Shown piece after piece: positions 1 through 64,000 of a stretch of 64,000 bases of DNA (positions within the stretch are counted from its first letter, which is position 1; the number at the start of each line of letters is the position of its first letter). Origin of the DNA: Symbiodinium natans. Taxonomy: Eukaryota > Sar > Dinophyceae > Suessiales > Symbiodiniaceae. The notes beneath the pieces are model-generated. The model saw only the letters and a list, made by a program, of their open reading frames with translations. It did no database searches and was not told the DNA's origin. Both the position numbers and the translations under genes were made by a program. The stretch lies in contig CAJNDS010000091.1 in NCBI GenBank assembly GCA_905221605.1, positions 77,001-141,000 on the forward strand, written 5' to 3'.

Positions 1-1186
1 GTTGCAGGGGGAGAGGGAGTGTAGGCCTGTTTTGATTATGTACAGATGTTTCCTAGTTTCTAGTATGGCTTTACATCTTCATATAGGGTACCGAATTCCC
101 TAATCCCCTGCGAAGAAGACCGGTCGGCAAAGTGTTCTGCACCAACGCCTGAAGCCCCAGAAAGGACATGCATGGGACATAAACACCCTAAGCCCTATAA
201 CCCCTTCGGCGGTGCCCAATTCACTCTCACTCTTGTCCACCTCGCCCACCACCCACTGAATAGCCCAGAGAAACCCTGAACCAACTACCATAGATTTCCG
301 ACTGTAAACGCGACACCTTAAACCCGCAAACCAGCAAGACCTTAAAAACCTAAGCTTTACACCGGTAAACCCTATGTAAACCCTAAACCCTAAATCCAAA
401 ACCCTAAACCTAAACCCTAAACCCTAAACCTTGGCGGTAAACCCTACGTAAACCCTAACCCCTCAACCCTAAAACCCTTCGGAGGTCGGCCTCAAAGTCG
501 GGTGAGTCCCATGCGCCTGTGGCGCGGCGAAAGGCCTCAGTTCAATTGAGTGGCTTAGACATGTGCGCTTATCTACGGTCAACATTTTAGTTCGGGGTTT
601 AGGGCTTAGGGCTGGGTCAAGATTATCGTCCGCTCTTGGGCTGCCATTTTCAAAAGGCTCCTTATCGCCCAGAAGGGCCTCGAAGTGGGAACAAAAGCCT
701 TGTCTAAGCGCGGGAAAGGATAAGCTAATTGTCCATGGAAACCCTTTTAGGGTTTAGGGTTTAGGGTTTAGGGTTTAGGGTCCTGCAAACCATGCACTCT
801 GCTGGATCTCTCTTCCCGAACGCTCGTCTTGTGCCATCCTTCCTAAACCTCAAACCAATGTGCAACGCTGACATTTCTGGCATTGCACTCCCTGAACCTG
901 TATTTCTACTGCCCACAGAACATCCTCAAACCCCAAACTCCACAACTTCAGCCCTAAGCCTAAACCCCCAAACCCAACCTGCACACCATATACCCTACTC
1001 AGTTCTAAACCGCCGATACTATACTATATATATATATATATGACATGTGTATATATATATATATATCCCCACAACCCAACCACAGCCCTATTCTCCTGAA
1101 CCTTCAACACAACCTGAAGGCTAAACCCTTACCCTGTCAAGTCAGCAAAGGCGCCACAAGGTCCGACTTCCTTGGGGATTCCCAGG
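1..1186. other. Telomere-repeat mosaic, no gene
   Basis: Unique sequence mixed with short degenerate CCCTAAA (about 361-428) and TTTAGGG (about 743-780) runs. A TA dinucleotide tract with a central TGACATGTG interruption lies at 1022-1066. The short open frames have no recognisable domain and partly consist of translated telomeric repeat. No gene is called. Confidence 0.6.
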
Positions 1187-1254
1187 TTTAGGGTTTAGGG
1201 TTTAGGGTTTAGGGTTTAGGGTTTAGGGTTTAGGGTTTAGGGTTTAGGGTTTAA
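1187..1254 (+). repeat. Interstitial TTTAGGG array
   Basis: About ten near-perfect TTTAGGG units on the plus strand, decaying into TTTAAGG and TTTTTAGGG variants on the right. It continues as a degenerate T/G-rich tail to about 1400. Confidence 0.95.
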
Positions 1255-1465
1255 GGATTTTCGTGTTTAGGGTTCTTAGGGTTTTTGGGGTTCTGTGAGT
1301 AGGTTTTTTCGGGATGGTGGTTTTAGAGCTTGAGGCTTCGTGGTTCTAGAGTTTAGGGCTTAGGGCTTCAGGTTTGTTAGGCTGTAGGATTGTAGGGTTT
1401 ACAGTGACAGCACTGAGTAAGAAAACATTGGTTTAAGACAACGAAAAACTGGACCAACAGCTTAG

Positions 1466-1567
1466 GAGTAACCTCGGAATAAAAAGGCCACCCTTTTTGG
1501 TTTAAGAGGGTTCATAAGGGAACCCAAACCCAAAAAAATAGAATAAGGGCCCAAGCTGGGTCCTAGA
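1466..1567. mobile_element. Introner-like short TIR element, family 1, copy A
   Basis: The copy reads GGAGTAACCTCGGAATAAAAAGG, then ACCCTTTTTGG, AAGGGAACCCAAACC, A-rich, AAGGGCCC and GGTCCTAG (segments joined here by short gaps). The same order of blocks is found in the intron of the PPR gene at 60975-61088, so this is an intergenic relative of that intron. The ends are imperfect inverted repeats. It has no coding capacity, so movement would need enzymes supplied in trans. Confidence 0.65.
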
Positions 1568-3787
1568 TGTAAATAAGAAATCCAGGATAGCCTCAGACCT
1601 GGGGCCGAAGAAAACCCTAAACCCAAAACCCGAAACCATTCGACCCTAGTTCATTTTCGGGGCCTCTCGGGCGTAGGAAAGTAAGAAATTCCGGGTGGGC
1701 CTCCTGGAGCTGAAAGGGTTTAGGGTTTCAGGGGTTTTAGGGTTTTTAATGTTTTTAGGGGGCTTTGGGGTTTTTAAGGGTTTTCAGGGTGTTTAGGGGT
1801 TTTAGGGTGTTTAGGGTTTTGAATTTTGGGACTGTTTGGAAGGCTTGGGCAGGTCTGGCAGGTTTGGCCGGTTTTCGGGAGCCGTTTTCAGGAATGGGTA
1901 CCTGAAGATATCAGGGCGCCCTCACCGGCCCTAATTTGGAATTATCGCTTTGGCATCCAGCACTGGCTGTGGCCCTGAAGCATTTTTAGGGTAGCTGGGT
2001 AGCCAAGTAACCATCTTACAAAAAGTGTACCCTTTTTTGAGTTGCTCTTATTTTTTTATAAGGGAACCCAAAACCCAAAAAGGGCAAAAGGGGACCACTC
2101 AGCTACCAAGGTAGGGGAGGGGTTTAGGGTTTAGGGTTTAGGGGATAAGGGAGCACGTTTTCCCGCAAAAAGGATTTGCATTGGGTTTTAAGAGGGGCGG
2201 GGGGGTGGGGGGGAGGTAAACCCTCATGCCTTTATGGCACCTGAAAAAAAGTTCACCTTCGGGTTAAGGATAGTTCACTCCTAAATCCCAAACCCTAAAC
2301 CCTAAACCGCAGGTTCCCAAAAAGCTTAAAGGGCTTCGGCAAACTTAGAGGGTTTAAGGTTTTGGGGTTGAACCCCCTCAAGTTTCCCCAAACCCTAAAG
2401 TAGCCCAAAGCCATAAACAAAAAGGTTGCGCACTCAACGCCCTCAAGCATCTGCTCCGGCGTCAGCGTTGCGCAGCCCACGTCGGGTAGGCGCTTTGGCC
2501 TGTGCGGGTTTGAGGGTTTTTTTAGGGTTCAAGGTTGAGGGCTAGGGTTTATAGTGTTTAGCCTAGGGGGATGTATGGCATAACGTTTGAGGTTCACTTT
2601 GTTGGCTAAGTTGTGGTGATAATGCTGAATTCTTCGGGTGGTGGAGAGAGGGACGGAGCGCTGAATCGGAATTTTGGTGAATTCCCTTCATCAAGGGGAG
2701 TTGGGTCTCTTGGGTGGCGCCGGAACTAGGGTCATGACCTTAGGGGGTAGGGGTAATGTAGGGTCGGGCTACTAAGGCATATAGGGACAACATAAGGTAT
2801 ATTCTAGGGGTCCCTCCTTGTACCTCTTCATGGGGTAGTGATGCAGGGCTTTGTGTTTCGATTGCCCAGTACTCTAGCGGAAACGTTTTTGTTTGTAAAG
2901 AGGGCTTGTAAGGTTTCCTACAACACAAGAAAAAGAGGCACCAGGGTACTACTGGGTATCCGAGAGAAATACGTAGCACACATCATATTCCCCGATGGAA
3001 CCTGGTTTTCCAAGTTCTCGGCCCAAATTACCGATCCCTCCTAGGCTACCCTGAGAAGCAATAATCCCTTGGCAGGGCCCCCAAACCCCTCAATGCCCTC
3101 GGCCCTAAAAAGCTTTAACCCCCCCGCCCTGAAACTCCTAAACCCCAAACACTACGAACCCTAACAACCCTAAACCCTGAATATTCTCATGCCACGAGCC
3201 CAAGAACCTTCCCAAACCTCCCCCCCCCCACCGTAAACCCTAAACCCGACAGCTTAAACCCCAAACCCTGAAACCCTAAACCCTAAACCCTAAGCTCCAA
3301 ACCCTAAACCCTAAACGCTAAACCCCCGCCTGGGCGGTGCCTCTGGAGCGAAAAAGCCAAGGCTGCCTTGCCAGCAGCAGACCATGGCGGGCGAAAGGGG
3401 CAGCAAAAGGAAGGGTTGTAGGGGCCATTGAGTTTTAGGGTTTAGGGTTTAGGGTTTCGGGTTTAGGGTTTGGGGTTTAGGGTTGAGGCTTTAGGGGCTT
3501 GAAGTATTGCGCTTCGCAGCTGTTGAGCTATTGCAGGGCATCCTAGGCCTGCAATTCAAAGGCTTGTTGGGGTTGGCGGGCGTTTTTGCTGGACACGATG
3601 CCTGTTATCGGTCCACGTTGCCTTGCGAATGTAGAGTTCTGGATTGAAGGGTTCTCGCAGAAAAACAGATATTGTGGGGAGAGCGACCCCGGCCATAGAA
3701 AAAAGCATGCTGGCTGTGCTCCAGAGGCAAGCTGCGGAACAAAATAAGCGCATGCAACCCTACATCTTATAAACCTGCAAGCCCTGA
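1568..3787. other. Telomere-repeat mosaic with one short TIR element
   Basis: Short telomeric runs alternate with unique DNA: TTTAGGG near 1720 and 2120-2145, CCCTAAA at 2285-2305 and about 3235-3325, TTTAGGG at 3433-3485. A 68-codon plus-strand open frame at 2838-3044 has no recognisable domain and is not called as a gene. Confidence 0.55.
2008..2106. mobile_element. Short TIR element, family 1-like, copy B
   Basis: Begins TAGCCAAGTAACC and ends ACCACTCAGCTACC. The interior has the AAAAAGTGTACCCTTTTTT and AAGGGAACCCAAAACCC blocks shared with copies at 29097 and 45232. The outer ends form an imperfect inverted repeat. No open frame. Confidence 0.55.
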
Positions 3788-3912
3788 GCCCTGAACCCTG
3801 AACCCTAAACCCTGAACCCTAAATCCTGAACCCTAAATCCTGAACCCTAAACCCTAAACCCTAAACCCTAAACCCTGAACCCTGAACCCTAAACCCTAAA
3901 CCCTAAACCTAG
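3788..3912 (-). repeat. Interstitial array mixing CCCTGAA and CCCTAAA
   Basis: About 17 heptamers in which CCCTGAA and CCCTAAA alternate in short runs. The A-to-G variant is therefore spread by unit-level exchange rather than random decay. Confidence 0.9.
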
Positions 3913-4006
3913 AAACCCCCAGACCCCTAAACCTGTCAAACCCTCCAGCCTGTGCGGCCTCAAGGTGCTAAAAGCCCTGTAAGCCCTTGTAGAGACCCTG
4001 GCCGTG

Positions 4007-4140
4007 GGGTTTAGGGTTTAGGGTTTAGGGTTCTTAATTTGGGTTAGGGTTTAGGGTTTAGGGTTTAGGGTTTGGGGTTTAGGGTTTAGGGTTTAGGGTT
4101 TAGGGTTTAGGGTTTAGGGTTTAGGGTTTAGGGTTTAGGG
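4007..4140 (+). repeat. Interstitial TTTAGGG array with duplicated flank
   Basis: Two TTTAGGG blocks separated by TTCTTAATTTGGG. A nearly identical CCCTTAATTTGGGCCCC follows the second block, so a short unique motif flanks the long block on both sides. Confidence 0.9.
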
Positions 4141-4861
4141 CCCTTAATTTGGGCCCCTTGTGATGTAACCCTTGTATACGCTATACTAGATCATGGTTGG
4201 GAGAGCATTTAACATGTAAGTTCCTGTTCCTTAATTGAGAATTAAGTACCCTTGAAAACTTGAAAGGTTTCCCCGCTATGACAAAGCTATGATCAGGGCC
4301 CACACTTCGGATCCCTAGACGCAAGGGTAAGGGACCTTTCTGAAGGCCCACGGGACTTGTGGATCGTCAGGGTTTTAGGGTTTTGGGTTCAGGGTGGGAT
4401 AAGCCGCAGAACTGTATCCTAGGAAAATAAACCCTAAACCCTAAACCCTAAACCCTAAACCAATAAACCCCTGGAACCTCAACTCTTTTTCTACCTGGCT
4501 GCCATGGCTGCTCGCCTCCTTTGGGGCACTAGCGCCGGCTTCACTTCAGAGGCCCCAGTTCCAGGGTTTAGGGAAAAGGGTCTTTAGGGTTTAGGGTTTA
4601 GGGCTTAGGGTTTAGGGTTTAGGGTACAGGGTTTAGGGTTTAGGGTTTAGGATTTGGGCCGTTAACTGTTGCAGGGTCTCAGGGTTCAGCTTGATTTGGG
4701 CTTGGGGCTGTGGATTCTTTAGGATGCTTTCGGGCATTGGGAGCTCTCCAGCTCTGGGAGGGCTTTGGGTCTTGAAGAGTTTGAGGCCTTTGCTTGCTCT
4801 AGGGGCTCTGAAGCCCAAGAATGTTTGACAAAACTCTGAAACATAAACTTAGTATCAAGCC
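4141..4861. other. Telomere-repeat mosaic, no gene
   Basis: Unique DNA with CCCTAAA at 4431-4460 and TTTAGGG at 4576-4652 in opposite orientations about 115 bp apart. The open frames are repeat-derived. Confidence 0.55.
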
Positions 4862-4922
4862 ACCCTAAACCCTAAACCCTAAACCCTAAACCCTAAACCC
4901 TAAACCCTAAACCCTAAACCCT
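4862..4922 (-). repeat. Interstitial CCCTAAA array
   Basis: About nine perfect CCCTAAA heptamers. Confidence 0.95.
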
Positions 4923-5035
4923 GGGAACCAAGCAGGCCCTCCGCGGTTGGCAGCCTTCTCCCTCTTAGAGGGGTGCTCCATCAATAACGGGGCCCTCGAA
5001 CCTCCCAGAGCCCCAAGCCCTGAACCTTCAAAATG

Positions 5036-5165
5036 TCTAAACCCTAAACCCTAAACCCTAAACCCTAAACCCTAAACCCTAAACCCTAAACCCTAAACCC
5101 TAAACCCTAAACCCTAAACCCTAAACCCCTCGACCCTAGACCCTAAACCCCTCGACCCTAGACCC
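5036..5165 (-). repeat. Interstitial CCCTAAA array with CCCTCGACCCTAGA tail
   Basis: About 13 perfect heptamers followed by two copies of a 20-bp derivative containing CCCCTCGACCCTAGA. The derivative shows local duplication of a mutated end. Confidence 0.9.
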
Positions 5166-5835
5166 TACATCCGAAGAAGGCGTTCAGGCGCTCTTTGGGG
5201 GGTTCAGAGGCGGCACCAGACACCTCTCAAGCACGGGACACGCCGCTTCTTTGCTTTTGAAGCCCTGAGGCTCTCAGCGTGCGAGTGCTCAGAGGTTGTA
5301 AGGTTTAGGGTTTAGGGTTTAGGGTTTAGGGTTTAGGGTGTAGCACGGGTCAGCTGAACGCAATAGTGTGAAGACATGCCCACCCCAAGGCCACCCTATC
5401 ACAACTCACTGCGAAACCAAACCGGAGCCAGCCAAAACCAAGCCAGCCATTCAAAATCCGCGAACCCAAGCCGGAGCCAGCCCAAACTAAGGCAAGCATT
5501 CAAAACTTACACGTCGAACACTCTTGGAGGATTCTGAAACTAGTTAGAACAGCCCAAGCCTTTAGTGACTAGACTTCTGGGTTTTTCTTGGGGCCATAAG
5601 GCAAAGGATTCCCCTTCAGGTTTACGCGAAGGGGACGGGCCGAAGGGCCCTCTCACAGAAAACTCAGGCGTGAACTTGCAGGTTGTGGGTACTGGGTCCA
5701 TAAGGCAAAGGACTCTCCTTCAGGTTTGCGCGAAGGGGACGGTCTGGGCCGAAGGGCCCTCTCAATAAGGCGAAGAGGTTGCACAGCCAGGGTGCAGTCT
5801 GGCAAGAAGCCAGAGAACCAGAGCCAGGTGAGAGG
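5166..5835. other. Unique segment with a duplicated 80-130 bp motif
   Basis: TTTAGGG units at about 5301-5340. The segment containing CCATAAGGCAAAGGA, CGCGAAGGGGACGG and CCGAAGGGCCCTCTCA occurs at 5594-5655 and again at 5698-5766, a local direct duplication. Also a short AAxCCAGCCA/GCCGGAGCCAG repetition at 5405-5490. No gene recognised. Confidence 0.5.
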
Positions 5836-6330
5836 TACCAGGCCAGGGCCAGAGCCAGGCAGCTTCGCCCTGGCCCTGCTGGCCCTGGTGCTGGCCCTGG
5901 CCCTGGACCTGGCCCTGGCCCCGGCCCTGGCTCTGGCCCTGGCCCTGGCTCTGCTGGCCCTGGCCCTGGCTCTGGTTCAAGGCGGTGGCGCTCACCCTTG
6001 ACCCTAGCCTGGCCCTAGCTCTGGCCCTGGCCCTAACCCTGGCTCTGGCCCTGGCTTTGGCCTCTCCTGGCTCTGGCCCTAATTCAAGGGGCCCCTGGGC
6101 CCTGGCTTTTGGCCTCCTGCCCTTCTCTGCGCTTGGCCGCCCCTGCCTGAGCCTGAACCAGGCCAAGGGGCCAGAGCCAAGGGCCAGACCCACAGGGCCA
6201 GGGCCAGGGCCAGGGCCAGGGTTCCAGGGCCAGATCCCAGGGCCAGGGCCAGGGCCAGGGCCAGGGCCAGGGCCAGGGCCAGGGCCAGGGCCAGGGCCAG
6301 GGCCAGGGCCAGGGCCAGGCCAGGTCCAGG
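5836..6330. repeat. GGGCCA hexamer tract with strand reversal
   Basis: Left half (5868-6060) is mainly CCTGGC/CCCTGG units. Right half (6190-6325) is the complementary GGGCCA, including about 14 almost perfect units at 6237-6322. The two halves can pair as a large imperfect hairpin. The Gly-Pro and Leu-Ala open frames on both strands are translations of the hexamer and are not called as genes. Confidence 0.85.
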
Positions 6331-6695
6331 CAAATTGAAAAAGGACCCCCTGCGAGGGTTTTAGGGTAATAAAATATCTATAGTGACTATGCTAGGCGAC
6401 TCTAGCTTGGCGACCCCTCAGGGGTGCGGTTGGCAGGCTCTGCAGCCCAGCAGAGCCTGCCCTGGTCTCGCTGAACGCTCGACTGCGCCCGCCTACCCCA
6501 ATAGAGCTTTGAGGGGGGGCGGGCGGGTTTAGGGTTTAGGGCTTAGGGTTTAGGGTTTAGGGTTAAGGGTTTAGGGTTCAGAGTTCACCCTAAGGCTCTC
6601 AAGACTCCTATTTTTGGGCTTTTTTGGGGGCTCAAAGGCCTTCATACAGAGTCTGTCCTTATATCTAGGCAACGCCGGCCCCTTCGAGTGCCTGA

Positions 6696-6845
6696 ACCCC
6701 AAACCCCAAACCCCAAACCCTAAACCCCAAACCCTAAACCCTAAACCCTAAACCCGAAACCCTAAACCCCAAACCCTAAACCCCAAACCCTAAACCCTAA
6801 ACCCGAAACCCTAAACCCTAAACCCTAAACCCTGAACCCTGAAAC
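6696..6845 (-). repeat. Interstitial CCCTAAA array with CCCCAAA and CCCGAAA variants
   Basis: About 20 heptamers. CCCCAAA units cluster at the left and CCCGAAA units recur with a spacing of several units, a higher-order pattern. It ends in CCCTGAA units. Confidence 0.9.
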
Positions 6846-6929
6846 CCTAAGTTCTTGGTGAACAGTTTGGGGCAACGAGGCCATAGATGAAGATCCCAAC
6901 CACCAAGGTGCCATCGATAAGGGCGTACA

Positions 6930-7117
6930 CTTACTTCTCCAATTACCACGGGAAGCAAAGGTTGAACTTGAATATTCCTACTAACCCTAAACCCTAAACC
7001 CTAAACCCTAAACCCTAAACCCTAAACCCTAAACCCTAAACCCTAAACCCTAAACCCTTCACCCTAAACCCTAAACCCTAAACCCTAAATAAGGGAACCC
7101 AAAAAGTTTAGAGTTGC
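6930..7117. mobile_element. Introner family 2 copy split by a telomeric array
   Basis: The left part (6930-6983: CTTACTTCTCCAAT, CGGGAAGCAAAGGTTGAACT, ATTCCTACTA) and the right part (7086-7110: AATAAGGGAACCCAAAAAG) together match the uninterrupted element that forms the PPR-gene intron at 60782-60886, where the two parts are contiguous. About 104 bp of CCCTAAA repeat separates them here, at a CTAAA motif that the intact copy has once. Confidence 0.75.
6984..7086 (-). repeat. CCCTAAA array inserted in a short TIR element
   Basis: About 14 heptamers with one CCCTTCA variant. Both junctions fall on a CTAA/CTAAA motif shared with the uninterrupted element copy at 60782-60886, so the block was inserted or expanded at microhomology. 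Confidence 0.85.
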
Positions 7118-7185
7118 ACTGTTGGATATGTAGGTACAGGCCCCAAGGGGGTCGTTGGAGTTGCCTGTTTAGGGGCCTCAACCCC

Positions 7186-7261
7186 AAAACCCTAAACCCT
7201 AAACCCTAAACCCTAAACCCTAAACCCTAAACCCTAAACCCTAAACCCTAAACCCTAAACC
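7186..7261 (-). repeat. Interstitial CCCTAAA array
   Basis: About eleven near-perfect units, separated from the preceding array by about 100 bp of unique DNA. Confidence 0.95.
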
Positions 7262-7368
7262 TGGGTTGAAGCTTCGTCCCCGTCTTGGCTTGAGCCTGGG
7301 GCCTGGCCCAAGATAAGATCATCGCACCCCCCACCCGCAGCAGGCACCCGGGGTTTATGAAGTTCGGG

Positions 7369-7480
7369 TTTAGGGTTTAGGGTTTAGGGTTTAGGGTTTA
7401 GGGTTTAGGGTTTAGGGTTTAGGGTTGAGGGTTGAGGGTGTAGGGTTTAGGTTTTCAGTGTTTAGGGTTTACGGTTTAGA
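7369..7480 (+). repeat. Interstitial TTTAGGG array with decayed tail
   Basis: About nine perfect units, then TTGAGGG, TGTAGGG and longer decayed units. Its orientation is opposite to the array 110 bp to the left. Confidence 0.9.
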
Positions 7481-8664
7481 GTGTAGGTTTTCTGGGCGTT
7501 CAGGCTTGGGTGACGACAAATGACAAGTGTACCAAATGAGCTCCAGACAAACGTTCAGCCTCTCTAGATGCTGATGAACGAATCCCATAAGCAGAACTAG
7601 AAACCACCACCCTCTGGGTATCAGCATATTTTCAGCCATCGTGCAACCCTGAAACCCTGAACCCCAAGCCCTAAACCCCAAAACCCTACAACTTCTGAGG
7701 GGTCTCCTCTTCAGTTCCTGCCGGCGGGGAGGGGCACTGCGGATTAGACTACATGCAAGCTGCATGAACACCCTCGCGCCAGAGGCTCCTAAAAGGGAGA
7801 GGCATGCAGCTTGCTGTCTGTGCAGATCGCACGAATAACATCATATTAATTTTGTTTGCAAAGCAAGGTCGAACCCAGTGTACAATCCCTAAACCCGCAA
7901 CCCCAAATCGCACAGAGCGTATGGCAAAAGCAGCGGCGCAAGCAACCCCACTCACTAGTAGTAGCCGTGGGACCTGCAGGGAGGGCGGGTCGACCAGCTG
8001 TCTCGGGCTTACTTGAAGCATCACGGCTACCTACAAAAGAAGGGTCAGCAAGTACCCTTAAAACAAGGTATGAGCAATAGTTGCCTGCTTCATAAACCCT
8101 AAGCCCTGAACCCTAAACCTTCCGCCCTTTCAACCCTAGGCCCTAAACCCTGAACTTCACAAGCCCTAAACCCTGAACCCTACGCCCGTTTGAACCCCAA
8201 GCCCTGCTAAGCCCTAAGCCCTCAACCCTACAACCGAAACCTTAACCCCTAAGCCCTAAAGCGTATACCCAAGGCCCTAAACCCTAAGCGCTAAACCCGA
8301 AACCCTAAACCCTAAGCCCTAAACCCTAAGCCCTAAACCCTTTTGAGCCTCCAAGTGGGTTCTTTGGGCCTTGGGTCCGAGACGTGGATCGGGCCCAGGA
8401 TGGCGGTGGCTCCATGATGGGGTTTAGGGTTTAGGGTTCAGGGGTTTAGGGTTTAGGGCCTAGGGTTTAGGGTTTAGGATAAGGGCTTTGGGGTTTAGGG
8501 TTAGGGATAAGGGGTTTAGGGTTTGGTCTTCAGGGGTGTAGGGGTTGAGGGTTTAGGGATAAGGGTTAAGGGGTTTTAAGGTTTTGGGCCTCATGGCCTA
8601 AGGTTTCGAACTATAGCGTCCTGAACCCTAAACCCTGAAGCCTGAACCCTGCACCCTGAACACA
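7481..8664. other. Unique segment plus degenerate telomeric tract
   Basis: 7481-8080 is unique DNA with several short overlapping open frames on both strands and no recognisable domain. 8091-8345 is a long degenerate CCCTAAA/CCCTAAG tract. 8417-8600 is TTTAGGG-like with TTTAGGGATAAGGG variants. No gene is called. Confidence 0.5.
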
Positions 8665-8764
8665 TATAAACCCAACAAAAGGGTGCCCTTTTCGGTTCAT
8701 AAAGAGCTTTTTGGGGGAACCAAAACCCTAAAAAAAGGAATTAGGGGCCTACCCTGGGCTCTAG
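8665..8764. mobile_element. Introner-like short TIR element, family 1, copy C
   Basis: Contains the family order AAAAGGGTGCCCTTTTCGGTT, AAGAGCTTTTTGGGGGAACC, A-rich, GGGGCCTACCCTGGGCTCTAG (short gaps between). It lies between a CCCTGAA run and a CCCTAAA run. No open frame. Confidence 0.55.
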
Positions 8765-9232
8765 ACCCCAAGTTGCCCTAAACCCTAAACCCCAAGTTTC
8801 CCTAAACCCTAAACCCTACTTAAACCCTAAACTTTTTCTAACTGGCCCACACTTGCAAGGGCCACCTTGCTGTGCTTGCAGTGCTGTCGGTGCCTCAGCG
8901 CATCATGCAGAAAGGGTCCGCCCTAACTCTAAACCCTGCGGTTTTTGGTTGAGGGGTTTAGGTTTCAGGGTTGGGTTCAGGGTGTAGAGTTTAGGGTTTA
9001 GGGTGTACGGTTTAGGGCTTATATAGGCTCTTAGGGTGTACGGTTTAGGGCTCAGGGCATATACCGGGTTTACGGTTTAGGGTTTAGTTCGGGGTCGAGC
9101 CCTGGGGCTTTCAGGAGTCTGATCATGAGGTTGCTGCGGGTTTTTTTGAGCCGAAAGCTCCATCCTCACGGAAAAATCCGAAACCCTCAGCCAAAAAAAG
9201 GAAAGAGGGAGGACCTCTGTAGCTAAACCCCA

Positions 9233-9340
9233 AGAGTAGCCACGGAACAAAAGAGGGTACCCTTTTTGGTTGCAAGGCGGGCGAGAAGGGAACCTAACCT
9301 CTAACAAAAAGGGAAGAGGGGCCTACTCTGGGTCCTAGCA
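9233..9340. mobile_element. Introner-like short TIR element, family 1, copy D
   Basis: Ends AGAGTAGCC and GGCCTACTCT form an inverted repeat. The interior has AAAGAGGGTACCCTTTTTGG, AGAAGGGAACC and AAGAGGGGCC, then GGTCCTAG. This is the closest intergenic match in this window to the right half of the PPR-gene intron at 60975-61088. Confidence 0.65.
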
Positions 9341-10633
9341 AGCCCTGTCAGAGGGTCGTTTCTCGAAAGGGTTCTGTGGCACCCTAAACCCTAAACCCTA
9401 AACCCCAAACCCCAAACCCCAAACCCTCAACCCTCAACCCTCAACCCGAAACCCGAAACCTTAAACCCTAAACCCTAAAACCCCAGAAACCCCAAAATGG
9501 TTCTGCCTTCGACTGGAAGGTTCATATTTTACTTGCAGGGGGAGATTCAGGGTGGGTTTAGGGTTTAGGGTTTAGGGGTTTAGGGTTTAGTGTGTCGGGC
9601 TTAGGGTACCATCAATCAGGGTCATGACCATCGTTACCCTGCTTAATACCATACTCAAGAAGTACCTGAAAAAGAAGAAACCCTTAATCCGCCGCCTCGC
9701 CTCCTGCCACCCAGTGATTTTGTTTGGTTTGCCGGGGCATCTTTAGAAAAAAAACGCTCTGAGCTCTATTACAGCCTGAAACCCATAGTGCTGGCGGCCT
9801 ACGAAACTTAACGCAGTAGAGCTGGGTGAGGCTTGTTTTTTGAGCCTCAGGATCCTAAACCCCTATCAACCCATTTTTGAGAACTTCGGCTCGTCAGTAG
9901 CCAGAAGGGTTCAGCATTACCCCCACACCCACCAGCCCGAAATTCGCCCCCCCCCCGCCCCGAAATGGCTCCAATAAGGGTCATTTGTGCCATATTTTGA
10001 GTTGCCTCAAGAGCCAAAAATAGCCCATTGGCAGGTTTGTTTGCGCCACGGTTTTGGCTTTGGGGATTGCTGGTGTTGGGGAGGATGCTTCTCTTCATAG
10101 CCCCGGAAGCCCTACAGCCTTAAACCCTACTAGCTCCCCAATTAACCTTGACGCCCAAATTGCCCAGACGTAGAACCTTAAACCCTAAACCCTTAACCCT
10201 AAAGCCTAAAATCTCAGGGTTCTCCCATTGGCTTAGGGCCCCCGCTGCTGCCTTCCGAGGCACGTGAGGAGGTCGCATCTTCTGAGACCTTCAAGGTTTC
10301 GGGTTTATGGCCTAGAGTTTAGGGTTTTTTAGGGTTCAGCATCTCGAGTCTAAACATTCACTAGTCAAGCAGCTTATCGAGAGCTGAAACGTTTTCAGTT
10401 TCTTTTCACTCGACATTGCCACACAGCAACAACCCTACACGCTATGCCCTGAACCTTTAACCCTAAGCCCTGGAAATAAACCCTTGCCTGAAACAATAAA
10501 CCCTAGGCCCTGAACCCTAAACAGTTGCCCGTCAACCCTCGGCCAGGACTTGCATCAGCCAGGACAAGGCCAGGAATGCTCGGCAGGGAAGCAACATTGG
10601 CCTTCTTTCCCCGAGGCCCGTAAACCCTGAGAT
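9341..10633. other. Telomere-repeat mosaic, no gene
   Basis: CCCTAAA/CCCCAAA units at about 9383-9480, TTTAGGG at 9556-9590, otherwise unique DNA. Homopolymer C run near 9948. An 83-codon minus-strand open frame at 9847-10098 has no recognisable domain. Confidence 0.5.
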
Positions 10634-10760
10634 CTTAGGGTAGCTACATGGTCCCGTAGAATGGGCCCTCAAAAGGGGACCCTTTGGTCCCCATATATAC
10701 CCAATCCAACCCAAGGGCCCCGGTAAGGGACGATAGCAAGGGCCCATGAAACTATCCTTA
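10634..10760. mobile_element. Short TIR element, family 3 (CTTAGGGTAG...GGGCCC)
   Basis: Left end CTTAGGGTAGCTACATGG, right end complementary to CTAAGGATAGTTTCATGGGC. The interior contains AAAAGGGGACCCTTTGG, an ATATATACCC box and CAACCCAAGGGCCC. Relatives at 42181-42302 and 49156-49275 keep the same blocks in the same order. Confidence 0.65.
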
Positions 10761-11774
10761 GATTGGAGGTCACGTCTTGAAGCTCAACCAAGATGCCATC
10801 AACTTCATCAAATTTCACAGCCCAATGCGACACGCCGCACGAGTAGAAAGATATCTCAGCACAAGAACCCTCAACATATCGCCCTACACCCTCCATCGTC
10901 AACCCACAACCCTAATACCCCAAAAGTCCGAAACCCTAAACTCCAGAACCCCCTAAACCCTAAACCCTAAACCCTAAACCCTAAACCCTAAACCCTAAAC
11001 CCTAAACCCTAAACCCTAAACGATGGGCAAGTCCCAGGCGGAGCTGTTGCTTCTCTGCCGGCGCGGCCGGGGCCGTGTTCCGTATGTCTGAGGCCTCAGG
11101 TCTTACTAATTTTGGGGTACATAGGTTTTTTTGATAAGGTTTGTGGGGGGGAGGTCTAAGTTTAGGGTTTCTAGTTTTTTTGATTAGGGTTTTTGAAAGA
11201 GTTTATGGTTGGGGGGGTTTCTTGTGAGGCGGTTATGCGGTTCATAGAGAGTTTGTTATGAGTCTTTGTCGTTTTTGATATAGGGCTCATGAGGGTTTAT
11301 GGGGTCTATCTAGGGTGCGTCGCTTTAGGGTGCAGGCTCTATCGGGTTCAGGGTGGAGGCTGGGAAGTTTGGGCTTGGTAGTGCATGCAGTTAGGGTTTA
11401 GGGTTTAGGGTTTAGGGTTTGGGGTTTGGGGTTTGGGGTTTAGGGTTTAGGGTGTAGGGTTAGGGTTTAGGGTCTAGGGTTGAAGGGCTGTTCAGGTTGG
11501 CGGTAAGGGTCCTTAGTCCGGATGCAACACACAAGCACAGTACCAGGCAAATTAGCAACCTTTCTGATGGGTAACACCGGGACTGTGCTCAGATTTCGAA
11601 ATCAAAGGAGCTATGGACGTAAACAACCTCTAAAAGTCCCCAAACCCTAAACCCTATAAACCCGTAAACCCTAAAACGCCCACATAACATCTTGGGGCTA
11701 AAGAGTTAACGCTTTAGGCTTTTGAGCGTGTGCGAGCTTGACTTAAGGCAGAGGTTTTGGGTCTTGGGTCTGGA
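10761..11774. other. Telomere-repeat mosaic, no gene
   Basis: A perfect CCCTAAA run at 10952-11020 and a TTTAGGG/TTTGGGG run at 11393-11485 with reversed orientation. The unique DNA between them (11021-11390) is T/G-rich. No gene recognised. Confidence 0.5.
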
Positions 11775-11871
11775 AACCCTAAACCCTAAACCCTAAACCC
11801 GAAAGCCCTAAACCCTAAACCCTAAACCCTAAACCCTAAACCCTAAACCCTAAACCCTAAACCCTAAACCG
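11775..11871 (-). repeat. Interstitial CCCTAAA array
   Basis: About 13 units with a single CCCGAAAG interruption after the third. Confidence 0.93.
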
Positions 11872-12762
11872 AAAAGACCTAACTCAAGCTGACAGGTCCC
11901 TTCAGGTGTCTGGCGTTGGCTCAGGCAGCAAATGCCACAACACATCACCTCAAGATTTGCTTCAGGTTGGAGTGATTACAAACGAACTTCCGCAAGCTGT
12001 ATCCGATTCCATCCCCTAAGGCTCCAAACATCCCAAAGTAGGCATTCTTTGCAGACTTTAGAACCCAATGTAGGTGTTATTTGTATACTTGGAGCCCTAT
12101 AGGAATCTACTCTACGTACAGGAGCCACCATCCGAAAACCTGCGTTGGAGCATGTGGGACATGGGGCGACCTTCAGCAGATATTGAACCTGACCCTAAAC
12201 CCTGCGTGGTGTGCGGGGTCGGGGTGTAGAGCTGAGAAGTCTTACGCATTGAAGATGAACGGCCAGCCCCTTCAATGCCTCAGCATCTCTCACCGTGCGA
12301 ATTGGCACTGATTCTGCCTCTGGCAGTAAACGTCAATCGGGAAACTCTTAACACCCCACCCCTGCCCCGGAACCATAAACCCTTTACAATAAACCCCGAA
12401 TCAGAACGCAAGCCCCAAGTCCCAACTTGCCACCCGGGCTGCTGAGCCACCCGTACCGTTGATTCTTGGCACCCTACCCCAAACCCTGAACCCTAAACCT
12501 TAAAAACCTAAACACTACACCCTAAACCCTAAACCCTAAACCCTAGACCCTGAACCCTGAACCCTAAACCTAAAACCCCAAACCCTAAACCCGAAAACCG
12601 TAAACCCTCAACCACAAACCGCTCTCTGGATAGTACAGTGGGCCATCGATCCTTTGGTGTGCCACGTTTGGAGGACCCCAAGCCCTAAACCCTAAACCCT
12701 AAACGACAAACCACGTTTCAGGGAGCGCCCCGCATGGATGACAGCCGCCGTATAATTTGCAC
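11872..12762. other. Unique segment, degenerate telomeric run
   Basis: Mostly unique DNA. A degenerate CCCTAAA/CCCTGAA run occupies about 12515-12620. A 76-codon open frame at 12081-12311 is unrecognised and not called. Confidence 0.5.
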
Positions 12763-12859
12763 AAAGGGTCCATGACTGTATATACTTGGGCCTTAAAGGG
12801 GTTCCCATAGTAGTAGCTGTTAGGGCCCAAGTAAATACTATGTAGGTACAGGGACCTTT
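12763..12859. mobile_element. Short TIR element, family 4, copy 1
   Basis: Left AAAGGGTCCATGACTGTATA and right TACTATGTAGGTACAGGGAC are imperfect inverted repeats. GGGCCTTAAAGG lies inside. The same family is better preserved at 46369-46468. No coding capacity. Confidence 0.7.
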
Positions 12860-13471
12860 AGGGTTAGGGCCCCTCTCTGCAACATGCAAAGCAAATGATT
12901 GTGGTCAGTTTGTCGCGCCCCGCATGAGCTCAAGAACGCTGTGCGCAGTATTTCGCCCGAAAGCGTCGTTCGAAAAGCAAGCGCCTTTTTGGGTGCGATG
13001 CGTGTGTCTCGAAAACATCGCTGTGTGCAGTACCTTGCAAATACGTCCTGCGAATGCGACGTGCAAAAACTTCAAGTGTTTTTAACGTTTTCCTGCGTCC
13101 GACGGCAACATGAGACGCGCAAAACACGCTAGGGCTTCGGGTTTGGGAGTGATGCCCCTGATAGCTATGGCCTCCCTGCTGGTCCCCGAAGAAAAAGATG
13201 TGGGGTTTAGGGCTTGAGGTTTAGGGTTTAGGGCCCAAACTCGAAACTCCAAACCCCTGAGCCCCGAACCCTAACCCCCTAACCTCCTAACCTCCTAACC
13301 CCCTAACCCCCTAACCCCTTAACCCCCTAAACCCCAAACCCTAAACCCCAAACCCTAAACCCTAAACCCTAAACCTAAACCCTATACATCCCCCCAAAAC
13401 CCCGAGCTGGGCCACCCGGCGGCTCCGCTCCTTGGGAGCCTTGGGCTCGAAGTGCACTTCGCGCCTTGCTT
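12860..13471. other. CG-rich unique segment and CCCCTAAC tract
   Basis: 12899-13132 is richer in CG dinucleotides than its surroundings and open on both strands (77 and 65 codons), but no domain is visible. 13259-13385 is a tract of CCTAACCC/CCCTAAA variants that shifts from CTAACCCC to CCCTAAA. Confidence 0.45.
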
Positions 13472-13600
13472 GGGTTTAGGGTTTAGGGTTTAGGGTTTAG
13501 GGTTTAGGGTTTAGGGTTTAGGGTTTAGGGTTTAGGGTTTAGGGTTTAGGGTTTAGGGTTTAGGGTTTAGGGTTTAGGGTTTGGGGTTTAGGGTTTAGGG
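13472..13600 (+). repeat. Interstitial TTTAGGG array
   Basis: About 17 units, almost all perfect, with a TTTGGGG variant near the right end. Confidence 0.95.
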
Positions 13601-15671
13601 GTTCAGCCTGTAGGGGTGTTGGGGAGTCCCATGCAATGTTGTTGGAGAACATCAAGGGAGCAAAGGTTTGGGTTCAGGGGTTTGGGCGTTAGGTTGAGGG
13701 GTGAGCTGGAACCCTCAAGCCTCAGCCCTCAGCCCTAAGCCCTAAACCCTAAATCCCTAAATCCCTAAACCCTAAACCCTAAACGCATGCCGTAAGCTTC
13801 TGTAGGGCCGAGGAACGGAAAGCACAGCTCACTCCCAAACCTTAAACCCTAACCCCTGAACCCTGAACCCTGAACCCTGAACCCTAATCCGTAAAGTAAG
13901 CCCTGAGTCGACCCCGAAGCCTTCAGAAGCCCTCAAACTTTCATTCTCGAACTTCCTTGTGGTTTAGGGTGGACAAAGCCTACACTCCAAAACCCCTTAA
14001 CCCCTCCAAACCCTAATCCCTAAATCCCTCAACCCTAACCGCCCTAACCCCAAGCCCGTCTTGAGACCCAAGCATATTCTTGGGCAGCTTGGGTGACGTA
14101 GGCGGGGACAAGGGCACCGGCACCGGGCGCAGAACTGGCACCTGCAAGGTCTAGGGGGTCTAGGGTTTATATAGGGTTTAGGGGTGGCCCTCAACTACTT
14201 CAGCCCCAAATTCTCGGCGCAAAACCCCTAAAAATCCGAAGCCCAAAACCCAACAACCCTGAAACCCCAGGCTTCCAAGCGGGCCCTCAGCCCTCTTAAC
14301 CCATCTGACCCGACTAGAGTTTAATGCTCACTATAGTTTCAGGAGGGTTTGGGGAGACACAAGCCTAGACCCCTCAGGCCCAAATACTGATTGCAGCTTA
14401 GGGTTGAGGGTTCAGGGTTCAGGGTTCAGGGTTTAGGGTTTAGGGTTTGGGGTTTGGGGTTTGGGGTTTAGGGTTTAGGGTGTAGGGTTTAGGGTTTTAG
14501 GGTTTAGGGTATAGGGTCAATGAACCCATGGACTCACGGCCTATGCCATTCTGCAGTTGCAGGATCTCACAACCGCTTACCCTAAACCCTAGGTCCTTTC
14601 AAATAAGCCCTAAACTCTGAAACCTCAGCCCTAAGCCCGAAGCCCTGAACCCCAAACCCCAAACCTGAGCGAGCCGGCGGCGCACAAAGCCCCCTCACTA
14701 CAAAACAGGGATCCAAAACCAGGGCTTAAGTCGATCCACTTAGAGGCTGTGAGTTAAAGGGGCTGAGCTGAGGGAGCCTAAGCCCTTAGAAAAAATCGGG
14801 GCCCACTCTAGGTCCGAGAGGTTCGTAGGGTATTGCCAGTACCCGAACTAAGGTTCATGACCCTCCGTACCCTACTTGCCAAGTAGGAGCCCACATACCT
14901 AAAAACCCATACGAAACCACAACTGTCCTAAACCCTAAACGCTAAACCCTAAACCCTAAACCCCAAACCCCAAACCCGAAACCCTGAGCCTGCCCGGCCA
15001 CTGGACGTCTCAGCGCGGCAGCTGCAAGTCCCTTGTGGTTTAGGGTTTGGGGTTTAGGGCTTAGGGGCTTTTAGGGGCTCTTCGAGAGGAAAGGAACTGA
15101 AGGGTTTTGGAGGGATTTTGGGGTTGGGCCTGCAAGCCGAAACCCTAAACCCCTAAACCCCTAAACCCCTAAACCCTAAACCCTAAACCCTCAACCCAGC
15201 TCTGAACCCTAAGGGCTTGAGAGGGGTTGTAATCCACGAGGAGCTTTGGTGTTGAGAAGGGGCATGGTTTAGGGAGGTCGTCCCACGCCCCAGGCTCTGA
15301 AAAGGAGTACAGAGCACGAAAACCCTAAAACCCAAAACCCCAAACCCCTCAACCCTGAAGCCCAAAATCAAAGCCACCCCTACCTTGAACCCTATAAGCC
15401 CACCTTGAACCCTATAAGCCCAAAGCAAGCCTTACCCAAAGCAGCCTAAACTACCCCCCTGCACCCTAAACCCGAAACTTCCCGAAACCCGAAACCCTAA
15501 ACCCTAAACCCGAAACCCTAAACCCTAAACCCCAAGCCCTAAACCCTAAACCCTAAACCCCAAGCCCTAAACCCTAAACCCCAAACTCCAGAGTCGTACG
15601 CTCCATCCGGGCCTCAAAGCTGGCACTGTGAACTTCATCGTCAGGTGACATCGTGGGCTCAAGCTCCTGCG
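13601..15671. other. Telomere-repeat mosaic, no gene
   Basis: Alternating short runs: CCCTAAA near 13735-13790, CCCTGAA near 13855-13885, TTTAGGG/TTTGGGG at 14400-14515, CCCTAAA near 14930-14990 and 15140-15190, CCCTAAA/CCCCAAA/CCCGAAA at 15475-15590. A 20-bp ACCTTGAACCCTATAAGCCC unit is tandemly doubled at about 15382-15421. No gene recognised. Confidence 0.5.
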
Positions 15672-16078
15672 CTCTAGGGTTTAGGGTTTAGGGGTTTGGG
15701 GTTTAGGGTTTAGGGTTTAGAGCTTGGGGTTGGGTTTGGGGTGTAGGGTTTGGGGTTTAGGGCTTAGGGTTTAGAGGGTTTAGGGTTTAGGGTATAGGGT
15801 ATAGGGTTTAGGGTTTAGGGGGTAGGGTTTGGGGTTTAGGGCTTAGGGTTTAGAGGGTTTAGAGGGTTTAGAGGGTTTAGGGTTTAGGGTTTAGGGTTTA
15901 GGGTTTAGGGGGTAAGGTTTGGGGTTTAGGGCTTAGGGTTTAGAGGGTTTAGAGGGTTTAGGGTTTAGGGTATAGGGCTTAGGGGGTAGGGTTTGGGGTT
16001 TAGGGCTTAGGGTTTAGAGGGTTTGGGGTCTGGGGTCTGGGGTCTGGGGTTTAGGGTTTAGGGTTTGGGGTTTGGGTT
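15672..16078 (+). repeat. Long higher-order TTTAGGG/TTTGGGG/GGGCTTA array
   Basis: About 400 bp in which a composite of GGGGGTAGGGTTTGGGGTTT, AGGGCTTAGGGTTTAGAGGG and plain TTTAGGG units recurs three to four times (at about 15745, 15830, 15900 and 15985). This is a higher-order repeat, not a simple array. Confidence 0.9.
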
Positions 16079-17887
16079 CTACGGTTGTTTTTGTTTCGGA
16101 CCTACACCAGTAGGTCTAAAGTAGGCTAACTACACCGTACTTCGGCTACCTAAAACCCTGCTCAGAAGAGCCCATGAAGAAACAAACCCAAGGATGGTCC
16201 ATAAGTTGAGGGTTGAGGGTTCAGGCTTTTGGGTTAAGAGGGCCATGCCTATAAGGCCCTCTTAAGCCCTGTAAAAACCCCAAGCCCTAAACCCCAAACC
16301 CTTTAAATAAAGCTAATTCCCTAAACCATAATTCCCTAGCCCCTAAACCCCTGATTATTAAACCCTAAAAACGAAACCCTAAACCCGAACCTAGGCCCTA
16401 AACGCTAAACCCGAAACCCAAAACCCTAAACCCGAACCCACAAACCCTAAACCCTAAACCCCAAACCCTAAACCCGAAACCCTAAACCTCCGAAATCGAT
16501 GACCCATGGGCCCGACAGACCTCCGTGCCGAAGTGCGCCGTGTAGACAGGCCCCTGGTGGCACGGATCCTCAATGGAGACACTTCTTACAGGGCCCGGGG
16601 TTTAGGGTTTAGGGTTTAGGGTTTGGGGTTTAGGATTTGCGGTTTAGGGTTTAGGGTTTAGGGTTTAGGGCTTAGGGTTTAGGGTTTAGGGTTTGGGGTT
16701 TAGGGTTTAGGGATTGGGAGCGAGACGCTGATATTGCCAAGAGCTTGTAGAACACTGTCTTGCTGAATTCGTTTTGCGCTTTAGGGTTTAGGGTTTGGGG
16801 TTTAGGGTTTCGAAACACGTTAGCCAATGATTGCACTTTACACGTTTTGGGTCCCACATTCTCATGGGTTTCCCTAGACTGCCCCCCCTAGATAACCTTA
16901 ATTAGGCTTAATTATCCCTGAATAGCCTGAATTATGGGGGAACCTAGGCGGGGGTTAGAGAGGAACCCATGATATTCTGTAGGAATAATCAAGTTTGACC
17001 TGCTCCGTTCCCTGGCTTCGGGAGTAGCAGGGAGAACGTTTTTAGAGGAGAGGTGCAGAGGCCCGGAAGGGCGGGGTGGGGGGGGGCTGTACTCTCGGAA
17101 CCGGCAACGCCGGAACCCTAAACCCTAAACCCCCAAACCCTCAACCCCCTAAACCCCAAACCCCTTACCCCCATCACGTCAGAAAAAAACTGGTGGCGGG
17201 ACAGAGCGCACGAGGCAGCGCCAACCGCGGTCCACCCCTCCCCTTTCTACTTCAACACAGAGAGGGGGTAGCCATAAGAAGCATCCATGCATAAGTCCTA
17301 AATCCTAAGCCCTAAGCCCTAAGCCCTAAGCCCTAAGCCCTAAACCCTAAACCCTAAACCCTAAATCCTAAACCCTAAACCCTATCCAAAACCCTATCCA
17401 AAACCCTGAAACTAAACCCTAAACCCTAAACACTAAAAACCTAAACCCCAAACCTGAACCCGAAACCCCACAAGTAAGGCTCTAACCAGCTACCACAACT
17501 ATTGCTGCTCGACTTTTGGTTGCTCACGCGCGCGTCGACGCTTGCCAGCTTCAGGTCTTTGCAGAAGCGAAAAGTATATGGGTTTAGGGTTTAGGGTTTT
17601 AAAGTTTTTAGGGTTAAGGGCTTAGGGTCAAAGGAAAGTGCGTAGACAGGGTCAAGTCAGGTGTTTCAACAATCATGCCTGCTTTCAAGCTGTAGGCCCA
17701 AAAGCCCACAACCCGGAAACACCGAAATACGCCGAAACCCTAAACCCTAAACCCTACACCCTAAACCCTAAACCCTAAACCTTCAAGTGCCGGGGCCCAG
17801 ACTGTCACCTGGACCTCGTCCCCACAATTGCTACAGGCCGGCATCACCCTGGGCGGTAGGGCTGCTAAAGCTTTGGGATTTGGGGTC
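16079..17887. other. Telomere-repeat mosaic with one foldback segment
   Basis: CCCTAAA-type units at 16265-16495 (many CCCGAAA), TTTAGGG at 16597-16705 and 16785-16810, CCCTAAG/CCCTAAA at 17298-17420, CCCTAAA at 17738-17780. No gene recognised. Confidence 0.5.
16861..16972. mobile_element. Imperfect foldback element
   Basis: Left end CATGGGTTTCCCTAGA and right end GAGAGGAACCCATG pair imperfectly. Inner segments with CCCCCCCTAG/CTAGGCGGGGG and TAATTAGGC/GCCTGAATTA extend the pairing. A short AT-rich non-autonomous element is the most likely explanation. Confidence 0.5.
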
Positions 17888-17938
17888 TTAGGGTTTAGGG
17901 TTTAGGGTTTAGGGTTTAGGGTTTAGGGTTTAGGGTTT
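17888..17938 (+). repeat. Interstitial TTTAGGG array
   Basis: Seven perfect units. Confidence 0.95.
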
Positions 17939-18589
17939 GTGTGTTTAGGGTTGCTGTCTAAAGGAAGAGCCGTCAGCATGGGCATGCTACCTTCGTCGTA
18001 CCTTTTGCAACTTTATACGGACTCCACTGCCTGCAACTGGACTCAAGTAAGGCCCGGGCAAGAGGTTCGCGTCCTCCTTCTCTTCGCAGCAATAGCAGAA
18101 CATCTTGACAACCCCAGCTTGCTCGGAGAAGAAAAGAATAAGAACACTTGAAGACGCGTGGGTATGCATATGTAGGGTTATAGGTACCCCAGATAAGATT
18201 CTAACCATACCCACCCTACTTAGTACCCATGAACATCACCGACCCGTAACGAAAAACGATCTGAAGTAGCCAGGAGCATGATGACACGTCAAAAGCTTCG
18301 CCCACTCCTTTTCGTATTGAGGCACGTGTCTTCTACTGAACCTTAGACCCTACCGCCTAAACCTGTGCCCTCAAGACTAAGCCGCCTGTGAGCCATTGGC
18401 GGATCGGAGTGGCAGCTGCTTCCTCCAAATCCCCGGACCCTAAACCCTAAACCCTAAAACCCCAAAGCCCTCAACCCGAAGTCCTGATCCGTAAATCCCT
18501 GAACATGTCTTCCTTCCTTCCTTCATTCTGTCCTTCCTTCCTTCCGCCTGGGGGAATGAAGTTGTGCAAACAGTTTATCCTTAAAATTC
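17939..18589. other. Unique segment, no gene recognised
   Basis: Unique DNA with a 70-codon plus-strand open frame (17939-18151) lacking recognisable domains. At 18180-18235 it carries ACCATACCCACCCTACTTAG and a TAGTACCCATGAAC end that resemble the right end of family 6 (see 44795-44904). A TTCC tetranucleotide run is at 18510-18545. Confidence 0.45.
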
Positions 18590-18720
18590 TGTGCGTATAT
18601 GTATATGCATATGTATATGTATATGTATATGTAAATGTATATGTATATGATATATGTATGTGTATATACATATGCATACATACACACATTCATGTTTTGT
18701 ACATTTATGTATGTATACTT
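18590..18720. repeat. ATGTAT microsatellite
   Basis: Tract of TATATG/TATGTA hexamers about 130 bp long. It produces artificial Tyr-Val/Thr-Tyr open frames on both strands. Confidence 0.9.
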
Positions 18721-19194
18721 GCAGTCATACCTTCTTCAGTCTTTTACCAGGTTCTCAGGTACATGACAAAGAAGGCTCAACTGGTGGGCCTAATTACACC
18801 CTAAACACAGACCCTGCTTGGAAGTTATATGGGCACTGGCAGGTAGTTACCCTCAACAAGGTTACATAAGGTTACAGCCATAGCTACCCTATGCTTACAA
18901 GAACCCTACGTACACGCACCCGTGAAACTCCTAGTACACCCTCTGCGATTCAGAGCATGAGGGGCATGGCGAAGCCAGCTTCGATAGTTACACACACACA
19001 CACACATGCCAACTTTCGAATTCATGGCGCTCAGGTCGGAAGCTGTGTGGTCAACGGAAATAACGCCCGAAATATTCAACCCTAGATTGCGTTTTTTTAA
19101 AGACATGGCCCAAAATTGGCAGTGGGAGGCGAGCAGAAATAAGGGTCTAAACAAGTTGATGATCAAGGGTGAATTTTAAGGAAAATCCAAGCAG
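18721..19194. other. Left flank of the hairpin array
   Basis: Contains a family 6-like stretch (18838-18905: GTAGTTACCCTCAAC, GGTTACAGCC, AGCTACCCTA) and a CA tract at 18989-19005 ending in CATGCCAACTTTC (19004-19016). The reverse complement of that 13-mer recurs at 20067-20079, beyond the hairpin array. No gene recognised. Confidence 0.5.
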
Positions 19195-19925
19195 ATATTT
19201 TCCCCCGGCCCAATCCTAAAACTCCACGCAGCGCGTGGAGTTTAAAGAAACTCCAAGCCACATTTTTCCCCGGCTCAAGCCTTAAACTCCACACAGCGCG
19301 TGGAGTTTAAGAAAATCCCAGCCACATGTTCCCCGACCCAAACCTTAAACTCCACGCAGTGTGTGGAGTTAAGGATATCCGAGCCACATTTTTTCCCGGC
19401 CCAAACCTTTAGCTCCACGCAGCGCGTGGAACTTAAGGCAAATCTCAGCCACACTTTCTGCATCGCCGAAACCTTAAAATCAATGATTTCATAGCGCGAA
19501 AACGCCTAAACTCCACCGATCGGTGGAGTTTCAGGATTCTCTGCGGAAATAAGGGTTCGTGCCCGGAAATAAGAACAAATTCTCCGGGATTTGCTTTTGG
19601 GCAGAAAATTCAGAGGGAAACTGAAAGAAACCTTAAACTCCACCAGCGGCGTGGAGTTTTAGGTTTCGGCGATAAAAAAAGTGTGGCTGAGGTTTGACTT
19701 AAACTCCACGCGCTGGTGGAGTTGAAGGTTTGGGCCGGGGAAGAAATGTGGCTCGGAAATCCTCGAACTCCACGCACTGCGTGGAGTTTAGGGTTTGGGT
19801 CGGGGCAAATGTGGCTGGGATTTTTCTTAAACTCCATGGGCTGCGTGGAGCTTAAGGCTTGGACCGGGGGAAATTGTGGCTCGGACCTTAAACTCCACGC
19901 ACTGCGTGGAGTTTAAGGTTTCTGC
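19195..19925. repeat. Tandem hairpin array arranged as a larger palindrome
   Basis: Ten short palindromes built on AAACTCCACGC/GCGTGGAGTTT at about 19219, 19284, 19347, 19409, 19508, 19635, 19701, 19766, 19827 and 19886. Spacing is 59-66 bp in each arm. The linkers on the left (GAGCCACATTTTTCCCC, GGCCCAAACCTT) reappear as reverse complements on the right (GGTTTGGGCCGGGG, AAATGTGGCTCGG), so the arms are inverted copies around about 19570. The hairpin at 19508-19531 is a perfect 24-bp palindrome. It could be a foldback transposon or a structured transcript. The linkers are mutual copies, so it is not CRISPR-like. Confidence 0.85.
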
Positions 19926-20096
19926 GCACTGAAGCTTATTTGTTTTTCAACATGCTCAATCCCTTTGTAATTGCAAGAACGTTCTGAAGGATAGCACCTG
20001 AGTTTCGGGTTTCTTATAGATGGGACGCACCAAAAACCTTAAATTGCACGCGAAAACCTTGATTGTGAAAGTTGGCATGTACACACACACACACGG

Positions 20097-20188
20097 CCTG
20101 TAGCCAAACACGCCTACCTTTTTGAAGGGGACCTAGAAGGAAATCAGAATAAGGAAGCCCAGAAAAGGTAGGTTTTCTGGGCTACAGG
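20097..20188. mobile_element. Short TIR element, family 5, complete copy
   Basis: A 92-bp element with long inverted ends: CCTGTAGCC, then AAACACGCCTACCTTTTT on the left and AAAAGGTAGGTTTTCTGG, then GCTACAGG on the right. Single ends of the family occur at 24286-24312, 59150-59215, 63099-63125 and 63870-63891. Confidence 0.8.
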
Positions 20189-20560
20189 TAAGTCCCAAAC
20201 GCTGAGGTTTCAAGGAGCTAAGGTTGTCGGAGCCAACGATGCCTGGCTTCAAATACCCCCTACAATGTGCCTTCAAACCTTCATCTTGCAATCCGAAGGT
20301 TTAGGGTTCAGGGTTTAGGATCTAGGGTCTAGGGTTTAACTTATCTCCCAAACACCCCAAACTGGTTGAGGGCTTGGAGGGTAGGGGTTTAGGGTTTAAG
20401 GTTCAGGCTTTGTGAGGCTTTAAGGAATCTAGGGATTCGGGTTCTGGGGCTTTGGGGTTTTGGGTTGGGGGCGCACGGCTGGAGGGTTTAGGGTTTACGG
20501 TTTAGGGTTTAGGGTTTAGGGTTCAGGCTTCAGGGTTTAGGATTGGAGGGTTCAAGAGTT
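20189..20560. other. Unique segment followed by decayed TTTAGGG run
   Basis: Unique DNA then TTTAGGG-like units with many substitutions at 20300-20560. The best-preserved units are at 20486-20525. No gene recognised. Confidence 0.5.
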
Positions 20561-22521
20561 TTATGTGTTATGTTGAGTTTTGGTTGAGGGTTTGGAGCCA
20601 AAGGGTTGAGAGTGTTGGCATTTGAGGAGTACAGTAAACTCCGAAACGCTGGAACATCCTTATCCCTAAACCCTAACCCAGAGGGTCCAAGTACACAGTA
20701 TTTGCGTACTCGGCCGATTCCTTGATAATTAAGGAATTCCGAATAACATGCTTGATGCCGTGCTCAGGCAATTTTGTTCAAGGGGCTGGCCACATACTCA
20801 TATAAACCATCGTTTGTTGGAAGCACATCATCTTTCTGCGCGTCGACACAACCGCTGTTACTCTACATGAACACAACTGTATACGCAAGCTACAAAAGCT
20901 TCGAGTTCTGCTATAACCCCTTATTCAATTTTGAAGCGAGTTTCCAAATATCATTCACGAGGGACCCTGTGCATTGTGAACCATGGGCTTCCTATGGGAA
21001 GCTGCACAAGCACAGCTGCAAATGCACTTTCGTGCTGCGTACGTGTGGCTAATTTTCGTATCGCAGTGTTGTTGGTGTGAAATCGCATCCGACGGAGTTT
21101 TATGTTATTGGGGTTACAGCCTCAGAGGTTTCGGTTTAGCAACGCTCAGTGTAGATGAACGACGATCAGGCTTAGTTGCATAAAAGACTGCCTATAATGC
21201 TGGGTGTTAGCGCTATGAGCAAGTGCTAAGGTTTGGTGAAAAATCATGAAAATACTCTGGCAATTCTATGTTTAGGTTATTTAGGTTTTTCAGAGACGCA
21301 ATATGATTGATTATAACTTGTTGTAGTTGTTATTGTGTATTACAAAACACAAGGAGATGCTCCATAATGTCATAGAATGCAAAATATTAATTAGAATGTG
21401 TACGATAATGCAGGGAAATGCTAGGGTTCGGTGCGATAATGACCTCAACAAATAAGAAACTGCGGAGGACATGCAGGTTTTGGCTCGGAAACCAATGAAA
21501 CAATTGCTTTTAACAGAAAATCGAGGAGATTTTAGAGGAAATGCAGGTGATTAGGGAGAAAACCAGGGTTTTAGCTAGAAAACAAGGGCGCGTTCAAGGA
21601 AAATATATCGGTTTTCCAAAGAAATGACGAGAAAATCTCGCGTTACTTTCGCGTTACTTTGCGTGACTTTGGGGCCCGGTGCCGTGCATAGGAGATTCTG
21701 GGCGTTACTTTTGCGTTACTTTGCGTTAGTTTGGTGGGGCTGGCTTGTTGGCCAAGTTTTCTATGCAGGTGCCAACGCGGGTGTCTGGTGCGGGGCCTTT
21801 CTACCTGTGCAGCCATGGTTGCTGAAGAGAGGCAAGCATCAAAGGCCCCTCAATTTCAAGAATGCATAATTTTACAGCCACTTAGGCTATATGGTCTGCT
21901 CCTGGACTTGTACGATGTAAATAGCTAGAATATCTATATTTGTAAATAACTAAATAAATCTATGAGAGATAGACAGAAGAACAATCTCGCACATTAATTA
22001 TCTTTAGCACATTAACTACAGGCCCCTTGCATCCTCATGGCACGAAGCCAGAGGATCAGGGGCGCCGACCCAAAGCGCCTGAAACCCCACGAGCCTGGAC
22101 CGGCAACCCAACCTCCAGCATCGAATGATGCCTACCCTGATTTAAGTTTTGCACGGCTGCAGCAGAAAGGCCTTCCCCCAGTGGCTTTTGGCCCCCTGGA
22201 AACCCAAGCCGATACATGTAGGACACTACGCAGTATACGTAGTATATATATATATACTATAGGCTATATACATACTATGCACGTACACTATAACTTTTAA
22301 TAGAGGGCTCCGGCTCAACATCTGGTGTACTTGTACTGATGGGTGACACGTTAAACCTTTAAAACTTACACATAGTTGTGCCAGGGGCGCTTATCGAGCC
22401 GATCGGGCCGATCCATCCAGGGTTGCCCTAGGATTATCATAATTCTGGTAATTATGGTACCAAGACTCGGTTTCCTCCGCAACCTTTCATGTCCTTAACA
22501 TTCCCAAGACACACCAATTCC
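20561..22521. other. Longest telomere-repeat-free intergenic stretch
   Basis: About 2 kb with almost no telomeric units and lower GC than its neighbours. At 21640-21735 the motif GCGTTACTTT recurs at least four times. Open frames of 60-92 codons (20774-21052, 21624-21869, 22037-22300) have no recognisable domain or repeat support. I see nothing I can name, but an intron-rich gene or regulatory DNA cannot be excluded. Confidence 0.4.
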
Positions 22522-22590
22522 TCAATATTTAAGGACTCGGGGCGAACATTGTCTATGTATGTACTCGGGCCCCGAGTCCTCAAATATTGA
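22522..22590. repeat. Hairpin with 22-bp arms
   Basis: TCAATATTTAAGGACTCGGG at 22522 pairs with CCCGAGTCCTCAAATATTGA ending at 22590 (one mismatch over 22 bp). The 25-nt loop contains a GTATGTACT box. Consistent with a small MITE or a structured RNA. Confidence 0.7.
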
Positions 22591-32917: not shown

Positions 32918-33181
32918 TGCGGAGCTGCAGTTTGTATTGAGGAAAGGAGTTGGTGTTGAAGGAAAAGGGGTCAATGAACCCGTTAACCTTTCTGGCTCAA
33001 GGATGGCCAGCCCGTCCAGTGAAAAGTTTTCGCGCTTGGGTTTGGGTAGTAGGAACCTTGGGTTTCCTTGCCCTTCCCTTTCATATACCTTAACCCCGTC
33101 TTGGTGTGGTTCGGTTCAGGGAGTTCATTTAGGCAGCCAAGGGTTGAGACTCTTCCTTTTCCCCTTTCGGTTGCCCCCGTA
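32918..33181 (+). repeat. 5' LTR (264 bp)
   Basis: Runs from TGCGGAGCTGCAG to TTGCCCCCGTA. The termini TGCGG and CCGTA form an imperfect short inverted repeat. Compared with the 3' LTR the only difference is CCCTTTCA against CCCTTTTCA. A spliced-leader-like sequence lies at 32980-33001. Confidence 0.93.
32980..33001 (+). promoter_or_regulatory. Spliced-leader-like sequence in the LTR
   Basis: CCGTTAACCTTTCTGGCTCA plus AG resembles the 21 fixed bases of the dinoflagellate spliced leader (as I know it, ending TTTTGGCTCAAG). By eye there are about 18 matches and one inserted base, including a perfect GGCTCAAG end. The 3' LTR has the same at 41542-41563. If real, it marks the 5' end of a once trans-spliced transcript and would make U3 only about 62 bp. 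Chance similarity is possible. Confidence 0.4.
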
Positions 33182-33197
33182 GGTTATGAGCCCAAAT
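33182..33197 (+). promoter_or_regulatory. Primer-binding site, initiator tRNA-Met half-molecule type
   Basis: GGTTATGAGCCC immediately follows the LTR. Its complement GGGCTCATAACC is the anticodon arm (CAT anticodon) of initiator tRNA-Met as found in many eukaryotes. Priming from the 5' half of this tRNA is known for Drosophila copia and related elements. The zero spacing from the LTR end supports the LTR boundary chosen. Confidence 0.75.
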
Positions 33198-33248
33198 TAG
33201 GTTCCCTGCGGTTGAGTGTTCTCTTAAGGTTTTTGGGATCAAGAAGCA

Positions 33249-35009
33249 ATGCCTTCTCCCAAGCGATGGCTCCAACCTTCCTCGGATGGTGGACAGAATG
33301 GTGGAGCTGGAAGTGGTGCAGCTGAGTCTCTGGGTGAAAGGGCGGTGCTGGAAGAGGTAATGCCTGGCGCTGAGGAACATCTGGATGAAGCCTCGGTTGC
33401 AGAAGGCCCCAATGTGGGTATGAATCCCAATGTGGATATGGTTAGCAATGCTGAAGCTGAAGGACGAGCTGTTGTATCGCCAAAACCTGGGGAAAAGAGA
33501 AACTGGGACGCGACTGGCGGTATAGACCGTGAACTGGAGGTGACCGTTTTACGCGTGTTGCACAAGCATGGGTATCAGCCGTCGACCTCAACTTCGGGAC
33601 GAATGGTAGATCAAGGGTCTCAGACCAGTCTGAGTGGAGAAGTGCTGCAAGCTGCCAGGAGACCTCTGAACAAGATTAAAGGGGATCCCTCGGCGAGTTC
33701 CCTGGGTGGTGGAAGCGGTTATGAACAGAAGGGTGCGGACAGCTTTGAAGCTGCACCTGCTGCTGAATACGCCATGGGGGAGGAGGAGATCCTAGAGATG
33801 GAGGTTGAAAGGTTGCGCCAGTTGTCGGAAGAAGCGGATGAGATGCGCCAAGTCTCTGGAGTGGATGGTCTTCAGAAAGACGAGCATCTGGTTCAAGCGT
33901 GTGATGGGACAACTTGGGAGTGGCATATCCACGAAGATGGGAGACAGTATTACTACTGCCTGGATACGCAGGAAAGCAAGTGGACGTTGCCGGATGTAGG
34001 TGAAAAGGTGAAAAGCGACAAAGTGGCTGGGTCTCCTTCGGGCAATGGGCTGGAAGTGGAGACTGCACTGGGTCCTTCATCGACTACACCGACACCTGAG
34101 GCATTCCAGGGTAGTGTAAATAGTTTAGGTGAAAAATATTTTTCCTCTACTATTGGGGATAGCGGTCTTAGGGATGGTGGTGACGCCCAGACCTCGGGTT
34201 CTCCTGACGAGGAAGGAATTTCTGGATTCCGAGCAGACATGGCTGGAGAACATCTGGATCGGGAAGGAATGGAAGCACTTTCTGAGGGTGTCGCAGCGGT
34301 GAAATCTGTGGATCCGGTGGAAAAAGTTCCCAATGCGGAGGTGGATGCTGTGTCGGCTACAGAAGAGCGAGTGGTGGATGAGGTATCTGGCCTTCAGGAG
34401 GGTGGTCCTGAAGATCTGGATGACGGGGGGAAGAAGTCGTGCGTTACGACTGAGGAGGTCTCTCCGTTTGGTGCCAAGAATCCTGCCATTCAGGGGAAAA
34501 AAGAAGCTTCTGAAATAGCTGGAGACACGGTTGATCTGAGAGATGAGGCCTGGAGCGCCAATGAAGCGCGGGTCAATGTGCCAGATAGTACCTGGAGTGC
34601 AGAGAAAGCACGGGTTGAGGCGCATATGGTGTCACGTTCCGTGGATGACTGCAACAATGGGGCGCAGGTCTCCGTAGCAGCTGACGACGGAGGTTCACAG
34701 GTGGACGCACTGGTGCAGCCTGAAGTTAGCAGCGAGGAACGGAATGGCGAAGGCTACACCGGAGCCAATGTGGCAGCTGTGGTCAACGATAGTGGTGATT
34801 CTCTTTTGGAAACCATGGAGCCAAAGGAGCCTGCGGTGGAAGAAAATGCGCCTACCGCGGATGACCAATCCAACAGCCCTGTAGTGGAAGAAAATTTGCC
34901 TGCTGCAGAAGGTTTGACAAAAGACTCCAATGGTGGGTCCACTCCCAGGAAGGGGGAAGTATTTTGCCGTCTGAAAGCTTGCCGGAAGTCGACACCGAGC
35001 GAACTGTAA
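33249..35009 (+). CDS. Retroelement ORF1, acidic protein with a WW domain
   Basis: Starts at the first ATG (33249), 67 bases after the 5' LTR, and codes for 586 residues ending in TAA at 35007-35009. Mostly acidic and low-complexity. Residues about 180-200 (EEEILEMEVERLRQLSEEA) should form a short coiled coil. Residues 223-248 fit a WW domain: W225, then DGRQYYYC, W245 and P248, the tryptophan spacing, aromatic block and proline of the family. WW domains bind proline-rich peptides. The position suggests a Gag-like N-terminal product. A -1 frame that becomes ORF2 opens at 34865, so ORF1 overlaps ORF2 by 145 bases. No signal peptide or membrane segment. I do not recognise a named homologue. Confidence 0.8.
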   Translation: MPSPKRWLQPSSDGGQNGGAGSGAAESLGERAVLEEVMPGAEEHLDEASVAEGPNVGMNPNVDMVSNAEAEGRAVVSPKPGEKRNWDATGGIDRELEVTVLRVLHKHGYQPSTSTSGRMVDQGSQTSLSGEVLQAARRPLNKIKGDPSASSLGGGSGYEQKGADSFEAAPAAEYAMGEEEILEMEVERLRQLSEEADEMRQVSGVDGLQKDEHLVQACDGTTWEWHIHEDGRQYYYCLDTQESKWTLPDVGEKVKSDKVAGSPSGNGLEVETALGPSSTTPTPEAFQGSVNSLGEKYFSSTIGDSGLRDGGDAQTSGSPDEEGISGFRADMAGEHLDREGMEALSEGVAAVKSVDPVEKVPNAEVDAVSATEERVVDEVSGLQEGGPEDLDDGGKKSCVTTEEVSPFGAKNPAIQGKKEASEIAGDTVDLRDEAWSANEARVNVPDSTWSAEKARVEAHMVSRSVDDCNNGAQVSVAADDGGSQVDALVQPEVSSEERNGEGYTGANVAAVVNDSGDSLLETMEPKEPAVEENAPTADDQSNSPVVEENLPAAEGLTKDSNGGSTPRKGEVFCRLKACRKSTPSEL

Positions 35010-38000
35010 CAGATGAGGCAAAGCCATTGGCTGGAAAAGAGGATGGTCCTGAGCTCCAGGAGCACAAGGTGGATGAGCTTGTGGGACTCGTGGAGCAGGA
35101 CAAGCAGCTTGCCCCCAAGGTGGAAACAAGGGACGTTCCGGGAGCCGAAGAAACAATTCCGGTTTCTGAAGAACCAACGAAGAAAGTGCCCAAAGAGGGA
35201 GCCTTGGATACACCTGGGAAGCATTGCTATCAAAAGGGAGATCGGATCAATGGTCTAGTGCGCTGCATCAATGTACATGGAGCTTTTTTGGACCATGGCG
35301 ATATGAATGTACTAATTCCTGCGGAAGGGAAAGATACACCTCTTTTCAAAATTGGTGACACTGTCAATGGAACAGTGGAAAGGGTGGAAGATGATGGTAC
35401 CGTGATCTTGGACACCTTCCTGGTTTTGGAAGGGGATGAGGAGGACTCCTCTTCGACGCTGCGCAAATGGAAAGACAGCGGCTGGGGTACGTGGTGGACA
35501 GATTCATGGTACGCTGGTCAATGGTACCAAGGTTCCGACGGTCAATGGGACTGGAAGTCGGAAGAATGGCAGTCCCGCGAGTGGTTTGCCGATCCAGGAT
35601 TATCTTCTGAGGAACAAGAGGAAGCTGTGCAGAAGCAGCTCTATGGAGAAAAGATCTATAGAGCTCTTCTGGAGGATGAAAAAGCTGATAAGGCCTATGT
35701 GGGCAAAATCACTGGGATGTTGCTGAGTCGTCCAATAGACGAGGTTATGGAGTGTGTCGCAGATCATGCATTCCTGAACACTGAAGCTCGGCGTGCGTAC
35801 GGCATCTTGCAAAGTGATGGTTGGAAGCCCGATGGTACAGAATGTGCAGGCCTGGAAAAGACAATCACCTTTTCCCGAAAGCAGTACCACAACGCGCTCT
35901 ACGAACTGGCACGTAAGAAAAGGAGATTTAGTGGACCAGTCGTGGGTGAAGCGGTGGCAATGTTGCTAAGCCAAGGCAAAGATGAACTTTGGAATGCGCT
36001 TTGGCTGGATACCAAGCGGTTTTTGCAGGAGCTTGATGGCGCAGTTGAAGTTATGAGTAAGAGGGAAAACAAGCCAATGGAAGCCTACATGGATTCAGAT
36101 CGGTATAAGAAGGCTCACATGACGCCAAGAACTGTGTCACCAGGATACAGCAAGCTGTGCAAGTTCTTCAATCAGGGAAGGTGTCGCAATGGAGATGAGT
36201 GTTCCTATGAACATCGTCGTTATGGCGAAGGTTGGCCAGGAGGAGGACCAACTGAGCCAAAGAACAGCCAAAAAGCTGGAGATGAGGATGGGAACATTGG
36301 TGACCCTCCTACAGAGGAAGGCACGGTTGATGAGGCACAGCAGGAGCGGGAGGATTCAGCCTTCAGAGCCAAGTACAACTTTGGTAAAGGTGCATCAAAG
36401 GGTGAGCCTACGTTGGGTGAGCCAAAAAGGCAGCTGTGTCTGTATTACAATCAAGGTGGTTGCAAGTTTGGGAGTTCATGCAGGTATCTTCACGACGATG
36501 AAGTAGTATTGGAAGGGACTTGGGAACCCGGCAAAGCTTGGGACAATGCTTCCAGGAAGGCACTACGGGACGCAGGGTTCCACCATTGCTGTTTCGATTA
36601 TTACCTCAGAGGACAGTGCCGTAAGCGGTTCAATACTTGCAGATTTTCCCACGACGAGATGACAGATGAGCGGCTGGCGCACCTGAAACATTTGGTAAAT
36701 GTGGCCAATCAGGTCCGGTTTGAAAAAGAGAGAGGATTGGAGATTTCGGACAGGAGTACTTTTCAGCCACCTGCAAGTGGGGGAGCTGAATCTTCATCCT
36801 CCTCAGCACCACAAGCGTTGCAAATGACCAATGTGTCAAAGAAAGCAGGTGAGGTTGATATGCTGGATGGAGCAGATGGAGATGTACAAAAGGATTCGGT
36901 GGCAGAGTCTACCACTGTACGTCTTCAGAATCCAGAAGAGCCAATAGAAAATTGGATGGCTCGCAACCAACACTTGTGGGTGTATACACCTCACGTAAGT
37001 GACGTGATGATCAAGCTTGGTGTGACCAATGTCAAGGAGCTACAAGAGTATATCTTCGTGGAGGATTTGGTGGAAAAAGGGGTTAACAAGGTGACGGCCT
37101 GCAAAATTCTGCAATTGGTGGGTGGTGTCCATTACCGGCCAATGTCGCCGGATGTGGCTGTTTCTACCAACGCATCGGTACGCATGGAGCAATCTTCTGG
37201 AAGCCGGGAAGCTGGAAGAGGGGCGGTGAGAACTATCTCTCAGGTGCGTGAAGCTGAAGGTCCTGGTACAAAGGAGATGCCTCGAGGGTCTTATCGAGAG
37301 ATTTTCGACACAGGCAAGTTCCGTGACGCTTGGACGCTTGCGCAGAGGTCCCCGCTGTGCGTGCAGAGGTTGCGATTGGTGGGAGTTGGAATGCCACCGG
37401 TGAACCCGCCAACAAAGGCGTGTAGGTCAAGATCAAACCCTGTTAGACGGGGAAGGCCCTTGCTGGATCGGAAACAGGTGCGACTGGTGCCACGCTCTCG
37501 CTCACATCGGCGTGTGCAGCCGGCGGAGGTAGTGGAAAAGCCAAAGCCACTGGAACCGGTAAAGCCTCGTGGTGGTTTGTCGTATCCATTCAGCAGAGCG
37601 TGGGCAGATGTGGTGGATGATGATGATCAGACGGGAGCTCTGGTCTCCTATGCTGATTCCTCAGGTGATTCAAGCGAGGAAGAAACCAACAGCGCGCGAC
37701 ACCTGTGGGAAACCTTTTTGAGAGAAAGGGATTCACAAAAAACTGAGACAAGTGGCAATGTTCCACTTGCTGGTTCTTCAAGCTCCAATGATGGGCAGAA
37801 AAAATCGGTTCACCTTGGCGAAGAGCGCGACAAAGCGTCGCGGGGGGAGACCCGCCAAGAAGTGACTTCTCAAGTTTTTTCGCTACCACAACCTTCTCGT
37901 CGAACTGAGCAGTCTCAAAAAAGAGCAAGGGATGGCTCAGTTATAGTTGATTCGCTGGCGGTGGGCTCCACGGATGAGGTTTTACCTGGGCAAGGTGTTG

Positions 38001-41000
38001 CTGGACAGGTGAACGTATCTGAAAGCGCTCAAGTTCTACCTGGGCAAGATGTGGCTGGACAGGAGACGGCGCTGGAAGGAGCAGTACAAATTCCTGGCGA
38101 GGAGACTGACCAAAAAGAAGGAGAAGGTGGGAGCAATGAACTCCGTGGTGATGGTACGGAGATATTGGATGGTCTTCCGGTGAAGAAGGGCCATCAGCAA
38201 TTGCTTACCAAAGGCCTTCTGAATCGGATTTATTGGAAGGTTGCTGTCGGCAAGTTGCCTGTGGGGCAAAAGGACTGTCAGAAGGGGTCCAATAAAATGG
38301 ATCGAAATTTGGTTATTAGCATGTCATCCGAAGGTGCAAGCGAACAGGATTTGAACCTGGCACTGGTGGACGATGCTGATCAGTCAATGGATGATGGTAC
38401 ATTGGTGGTTACGGCGTATGACCCACGAACGCTGATTCAGTCGCCAACAACTGATTGGGTTACGCGTCGCGGTTTGACCGATCGTGCCATCTGGCCGGCA
38501 ATAGCGACTGCAGCGCAGAGGATATGTGCTGAAATGGTTCAAGTGGATGAACTGAATGCCCAGTTGGAGACTGGGAGACTCCTTTTTCAAAGGAGAGATC
38601 AAGGACATTATGGAGATTTGCATCATTCGTTCCATGAAGATCCGTGCTTGCCGGTGGTGGGAAATTATCCTCTTTCGGTGATGGGTGCATTGCTATCTCC
38701 TGGCCTGGAAAGGGAATTCAGAAATACTGAAAAGTTTGGAACTGCTATGGAGGCAATAGCCTACGATTGGAGTCGTAGTCCAGGCATGGAAGTACATGTT
38801 GAACTTATGGCGAGGGTAGCCAAATTGGTTGCTCCGTTCCTTACCCTAGGAGGCCAAGGGTTGGTGGTGAATTCAGAATTTCTCTGGCAGCGCGGGAGGA
38901 ACCAAATGATGGAGTTCCTTCAGGCGGCGACTTGTGCTGATCAATTGGAGGTTCTCTGGAAAAGGATGGACGACGATGCTGATGAGGAAGTGGATCCTTC
39001 AGGGATGGTGCTGGAGATCCCCGAACAGCAAGATGCGGTATTTGAGCAAGGGATCAATGAATCCCCTATTCCCATCGAAGATGCTGGAAGTGAGACAATT
39101 GGTGACACTGGAAGTGATGGCAAAGCGCCAGAAGTTTCTCCAGAAGAGGAGACATCCAGTGGTTCGTCAAGATTGGCTGGCGCCAGAATGTTCTTGTGGT
39201 CGGTGTATTCTCGTGTCGCTTCCAACTGGGATTTCTCTATGCAGGACCGCGCTACGGGTAGGATCTTTGACAGCACGAAGGGGTATCCTGGTGAAGGACC
39301 GGACAATGGTGACGATTTTTCCTCTAAGAGGAACTTACCCTGGATCTCTGAAGATTACCTCGACGAAGTGGTGTCAAAAAAGATGGAAAGGTCTTCAGAT
39401 ATGGATGGGTTGAATGGGTTTGTTCCGGAAAGTGAGGGACAGTCGGAAAGGGTAGAGGTGGAGAATGTTACTGCCTCTAGAATTCTTATGGCTCTTTGGA
39501 AAAAGGGATATAGAGCTGGGTATAGGAGGTTGTGTCGTTCAAATGTATCTGGACCCAAGGTTGGAGCAATGAATCATCCAATCAAAAAGGTGCGGAAGAT
39601 CGGCACTAGAAAGGCCTTCTTGAAAACGTTCAATGTTTTTGGATCGTCTCAGAATGGCTCAGGAGCTGGTGGGAAACCAATCATGAAGGTGATAGGACCA
39701 AGGCCAGGTTTTCCAGCTGTTCTTGATGCATCAAACATTGATAGCACCTTGGGTAAAAAAGGTAGTTCTCCAGATCATGGCAATGTCCATGTAGTGCGGG
39801 ATTGTTCGATGGACCGTCTTGAAGCAGAACGTTTGTCAAAAAGGAGACAAGGTATCTGCTATTGGTTTGCAAAAGGGAACAATCGCTGCAAGTTTGGTGA
39901 GAACTGCAAATTTATTCATTCCAATGATGATGTGGTGCTGCAATCGTATTGGTGCAAATATTATGTGGCTGGGAGACACTGCTACGCTGGAGAGGACTGC
40001 AAGTTCTCTCACGACGCAACTGGTGTAAGGTGTATCCAGTTTGCTCAGTCTGGGAAGTGCCGTCATGGGGACAGGTGTGTCTTTGAGCATGGTGATCCGC
40101 TGGATGAACAGAGGCCAAGGTCTCCAAGGACGCCCCCAAGGGATGGTCCGCGGAGGAGTACTGGTACAAGAAGTGGAGGAAAGGAAATTTCTCCTGAACG
40201 GTATGATGAAGATGATGAGGATTTGATGGGGTACGACGACGACACCAGGATGATAGAATTGCTGATGGAGGCAATTTCTTACATGTCTGATGGTAAGTCA
40301 GATTTGGCCCGCGCGGAAGCGGATCCGGTGTTTAAACTTTTAAAGTTCAATGGAGATGCTGACCAAATGGACGCAGAATGGTGTTCATGGACTACTGGCA
40401 TGCTGTCTTCATTGGAACTTCACGAGGTAGTGAAGTCATATGAGATTCCACTGGTGGAGGTTGAAGAGTGGATCGATGATTTGAGGATATGGTTCCAGCG
40501 AGCCAATATGAAAGAAGAGAGAGATCCAAAAAGGGACAAAAAGAGGTCCCTAGAAAGGGAGTCCAGTAAGGATACTCCTGCCAAAAAGGAGGTGGTTGGA
40601 ACTTCGGAGACGGATGTTGCCGTTGAAGAAGAGGTGAAAAAGGCCAAAAAGAAGAGGAAAACTGCTGCAAGTGAGGATCCATACACTCTTCTGGTTCCAA
40701 AGCCGAAGAAGATGCCGGTGAACATTGAGAAGGGTGGATCATCATCCAATGCGGTGGTATCTGGAGGGGAAAAGGCCTCTTCGAGAATGCGCACCAAGGC
40801 AAGCGTCTCGGGAAAGACGAAAAAGAAAGAGAAAAGTCAAAGCCCCAAGAAGGAAGAGGTGGTAGTGGTGGAAGGTCCTGAAGAAAAGGATCGTCCTTCT
40901 GAAGTGGATGCGCAGTCATCTACCACTGTTAATGCAGAACTGGGACAATCCTGCCAAGCAATTGAGGACGCAAAGAGAGAGGGGTTGGTATCCTCAATTC

Positions 41001-41104
41001 AAAGGTGTGTGCAAGATCCTGTTCTTACAGTGTCGGACCTGGAGCACGTTTTGCTGCGACTTCACCTAAGCATCGATGCCCATCGGAAGAAGAAGAAGGG
41101 ATGA
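34865..41104 (+). CDS. Retroelement ORF2, giant RNA-binding protein (S1, two MLLE-like, six CCCH)
   Basis: Open in the -1 frame from 34865 to TGA at 41102-41104. The first ATG (35303) lies inside the S1-like domain, so translation probably comes from ORF1 by frameshift or splicing. Numbering here counts the TTG at 34964 as residue 1. 88-155: S1/OB-like, GAFLDHGDMNVLIP. 160-205: Trp-rich. 246-285: KITGMLL, the signature of the MLLE (PABC) domain of poly(A)-binding protein, which binds PAM2 peptides. 327-365: second MLLE-like copy, VAMLLSQGKDEL. CCCH fingers start at C399, C492, C543 (CX7-8CX5-6CX3H) and again at C1632, C1664, C1690. 660-715: helical, perhaps SAM-like. 820-880: Arg-rich. About 1880-1905: Lys-rich, nuclear-localisation-like. 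No pol motifs found. The intact 2 kb-codon frame argues against decay. Probably a Gag-type RNA-packaging protein (inference). Confidence 0.8.
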   Translation, partial: PIQQPCSGRKFACCRRFDKRLQWWVHSQEGGSILPSESLPEVDTERTVTDEAKPLAGKEDGPELQEHKVDELVGLVEQDKQLAPKVETRDVPGAEETIPVSEEPTKKVPKEGALDTPGKHCYQKGDRINGLVRCINVHGAFLDHGDMNVLIPAEGKDTPLFKIGDTVNGTVERVEDDGTVILDTFLVLEGDEEDSSSTLRKWKDSGWGTWWTDSWYAGQWYQGSDGQWDWKSEEWQSREWFADPGLSSEEQEEAVQKQLYGEKIYRALLEDEKADKAYVGKITGMLLSRPIDEVMECVADHAFLNTEARRAYGILQSDGWKPDGTECAGLEKTITFSRKQYHNALYELARKKRRFSGPVVGEAVAMLLSQGKDELWNALWLDTKRFLQELDGAVEVMSKRENKPMEAYMDSDRYKKAHMTPRTVSPGYSKLCKFFNQGRCRNGDECSYEHRRYGEGWPGGGPTEPKNSQKAGDEDGNIGDPPTEEGTVDEAQQEREDSAFRAKYNFGKGASKGEPTLGEPKRQLCLYYNQGGCKFGSSCRYLHDDEVVLEGTWEPGKAWDNASRKALRDAGFHHCCFDYYLRGQCRKRFNTCRFSHDEMTDERLAHLKHLVNVANQVRFEKERGLEISDRSTFQPPASGGAESSSSSAPQALQMTNVSKKAGEVDMLDGADGDVQKDSVAESTTVRLQNPEEPIENWMARNQHLWVYTPHVSDVMIKLGVTNVKELQEYIFVEDLVEKGVNKVTACKILQLVGGVHYRPMSPDVAVSTNASVRMEQSSGSREAGRGAVRTISQVREAEGPGTKEMPRGSYREIFDTGKFRDAWTLAQRSPLCVQRLRLVGVGMPPVNPPTKACRSRSNPVRRGRPLLDRKQVRLVPRSRSHRRVQPAEVVEKPKPLEPVKPRGGLSYPFSRAWADVVDDDDQTGALVSYADSSGDSSEEETNSARHLWETFLRERDSQKTETSGNVPLAGSSSSNDGQKKSVHLGEERDKASRGETRQEVTSQVFSLPQPSRRTEQSQKRARDGSVIVDSLAVGSTDEVLPGQGVAGQVNVSESAQVLPGQDVAGQETALEGAVQIPGEETDQKEGEGGSNELRGDGTEILDGLPVKKGHQQLLTKGLLNRIYWKVAVGKLPVGQKDCQKGSNKMDRNLVISMSSEGASEQDLNLALVDDADQSMDDGTLVVTAYDPRTLIQSPTTDWVTRRGLTDRAIWPAIATAAQRICAEMVQVDELNAQLETGRLLFQRRDQGHYGDLHHSFHEDPCLPVVGNYPLSVMGALLSPGLEREFRNTEKFGTAMEAIAYDWSRSPGMEVHVELMARVAKLVAPFLTLGGQGLVVNSEFLWQRGRNQMMEFLQAATCADQLEVLWKRMDDDADEEVDPSGMVLEIPEQQDAVFEQGINESPIPIEDAGSETIGDTGSDGKAPEVSPEEETSSGSSRLAGARMFLWSVYSRVASNWDFSMQDRATGRIFDSTKGYPGEGPDNGDDFSSKRNLPWISEDYLDEVVSKKMERSSDMDGLNGFVPESEGQSERVEVENVTASRILMALWKKGYRAGYRRLCRSNVSGPKVGAMNHPIKKVRKIGTRKAFLKTFNVFGSSQNGSGAGGKPIMKVIGPRPGFPAVLDASNIDSTLGKKGSSPDHGNVHVVRDCSMDRLEAERLSKRRQGICYWFAKGNNRCKFGENCKFIHSNDDVVLQSYWCKYYVAGRHCYAGEDCKFSHDATGVRCIQFAQSGKCRHGDRCVFEHGDPLDEQRPRSPRTPPRDGPRRSTGTRSGGKEISPERYDEDDEDLMGYDDDTRMIELLMEAISYMSDGKSDLARAEADPVFKLLKFNGDADQMDAEWCSWTTGMLSSLELHEVVKSYEIPLVEVEEWIDDLRIWFQRANMKEERDPKRDKKRSLERESSKDTPAKKEVVGTSETDVAVEEEVKKAKKKRKTAASEDPYTLLVPKPKKMPVNIEKGGSSSNAVVSGGEKASSRMRTKASVSGKTKKKEKSQSPKKEEVVVVEGPEEKDRPSEVDAQSSTTVNAELGQSCQAIEDAKREGLVSSIQRCVQDPVLTVSDLEHVLLRLHLSIDAHRKKKKG
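34892..34898 (+). promoter_or_regulatory. Candidate -1 ribosomal frameshift site AAATTTG
   Basis: In ORF1 phase the sequence reads GAA AAT TTG, so A AAT TTG fits the X XXY YYZ slippery pattern (XXX=AAA, YYY=TTT). It lies inside the overlap of the two frames (34865-35009) and a -1 slip enters ORF2. RSV uses the similar AAAUUUA. I could not confirm a downstream pseudoknot. Splicing is the alternative. Confidence 0.45.
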
Positions 41105-41479
41105 CTGGATGGTATTGATGAGGGAATGGGTTTTTCTCTTTCTGAAGACAAGTGCGCTGGAACAGCCAATGTGCTGAAAGTATGGTGGCTACTATTAAGG
41201 GTATGGAAATCCCTGATAGTAGAGAGTGTACAGCTTTTTGCGTAGCGAAGACCACGGTTCGTGGTGAAGAAGGCTGAGAGTCTTCAATGACAAGAGAATC
41301 ATGGTGGTAAAAAGATTCTCTATGGTAAAAGGTGTTTAGCCTATGTGCTATAAATTCGTCCTGGATGACGTAAAACCATAACTTGCATTCCAAGCAGCTG
41401 GCTGCTGCCTTAATGGCAGCTTTTGGCCAAAAGTCTGCACCTCCAGTTTGTGTCCTAGGAAATCCTAGGACAGGGGGAG
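41105..41479 (+). promoter_or_regulatory. Retroelement 3' untranslated region, hairpins and polypurine tract
   Basis: Three inverted repeats follow the ORF2 stop: CTACTAT at 41189 with ATAGTAG at 41216-41222 plus AGGG/CCCT; GCTGCC-TTAAT-GGCAGC at 41404-41420; and a perfect 10-bp pair TGTCCTAGGA-AA-TCCTAGGACA at 41451-41472. The last stem abuts the GGGGGAG polypurine tract (41473-41479), which ends exactly where the 3' LTR starts, the expected plus-strand primer position. Confidence 0.8.
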
Positions 41480-41744
41480 TGCGGAGCTGCAGTTTGTATT
41501 GAGGAAAGGAGTTGGTGTTGAAGGAAAAGGGGTCAATGAACCCGTTAACCTTTCTGGCTCAAGGATGGCCAGCCCGTCCAGTGAAAAGTTTTCGCGCTTG
41601 GGTTTGGGTAGTAGGAACCTTGGGTTTCCTTGCCCTTCCCTTTTCATATACCTTAACCCCGTCTTGGTGTGGTTCGGTTCAGGGAGTTCATTTAGGCAGC
41701 CAAGGGTTGAGACTCTTCCTTTTCCCCTTTCGGTTGCCCCCGTA
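41480..41744 (+). repeat. 3' LTR (265 bp)
   Basis: One base longer than the 5' LTR (an extra T in the CCCTTTTCATATACC segment), otherwise identical by eye. Followed at once by TAGGGTTTAGGG, the resumed target array. Confidence 0.93.
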
Positions 41745-43195
41745 TAGGGTTTAGGGTTTAGGGTTTAGGGTTTAGGGTCTAGGGTCCAGGGTTTAGGGTT
41801 TAGGGTTTAGGGTGCCGTCTTCCCAAAACCCCAAACACAAAACGCTAAACCTTAACCCTAAATGCCAGATACCCAATACTACTAGCATCTCTGTTCGGTA
41901 AATGAACCAGAAACCCCGTTCAGATCCTTGTAGGGTTGATTTGGTCCACAATAAGAAACAAAACAGGAAACGAGAATGGTGGAATATCAGGACTACTCTG
42001 ATTTCGAAAGAATGAACCAAACAAATTAAAACCCTAAACCCTAAACCCTAAACCCTAAAACCTAAACCCTACACCCTAAACCCTAAACCCTAAACCCTAA
42101 ACCCTAAACCCTAAACCCTAAACCCTAAACCCTAAACCCTCAAAACAAAACGAAGAAACAATCAAAACAAGACCTTGGCCCTTGATAGCCCTTAAAAGGG
42201 GACCCTTTTCCCCCCCTACATACCCTATACACCGCAAGGGCCAATACATCAGAACCCTGAAAAAAAGGTAAGGGGGCATCTGAAGGGCCCATGTACCTAA
42301 GAAGTTGCTCGATTTTCCTCCATCCAGCAGGTGCTGGTCATGCGTTAATGCCCCCTGGGTCTCCAGAGATTTAGGGTTTAGGGTTTCGGGTTTTTAGGGT
42401 TTAGGGGGTAGGGTTAAGGGTTTGCGGTTTAGGGGGTTAGACCTTCTCGGCTTGCAAGCTTGCTTGGTCGAAGGATGGATGAAAACATGGTCATGCAGTC
42501 GTTCAGGGATTTGTTGGAGTGACAGGACGAAGTAGAAGGCATTGCCCACGGAGCGAAGCTGCCAATATATTCAATAGACTCTAAGCCCTAAACCCTAAAG
42601 ACCCTCGGCGACAACTTGCTGGGTGCCCTGGCCAAATGGCCGTCTTCGCGCCCCATTGGGCTGCTCCCATCCTGATCAAGAAGCACTTGCGAGTTCAGGG
42701 TTTTTGGGTTTCGGTTTATAGGGTTTAGGGTTTTGGGTTCAGGGTTTGGTCTTTCATAGGGCCTTACAAAGCCGTAGTTGGGGCTTTGAGGGCGTGTAGT
42801 TTTTGAGGCGTTGGAGCGTTCCAGTTGACAGGTCAGAAGGGGGTCGACAGGGGTTTTGGGTTTTCAGGGTTTCAGGTTTGAGGGTTTTAGGGTTTAGGGT
42901 TTCATTGTATTCGTTTTGGGACTTTGAAGGTTGCATGTCGGGTTTGGGGGTCAGTTTGCTGTGTTGGGCGTGCAAATATGCTGCTTCGTGCGCAGTGTGT
43001 GAGGAAACCAAAGGCAACAAACATCGGGATTGCTTTCTCGAAGTTCAGACCCGGCAGGCTCCCTAAACCCTAAACCCTAAACCCTAAACCCTAAACCCTA
43101 AACCCTAAACCCTAAACCCTGATTGTTACTACATGAATACACCTACCATGTAAAGTGGAGGCCATGTAAGGTCCGCTTTAAGCTCGACAGGCAAA
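41745..43195. other. Telomere-repeat mosaic right of the retroelement
   Basis: TTTAGGG at 41745-41812 is the right half of the target array. CCCTAAA occupies 42027-42139 (about 15 units), TTTAGGG variants 42370-42430, and CCCTAAA 43063-43119. 42181-42302 is a family 3 element (AAAAGGGGACCCTTTTCCC, GCAAGGGCC, AAGGGCCCATGTACC). No gene recognised. Confidence 0.6.
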
Positions 43196-43548
43196 GAGCG
43201 AGAGAGAGTGAGAGAGAGAGAGGGAGAAAGAGAGATATAGAGATATAGAGATATAGAGATATAGAGATATAGAGATATAGAGATATAGAGATATAGAGAT
43301 ATAGAGATATAGAGATATAGAGATATAGAGATATAGAGATATAGAGATATAGAGATATAGAGATATAGAGATATAGAGATATAGAGAAATCGAGATATCG
43401 AGATAGAGAGATAAAGAGATATCGAGATAGAGAGGCATCGAGATAGAGAGATAGAGAGATAGAGAGATAGAGAGATAGAGAGATAGAGAGATAGAGAGAT
43501 AGAGAGATAGAGAGATAGAGAGATAGAGAGATAGAGAGATAGAGAGAT

Positions 43549-43613
<65 letters not shown>

Positions 43614-44165
43614 TAGAGAGATAGAGAGAGATAGAGAGATAGAGAGAGATAGAGAGATAGAGAGAGATAGAGAGATAGAGAGATAGAGAGATAGAGAGAT
43701 AGAGAGATAGAGAGATAGAGAGATAGAGAGATAGAGAGATAGAGAGATAGAGAGATAGAGAGATAGAGAGATAGAGAGATAGAGAGATAGAGAGATAGAG
43801 AAATACAGAAATAGCGAGATAGCGAGATAGCGAGATAGGGAAATAGAGAGATAGAGAGATAGAGAGATAGAGAGATAGAGAGATAGAGAGATAGAGAGAT
43901 AGAGAGATAGAGAGATAGAGAGATAGAGAAATAGAGAGATAGAGAGATAGAGAGATAGAGAGATAGAGAGCTAGAGAGCTAGAGAGATAGAGAGATAGAG
44001 AGATAGAGAGATAGAGAGATAGAGAGATAGAGAGATAGAGAGATAGAGAGATAGAGAGATAGAGAGATATAGAGATATAAAGATAGATAGATAGATAGAG
44101 AGATAGATAGAGAGATAGAGGTAGGGGTAGAGGTAGAGGTAGAGACAGAGATAAAGATAGAGAGA
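43196..44165. repeat. Long GAGATA/AGAGAT microsatellite
   Basis: About 970 bp of GA/GATA repeats in sub-blocks: 8-bp TAGAGATA at the left, 10-bp TAGAGAGA through most, AGAGAGAT at 43555-43680, GATAGCGA at 43812-43840, GGTAGA at the right. It makes a 442-codon Ser/Leu/Tyr/Ile open frame on the minus strand that is not a gene. Confidence 0.95.
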
Positions 44166-44794
44166 GAAAGAGACGGAGAGTAAGCCGGAGAGAGAGGACT
44201 GCAAGGACAACAAAGAGCAGCGTGCATGTACAAGTAAATAAGTGTAAATTAAGAAATCCACATATATACATTTTTTGAGGATTTAGGGTATAGGGTATAC
44301 ATATTCTATGTATATATATATACCAAGGCATCCATATGTATTGCATATCTGTGTAAGTGAAAGAAACATAGAGGCACCCTTTTGGCACAGCAATCTGACC
44401 TGATTCCTGGTGCCCGAAACCGACAAGTTCCCCTGCAGTCTGAACCCGAAACCCCAAACCCCATAAACCCTAAACCCCAAACCCGAAACGGCTTCTACTT
44501 CCCAGCGGGGTCTTAGAGGTAGCCTAACTCCGAACCCCCTGCCCTGAAGCCTCCATGAGGTTTTGTAGGTTCGGGTTTTGGGTTTAGGGTTTTGGGTTTC
44601 GGGTGTTGTGTTGGGTTTCAGGTTTTGGTTTTAGGGCTTGTTTGGGATGCGGGATTTGGGGGTTAGGGTTGTTTTCACTCAATAGGTAACTGTTTTTGGA
44701 AATAACCTTGCATAACCACCAAATACCAAAAGCCCAGCGGCAGAGACTTCTTTGCGTTCTCACCCGCCTGCCAGACGTCGATTTTTGAGGTGGA

Positions 44795-44904
44795 GGTACT
44801 TGAAGGTTCATGGGTACTTAGAAGTAGGGTTACAGTATAACCACAGTGGTTGCCCTGCTTATGACCCTACCTGTAAGTACCCATACACCCCCAAGTAGGG
44901 TACC
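44795..44904. mobile_element. Short TIR element, family 6
   Basis: Left GGTACTTGAAGGTTCATGGG plus TACTTAGAAGTAGGGTTA; right is the complement of the same order (TGACCCTACCTGTAAG, TACCCATACACCCCCAAGTA). Arms are nearly 50 bp. The sequence TACCCATGAACCTCCAAGTA recurs as single ends at about 18217, 26748, 48980, 55578, 59298 and 59733. Confidence 0.75.
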
Positions 44905-45231
44905 ATTACAAGCATCCTCCCGAATAAGGCCCAGCGCAGGCCCCCACCCAAAAAAAAAAAAACATATGACGTCCCAAGCCGGCTGCAGCAGATTTGAAGA
45001 AGGGAGGGACATAAGGGTCTGGGGGCTTTGGGAGGTTGGGGCCCTTTTACCTGACCCTGTACCTTGTGCCCTAAACCCTGAACCCTGAACCCCAAACCTG
45101 AACACCATGCGGGCCTGCACTTTAGGATCTGCTGTCAGCCTCTGAGAGGCTGGGGAGATGCCGGAATTCGCCCACCCCCCCCCCCCCCCCCCCCCCCCAC
45201 CCACCCCTCAAAAACAAAATGTTTCAGCCCT

Positions 45232-45336
45232 CTTGAGTAACCATATCATAATAAAGGGCACCCTTTCTTGGGTTGGCTACTTTAGAAGGGAACCCAGAAT
45301 CCAAAAAAAGGGGCAAAGGGTACCGCTGGGCGGCAA
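45232..45336. mobile_element. Short TIR element, copy F
   Basis: AGTAACCATATCATAATAAA, GGGCACCCTTTCTTGGGTTG, AGAAGGGAACCCAGAATCC, A-rich, GGCAAAGGGTACCGCTGGGC. It matches copy E at 29097-29207 in order and sequence, but its terminal inverted repeat is decayed. Confidence 0.65.
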
Positions 45337-46368
45337 AGCGCCTTATGCCCTAAACCCCTCAACAGAACCCCCGGTCGCAACCCGGGTTTTTGGGTCGACG
45401 GGGTTGGCGGGTTGAGGTCTGGTACTTCCCTCATCCTTTGAAGTCAAACGTCTTGGGCCTCCTTGAGCTTTGGGTTCAGCTGCTCATGTAACTCCTTGGC
45501 CTTCTCCTGAAGGCAGACTTAGACCCCGACAGCTGTTCCTAAGCCCAAAAGGGTACACTTCAAGGACTAGGGATTCCTGCATTCCCCTTAAAGCCTGCAT
45601 AGAACTACTTTATCTTATTCCCTTGGGTTTTGTATAAACAAACTGAAGTAGAAAATCATTCCTCAGGGGGGTTACAGATTAGGGTTTAGGGCCGTATAAG
45701 GAGGGACACCTTAGAAGGGACCCTTTATCTAATTCCCCTACATATACCATATGTAGCGCCGATGAACTCAGAGAAGCCCCTACATCCCTAAACCCTAAAC
45801 CCTAAACCCTAAACCCTAAACCCTAAACCCTAAACCCTAAACCCTAAACCCTAAACCCTAAACCCTAAACCCTAAACCCTAAACCCTAACCCACAAGGTC
45901 CCTTACAAGGCTCCCTCCTGTAGTCCCTTGAAACTGACCCTGAGATCTCCTAAGCCCTGCCTAACCCTAAGCTCATCCTAAAGCCACAGATGCCCCCGTT
46001 GGGGTTTAGGGTTTAGGGTTAGGGGTTTAGGGTTTAGGGTTTAGTGTTTAGGGTTTAGGGTATAGGGTTTCGGGATTTGGTGGTTTTAGGGCTTAGAGTT
46101 TAAACCCCAAACCTTGCCCGAAATCCCTAAAAGCCTAAACCCTGCCTAAACCCCTAACTCCTCAACTCCCAAAACCCTGTGGCAGAATACGCAGGGATTT
46201 GCGTCGGCAGGGGGCCCCGCCAAAAAACATCAGGGTTTCCCAACCCCAATATGTCGAACAAGGAGTTAGGGTTCAGGGTTTGGCAGGGGTATGCGGGTTA
46301 AGGATTCTTTGCGCTGGTTTTAGGTAGGAGATTAAACGGTTCAACTTCATTCCTTTCCTTAAGGGCTT

Positions 46369-46468
46369 AAGGTCCATGTACCTATATAGTATATACTTCG
46401 CCCCGCAAGCTACTGCATGGGCAAGCCTTTAAGGCCCGGGTATATACCATACAGGTACATGGACCCTT
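46369..46468. mobile_element. Short TIR element, family 4, copy 2
   Basis: Terminal arms AAGGTCCATGTACCTATATA plus GTATATAC and their complement GTATATACCATACAGGTACA plus TGGACCCTT, about 28 bp with few mismatches. The related but more decayed copy is at 12763-12859. Confidence 0.8.
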
Positions 46469-48097
46469 TGGGTCGAAGCTAGCAGCTACCAACTCCCGCA
46501 AGGCTGAGGCTACCGTTAAGCAAGCACTTAGGTGAAGTGTTGGGTTAAACCCAAACGGGGCCCGTTTGTGGTCTTTTGTCTGTCGTACTACCTCAAAGGC
46601 CTTTTGGCACCTTCGATTCCGCAATCAAAGCCCGAAAGCCCTAAAGCTTTCCCAATCCGAAATGCCAGCCCCACATCCCGAAACTCTAAAATCACGAATT
46701 GCCCTAAACCCTAAACCCTTAAACCACTAGAGCCCTGCAGCCCTTAAAATCCTACAGCCCTGAAAGCCCTAACACCGGGAACTCTCAACTGGACAGGGTT
46801 TAGGGCTTAGGGCTCAGGGTTTGGGGCTTAGGGTTTAGGGCTTAGGGTTTAGGGTGTAGGGTGTAGGGTGTAGGGTTTAGGGTCTAGGGTTTAGGCTTAA
46901 GGTTTAGGGTCTAGGGTTTAGGGTTTAGGGTTTAGGGTTTGGGGTTTAGGGTTTAGGGTTTAGGGCTAGGCCTCGGTGTGCTGCAGCCCCGTTTGGATGT
47001 CCTGTCACCGGGTCTTGGCTGGAGCCCCCAAAGCCCCATAAGCCCAACCTAGGATGGCCCTTAAAACCAGGGTTTAGGGTTTAGGGTATAGGGTTTAGGG
47101 CTACAACGAGGTTTTTATCGGTTGTTTAGGTCTTTTGTTTGGGTTCCTAGGGTTTTTTAGAGATTTTGTTGGGTTCTTAGGGATGTTTGGGCTTTTAGGG
47201 TTTTTGTTATAAAGATTTTCTTTAAAAGGTTTTTTGGGGAGTTTGGGGTAGGCTTAACAACGAAGAATGCCTTGAGGGTTTAGGGCACTTAAGCTCGGTA
47301 GGGTTTGGGGCGTCTAGCTATCCCTAGCTGAGCTCTCCATCCCTACACCCGTAGGCCCGAACACTCAAAGCAACCCAATATGACCCTACACAGCCTCGGC
47401 AACAGTGCTTCTTCACATGGGAGATTCTCTCAAGTTCGGGCCCCTTTTGGGGCTACTATTTCGGGTACTGTACCCAAAAGGGGGATTTTGAGGAATGACC
47501 ACATGGCCTAAACTCAGGGTTTAGGCTTTGGGGTTTAAGGATCATTACACCCAAAAGCCTCGAAGCCTGCTGCTTGTTTTGTCCACTTGGCAGCCTCACT
47601 GGCTAATGCCGCCTCTCCACCCCCTAAAACCCGAAAGCCCAAAACCCCTCAAACCCCCTAAAACCCGAAGCGCTTGACAAAGTTAGCGTTTAGGGTTTAG
47701 GGTTTAGGGTCTAGGGTCTAGGGTCAAGGGTTTAGGGTTTAGGGTGCAGGGCTTAGAGCGTTGAAGGTTTAGGCGCCGGGGCTTGTAGCCATAGAGTCCG
47801 TTGACCCATGCAGCTAAACCCTATAGCCCTGAACCCCTAAACTCCAAAACCCTAAACCCCGAAGAGCCGGAAAGCCTAAACCCTAAACTCCTAAACCCAT
47901 CATACACCCCTAACCCCAACCCCGGCAACCCGCAACTTACTTCTCCTATAACCAGGCAATTAAAAAAAGCACTTAAACTTTACTATTGCTGCTTAATCAG
48001 GTCAATCAAAAAGTTGAAAGTTCAACTATTGGCTGGCCCCAAAACCCTATACCCTAAACTCAAAACCCTAAAGCCTGGACCCTGAAGCCTGGACCCT

Positions 48098-48424
48098 GGA
48101 ACCCTAAACCCTAAACCCTAAACCCTAAACCCTAAACCCTAAACCCTAAACCCTAAACCCTAAACCCTCAACCCCCAACCCTAAACCCTAAACCCTAAAC
48201 CCTAAACCCTAAACCCTAAACCCTAAACCCTAAACCCTAAACCCTAAACCCTAAACCCTAAACCCTAAACCCTAAACCCTAAACCCTAAACCCTAAACCC
48301 TAAACCCTAAACCCTAAACCCTAAACCCTAAACCCTAAACCTAAAACCCTAAACCCTAAACCCTAAACCCTAAACCCTAAACCCTAAACCCTAAACCCTA
48401 AACCCTAAACCCTAAACCCTAAAC
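48098..48424 (-). repeat. Largest CCCTAAA array in the window
   Basis: About 46 units over 327 bp, interrupted only by CCCTCAACCCCCAA near 48163-48178 and one CCTAAAA. No unique sequence inside, and it ends abruptly at both sides. Confidence 0.97.
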
Positions 48425-51400
48425 GCCAGCAGTTCTCTGGCGACGTACGGCAACGGCCGATCTCACGTTTACCCCGAGGCGAGGTCGATCGTCTTCTCGC
48501 GGCCCTGCGTGTCCTCTCCGCAGTTTGGCTTTCGGGTTTAGGGTATCTAAAAAACTACTGTTTGGGATATAGGGTCTAGGGTTTAGGGTATTTAACAAAT
48601 AGTGCTTAGGATATAGGGTTTAGGATTTAGGGTTTCAGATTTAGGGTTTAGGGTTTGGGGATTTTAGGGCTTAGGGTTTGGGAATTTATATAGGCTTTAG
48701 GACTCAGGGTTTGGCTCTTATGGGCTGATATTGCTCATGGTTTTGGGGTTTGGGTTTAGGGTTTAGGGTTTAGGGTTTAGGGTTTAGGGTTTAGGGTTCA
48801 GGGTTCAGGGTTTAGGGAGTTAGGAGTCGAGAAGTTGCAGCCTTATCTGAGGCTGCGGGATGTGTTGTGTAGGGTTGGATGTTGAGTTGGGTGCGGTACT
48901 TATAAGTGGGGTATATAAGTACCTTAAAGAAGCTCACAACCACAATTAACCTACATATAAGCCTATGAGTACCCTTTTGAACGTCCAAGTACCCCCAAAC
49001 CCTGTACCCTAAACCCTAAAACCTAAACCCTGAACCCTATCCCTAAACCCCAAACCTCCAAGCAGGGTCAAAGGTCGAGGCGTCGTGGGTTTGCACATGG
49101 CTTGGGGTTGAAGACTTGCAGACCCAACACGCGCCTAGGCCCTAAGCTCTCAAGTCTTAGGGTAGTTACATGTTTGTTTAGTATGGGCCCGTAAAGGGGA
49201 CCCCTCTTATACCCCGTATATCCCTACACAACCCAAGGGCCCATACTTCAGAACCCTTTCAAGGAGGTAAGGGAACCCTAAACCCTAAACCCTAAACCCT
49301 AAACCCTGGGACCAAGTAGCCATCCCTAGAGCAACCACAAACCCCACACCCTGAGCTTACCATTTTTAATTGCTATTACCGATTACTCATTATGAATATT
49401 ATTTCTAACTATTCTTACAGTATGACGATTACATCTACTGGTAGTATTCGTACTATAGTACTTACTACTACTGCTAGTGCTACTCGTACTAGTTGTCCGC
49501 CGGTAGTTTTTAGTTGTTCGCCGGTACCCACCCACTAGTACTATCATTACCAAGAAAAGAATCATCCTTCAACGAAGATCGCCGCGTATGTGCCCTGGAG
49601 TTCATGTGGCCCGCACAACCTTGCAGCGATCTTCAGCTTGTAGGTTATTTTGCTGTTTGGTCAGCACAGGGTTTTGGGTTTAGAGTTTAGGGTTTAGGGT
49701 TGCGGGTTGAGGGTTTAGGGTTCAGGGCTTTGGGCTCGCGCCCGGCGCTGCCTTTTGCAGTCCAGAGCATCCATGTCCAGAACGATGATAACGCCCATGC
49801 GCTAACAAAAACCCTGGCACCACTCAGGCACAGACAAGAGCCCATCCTACCCTTCGTTCGTTTTGTCTCATCACCCCAAACCCCCCTAAACTCAGTAACC
49901 CTAAACCCTAAACCCTAAACCCTAAACCCTAAACCCTAAACCCTAAACCCTAAACCCTAAACCCTAAACCCTGAACCCTAGACCGCGGTTTTTCGTTCAG
50001 GAGATGGTCAGTAGGCTTTAGCGTTTTGAGGCAGTTTTCGGCTTGATAGGGCTCCGGCTTCAGCAAGCCCTGAACAATAACGGTTTCTAGAGGCTTCATA
50101 GGGTTTAGAAGTTCGTAGACTTATGGCGCTTGTAGGTCTTGAAAACCATGAGGATGAACAGAGTTTACAGCACAACAGGGCTGAGAGGGTTTTCAGATTC
50201 AAGGGACGAGAAGGTAAAACCCTAAACCCTAAACCCTAAACCCTAAACCCTAAACCCTACACCCTAAACCCTAAACCCTAGACCCTAAACCCTAAACCCT
50301 AAACCCTAAACCCTAAACCCTAAACCCTAAACCCTACACCCTAAACCTTGGCTTTGGGGGTTTAGGGTTCTGGATTTGGTCGGGTGCCTGCTCGGCGGCC
50401 TCGAGGACGCCGCTTAGAAGCCGATGATGGGATAGTTGCGGCCTTTGTGGGGGGGTGAGGTTTGATGGGGGCTTTACGAAATTTAGGGTTTAGGGTTTAG
50501 GGTTTAGGGTTTAGGGTTTAGGGTTTAGGGTTTAGGGTTTAGGGTTTAGGGTTTAGGGTTTAGGGTTTAGGGTTTAGGGTTAGGGGTACCTTCTTGGGGT
50601 CCTTATTGTAAGTGAAGCCTACGACTTGGGGTTGGGTAGTAGGGGGTTAGATGACCTTATGGGATGTGAGCTTAAGGCGAGAAACTTGGGCTTTGTAGAG
50701 GGGCTCAAATACAGTCTATACGGAAGTGTCTTTCAGGTATGGTCCTTGTTTGGGAAGGCGGCCCCTCTTATTTAGGGTACCCGAAAAGGGACCAACATTG
50801 AGAGGATGTGGGTTTAAGGGGCTTCAGGGGGTTTCGAGATTCGGGCTGAGGAACGCAGACCCCGAAGCCACTAGGCTTGGAGGTGTTCAAGCTTGAGGGG
50901 TCTTTGCCTGTTTCTGCACAATCCTGCGTTCGTTCTAAACACCATGCAAACCTAGACCTAAAACCCCAATCCCGTGACCCTGAACACGAGCACTCCTCAA
51001 GAACCAGAAGCTCAAGCAGTAGTCTTCCTGCCACATCTAAACTGCTTCTCAGACCCCCCAAAGTATACTTAGGGCTCCGGCTTATGAAGGGTCTGACGTG
51101 CTCAGCCCTAAACCCAAAAACCCCAAAACCACAAGCCATGCAATGACAACTCCCCACCAGAATGATAGTGTTGACCAAAAACCCTAAGCCCTAAACCCAA
51201 TCCGAAAACCCTTACACCCCAAAACCCTACCACCCTCAACCCACCCCCCTCACCCACATTGCAGAACGTAATTTAACAAAAACCAGAGTTGCGACAATCC
51301 TGCCGGGTGGAGCCGGTTTCAGAAGCAGCTATTTCCATTGTTGCTGAAGTCACGAAAAAAAGCCCGATAAAACCAGGTTGACCCACCGTGTCTGCTGAGA

Positions 51401-53039
51401 CACACTGACCCTAAACCCTAAACCCCAAACCCCAAACCCCAAACCCTAAACCCTAAACCCTAAACCCTAAACCCTAAACCCTACCACAGAAGGTGCCTTC
51501 TTCCACGCTCTCGCCCACGGTGCTCGCCAGCAGTACGCCTGAGTCATCACGAACTGGAGCCAGCGCGGGCCGCTTCCTGCATCAAGGAGGGAGGGGTTAG
51601 GGTTTTAAGGGAGTAGAGGGATTGGAGGGGTAGCCCTAAACCCTAAACCCTAAACCCTAAACCCCAAACCCAAAACCCCAAACCAGAACTTTTGCAGTCC
51701 TGGGGCAGATCGGAGTGACTTCGAAGCTCGTCCCTAAAAACTCCTAAACCCTGTTTAGGATGCAGACTTTAGGCTTTAGGGTTTAGGGTTTAGGATTTAG
51801 GGTTTAGGGTTTAGGATTTAGGGCTCAGGGCTTCTAATTTCGAAGAAGCCACTCGTGAACCTGCAATTGGTTTCGAATGCCGTAGAGTTCCAACCACGAA
51901 ACCATCAGCCAAAATCAGCATGCGCAGCAGCAATACTACTAGAAAGCATACAATAGTGGTGATCCCGTTCTGGAGACGAGATTCGATCATCATGCTCATG
52001 ACAACATCATCCTCATCCTCATCCTCATCATTGAACACTCATCCTCCACATTCTCCAACACCTCATCATCATGAAGAAGCTCAAGAGTGACGCCGAATTT
52101 GATCCTCTGAAGCCCTCCCCCTAAACCCTAAACCCTAAACCCTAAACCCTAAACCCTCAACCCGAGACCCTAAACCCTAAACCCTGAATGCCGGAGACCC
52201 AGTCACTGCCATGATGGCGGACACACAGAATTCAACTTTCAACCTCGAGCTATGCAGTCTCAAGCCCTGCTTTTTTTTTATGTAAGGTTTTCGGGTTTAG
52301 GGGGTTAGGGTTTCGGGTTTTAGGGTTTAAGGCTTAGGGTTTATGGGGTTTTAGTGAAGGTTTCAGGGCTTTTGGGTTTTGGGGGGCTTTTTGGGATTTA
52401 GGGATCTAGGTTCTCAGGGTCATAAGGTTGTAAGGCTAAGAGTCGAGGTGTCCAGTTCATGTCTACAGTCCCGCTAGCAAGCGCCGAGCCTCCCGAGGTA
52501 CTTGTAGTTCCACACCTCTGAACGGCATCCGGGCTTCCCGAATCCGAAACCCTCAACCAGCAACCCTAAGCCCCAAACCAGGGCTGGGGAGTTCTGGTTT
52601 TGGCCTTACCTCAACCCCTAAGTTACCCAGCATTCTCGCCTTGAACCCCCCAAAATCCAGGGCTTGTAGGCCATGCTTCTGGAAAGTGTGGGGTCTAGGC
52701 AGGCAACAGACTCTCTCGCAGGACGACCAGAACTGTTGGATCAGATAGTGTGCTCGCGGTGCTTGCGCGAAGCTACTCAAGAGCCCAAAACCCCTTAACC
52801 TTAACGGAGTTGTGCTTTAATGCCTTTGAAATCTATATTTCTGAATGTGTTCCCTTATGAGGACAGAAGAGAAATTACACAGCACCATCAAGCACATGGT
52901 GCAAGTCGACCTCGATGCCACTTTCGAAACCAGTACTGGTCCCTTCGTAAGGTAATTACCCCCAGAGTTTTCACCATCGGGCTGGCCTTATGCGATGATT
53001 AGGAAGCTACAGACTGGAAATCTCAGATTAATTATGTTG
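48425..53039. other. Telomere-repeat mosaic, no gene
   Basis: TTTAGGG variants at 48530-48680 and 48755-48815, CCCTAAA at 49275-49306, 49900-49980 and 50217-50347, TTTAGGG at 50485-50580 (about 13 units), CCCTAAA at 51410-51483, 51632-51665 and 52125-52180, TTTAGGG at 51775-51830. 49156-49275 is a family 3 element, 48895-48995 resembles family 6. 49380-49560 is a TAC/TACTG-rich low-complexity tract. A family of ATCCTC units lies near 52008-52030. The 50768-51178 and 50877-51146 frames oppose each other and are unrecognised. Confidence 0.5.
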
Positions 53040-53420
53040 CATGTGTTTTGTGGTTGGTTTGCGTTTTTTTTTGCATCTCAGTCTTGCGCTTCTTTGTGTC
53101 TCGTATTTTGGGTTGCGCTTGTTTTGGGTTTTTGTTGCTTTTTGTTTGCGTTTTTGTTGTTGTTTTTTTTGCGTTTGTTTTGTGACATTTCTGCATTTTT
53201 GTGCGTCTTGGGAGAGGGCGGGGGGTAAGCAGAAATGCTAAAACATGCCAAACACAGTGTGTTTTGCGTTGTTTTTTTGCTTTTTTTTGCGTTTTGTTTG
53301 CGTTTGTTTTGCGTTTGTTTGGCGTTTGCTTTGCGTTTGTTTGCGTTTGTTTTGCGTTTTGTTTGTGTCTCAGGCGAAGGGGGCGAGGAAGGCACCCCCC
53401 CCCCCCCCCCCCAAGACGCA
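53040..53420. repeat. GCGTTTGTTTT low-complexity tract
   Basis: Interspersed GCGTTTGTTTT/GCGTTTTTTTT units, densest at 53270-53370, followed by a C homopolymer at 53394-53412. Long Phe/Cys/Val frames on the plus strand and Lys/Asn/Thr/Gln frames on the minus strand are by-products. Confidence 0.75.
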
Positions 53421-53496
53421 AAATAAAACACCAAAAATCTGCAACCCGAGACTGCTCCAAAATCCGAGACACACAACCGGGACCGAAAAAAACACA

Positions 53497-53591
53497 AAGG
53501 GTTTAGGGTTTAGGGTTTAGGGTTTAGGGTTTAGGGTTTAGGGTTTAGGGTTTAGGGTTTAGGGTTTAGGGTTTAGGGTTTAGGGTTTAGG
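53497..53591 (+). repeat. Interstitial TTTAGGG array
   Basis: About 13 perfect units ending sharply at unique DNA. Confidence 0.96.
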
Positions 53592-54308
53592 GACCCCTGC
53601 CCTGTGGCTCTAATCATCTCATAAGGCTGGCCTTTTGGGCGGGGGAGGGTGCCCAAGGGCGTCCCGGTCCCCCACGAGGCAGCGCTTTGTCGCATTTCAC
53701 GAAGCTTTCGAGCCTGCTCTGCATCCCAACCTTGACAGCTTCTGCGCCAATTTACAGCAAACCCTAAACCCTAAACCCGAAACCCTAAACTCCACACCTG
53801 AGTCCCAAACCCTCAACTCAGCTTCAACCGTCAACTACCCAAAAATTGAAACCCTGGTCCCAACGTCTTAAACCCCTAAAGCCTAATCCGTAAACCCTAA
53901 ACCATGACATGAACCTTAAACCCTGAAGCCTGAATCACACTAACATGGGGGGGGGGGGGGGGCGTAGTAATTAGAATAAGGTCTTGGGGGTTGTTATTGT
54001 AGTATACGTATAAAGGGACCATAAGGAAGTAGTATTAGTAACTATTCCGACCCCTAAACCCTAATCCCTATATGAACCCGGAATCCCCTGCCTTCCAGTA
54101 GTCTGCAAAGCCGTTGGAGAGAAACCAGTTGCGAACATCCTCCTCCTTGAGCTAAATTGCTGTTGCGGCACATGAACTGGGTGTTGCTTTAAAGCCCTTT
54201 GAAAATATGTATGAATAGGTTCCCTTTAAAATTATCCCAAAGCAATACCCAGTGAACGTATTTAATTTAAGTTGCGACGTAGTGCAGCAAGTTGTACCGT
54301 TTCCTTAC
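53592..54308. other. Unique segment with a poly-G run
   Basis: Short CCCTAAA run at 53759-53790. A run of 17-18 G is at 53947-53962 followed by GTAGTAATTAGAATAAGG. A 78-codon open frame at 53635-53871 is unrecognised. Confidence 0.45.
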
Positions 54309-54406
54309 GTAGGGTTTGGGGTTTGGGGTTTGGGGTTTGGGGTTTGGGGTTTGGGGTTTGGGGTTTGGGGTTTGGGGTTTGGGGTTTGGGGTTTGGGGTT
54401 TGGGGT
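54309..54406 (+). repeat. Homogeneous GGGTTTG array
   Basis: About 14 perfect copies of GGGTTTG (TTTAGGG with A replaced by G) and no canonical unit inside. The Phe-Gly-Val-Trp and Pro-Lys frames across it are artefacts. Confidence 0.95.
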
Positions 54407-54587
54407 TCGGAGCATCGAACTCTTTCCGGATTTCCCCGATGACTCAGGCGGCGGGGGGCAGAGATGGCAGGAGGGAACGTTCGGTTGGACGGAGGGCGCC
54501 CCAGCCGCCCACCCACTCACTCATCTAAGGCAACCTTTGGGATATACGGTTTCTGCAAGGGCGCCGCAAAGACAAACTCGCCCCACC

Positions 54588-54712
54588 CTAAACCCTAAAC
54601 CCTAAACCCTAAACCCTAAACCCTAACCCCTAAACCCTAAACCCTAAACCCTAAACCCTAAACCCTAAACCTCTTAACCCTAAACCCTAAACCCTAAACC
54701 CTAAACCCTAAA
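54588..54712 (-). repeat. Interstitial CCCTAAA array
   Basis: About 17 units with one CCCCTAA and one CCTCTTAA interruption. Confidence 0.93.
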
Positions 54713-55138
54713 ACACACTGCGCGGGGCGTGGGGCTGAATACTTCCGGCATGACGACTGGCACAATACAAACCAAGCCACAAGAGGGCATGATAAACCCT
54801 AAACCCTAAACACTAAACCCAAAAACCCTAAACCCAAAACCCCGAAACCCTAAGCTCCGAACCCTAAACAAGATGTGCTGACTACAAAACAGCGTCGTGG
54901 AAGTGGTATAGCAACATATGAACGGTGTACCTTGTGCTTGCTTGTTCAGGGGAAGTGATAAGTAGGGCTATAAGCTATAAGACCTTACATAAGTAGGGGA
55001 GTTATAACCACAGCTACCCTACCTTTAACCTTACTTACGACTAGGATGGCCGATTAAAGCGTCTGAACAAAATCCCTGAATACGGTCCTCTTAAACCCAA
55101 CAAGGGAAAGAATGACATGTCCCCAGGGCCTCCCGAGA
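54713..55138. other. Unique segment with family 6-like and family 8-like sequence
   Basis: 54955-55030 (AAGTAGGGCTATAAGC, TTATAACCACAGCTACCC) resembles family 6. 55085-55130 (TTAAACCCAACAAGGGAAAG, CCCCAGGGCC) resembles the element at 59924-60022. Confidence 0.45.
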
Positions 55139-55310
55139 TAATCCCCTCCCCCAAACAAAGTAAACCTCCCCCTACCCCCCCTAATATTAAATACCTCCAC
55201 TATAGTTATTTTGTAGTATAGGGGGGGGGGGGGGCCTAAACCCTAAACCCTAAACCTTAAACCCGAATATTAGGGGTAGGGGGAGGTTTAATATTAGCGG
55301 GAGGGGATTA
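55139..55310. mobile_element. Foldback element with telomeric repeats and poly-G in its loop
   Basis: Left arm 55139-55188 (TAATCCCCTCCC, AAACCTCCCCCTACC, CTAATATT) pairs with right arm 55266-55310 (AATATTAGGGG, TAGGGGGAGGTTT, GGGAGGGGATTA). The loop holds 14 G (55218-55231) followed by CCTAAACCCTAAACCCTAAA and two decayed units. The telomeric block therefore lies within the element. Confidence 0.75.
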
Positions 55311-57937
55311 AGCAGCAACCACCCCACCATCATCACATTCATCCCCCGTCATATCATGCTGAGATCCGAAAGCCGCCTTGCTTGGAGTGTAGGGTTTAGG
55401 GTTTAGGGTTTAGGGTTTAGGGTTTAGGGTTTAGGGTTTAGGGCTTAGGGTTTAGGGTTTAGGGTTTAGGGTTTAGGGTTTGGGATTTAGGGTTTAGGGT
55501 CATGGGAGGTCAGAAGTAGGGCTGTGGGTAAGGCAAGGGTGGTTACAGCCTTACTTTAACTCTACTGCATGTACCCATGAACATCCAAGTAGCCCCTAAA
55601 CCCTAAACCCTGAACCGCTAAACCCTTAAACCCGAAACCCCGAACCCTCAACCAAATACTAACAGGGCCCAGGTGTCGTGGATCACCCAGTTGTAGAAAG
55701 TCATCATGCCATCCAGGTGGTCAAAGATGTCCTCAGCTGAGCAGAGCTTATGGGGTTTAGGGTTTATTAGGGTTTCTGGTTCAGGCAAAGTACTGTAGGT
55801 GCACCACCTCTCAAGCCGACACTTAAAGGCAAGCTACTTCCTGCCTCTTTTGGAACCTCTCTCTTGGGGTGGCTTGGGGCAGCAGCATGGGGTTCAGATT
55901 TGCGAGTTTAGATTGAAACCTGACCCTGAACCCTAAGCCCTAAGCCCTAACCCCTAGACCCTAAACGCTAAACCCTAAACCCTAAGCCCTAAACCCTAGG
56001 CCCCAAGCCCCAACCTCTCAGCTGCTTCGTGTTTAGGGACTGTGGCTACTCCAAGGCCAACGGCGCATTGCGAATGCGAAACGCTGGTCCCACGAAAACG
56101 GGTGCTCCTTCTGTCCAAGCTAGGATTTAGGGTTTAGGGTTTAGGGCTTAGGGTTAGGGTTTTTGGGTTTAGGGTTTAGGGTTTAGGGCCAAGCCCCAAA
56201 CCCCCAACCTCCAGCTATTCGTCGCTTAGGATGTGATCTCCCTTGTCCAGGGAACATGTTAGGATCGAGGGTTTAGGGATTAGGGTGATGCATGTGTCGC
56301 CTCTGATGATCTTGCTTTTCCAGTACGTTGGAGAATTCTCGTTCGAAAGCCACGGGGCTGTTCCAGCGACACGATGGGTAGTCCTCTCGGCCCAGACACT
56401 TTGACCCTAAATCTCTATGGTCGTACTACTAAACATGCCACAAAAAACCCTAAACCCTAAGCATCAAACCGCGGGATCTACAATAAATGTAAACTAGCAC
56501 CAAGAAGACGCTTCTTCTACACCGCCTGACATGAGGTGGGGTTCTTAAGAAAAAAGTACACCCTAAAAAGACTCCAGCTATCTCCTGAGGAGCCCTATAT
56601 ACATGTGTACAGCAAAAAACCTCAACGACAACCCCCCCCCCCCCCCCTCCCCCATCTCAAAATACTGTCCCAGAAAGAACCACGAGAGTCCTGGGTTTAG
56701 GGTTTAGGGTTTAGGGTTTAGGGTTTAGGGTTTAGGGTTAGGGTTTAGGGTTTAGGGACTAGGGTTTAGGGTTTGGGGTTTAGGGTTTAGGGTTTGGGGT
56801 TTAGGGTTTAGGGCTTTTAGCTCATGGACTCTTAGCCCAAGGATCCCTTCCGAGAGCCCTGGGAGGGATTAGGCTTTTGGGTCTTCGGGTTTTTGGGGTT
56901 CTGCAGCCCTAAACCCTAAACCCTAAACCCTATACCCTAAACCCTAAACCCTAAACCCTAAGCCCTAAACCCTAAACCCTAAGCCCTAAACCCTAAACTC
57001 TGAACCCTCCCCCCCTACCCCCCCCACAAACTTCTCCAGCGCAGCCCTTCTTAGTGCCTGTGTGGCCCCATCTCTGAAGCTTCTGAACTCAAAACCCCCT
57101 AAGCCTTAAAACCTAAACACTAAACCCTAGTTCAAGAACCCGAAACCTACCTTTTTGCAGGTCACCTCGCAATGCTATAAGGGGGCTTTCTACCACTAAC
57201 CCCCCCCACAAATGTAAGCTTTGGGTTCTTCATGTAAGCCCTAAACACCAAAGCCCTGTACCCTAAACTAAACCCCTACAGGCCCTCATCCTGGATCCTC
57301 TACCCTCACATTCTGAACACCCTAAACCCACAAGCCAGCCACTTAGAGACACACACACACACAACACATCTGCAAACCCCAACGTGAAGCTCTCACCCAC
57401 CCCCCGGGCCCCAAACCCCACAGACCTTATACCCCAGCTATCATACCCTGTAAACCCTATACCCTAAACCCTAGACCCCAGACCCCAAACCGTAAACCCT
57501 AAACCCTAAACCCTAAACCCTAAACCCTAAACCCTAAACCCTAAACCCTAAACCCCGTCTTCCTGAGAAACTCCAGCTTCGCTTCGGTGGAGTTCAGCTC
57601 GTGGAAGCGAGCACGAAAGGACTGCCTTTGCTGTTGGGGTTTAGGGTTTAGGGTTTAGGGTTTAGGGTTTAGGGATTAGGGATTAGTGTTTAGGGTTTAT
57701 ATAGGGTTTAGGGTTTAGGGTCTACGGTTTAGGGTTTCAATTCTAGGGTTGGGGAGGGGGCGGGGAAAATTGGAGCCTGTAGAGCCCTAAATCCTGACAA
57801 ACCCTGAACCCTAAACACTAAATCGTAGGAGTTTAGGGTTTAGATTTGGAGTCGAGCAGATTCGGAGTTCCTTCCGCTCAGTTAACCTAAACGGCCGAAA
57901 CCCCCAAAACCTCTGAAGAAACGTCCTTGGGCTGAAC
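55311..57937. other. Telomere-repeat mosaic, no gene
   Basis: TTTAGGG at 55387-55500, 56125-56188 and 56695-56815 (TTTGGGG variants), CCCTAAG/CCCTAAA at 55930-56010, CCCTAAA at 56905-57000 and 57490-57554, TTTAGGG at 57637-57735. Family 6 sequence at 55505-55597. C runs at 56632-56648. A small CA tract near 57350. No gene recognised. Confidence 0.5.
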
Positions 57938-58022
57938 CCTAAAGCCTAAAGCCTAAAGCCTAAAGCCTAAAGCCTAAAGCCTAAAGCCTAAAGCCTAAAG
58001 CCTAAAGCCTAAAGCCTAAACC
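57938..58022 (-). repeat. Homogeneous CCTAAAG array
   Basis: About eleven perfect 7-bp CCTAAAG units, a telomere variant with one C replaced by G, ending in CCTAAACCC. Confidence 0.93.
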
Positions 58023-58095
58023 CTTGAGGGACATCCCGAACCCCTTAAACCCTCAACCCTACGGCTGCTTTTTTCCTCCTTTGGCCTTTTTTCAG

Positions 58096-58348
58096 CCCAG
58101 AGACTCCAAAACCCCCTAATTAATTATGGAATATACCTTAAATCATATTAGGGTTCCTCTTATGCTTTAAGTCTTTAAGGTATATTCATTAATTAAGGAA
58201 GATACCTCAAATCATATTAGGGTTCCTCTTATGCTTTAAGTCTTTACGGTATATTAGTTAATTAAGGAAGATACCTCAAATCATATTAGGGTTCCTCTTA
58301 TGCTTTAAGGCTTTTTCCTCAATTAATGGGTTGATGGAGTCTCTAGGA
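58096..58348. mobile_element. Short TIR element, family 9, with triplicated core
   Basis: Ends CCCAGAGACTCC and GGAGTCTCTAGG are inverted. The core AAATCATATTAGGGTTCCTC plus TTATGCTTTAAG is present three times in tandem with a period of about 70 bp. The left end with TATACCTTAAATCATATT also occurs in the element at 62615-62732, so the two belong to one family. Confidence 0.75.
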
Positions 58349-59923
58349 GGATGAGCACACACGGCCGTCACTCAGCCGACCATGCAGATGTCCCCGTTAC
58401 CTGCATCGGCGCCTTCGGTTTTGGCATTTCGGGTTTAGGGGCTAAGGCTTTGGGGCTTATACTACCCTAAACCCTGACCTTATAAACCCTTTGTTTCATG
58501 TTAGGAACCCTGACAAGCCATGACCCGAAAGCCTAGACGCTAGACCTTAAGACCTTAAACCTCCATAGACCCTCTAAGCGCCTTATGAAACCCATGAAAG
58601 CGCACATTTCCGAAATCGCCCCAAAAAAGCCACAAACCAAATAAACCTTAGACCCTCAAATGGGGTGTGAAGGCTTAGGGGTCTTATTTCTATTTTGTTT
58701 AAGAACCCCCCCCCCCCCCACCCCCTCCCCACAAAAAATCCCTATAAGGGCAAGATGGGGATTATTAAACTTTTTGGTGGTGTTCTTAAGCAAACAGTAG
58801 AATTGTGGGCTTGGACCAAGCCTTGCGTCTTTAGGGATTAGAGTGACGGTCTGGGGTTTCGAAAATTTCAAGCTAGGGTTCAGGAGTCCGCGGTTGAGGC
58901 CTTTCAGTAGGGCTTTGGTCTTGGGCTCCTAGGAGGAGCTTTCCAAACCCTAAACCCTAAACCCTAAACCCAAAACTCCTAACCCTAAACCCTAAACCCT
59001 AAACCCTAAACCCAAAACTCCTAACCCTAAACCCTAAACCCTAAACCCTAAACCCTAAACCCTAAACCCTAAACCCTAAACCCTAAACCCCTTAACCCTC
59101 AAGCCAAGGAGCTCCAAACCACTACCCGGAGGTTCAGGGGTACTTCTAAGTACCGGTAGCCCAGAAACCCCACCTTTGTAGGGGTCCCTTCTTTTGACTT
59201 CCTTATATCTCCCCTTGAAAAAGGGCAGGTTGTTACAGGTAGGGTTATGAGTTTTGGGAAGAACCTTATTTAGGATACTTGGAACGCGACTTGTAAGCAG
59301 CCATGAACCTCCAAAGTCGAGCTCTAAACCATGAAGCACCAAACCCTAAACCCTAAACCCTAGACCCTAAACCCTGAACCCTAAACCCTAGAGGCCCTAA
59401 ATCCTAAACCCATCGCGCCTTGCCCAGGTCGGATCTCGCAGACAGCTCCGGAGGTTCATGGGCACTTCGAGCCCCAATTATAAGTCTTTGGGTTTCAGGG
59501 TTTAGGGTTTAGGGTTTAGGGTTTAGGGTTTAGGGTTTAGGGTTTAGGGTTTTTAGGGTTTAGGGTTTAGGGGGGGGGGGTTTTAGGGTCTACCGTACTT
59601 ATAACTTACTTAGGGGGCTTTAAAAAGTGTAGTTAGAACTGGGGGGGGGGGGGGGGTTAGAAGTCTACTCATAACCTACTTAGGGGACTTAGGGGGGCCT
59701 ATGAGTGCAGATGTATTTTGGGGTTCTAAGTACCCATGAACCTCCAAGAGGGGATCCGCCTCAGGACCAATAGGTGCTCCTCGACCATTCCTGGAGTGGT
59801 CTTGGAGGTTTAGCCTGACCTCAAATCCTATTTTGGGGTACTTTGGAATCCACATGAGAGTTTGGGGTGTTAGGGGTTTCGGGTTTCAGTGGTTAAGGGT
59901 TTTAGGAGCTCTGGGCTTCAGGG
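58349..59923. other. Telomere-repeat mosaic, no gene
   Basis: CCCTAAA array at 58945-59093 with two AAACCCAAAACTCCTAACCC interruptions, CCCTAAA at 59340-59395, TTTAGGG at 59497-59570. G runs at 59572-59581 and 59641-59656 and a C run at 58707-58721. Family 6 and family 5 ends are intermingled at 59127-59320, suggesting one element inside another. Confidence 0.5.
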
Positions 59924-60144
59924 ATAGGATGGCCTGTAAAATCCTCTGAAAACATATTCCTGGATATGAATCCTCCTAAACCCAATAAGGGAAGATGTGT
60001 AAAATGTCCCAAGGGCCTATCCAGGAGCGCTTCTGGGTTGCTGATCTCCACAGCCTCCAGGACAGACCGCCCGCCTTGCGCGACTTCATACTGCAGGATG
60101 TCGTTTGTAGATGACAAAGTGAAGCGGCTAGGAACAGCCGTCAA
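59902..60144 (-). other. Possible 3' continuation of the PPR gene in another frame
   Basis: Minus-strand frame reading PLTAVPSRFTLSSTNDILQY, then GRSVLEAVEISNPEALLDRP. It overlaps the last codons of the PPR frame and is offset by one. The composition looks protein-like up to ALLD, after which the short TIR element at 59924-60022 begins. A one-base indel or a further intron could join it to the PPR gene. I could not find a convincing splice pair. Confidence 0.35.
59924..60022. mobile_element. Short TIR element, family 8
   Basis: Left GGATAGGATGGCCTGTAAAA; right is the complement of GGATAGGCCCTTGGGACATT. Interior CCTCCTAAACCCAATAAGGG matches 55085-55130. It lies just beyond the last PPR-like coding sequence. 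Confidence 0.55.
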
Positions 60145-62600
60145 AGGCCAGCTGTAAGAAATGCTCCTATGCCAATGGTGTAGCTCGCCTGGTCGGGCAC
60201 AACTCTAGCTGCTGTCATCTGTGAAAACAAGTGGAGGGACATCTGCCATTCACCCGCCTTGTCACAAGCACTAGTGCAGGCATTGAAACTGAACACGTTT
60301 GGCACAAGTCTGGCCGTCCACATACGCGACAAAAGGCCCATGGCCATCTGCCATTCACCAGCCGCCTTACATGCGCAGATTGCAAAATTGAAGCTGAGCA
60401 CGTCTTGCGCGACTCTGTATAGAGGCATCTGCCCTAACAAATGCAGGGCCGTCTGCCACTCGCCACCTTTCAAGCACGCCATGATGCCAGCGTTGAAGTA
60501 GATCGCATCTGGCACAATTGTAGAGTTTGGTAGCTGCGATATCAGCTGCAAGGGCACCTGCCACTTGCCGCGGCTAATTTCACGGTCACTGATGCCTGCG
60601 CTGAAGCTGAGCATGCTCTGTGCAAGAACAAGCAGGGCCACTTGCCACTCGCCATCTGTCTGACACGTGCTGATGCCGGCACTGATGCTGAACACGTCGG
60701 GCACTACTCTGGCTGCCGGCATCTGCGAGAACAGCTGCAACGGCACTTGCCAGTCTTTGCTTTTCCCACAGGCGCTGATACCTTGCTTCTCCAATAGCCA
60801 ACGGGAAAAAAGGTTCAACTTGAATGTTCCTACTAAATAAGGAAACCCAAAAAGCTTAAAGTTCGACTAAAGGCGAAGTAAGATACTGGAGTTGAAGCTG
60901 ATCACATCTGGCAGGGGTCTGCCGATCATCTGCATTTGCGCCAGCAAACGCAGGGCAACTTGCCATTCACCAGCCTAGACCCGGGAGTAACCTAGGAATA
61001 AAAAGGGTACCCTTTTGGTTTTAAGGGGATTATAAGGGAGCCCAACCCTAAAAAGAGGAAAAAAGGGCCTACTCCCGGTCCCAGCAGCTCTCTGGCATGC
61101 GCTGATGCCAGCATTGAAGCTGATCACATTTGGTACGGCACTGGGTTGTGACGTTATCGACAACAAGCGCAGGGCCATCTGCCATTCACCAGGACTATCA
61201 CAGGCGCTTATGGCGGCACTGACGGCGACCGAATTTGGCAGAACTCTGGCTGCCGGCATCTGAGAAAGCAGTTGTAGGGCCATCCGCCATTGAGCACCTT
61301 TCGTGCATGCACTGATGCCAGCACTGAAGCTAAACACATTGGGTGTGTATCTGTGGGTCGGCATCTCAGAAAGCATCAGCAGGGCCACCTGCCATTCACC
61401 ACCTTTCTCACATGCGCTGATACCAGCACTGAAGCTGATCACGTCTGGCACTACTCTGTCTCTTCGCATCTGCGAAAGCAAATGCAAGGGCGTCCGCCAC
61501 TCACATCCTTTCTCGCAGGCACTGATGCTGGAATTGAAGCTGATGACGTCTGGCTCTGCAATAGCTACGTGCATCTGATCTAACAGGTGAAGGGCCATCT
61601 TCCACTCCCCTCCTTCCTCACATGCGCTGATGCCAGCATTGAAGCTGATCACGTCTGGCTGAAGTCTTTCAGTCAGCATCTGACATAACAAGCCCAGGGC
61701 CACCTGCCATTCGTGCTTGCATGCGCTGATCGCGGCATTGAAGCTGACGACGTCTGGCGAAATTCTATTTGTCGGCATCTGGGCTAACAAGTGCATGGCC
61801 ATCCGCCATTCACCACCTCTCTGACATGCGCTGATGCTGGCGTTGAAGGCGATCACATCTGGCACGACTCTTGCTATCCTTAGGTTAGCAGGGAATGAGG
61901 GAATTCGGCCCCTTTATCCACCCTTTTAAAGGATTATATAGGGCATCTCCTTCCCCCTTTCCCTATTAACCAACAGCAAGTGTCGGCATCTGCTCTAGTA
62001 AGTGCAGGGCCATAATCCAGTCACCGCCCTGCTCACACGCGCTGATAGCGGTACTCATGCTGACAATGTCTGGCACGAGCCCGATACTTGGCATCTGCGA
62101 TAAAAGGTGTAGCGCCATCTTCAATTTGCCTCCTTTCTTACATGCATTGATACTGGCGTTCCAACTGATCAAGTCTGGTGATACTCTCGAAGTCGCCATC
62201 CGTGCAAGCAAACGAAGGACATGATGCCAACGCAGGGTTTTCCCACAAGCTGTGATGGCGGTGCGGAAGCCCAAGACAGTGGGTAGGACGCTGACTGCGA
62301 ACACGGCTTTCAGTACCTGGAGTGCAGCTTTCCACTCTCCGGCTCTTGTACAGTCAACGAGAACCTAGACTGAACTCGTTACCCTTGCAAAAATTAGTAA
62401 TCGCAGCTCTTCCTTAGGGGTTCTATTATAGTGACCAAACATTACAAAACTGCTTCCAAGCACCCCTAGGGAACGTCCTTAAACGCGTCATCCAGCGGCA
62501 CAGTTGGCAGCAGGCGCAGAGCAATCCGCAAGTCATGACTTCGGCAGACTGCAGCGATCACAGGAGGGAGGCCCGTTGTCTTGCGATCAAGGTCTGGCAT
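60141..62600 (-). CDS. Pentatricopeptide repeat (PPR) protein, five exons
   Basis: About 18 tandem PPR units of 35 residues of the form VPDVISFNAGISACEKGGEW-(Q/R)MALHLLSQMP. PPR proteins bind organellar RNA base by base and act in mitochondria or plastids; the RNA target cannot be read here. Proposed exons (minus): 62600-62475, 62364-61985, 61878-61089, 60974-60887, 60781-60141. All junction phases agree (0, 2, 0, 1), and every junction restores normal repeat register, e.g. VPLDDAFKD+VLVDCTRAGEW, QMPIARVVPDV, ISACQRAGEWQV and ISFNSSISACGK. The start ATG at 62600 is the first in frame, 15 bases inside a TIR element boundary, so an upstream exon with a transit peptide may be missing. The stop at 60143-60141 cuts the last repeat, so the 3' end is doubtful. 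Low-level expression cannot be judged. Confidence 0.8.
60782..60886 (-). mobile_element. PPR intron 4 = introner family 2 (GT-AG, 105 bp)
   Basis: Removed as GTATCTTACTTCG...GAGAAGCAAG it joins AACTCCA to GTATCAGC in frame. GTATC occurs at both splice sites, like a 5-bp target duplication. Ends CTTACTTCGCC and GGAGAAGCAAG are inverted. An intergenic relative lies at 6930-7117. Confidence 0.8.
60975..61088 (-). mobile_element. PPR intron 3 = introner family 1 (GC-AG, 114 bp)
   Basis: Spliced from GCTGCTGGGACC to GGGTCTAG it joins CAGAGA to GCTGGTGAATGG (R-A-G-E-W). GCTG is repeated at both sites. Ends GGACCGGGAGTAGG and TTACTCCCGGGTC are inverted repeats. Intergenic relatives at 1466, 8665 and 9233. 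Confidence 0.8.
61879..61984 (-). mobile_element. PPR intron 2, introner-like (GA-AG, 106 bp)
   Basis: Spliced from GACACTTGCTG to AACCTAAG it joins CAGATGCC to GATAGCAAGAG, giving QMPIARVVPD with normal repeat spacing. GA donors are known in dinoflagellates. GGTTAATAGGGAA and TTCCCTGCTAACC inside are inverted. A GT-AG alternative (61874-61970) stays in frame but adds three residues. Confidence 0.65.
62365..62474 (-). mobile_element. PPR intron 1, introner-like (GT-AG, 110 bp)
   Basis: Spliced from GTTCCCTAGGGG to CAGTCTAG it joins AAGGAC to GTTCTCGTTGAC. GTTC is present at both sites. The joined product aligns with the 20-residue inter-helix segment of other repeats without a gap. A shorter acceptor at 62413 also keeps frame but leaves an in-frame TAG. 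CCTAGGGGT and AACCCCTAAGG inside form an inverted repeat. Confidence 0.65.
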
Positions 62601-62614
62601 TGTGTCGAGGCATA

Positions 62615-62732
62615 CCCAAAGAGCCCAATGCCCCCTAAGTAAGGAATGTACCTTAAATCATATTCAGGATCCATATATATATATATATAATTCAGGTATA
62701 TTCCTTAATCAAGGGGTATTGGGCTCTCTGGG
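62615..62732. mobile_element. Short TIR element, family 9, flanked by TA
   Basis: A 118-bp element with arms of about 38 bp: CCCAAAGAGCCCAATGCCCC plus GTAAGGAATGTACC, and the complement ending in GGTATTGGGCTCTCTGGG. TA borders both ends, compatible with a TA target duplication of mariner-type elements. A TATATA tract sits at the centre. It lies 15 bp upstream of the PPR start codon. Confidence 0.8.
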
Positions 62733-63434
62733 TATAGCCCCCTCCCTTTGTCAGATCCGTGGGCAGATTAGAAAAAAGAACCTACAAAACCCCAAATCCC
62801 CGAAAACGACCCCCCACTCAAAGCCAAAACCCAAGCCGTCTGCAAACCCTTCTTGGATACATGTAAACTGCCCTAAAACCCTAAACCCGCAACCCTAGAC
62901 CCTAAACTAGGCCCTAAACCCTAAACCATAAGCCCTAAACCCTAAACCCTAAACCCTAATCCCTAAACCCTAAACCCTAAACCCCGCACGCGAGTGCGCT
63001 TCTGCAGGCAGCCCGCAGCTTTCAAATGCGGACGCGCTTGAGATGCGAGCGGGCGGTCTGAGCAGAATCCTCGAAAATTTAGAAACCCTAAGACATGTAG
63101 CCCAGAAAACCTACCTTTTTAGGGGGTTCCTCATTACGATTTCCTAAAACATCTCCCCATAAAAGGTTATTTTGGGGCTAGGTGGGGCTTGCAGGGGCCT
63201 GGTGCCCAAACCCGAACCGCTCCGTGTTAGCATGGGAAAGTGCCACGAGGGAGAAGACCCTGGCCGCACAAAAATCATGCCACCAGACCCTTCCCCCCCC
63301 CCCCCAAACTCGAAAACCTGACATTTGCTAAACGCCGAAAGACAAGCTTGGTGTTTTCTGTGGGTTTAGGTTTAGTGTTTTTTTTGTTAAAGGTGTTTTG
63401 GCGGCTTTAGGGATTGGGGTTTCTAGGCGTGGGA
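62733..63434. other. Telomere-repeat mosaic, no gene
   Basis: CCCTAAA with CCCTAAT variants at 62875-62985. A family 5 left end (TGTAGCCCAGAAAACCTACC) at 63099-63122 followed by GGGGGTTCC and ATCTCCCC blocks also seen at 59150-59215. C run at 63293-63305. Confidence 0.5.
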
Positions 63435-63523
63435 TGTTCCCCCTTATACTAACAGTCCTTCATTGGGGTTATAGTACGCCCTATTCTAATCCCTATTCAG
63501 GACTGTTTGTGTAAGGGGGAACA
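63435..63523. mobile_element. Short TIR element, family 7
   Basis: An 89-bp element with 26-bp arms: TGTTCCCCCTTATACTAACA plus GTCCTT and the complement AGGACTGTTTGTGTAAGGGG plus GAACA. A left end without partner is at 27723-27750. Confidence 0.8.
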
Positions 63524-64000
63524 GCCCCATATATCCCCCTTATTACAATGTCCTTATAGCCCTAAGCCCCAAACCCTAAACCCCAAACGGTTGCCAGAGC
63601 CAAAAAACCGGAAACTTATGTGGGGAAATGTCAAACTGCAAGCTCCAATCCCTGCAAGCTCGTGTAATGGTGGCGCCCCCTTCTGTTAACGGAATCGAGG
63701 GTTGAGGGGTGAAAGCTGGAGCCCGAACATCCTCCTTTTTTATTGGGGGCGATGTAAGGAAATCATGAAAGGAACCTCTAAACCCTTGTCCCTGAAGCCA
63801 AAACCCTAAACCAAACCCCAAACCCCAAACCCCAAACACCAAACCCTAAACCCTAAATCCTAAACCCTAGGTAGGGTTTCTGGGCTACAGGTCGGGCTCT
63901 AGGGGGTACGATGAGGAGGCCCCATAGGGGGAGGCTGGGGGTTTTTTGGGAGGTTAAATAGTTATAGACTATAGGTAGATGAATTTTGGGTTCTCTAAAC
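63524..64000. other. Unique segment, no gene recognised
   Basis: CCCCAAA/CCCTAAA units at 63805-63870, then a family 5 right end (GGTAGGGTTTCTGGGCTACA) at 63870-63891. Short opposing open frames (63507-63689, 63576-63842) are unrecognised. Confidence 0.45.

Follow-up and report, generated by a model that had tools for sequence, protein, structure and literature searches.

Four probable introners in a PPR gene of Symbiodinium natans

A minus-strand PPR gene of Symbiodinium natans is broken by four inserts that are very probably introners: small, non-autonomous DNA transposons with terminal inverted repeats (TIRs), which inserted into PPR exons and would be removed by the spliceosome. Sequence comparison makes a strong case for introns 2 and 3 being introners, a good one for intron 4, and a weaker one for intron 1. 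Introns 2 and 3 are demonstrably copies of dispersed TIR element families with 4-bp target-site duplications (TSDs). The gene lies in a window of 64,000 nucleotides (contig CAJNDS010000091.1, positions 77001-141000; C91), which is the whole stretch of DNA analysed here, and the genome assembly comprises 759 Mb in 2543 contigs.

Results

Reading frame and gene product

Excision of the four inserts (110, 106, 114, and 105 bp; Table 1) leaves a 674-aa frame open across five exons, and every one of the inserts introduces a stop when left in. The restored frame bears out an initial annotation, made from the sequence alone, which had proposed that they break a single PPR reading frame. Compared with Pfam, the 674-aa product matches PPR_2 (E 3e-68) and PPR_3 (1.7e-43), and tandem 35-residue PPR repeats are present (PF13041, 226 bits with a cut-off of 30, nine stretches). 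The predicted gene product is a PPR protein. Weak Pfam matches of the same product to ATP-grasp_4, TPR_7, and Flu_B_NS1 were taken as spurious. A protein search returned 724 matches, with Polarella and Symbiodinium among the homologues. Neither a near-identical protein nor an empty-site orthologue was found among the 120 homologues listed of the 724, where the top identity was 53%.

Two features adjoin the gene. A 100-aa frame at 59902-60204 (minus strand) overlaps its end, is partly coding-looking (..DILQYEVAQGGRSVLEAVEISNPEALL..), and may represent a further exon. Upstream, an imperfect inverted-repeat element at 62737-62611 (minus strand; ATACCCAGAGAGCCCAATACCCC .. GGGGGCATTGGGCTCTTTGGGTAT) ends, by eye, ∼10 bases before the PPR ATG. 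Elsewhere in the window, a 2079-aa ORF at 34865-41104 (plus strand) contains CCCH zinc fingers and an MLLE domain. Its 20 listed relatives are 67-93% identical over parts and are all unnamed ENA proteins, some of which represent many member sequences; the ORF is likely a multi-copy or mobile gene.

Table 1. Predicted gene structure and element relatives in the window (window coordinates).
Feature	Position	Strand	Basis
PPR gene, from the ATG at 62600 to the end of the stop codon at 60141; five exons, 674 aa spliced	60141..62600	-	open frame and Pfam
Exon 1	62475..62600	-	frame, register score
Intron 1, 110 bp, GT-AG, GTTC repeat at 3' side	62365..62474	-	register, homologue bridging
Exon 2	61985..62364	-	frame, register score
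Intron 2, 106 bp, GA-AG, target repeat GACA/GATA	61879..61984	-	family ends, bridging
Exon 3	61089..61878	-	frame, splice ranking
Intron 3, 114 bp, GC-AG, target repeat GCTG/GCTG	60975..61088	-	family, TSD statistics, bridging
Exon 4	60887..60974	-	frame, register score
Intron 4, 105 bp, GT-AG, target repeat GTATC/GTATC	60782..60886	-	TIR shuffle, relatives, bridging
Exon 5	60141..60781	-	frame, splice ranking
Intron 3 relative, 82% identical, surrounded by stops in each of the three minus frames	1465..1551	-	
Intron 3 relative, 78% identical, surrounded by stops in each of the three minus frames	9234..9340	-	
Intron 4 relative split by TTTAGGG array, TGTAC on both sides (by eye)	6930..7115	-	
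Intron 4 relative	48028-47936		sequence similarity in window

Placement of the splice junctions

The initial annotation had paired GT, GA, GC, and GT donors with AG acceptors, every junction then fitting the register and phase of the 35-residue repeat. We ranked G[TCA]..AG pairs by an ungapped 35-residue PPR register score, and the proposed pairs came first at all four introns (1/120, 1/55, 1/39, and 1/54 for introns 1-4). At intron 2 the GA-AG pair scored 67.5, and a close rival GT pair 62.4. Two other rankings were discarded. Whole-protein HMM ranking placed the pairs at 1, 12, 1, and 2, was unstable, and was replaced by the register score; an earlier splice ranking gave 1, 2, and 3 for introns 1-3 and left the intron 4 pair unscored, its upstream window including intron 3. 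All four candidate introns end in AG, and the next base is G.

The 120 listed homologues provide a further measure, since ungapped bridging of the proposed junctions was seen in 16, 110, 116, and 89 of them for introns 1-4. Four rival pairs at intron 2 were bridged by at most 21 of the 120. Among the candidates rejected there, a canonical GT donor 14 bases downstream was bridged ungapped by 4/120, compared with 110/120 for GA-AG. Three rival pairs were tested at intron 3, one of which was bridged by 88/120 against 116/120 for the proposed pair, and three at intron 4, which were bridged by at most 3/120 against 89/120. The intron 1 junction is less certain than the others because only 16 homologues bridge it and one of three rival pairs, with a donor 27 bases upstream, is bridged by 16 as well. 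In silico excision restores the host frame exactly, less securely at intron 1. Programmed frameshifts were discounted, as the inserts are ∼110 bp long and carry stops, and a search of the window for catalytic introns or other RNA families gave no Rfam match at gathering score.

Introns 2 and 3 as members of element families

Intron 3 is a 110-bp copy of an element family of ∼112 bp with the ends CTAGGACCGGGAGTAGG..GGTTACTCCCGGGTCTAG. A genome-wide search gave 3350 first-look candidates, the best 40 of which were scored. These 40 places include the PPR gene, and the 39 others are 91-95% identical; in 21 of these 39 the match starts at base 5, right after GCTG, and most matches reach the final AG. 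The corresponding search with intron 2, in which the best 40 of 614 candidates were scored, produced 47 matches at 40 places including the PPR gene, with the 39 others 79-86% identical. Seven places match on the opposite strand too because the element, which is ∼106 bp long and has CTTACTG..CAGTAAG ends (CTTACTGTTGG..CCAACAGTAAG), is palindromic.

Element ends were mapped at 30 sampled loci per family, the PPR gene included, and both ends were located in 29 of 30. The four bases on either side of the element match at 0.69-0.83 in the intron 3 family and at 0.62-0.69 in the intron 2 family, and between copies at 0.25-0.32. Exact 4-bp flanking repeats are found at 11/29 and 6/29 copies, respectively. 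Beyond the four bases, agreement is at the background level in the intron 3 family and, in the intron 2 family, slightly above it on the downstream side. The matched flanking bases are a target-site duplication lying at the donor position set by the reading frame, and the edge of the element likewise coincides with the splice sites so placed.

Target repeats in the gene

The repeats flanking introns 1-4 are GTTC/GTTC, GACA/GATA, GCTG/GCTG, and GTATC/GTATC. That such direct repeats are target duplications had been suggested from the outset, and the suggestion is upheld by the family TSD statistics for introns 2 and 3 and by the exact repeats for introns 1 and 4. Among random G[TCA]..AG pairs on the minus strand of the window, spaced at 100-120 bp, a 4/4 repeat occurred in 60/4438 and at least three matching bases in 453/4438. 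Three 4/4 repeats and one 3/4 repeat would have a probability of ∼1e-6 if independent and if the choice of junctions is ignored.

At intron 2 a weaker 'GA-A' repeat had been noted. By eye it resolves to GACA/GATA, one substitution apart, beside a 5-bp TIR deletion: this copy lacks five bases of the 3' TIR (family ..TAACCAACAGTAAG, here ..TAACCTAAG), so that the element ends at TAAG and is followed by GATA. The automatic end finder put the 3' end of this copy five bases farther on than the by-eye alignment. The duplication had further been proposed to supply both splice sites. This holds for the 5' site; at the 3' side, the AG belongs to the element and forms its terminus, so that what the second target copy contributes is the base after AG rather than the acceptor.

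Copies outside and inside reading frames

In a frame test, the element and one target copy were excised in silico, and a sense frame of at least 150 aa was required across the join. Such a frame was found at 3/58 sampled copies, namely the two of the PPR gene and one at locus L015. The remaining copies, 27 from the intron 3 family and 28 from the intron 2 family, had sense frames of at most 131 aa, and since 55 of the 58 copies lack a long frame, both families act like small TIR elements. Among these 55 copies, G[TCA] opens the target in 6/27 and 5/28 cases (11/55 together). In this small sample the elements seem to insert regardless of splicing, and the copies surviving in exons would be those with a splice-competent target, a filter drawn from the same few loci.

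At L015 (G000:C1761:74879-74993), excision with a GC donor (GCTG/GTTG) gives a joined frame of 380 aa versus 191 unspliced. This Ala/Glu-rich frame holds the second copy of the intron 3 family found in an exon, and downstream it runs into what looks like another related element. The two exonic sites seen for this family have the same orientation. Antisense frames of 179 and 198 aa were observed at L021 and L067, two of the 55 copies without a long sense frame.

Introns 1 and 4

For the TIR test the target copy was taken off and the arms were 35 bases long; against shuffled sequences, p was 0.000 for both intron 2 and intron 3 and 0.01 for intron 4. At intron 1 no clear TIR was detected, the local score being no better than shuffles (p 0.68). 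An earlier version with bare inserts and 50-base arms, in which shuffles reached the observed score in 629, 2, 60, and 114 of 2000 trials for introns 1-4, was replaced because the 35-base, target-removed test was clearer. Predicted RNA folds pair the ends of introns 2, 3, and 4, and only intron 2 clearly beats shuffles (z -3.2; introns 1, 3, and 4 gave -0.5, -1.0, and -1.4).

Intron 4 has TIR-like ends (CTTACTTC..GAAGCAAG) and diverged relatives at two places in the window (Table 1) and at L081, another PPR gene, in a 149-bp junction. No relative of intron 1 was found in the 359 kb examined, overlaps counted. The elements of introns 2-4 start with CT and end with AG, and the element of intron 1 starts with CCT. 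The initial annotation had called all four introner-like. For introns 2 and 3 that reading is supported by recurrence at 40 scored places each, with TIRs and 4-bp TSDs, and it extends to intron 4 on its ends and relatives. Intron 1 is the least secure and was not firmly filed as an introner because its TIR score does not exceed that of shuffles.

Junctions in other PPR genes

The 120 homologues were used to scan 28 loci of this genome (L001-L008 and L069-L088), some of which overlap and one of which (L074) is not a PPR gene. L073 and L075-L088, L074 excepted, had been picked for short open frames, so the sample is non-random. After merging of duplicate placements there were 16 interruptions in 9 loci, 15 of which gave candidates (L078 at 571 gave none). 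Two-intron rows (L081, L082), a same-frame row in 13 proteins (L081), and 3-protein rows (L078, L085) were left out. In each of the 15 interruptions, protein match decided which G[TCA]..AG pair was taken as the junction.

As a group, the 15 junctions appear to share the anatomy of the four inserts. The mean repeat match at positions 2-4 was 1.73 for the 15 chosen pairs versus 0.73 for 402 rejected pairs (p 3e-5), and perfect 4-bp repeats flank four junctions, at L070, L081, L082, and L085 (110, 110, 124, and 110 bp). G follows AG directly in 13/15 chosen versus 158/402 rejected pairs, and CT stands at intron positions 5-6 in 10/15 versus 37/402 (p 2.6e-7). The five junctions lacking CT include the 149-bp one of L081 and three poorly resolved ones (L080, L084, and L086 at 1843), two of which also lack G after AG. 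Introns of 209-327 bp still carry CT at positions 5-6. TIR matching beat shuffles (p < 0.05) in only 1/11 of the other PPR introns tested.

Segments ∼75% identical to the L070 intron element family occur in the window at 60028-59925 and 55137-55041 (minus strand), the former adjoining the PPR gene stop on its downstream side. TTTAGGG telomere-like arrays are found in non-coding window sequence (e.g., 7084-6985 and 62980-62900) and also within introns of other PPR genes.

Discussion

The anatomy of the four inserts suggests the following route. A transposase, presumably made elsewhere, would insert the element into an exon, and integration would duplicate 4-5 bp of the exon target. If the target opens with GT, GC, or GA, its 5' copy could then serve as donor and the terminal AG of the element as acceptor. 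The exon would resume with the second target copy, and splicing would thereby restore the original codons. An acceptor AG would be available in either orientation, since the elements of introns 2-4 have CT at the start and AG at the end. We infer that the inserts are spliced in RNA and that intron 1 belongs with the other three.

The main rival is a dying PPR pseudogene that collected unspliced MITEs. The lack of a sense frame of at least 150 aa at 55/58 sampled copies makes insertion look indiscriminate, no near-identical protein appears among the 120 listed of 724 matches, and one PPR repeat near residues 540-560 looks shortened. Against this stands a complete 674-codon frame, open once the inserts are removed. 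All four targets are G[TCA], a regularity that is partly built in, as the junctions were chosen by that rule, but that at introns 2 and 3 is also fixed by the family ends; among copies outside long frames such targets are the minority (11/55). Similar anatomy recurs in other PPR genes as well, and we consider a pseudogene unlikely.

More improbable still is that some inserts, chiefly intron 1, are ordinary older spliceosomal introns whose repeat reflects the AG|G boundary or chance. Intron 1 does lack a clear TIR, or relatives in the 359 kb examined, and random pairs yield 4/4 repeats at the frequency given above (60/4438). However, introns 2 and 3 can be shown to be copies of elements, and intron 1 shares with them its length, AG|G, and an exact repeat, GTTC. 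Assembly artefacts or chimeric joins, in favour of which nothing was found in this draft assembly, can be given next to no credence, given that each site holds an unrelated element family with its own target repeats and that similar patterns occur on other contigs. Introners remain our strongly favoured account of the four inserts.

A wider reading is held tentatively, and we would sooner doubt it than rely on it: the outer anatomy of many introns in this lineage may be that of transposon ends, GNNN-CT..AG-GNNN. If so, the spliceosome would read TIR ends and a free G[TCA] target with no extended 5' consensus, and the GT/GC/GA donors and AG|G acceptors of dinoflagellates would be a fossil of insertion. 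Should the pattern hold genome-wide, it would give a simple account of these odd splice sites and a handle for detecting introners without transcript data. Its presence in longer introns is, in our view, what most merits further attention.

Introners as a phenomenon have been described before; the PPR gene looks a clear fresh example, a view that is well supported. Its value lies in showing, base by base within a single gene, how transposable elements can become introns: the inserts include three mutually dissimilar element families, with three donor dinucleotides from the target and the acceptor from the element. The introners of Micromonas and Aureococcus (Huff et al. 2016) are reportedly TIR transposons turned introns, one of whose splice sites is provided by the target duplication, and are said to differ from those of the PPR gene in lineage, length, and target duplication.

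The sections cited here report GT/GC/GA donors with AGG acceptors at 96-97% for Symbiodiniaceae and Polarella (PMC10666404) and GC/GT/GA donors for S. microadriaticum (PMC5177918), and gene models of other Symbiodinium were built with GA donors permitted (PMC8045281, in the part cited). The closest likeness is to the introners of Symbiodinium microadriaticum, which, as described in the relevant part of Gozashti et al. 2022 (PMC9860276, Fig. 2B), have TIRs, 4-bp target duplications, an element-borne 3' site, and a 5' site from the target duplication. The likeness is one of described anatomy, and the PPR gene uses three donors, GT, GC, and GA. According to the same part of that paper, TIRs occur in 72/177 assessable introner families and hence are not required. 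Dinoflagellate genomes with many introner families each (Roy et al. 2023, as summarised in part of a review, PMC11453091) are alike by description, and that section of the review puts the number of recent introner introns in Polarella glacialis at 12,253. The introner elements of Amoebophrya share inverted repeats at the intron ends and direct repeats of 3-5 nt, but differ in their many non-canonical splice sites, as described in the cited portion of Farhat et al. 2021 (PMC7789003), whereas the introns of the PPR gene keep to G[TCA]..AG|G.
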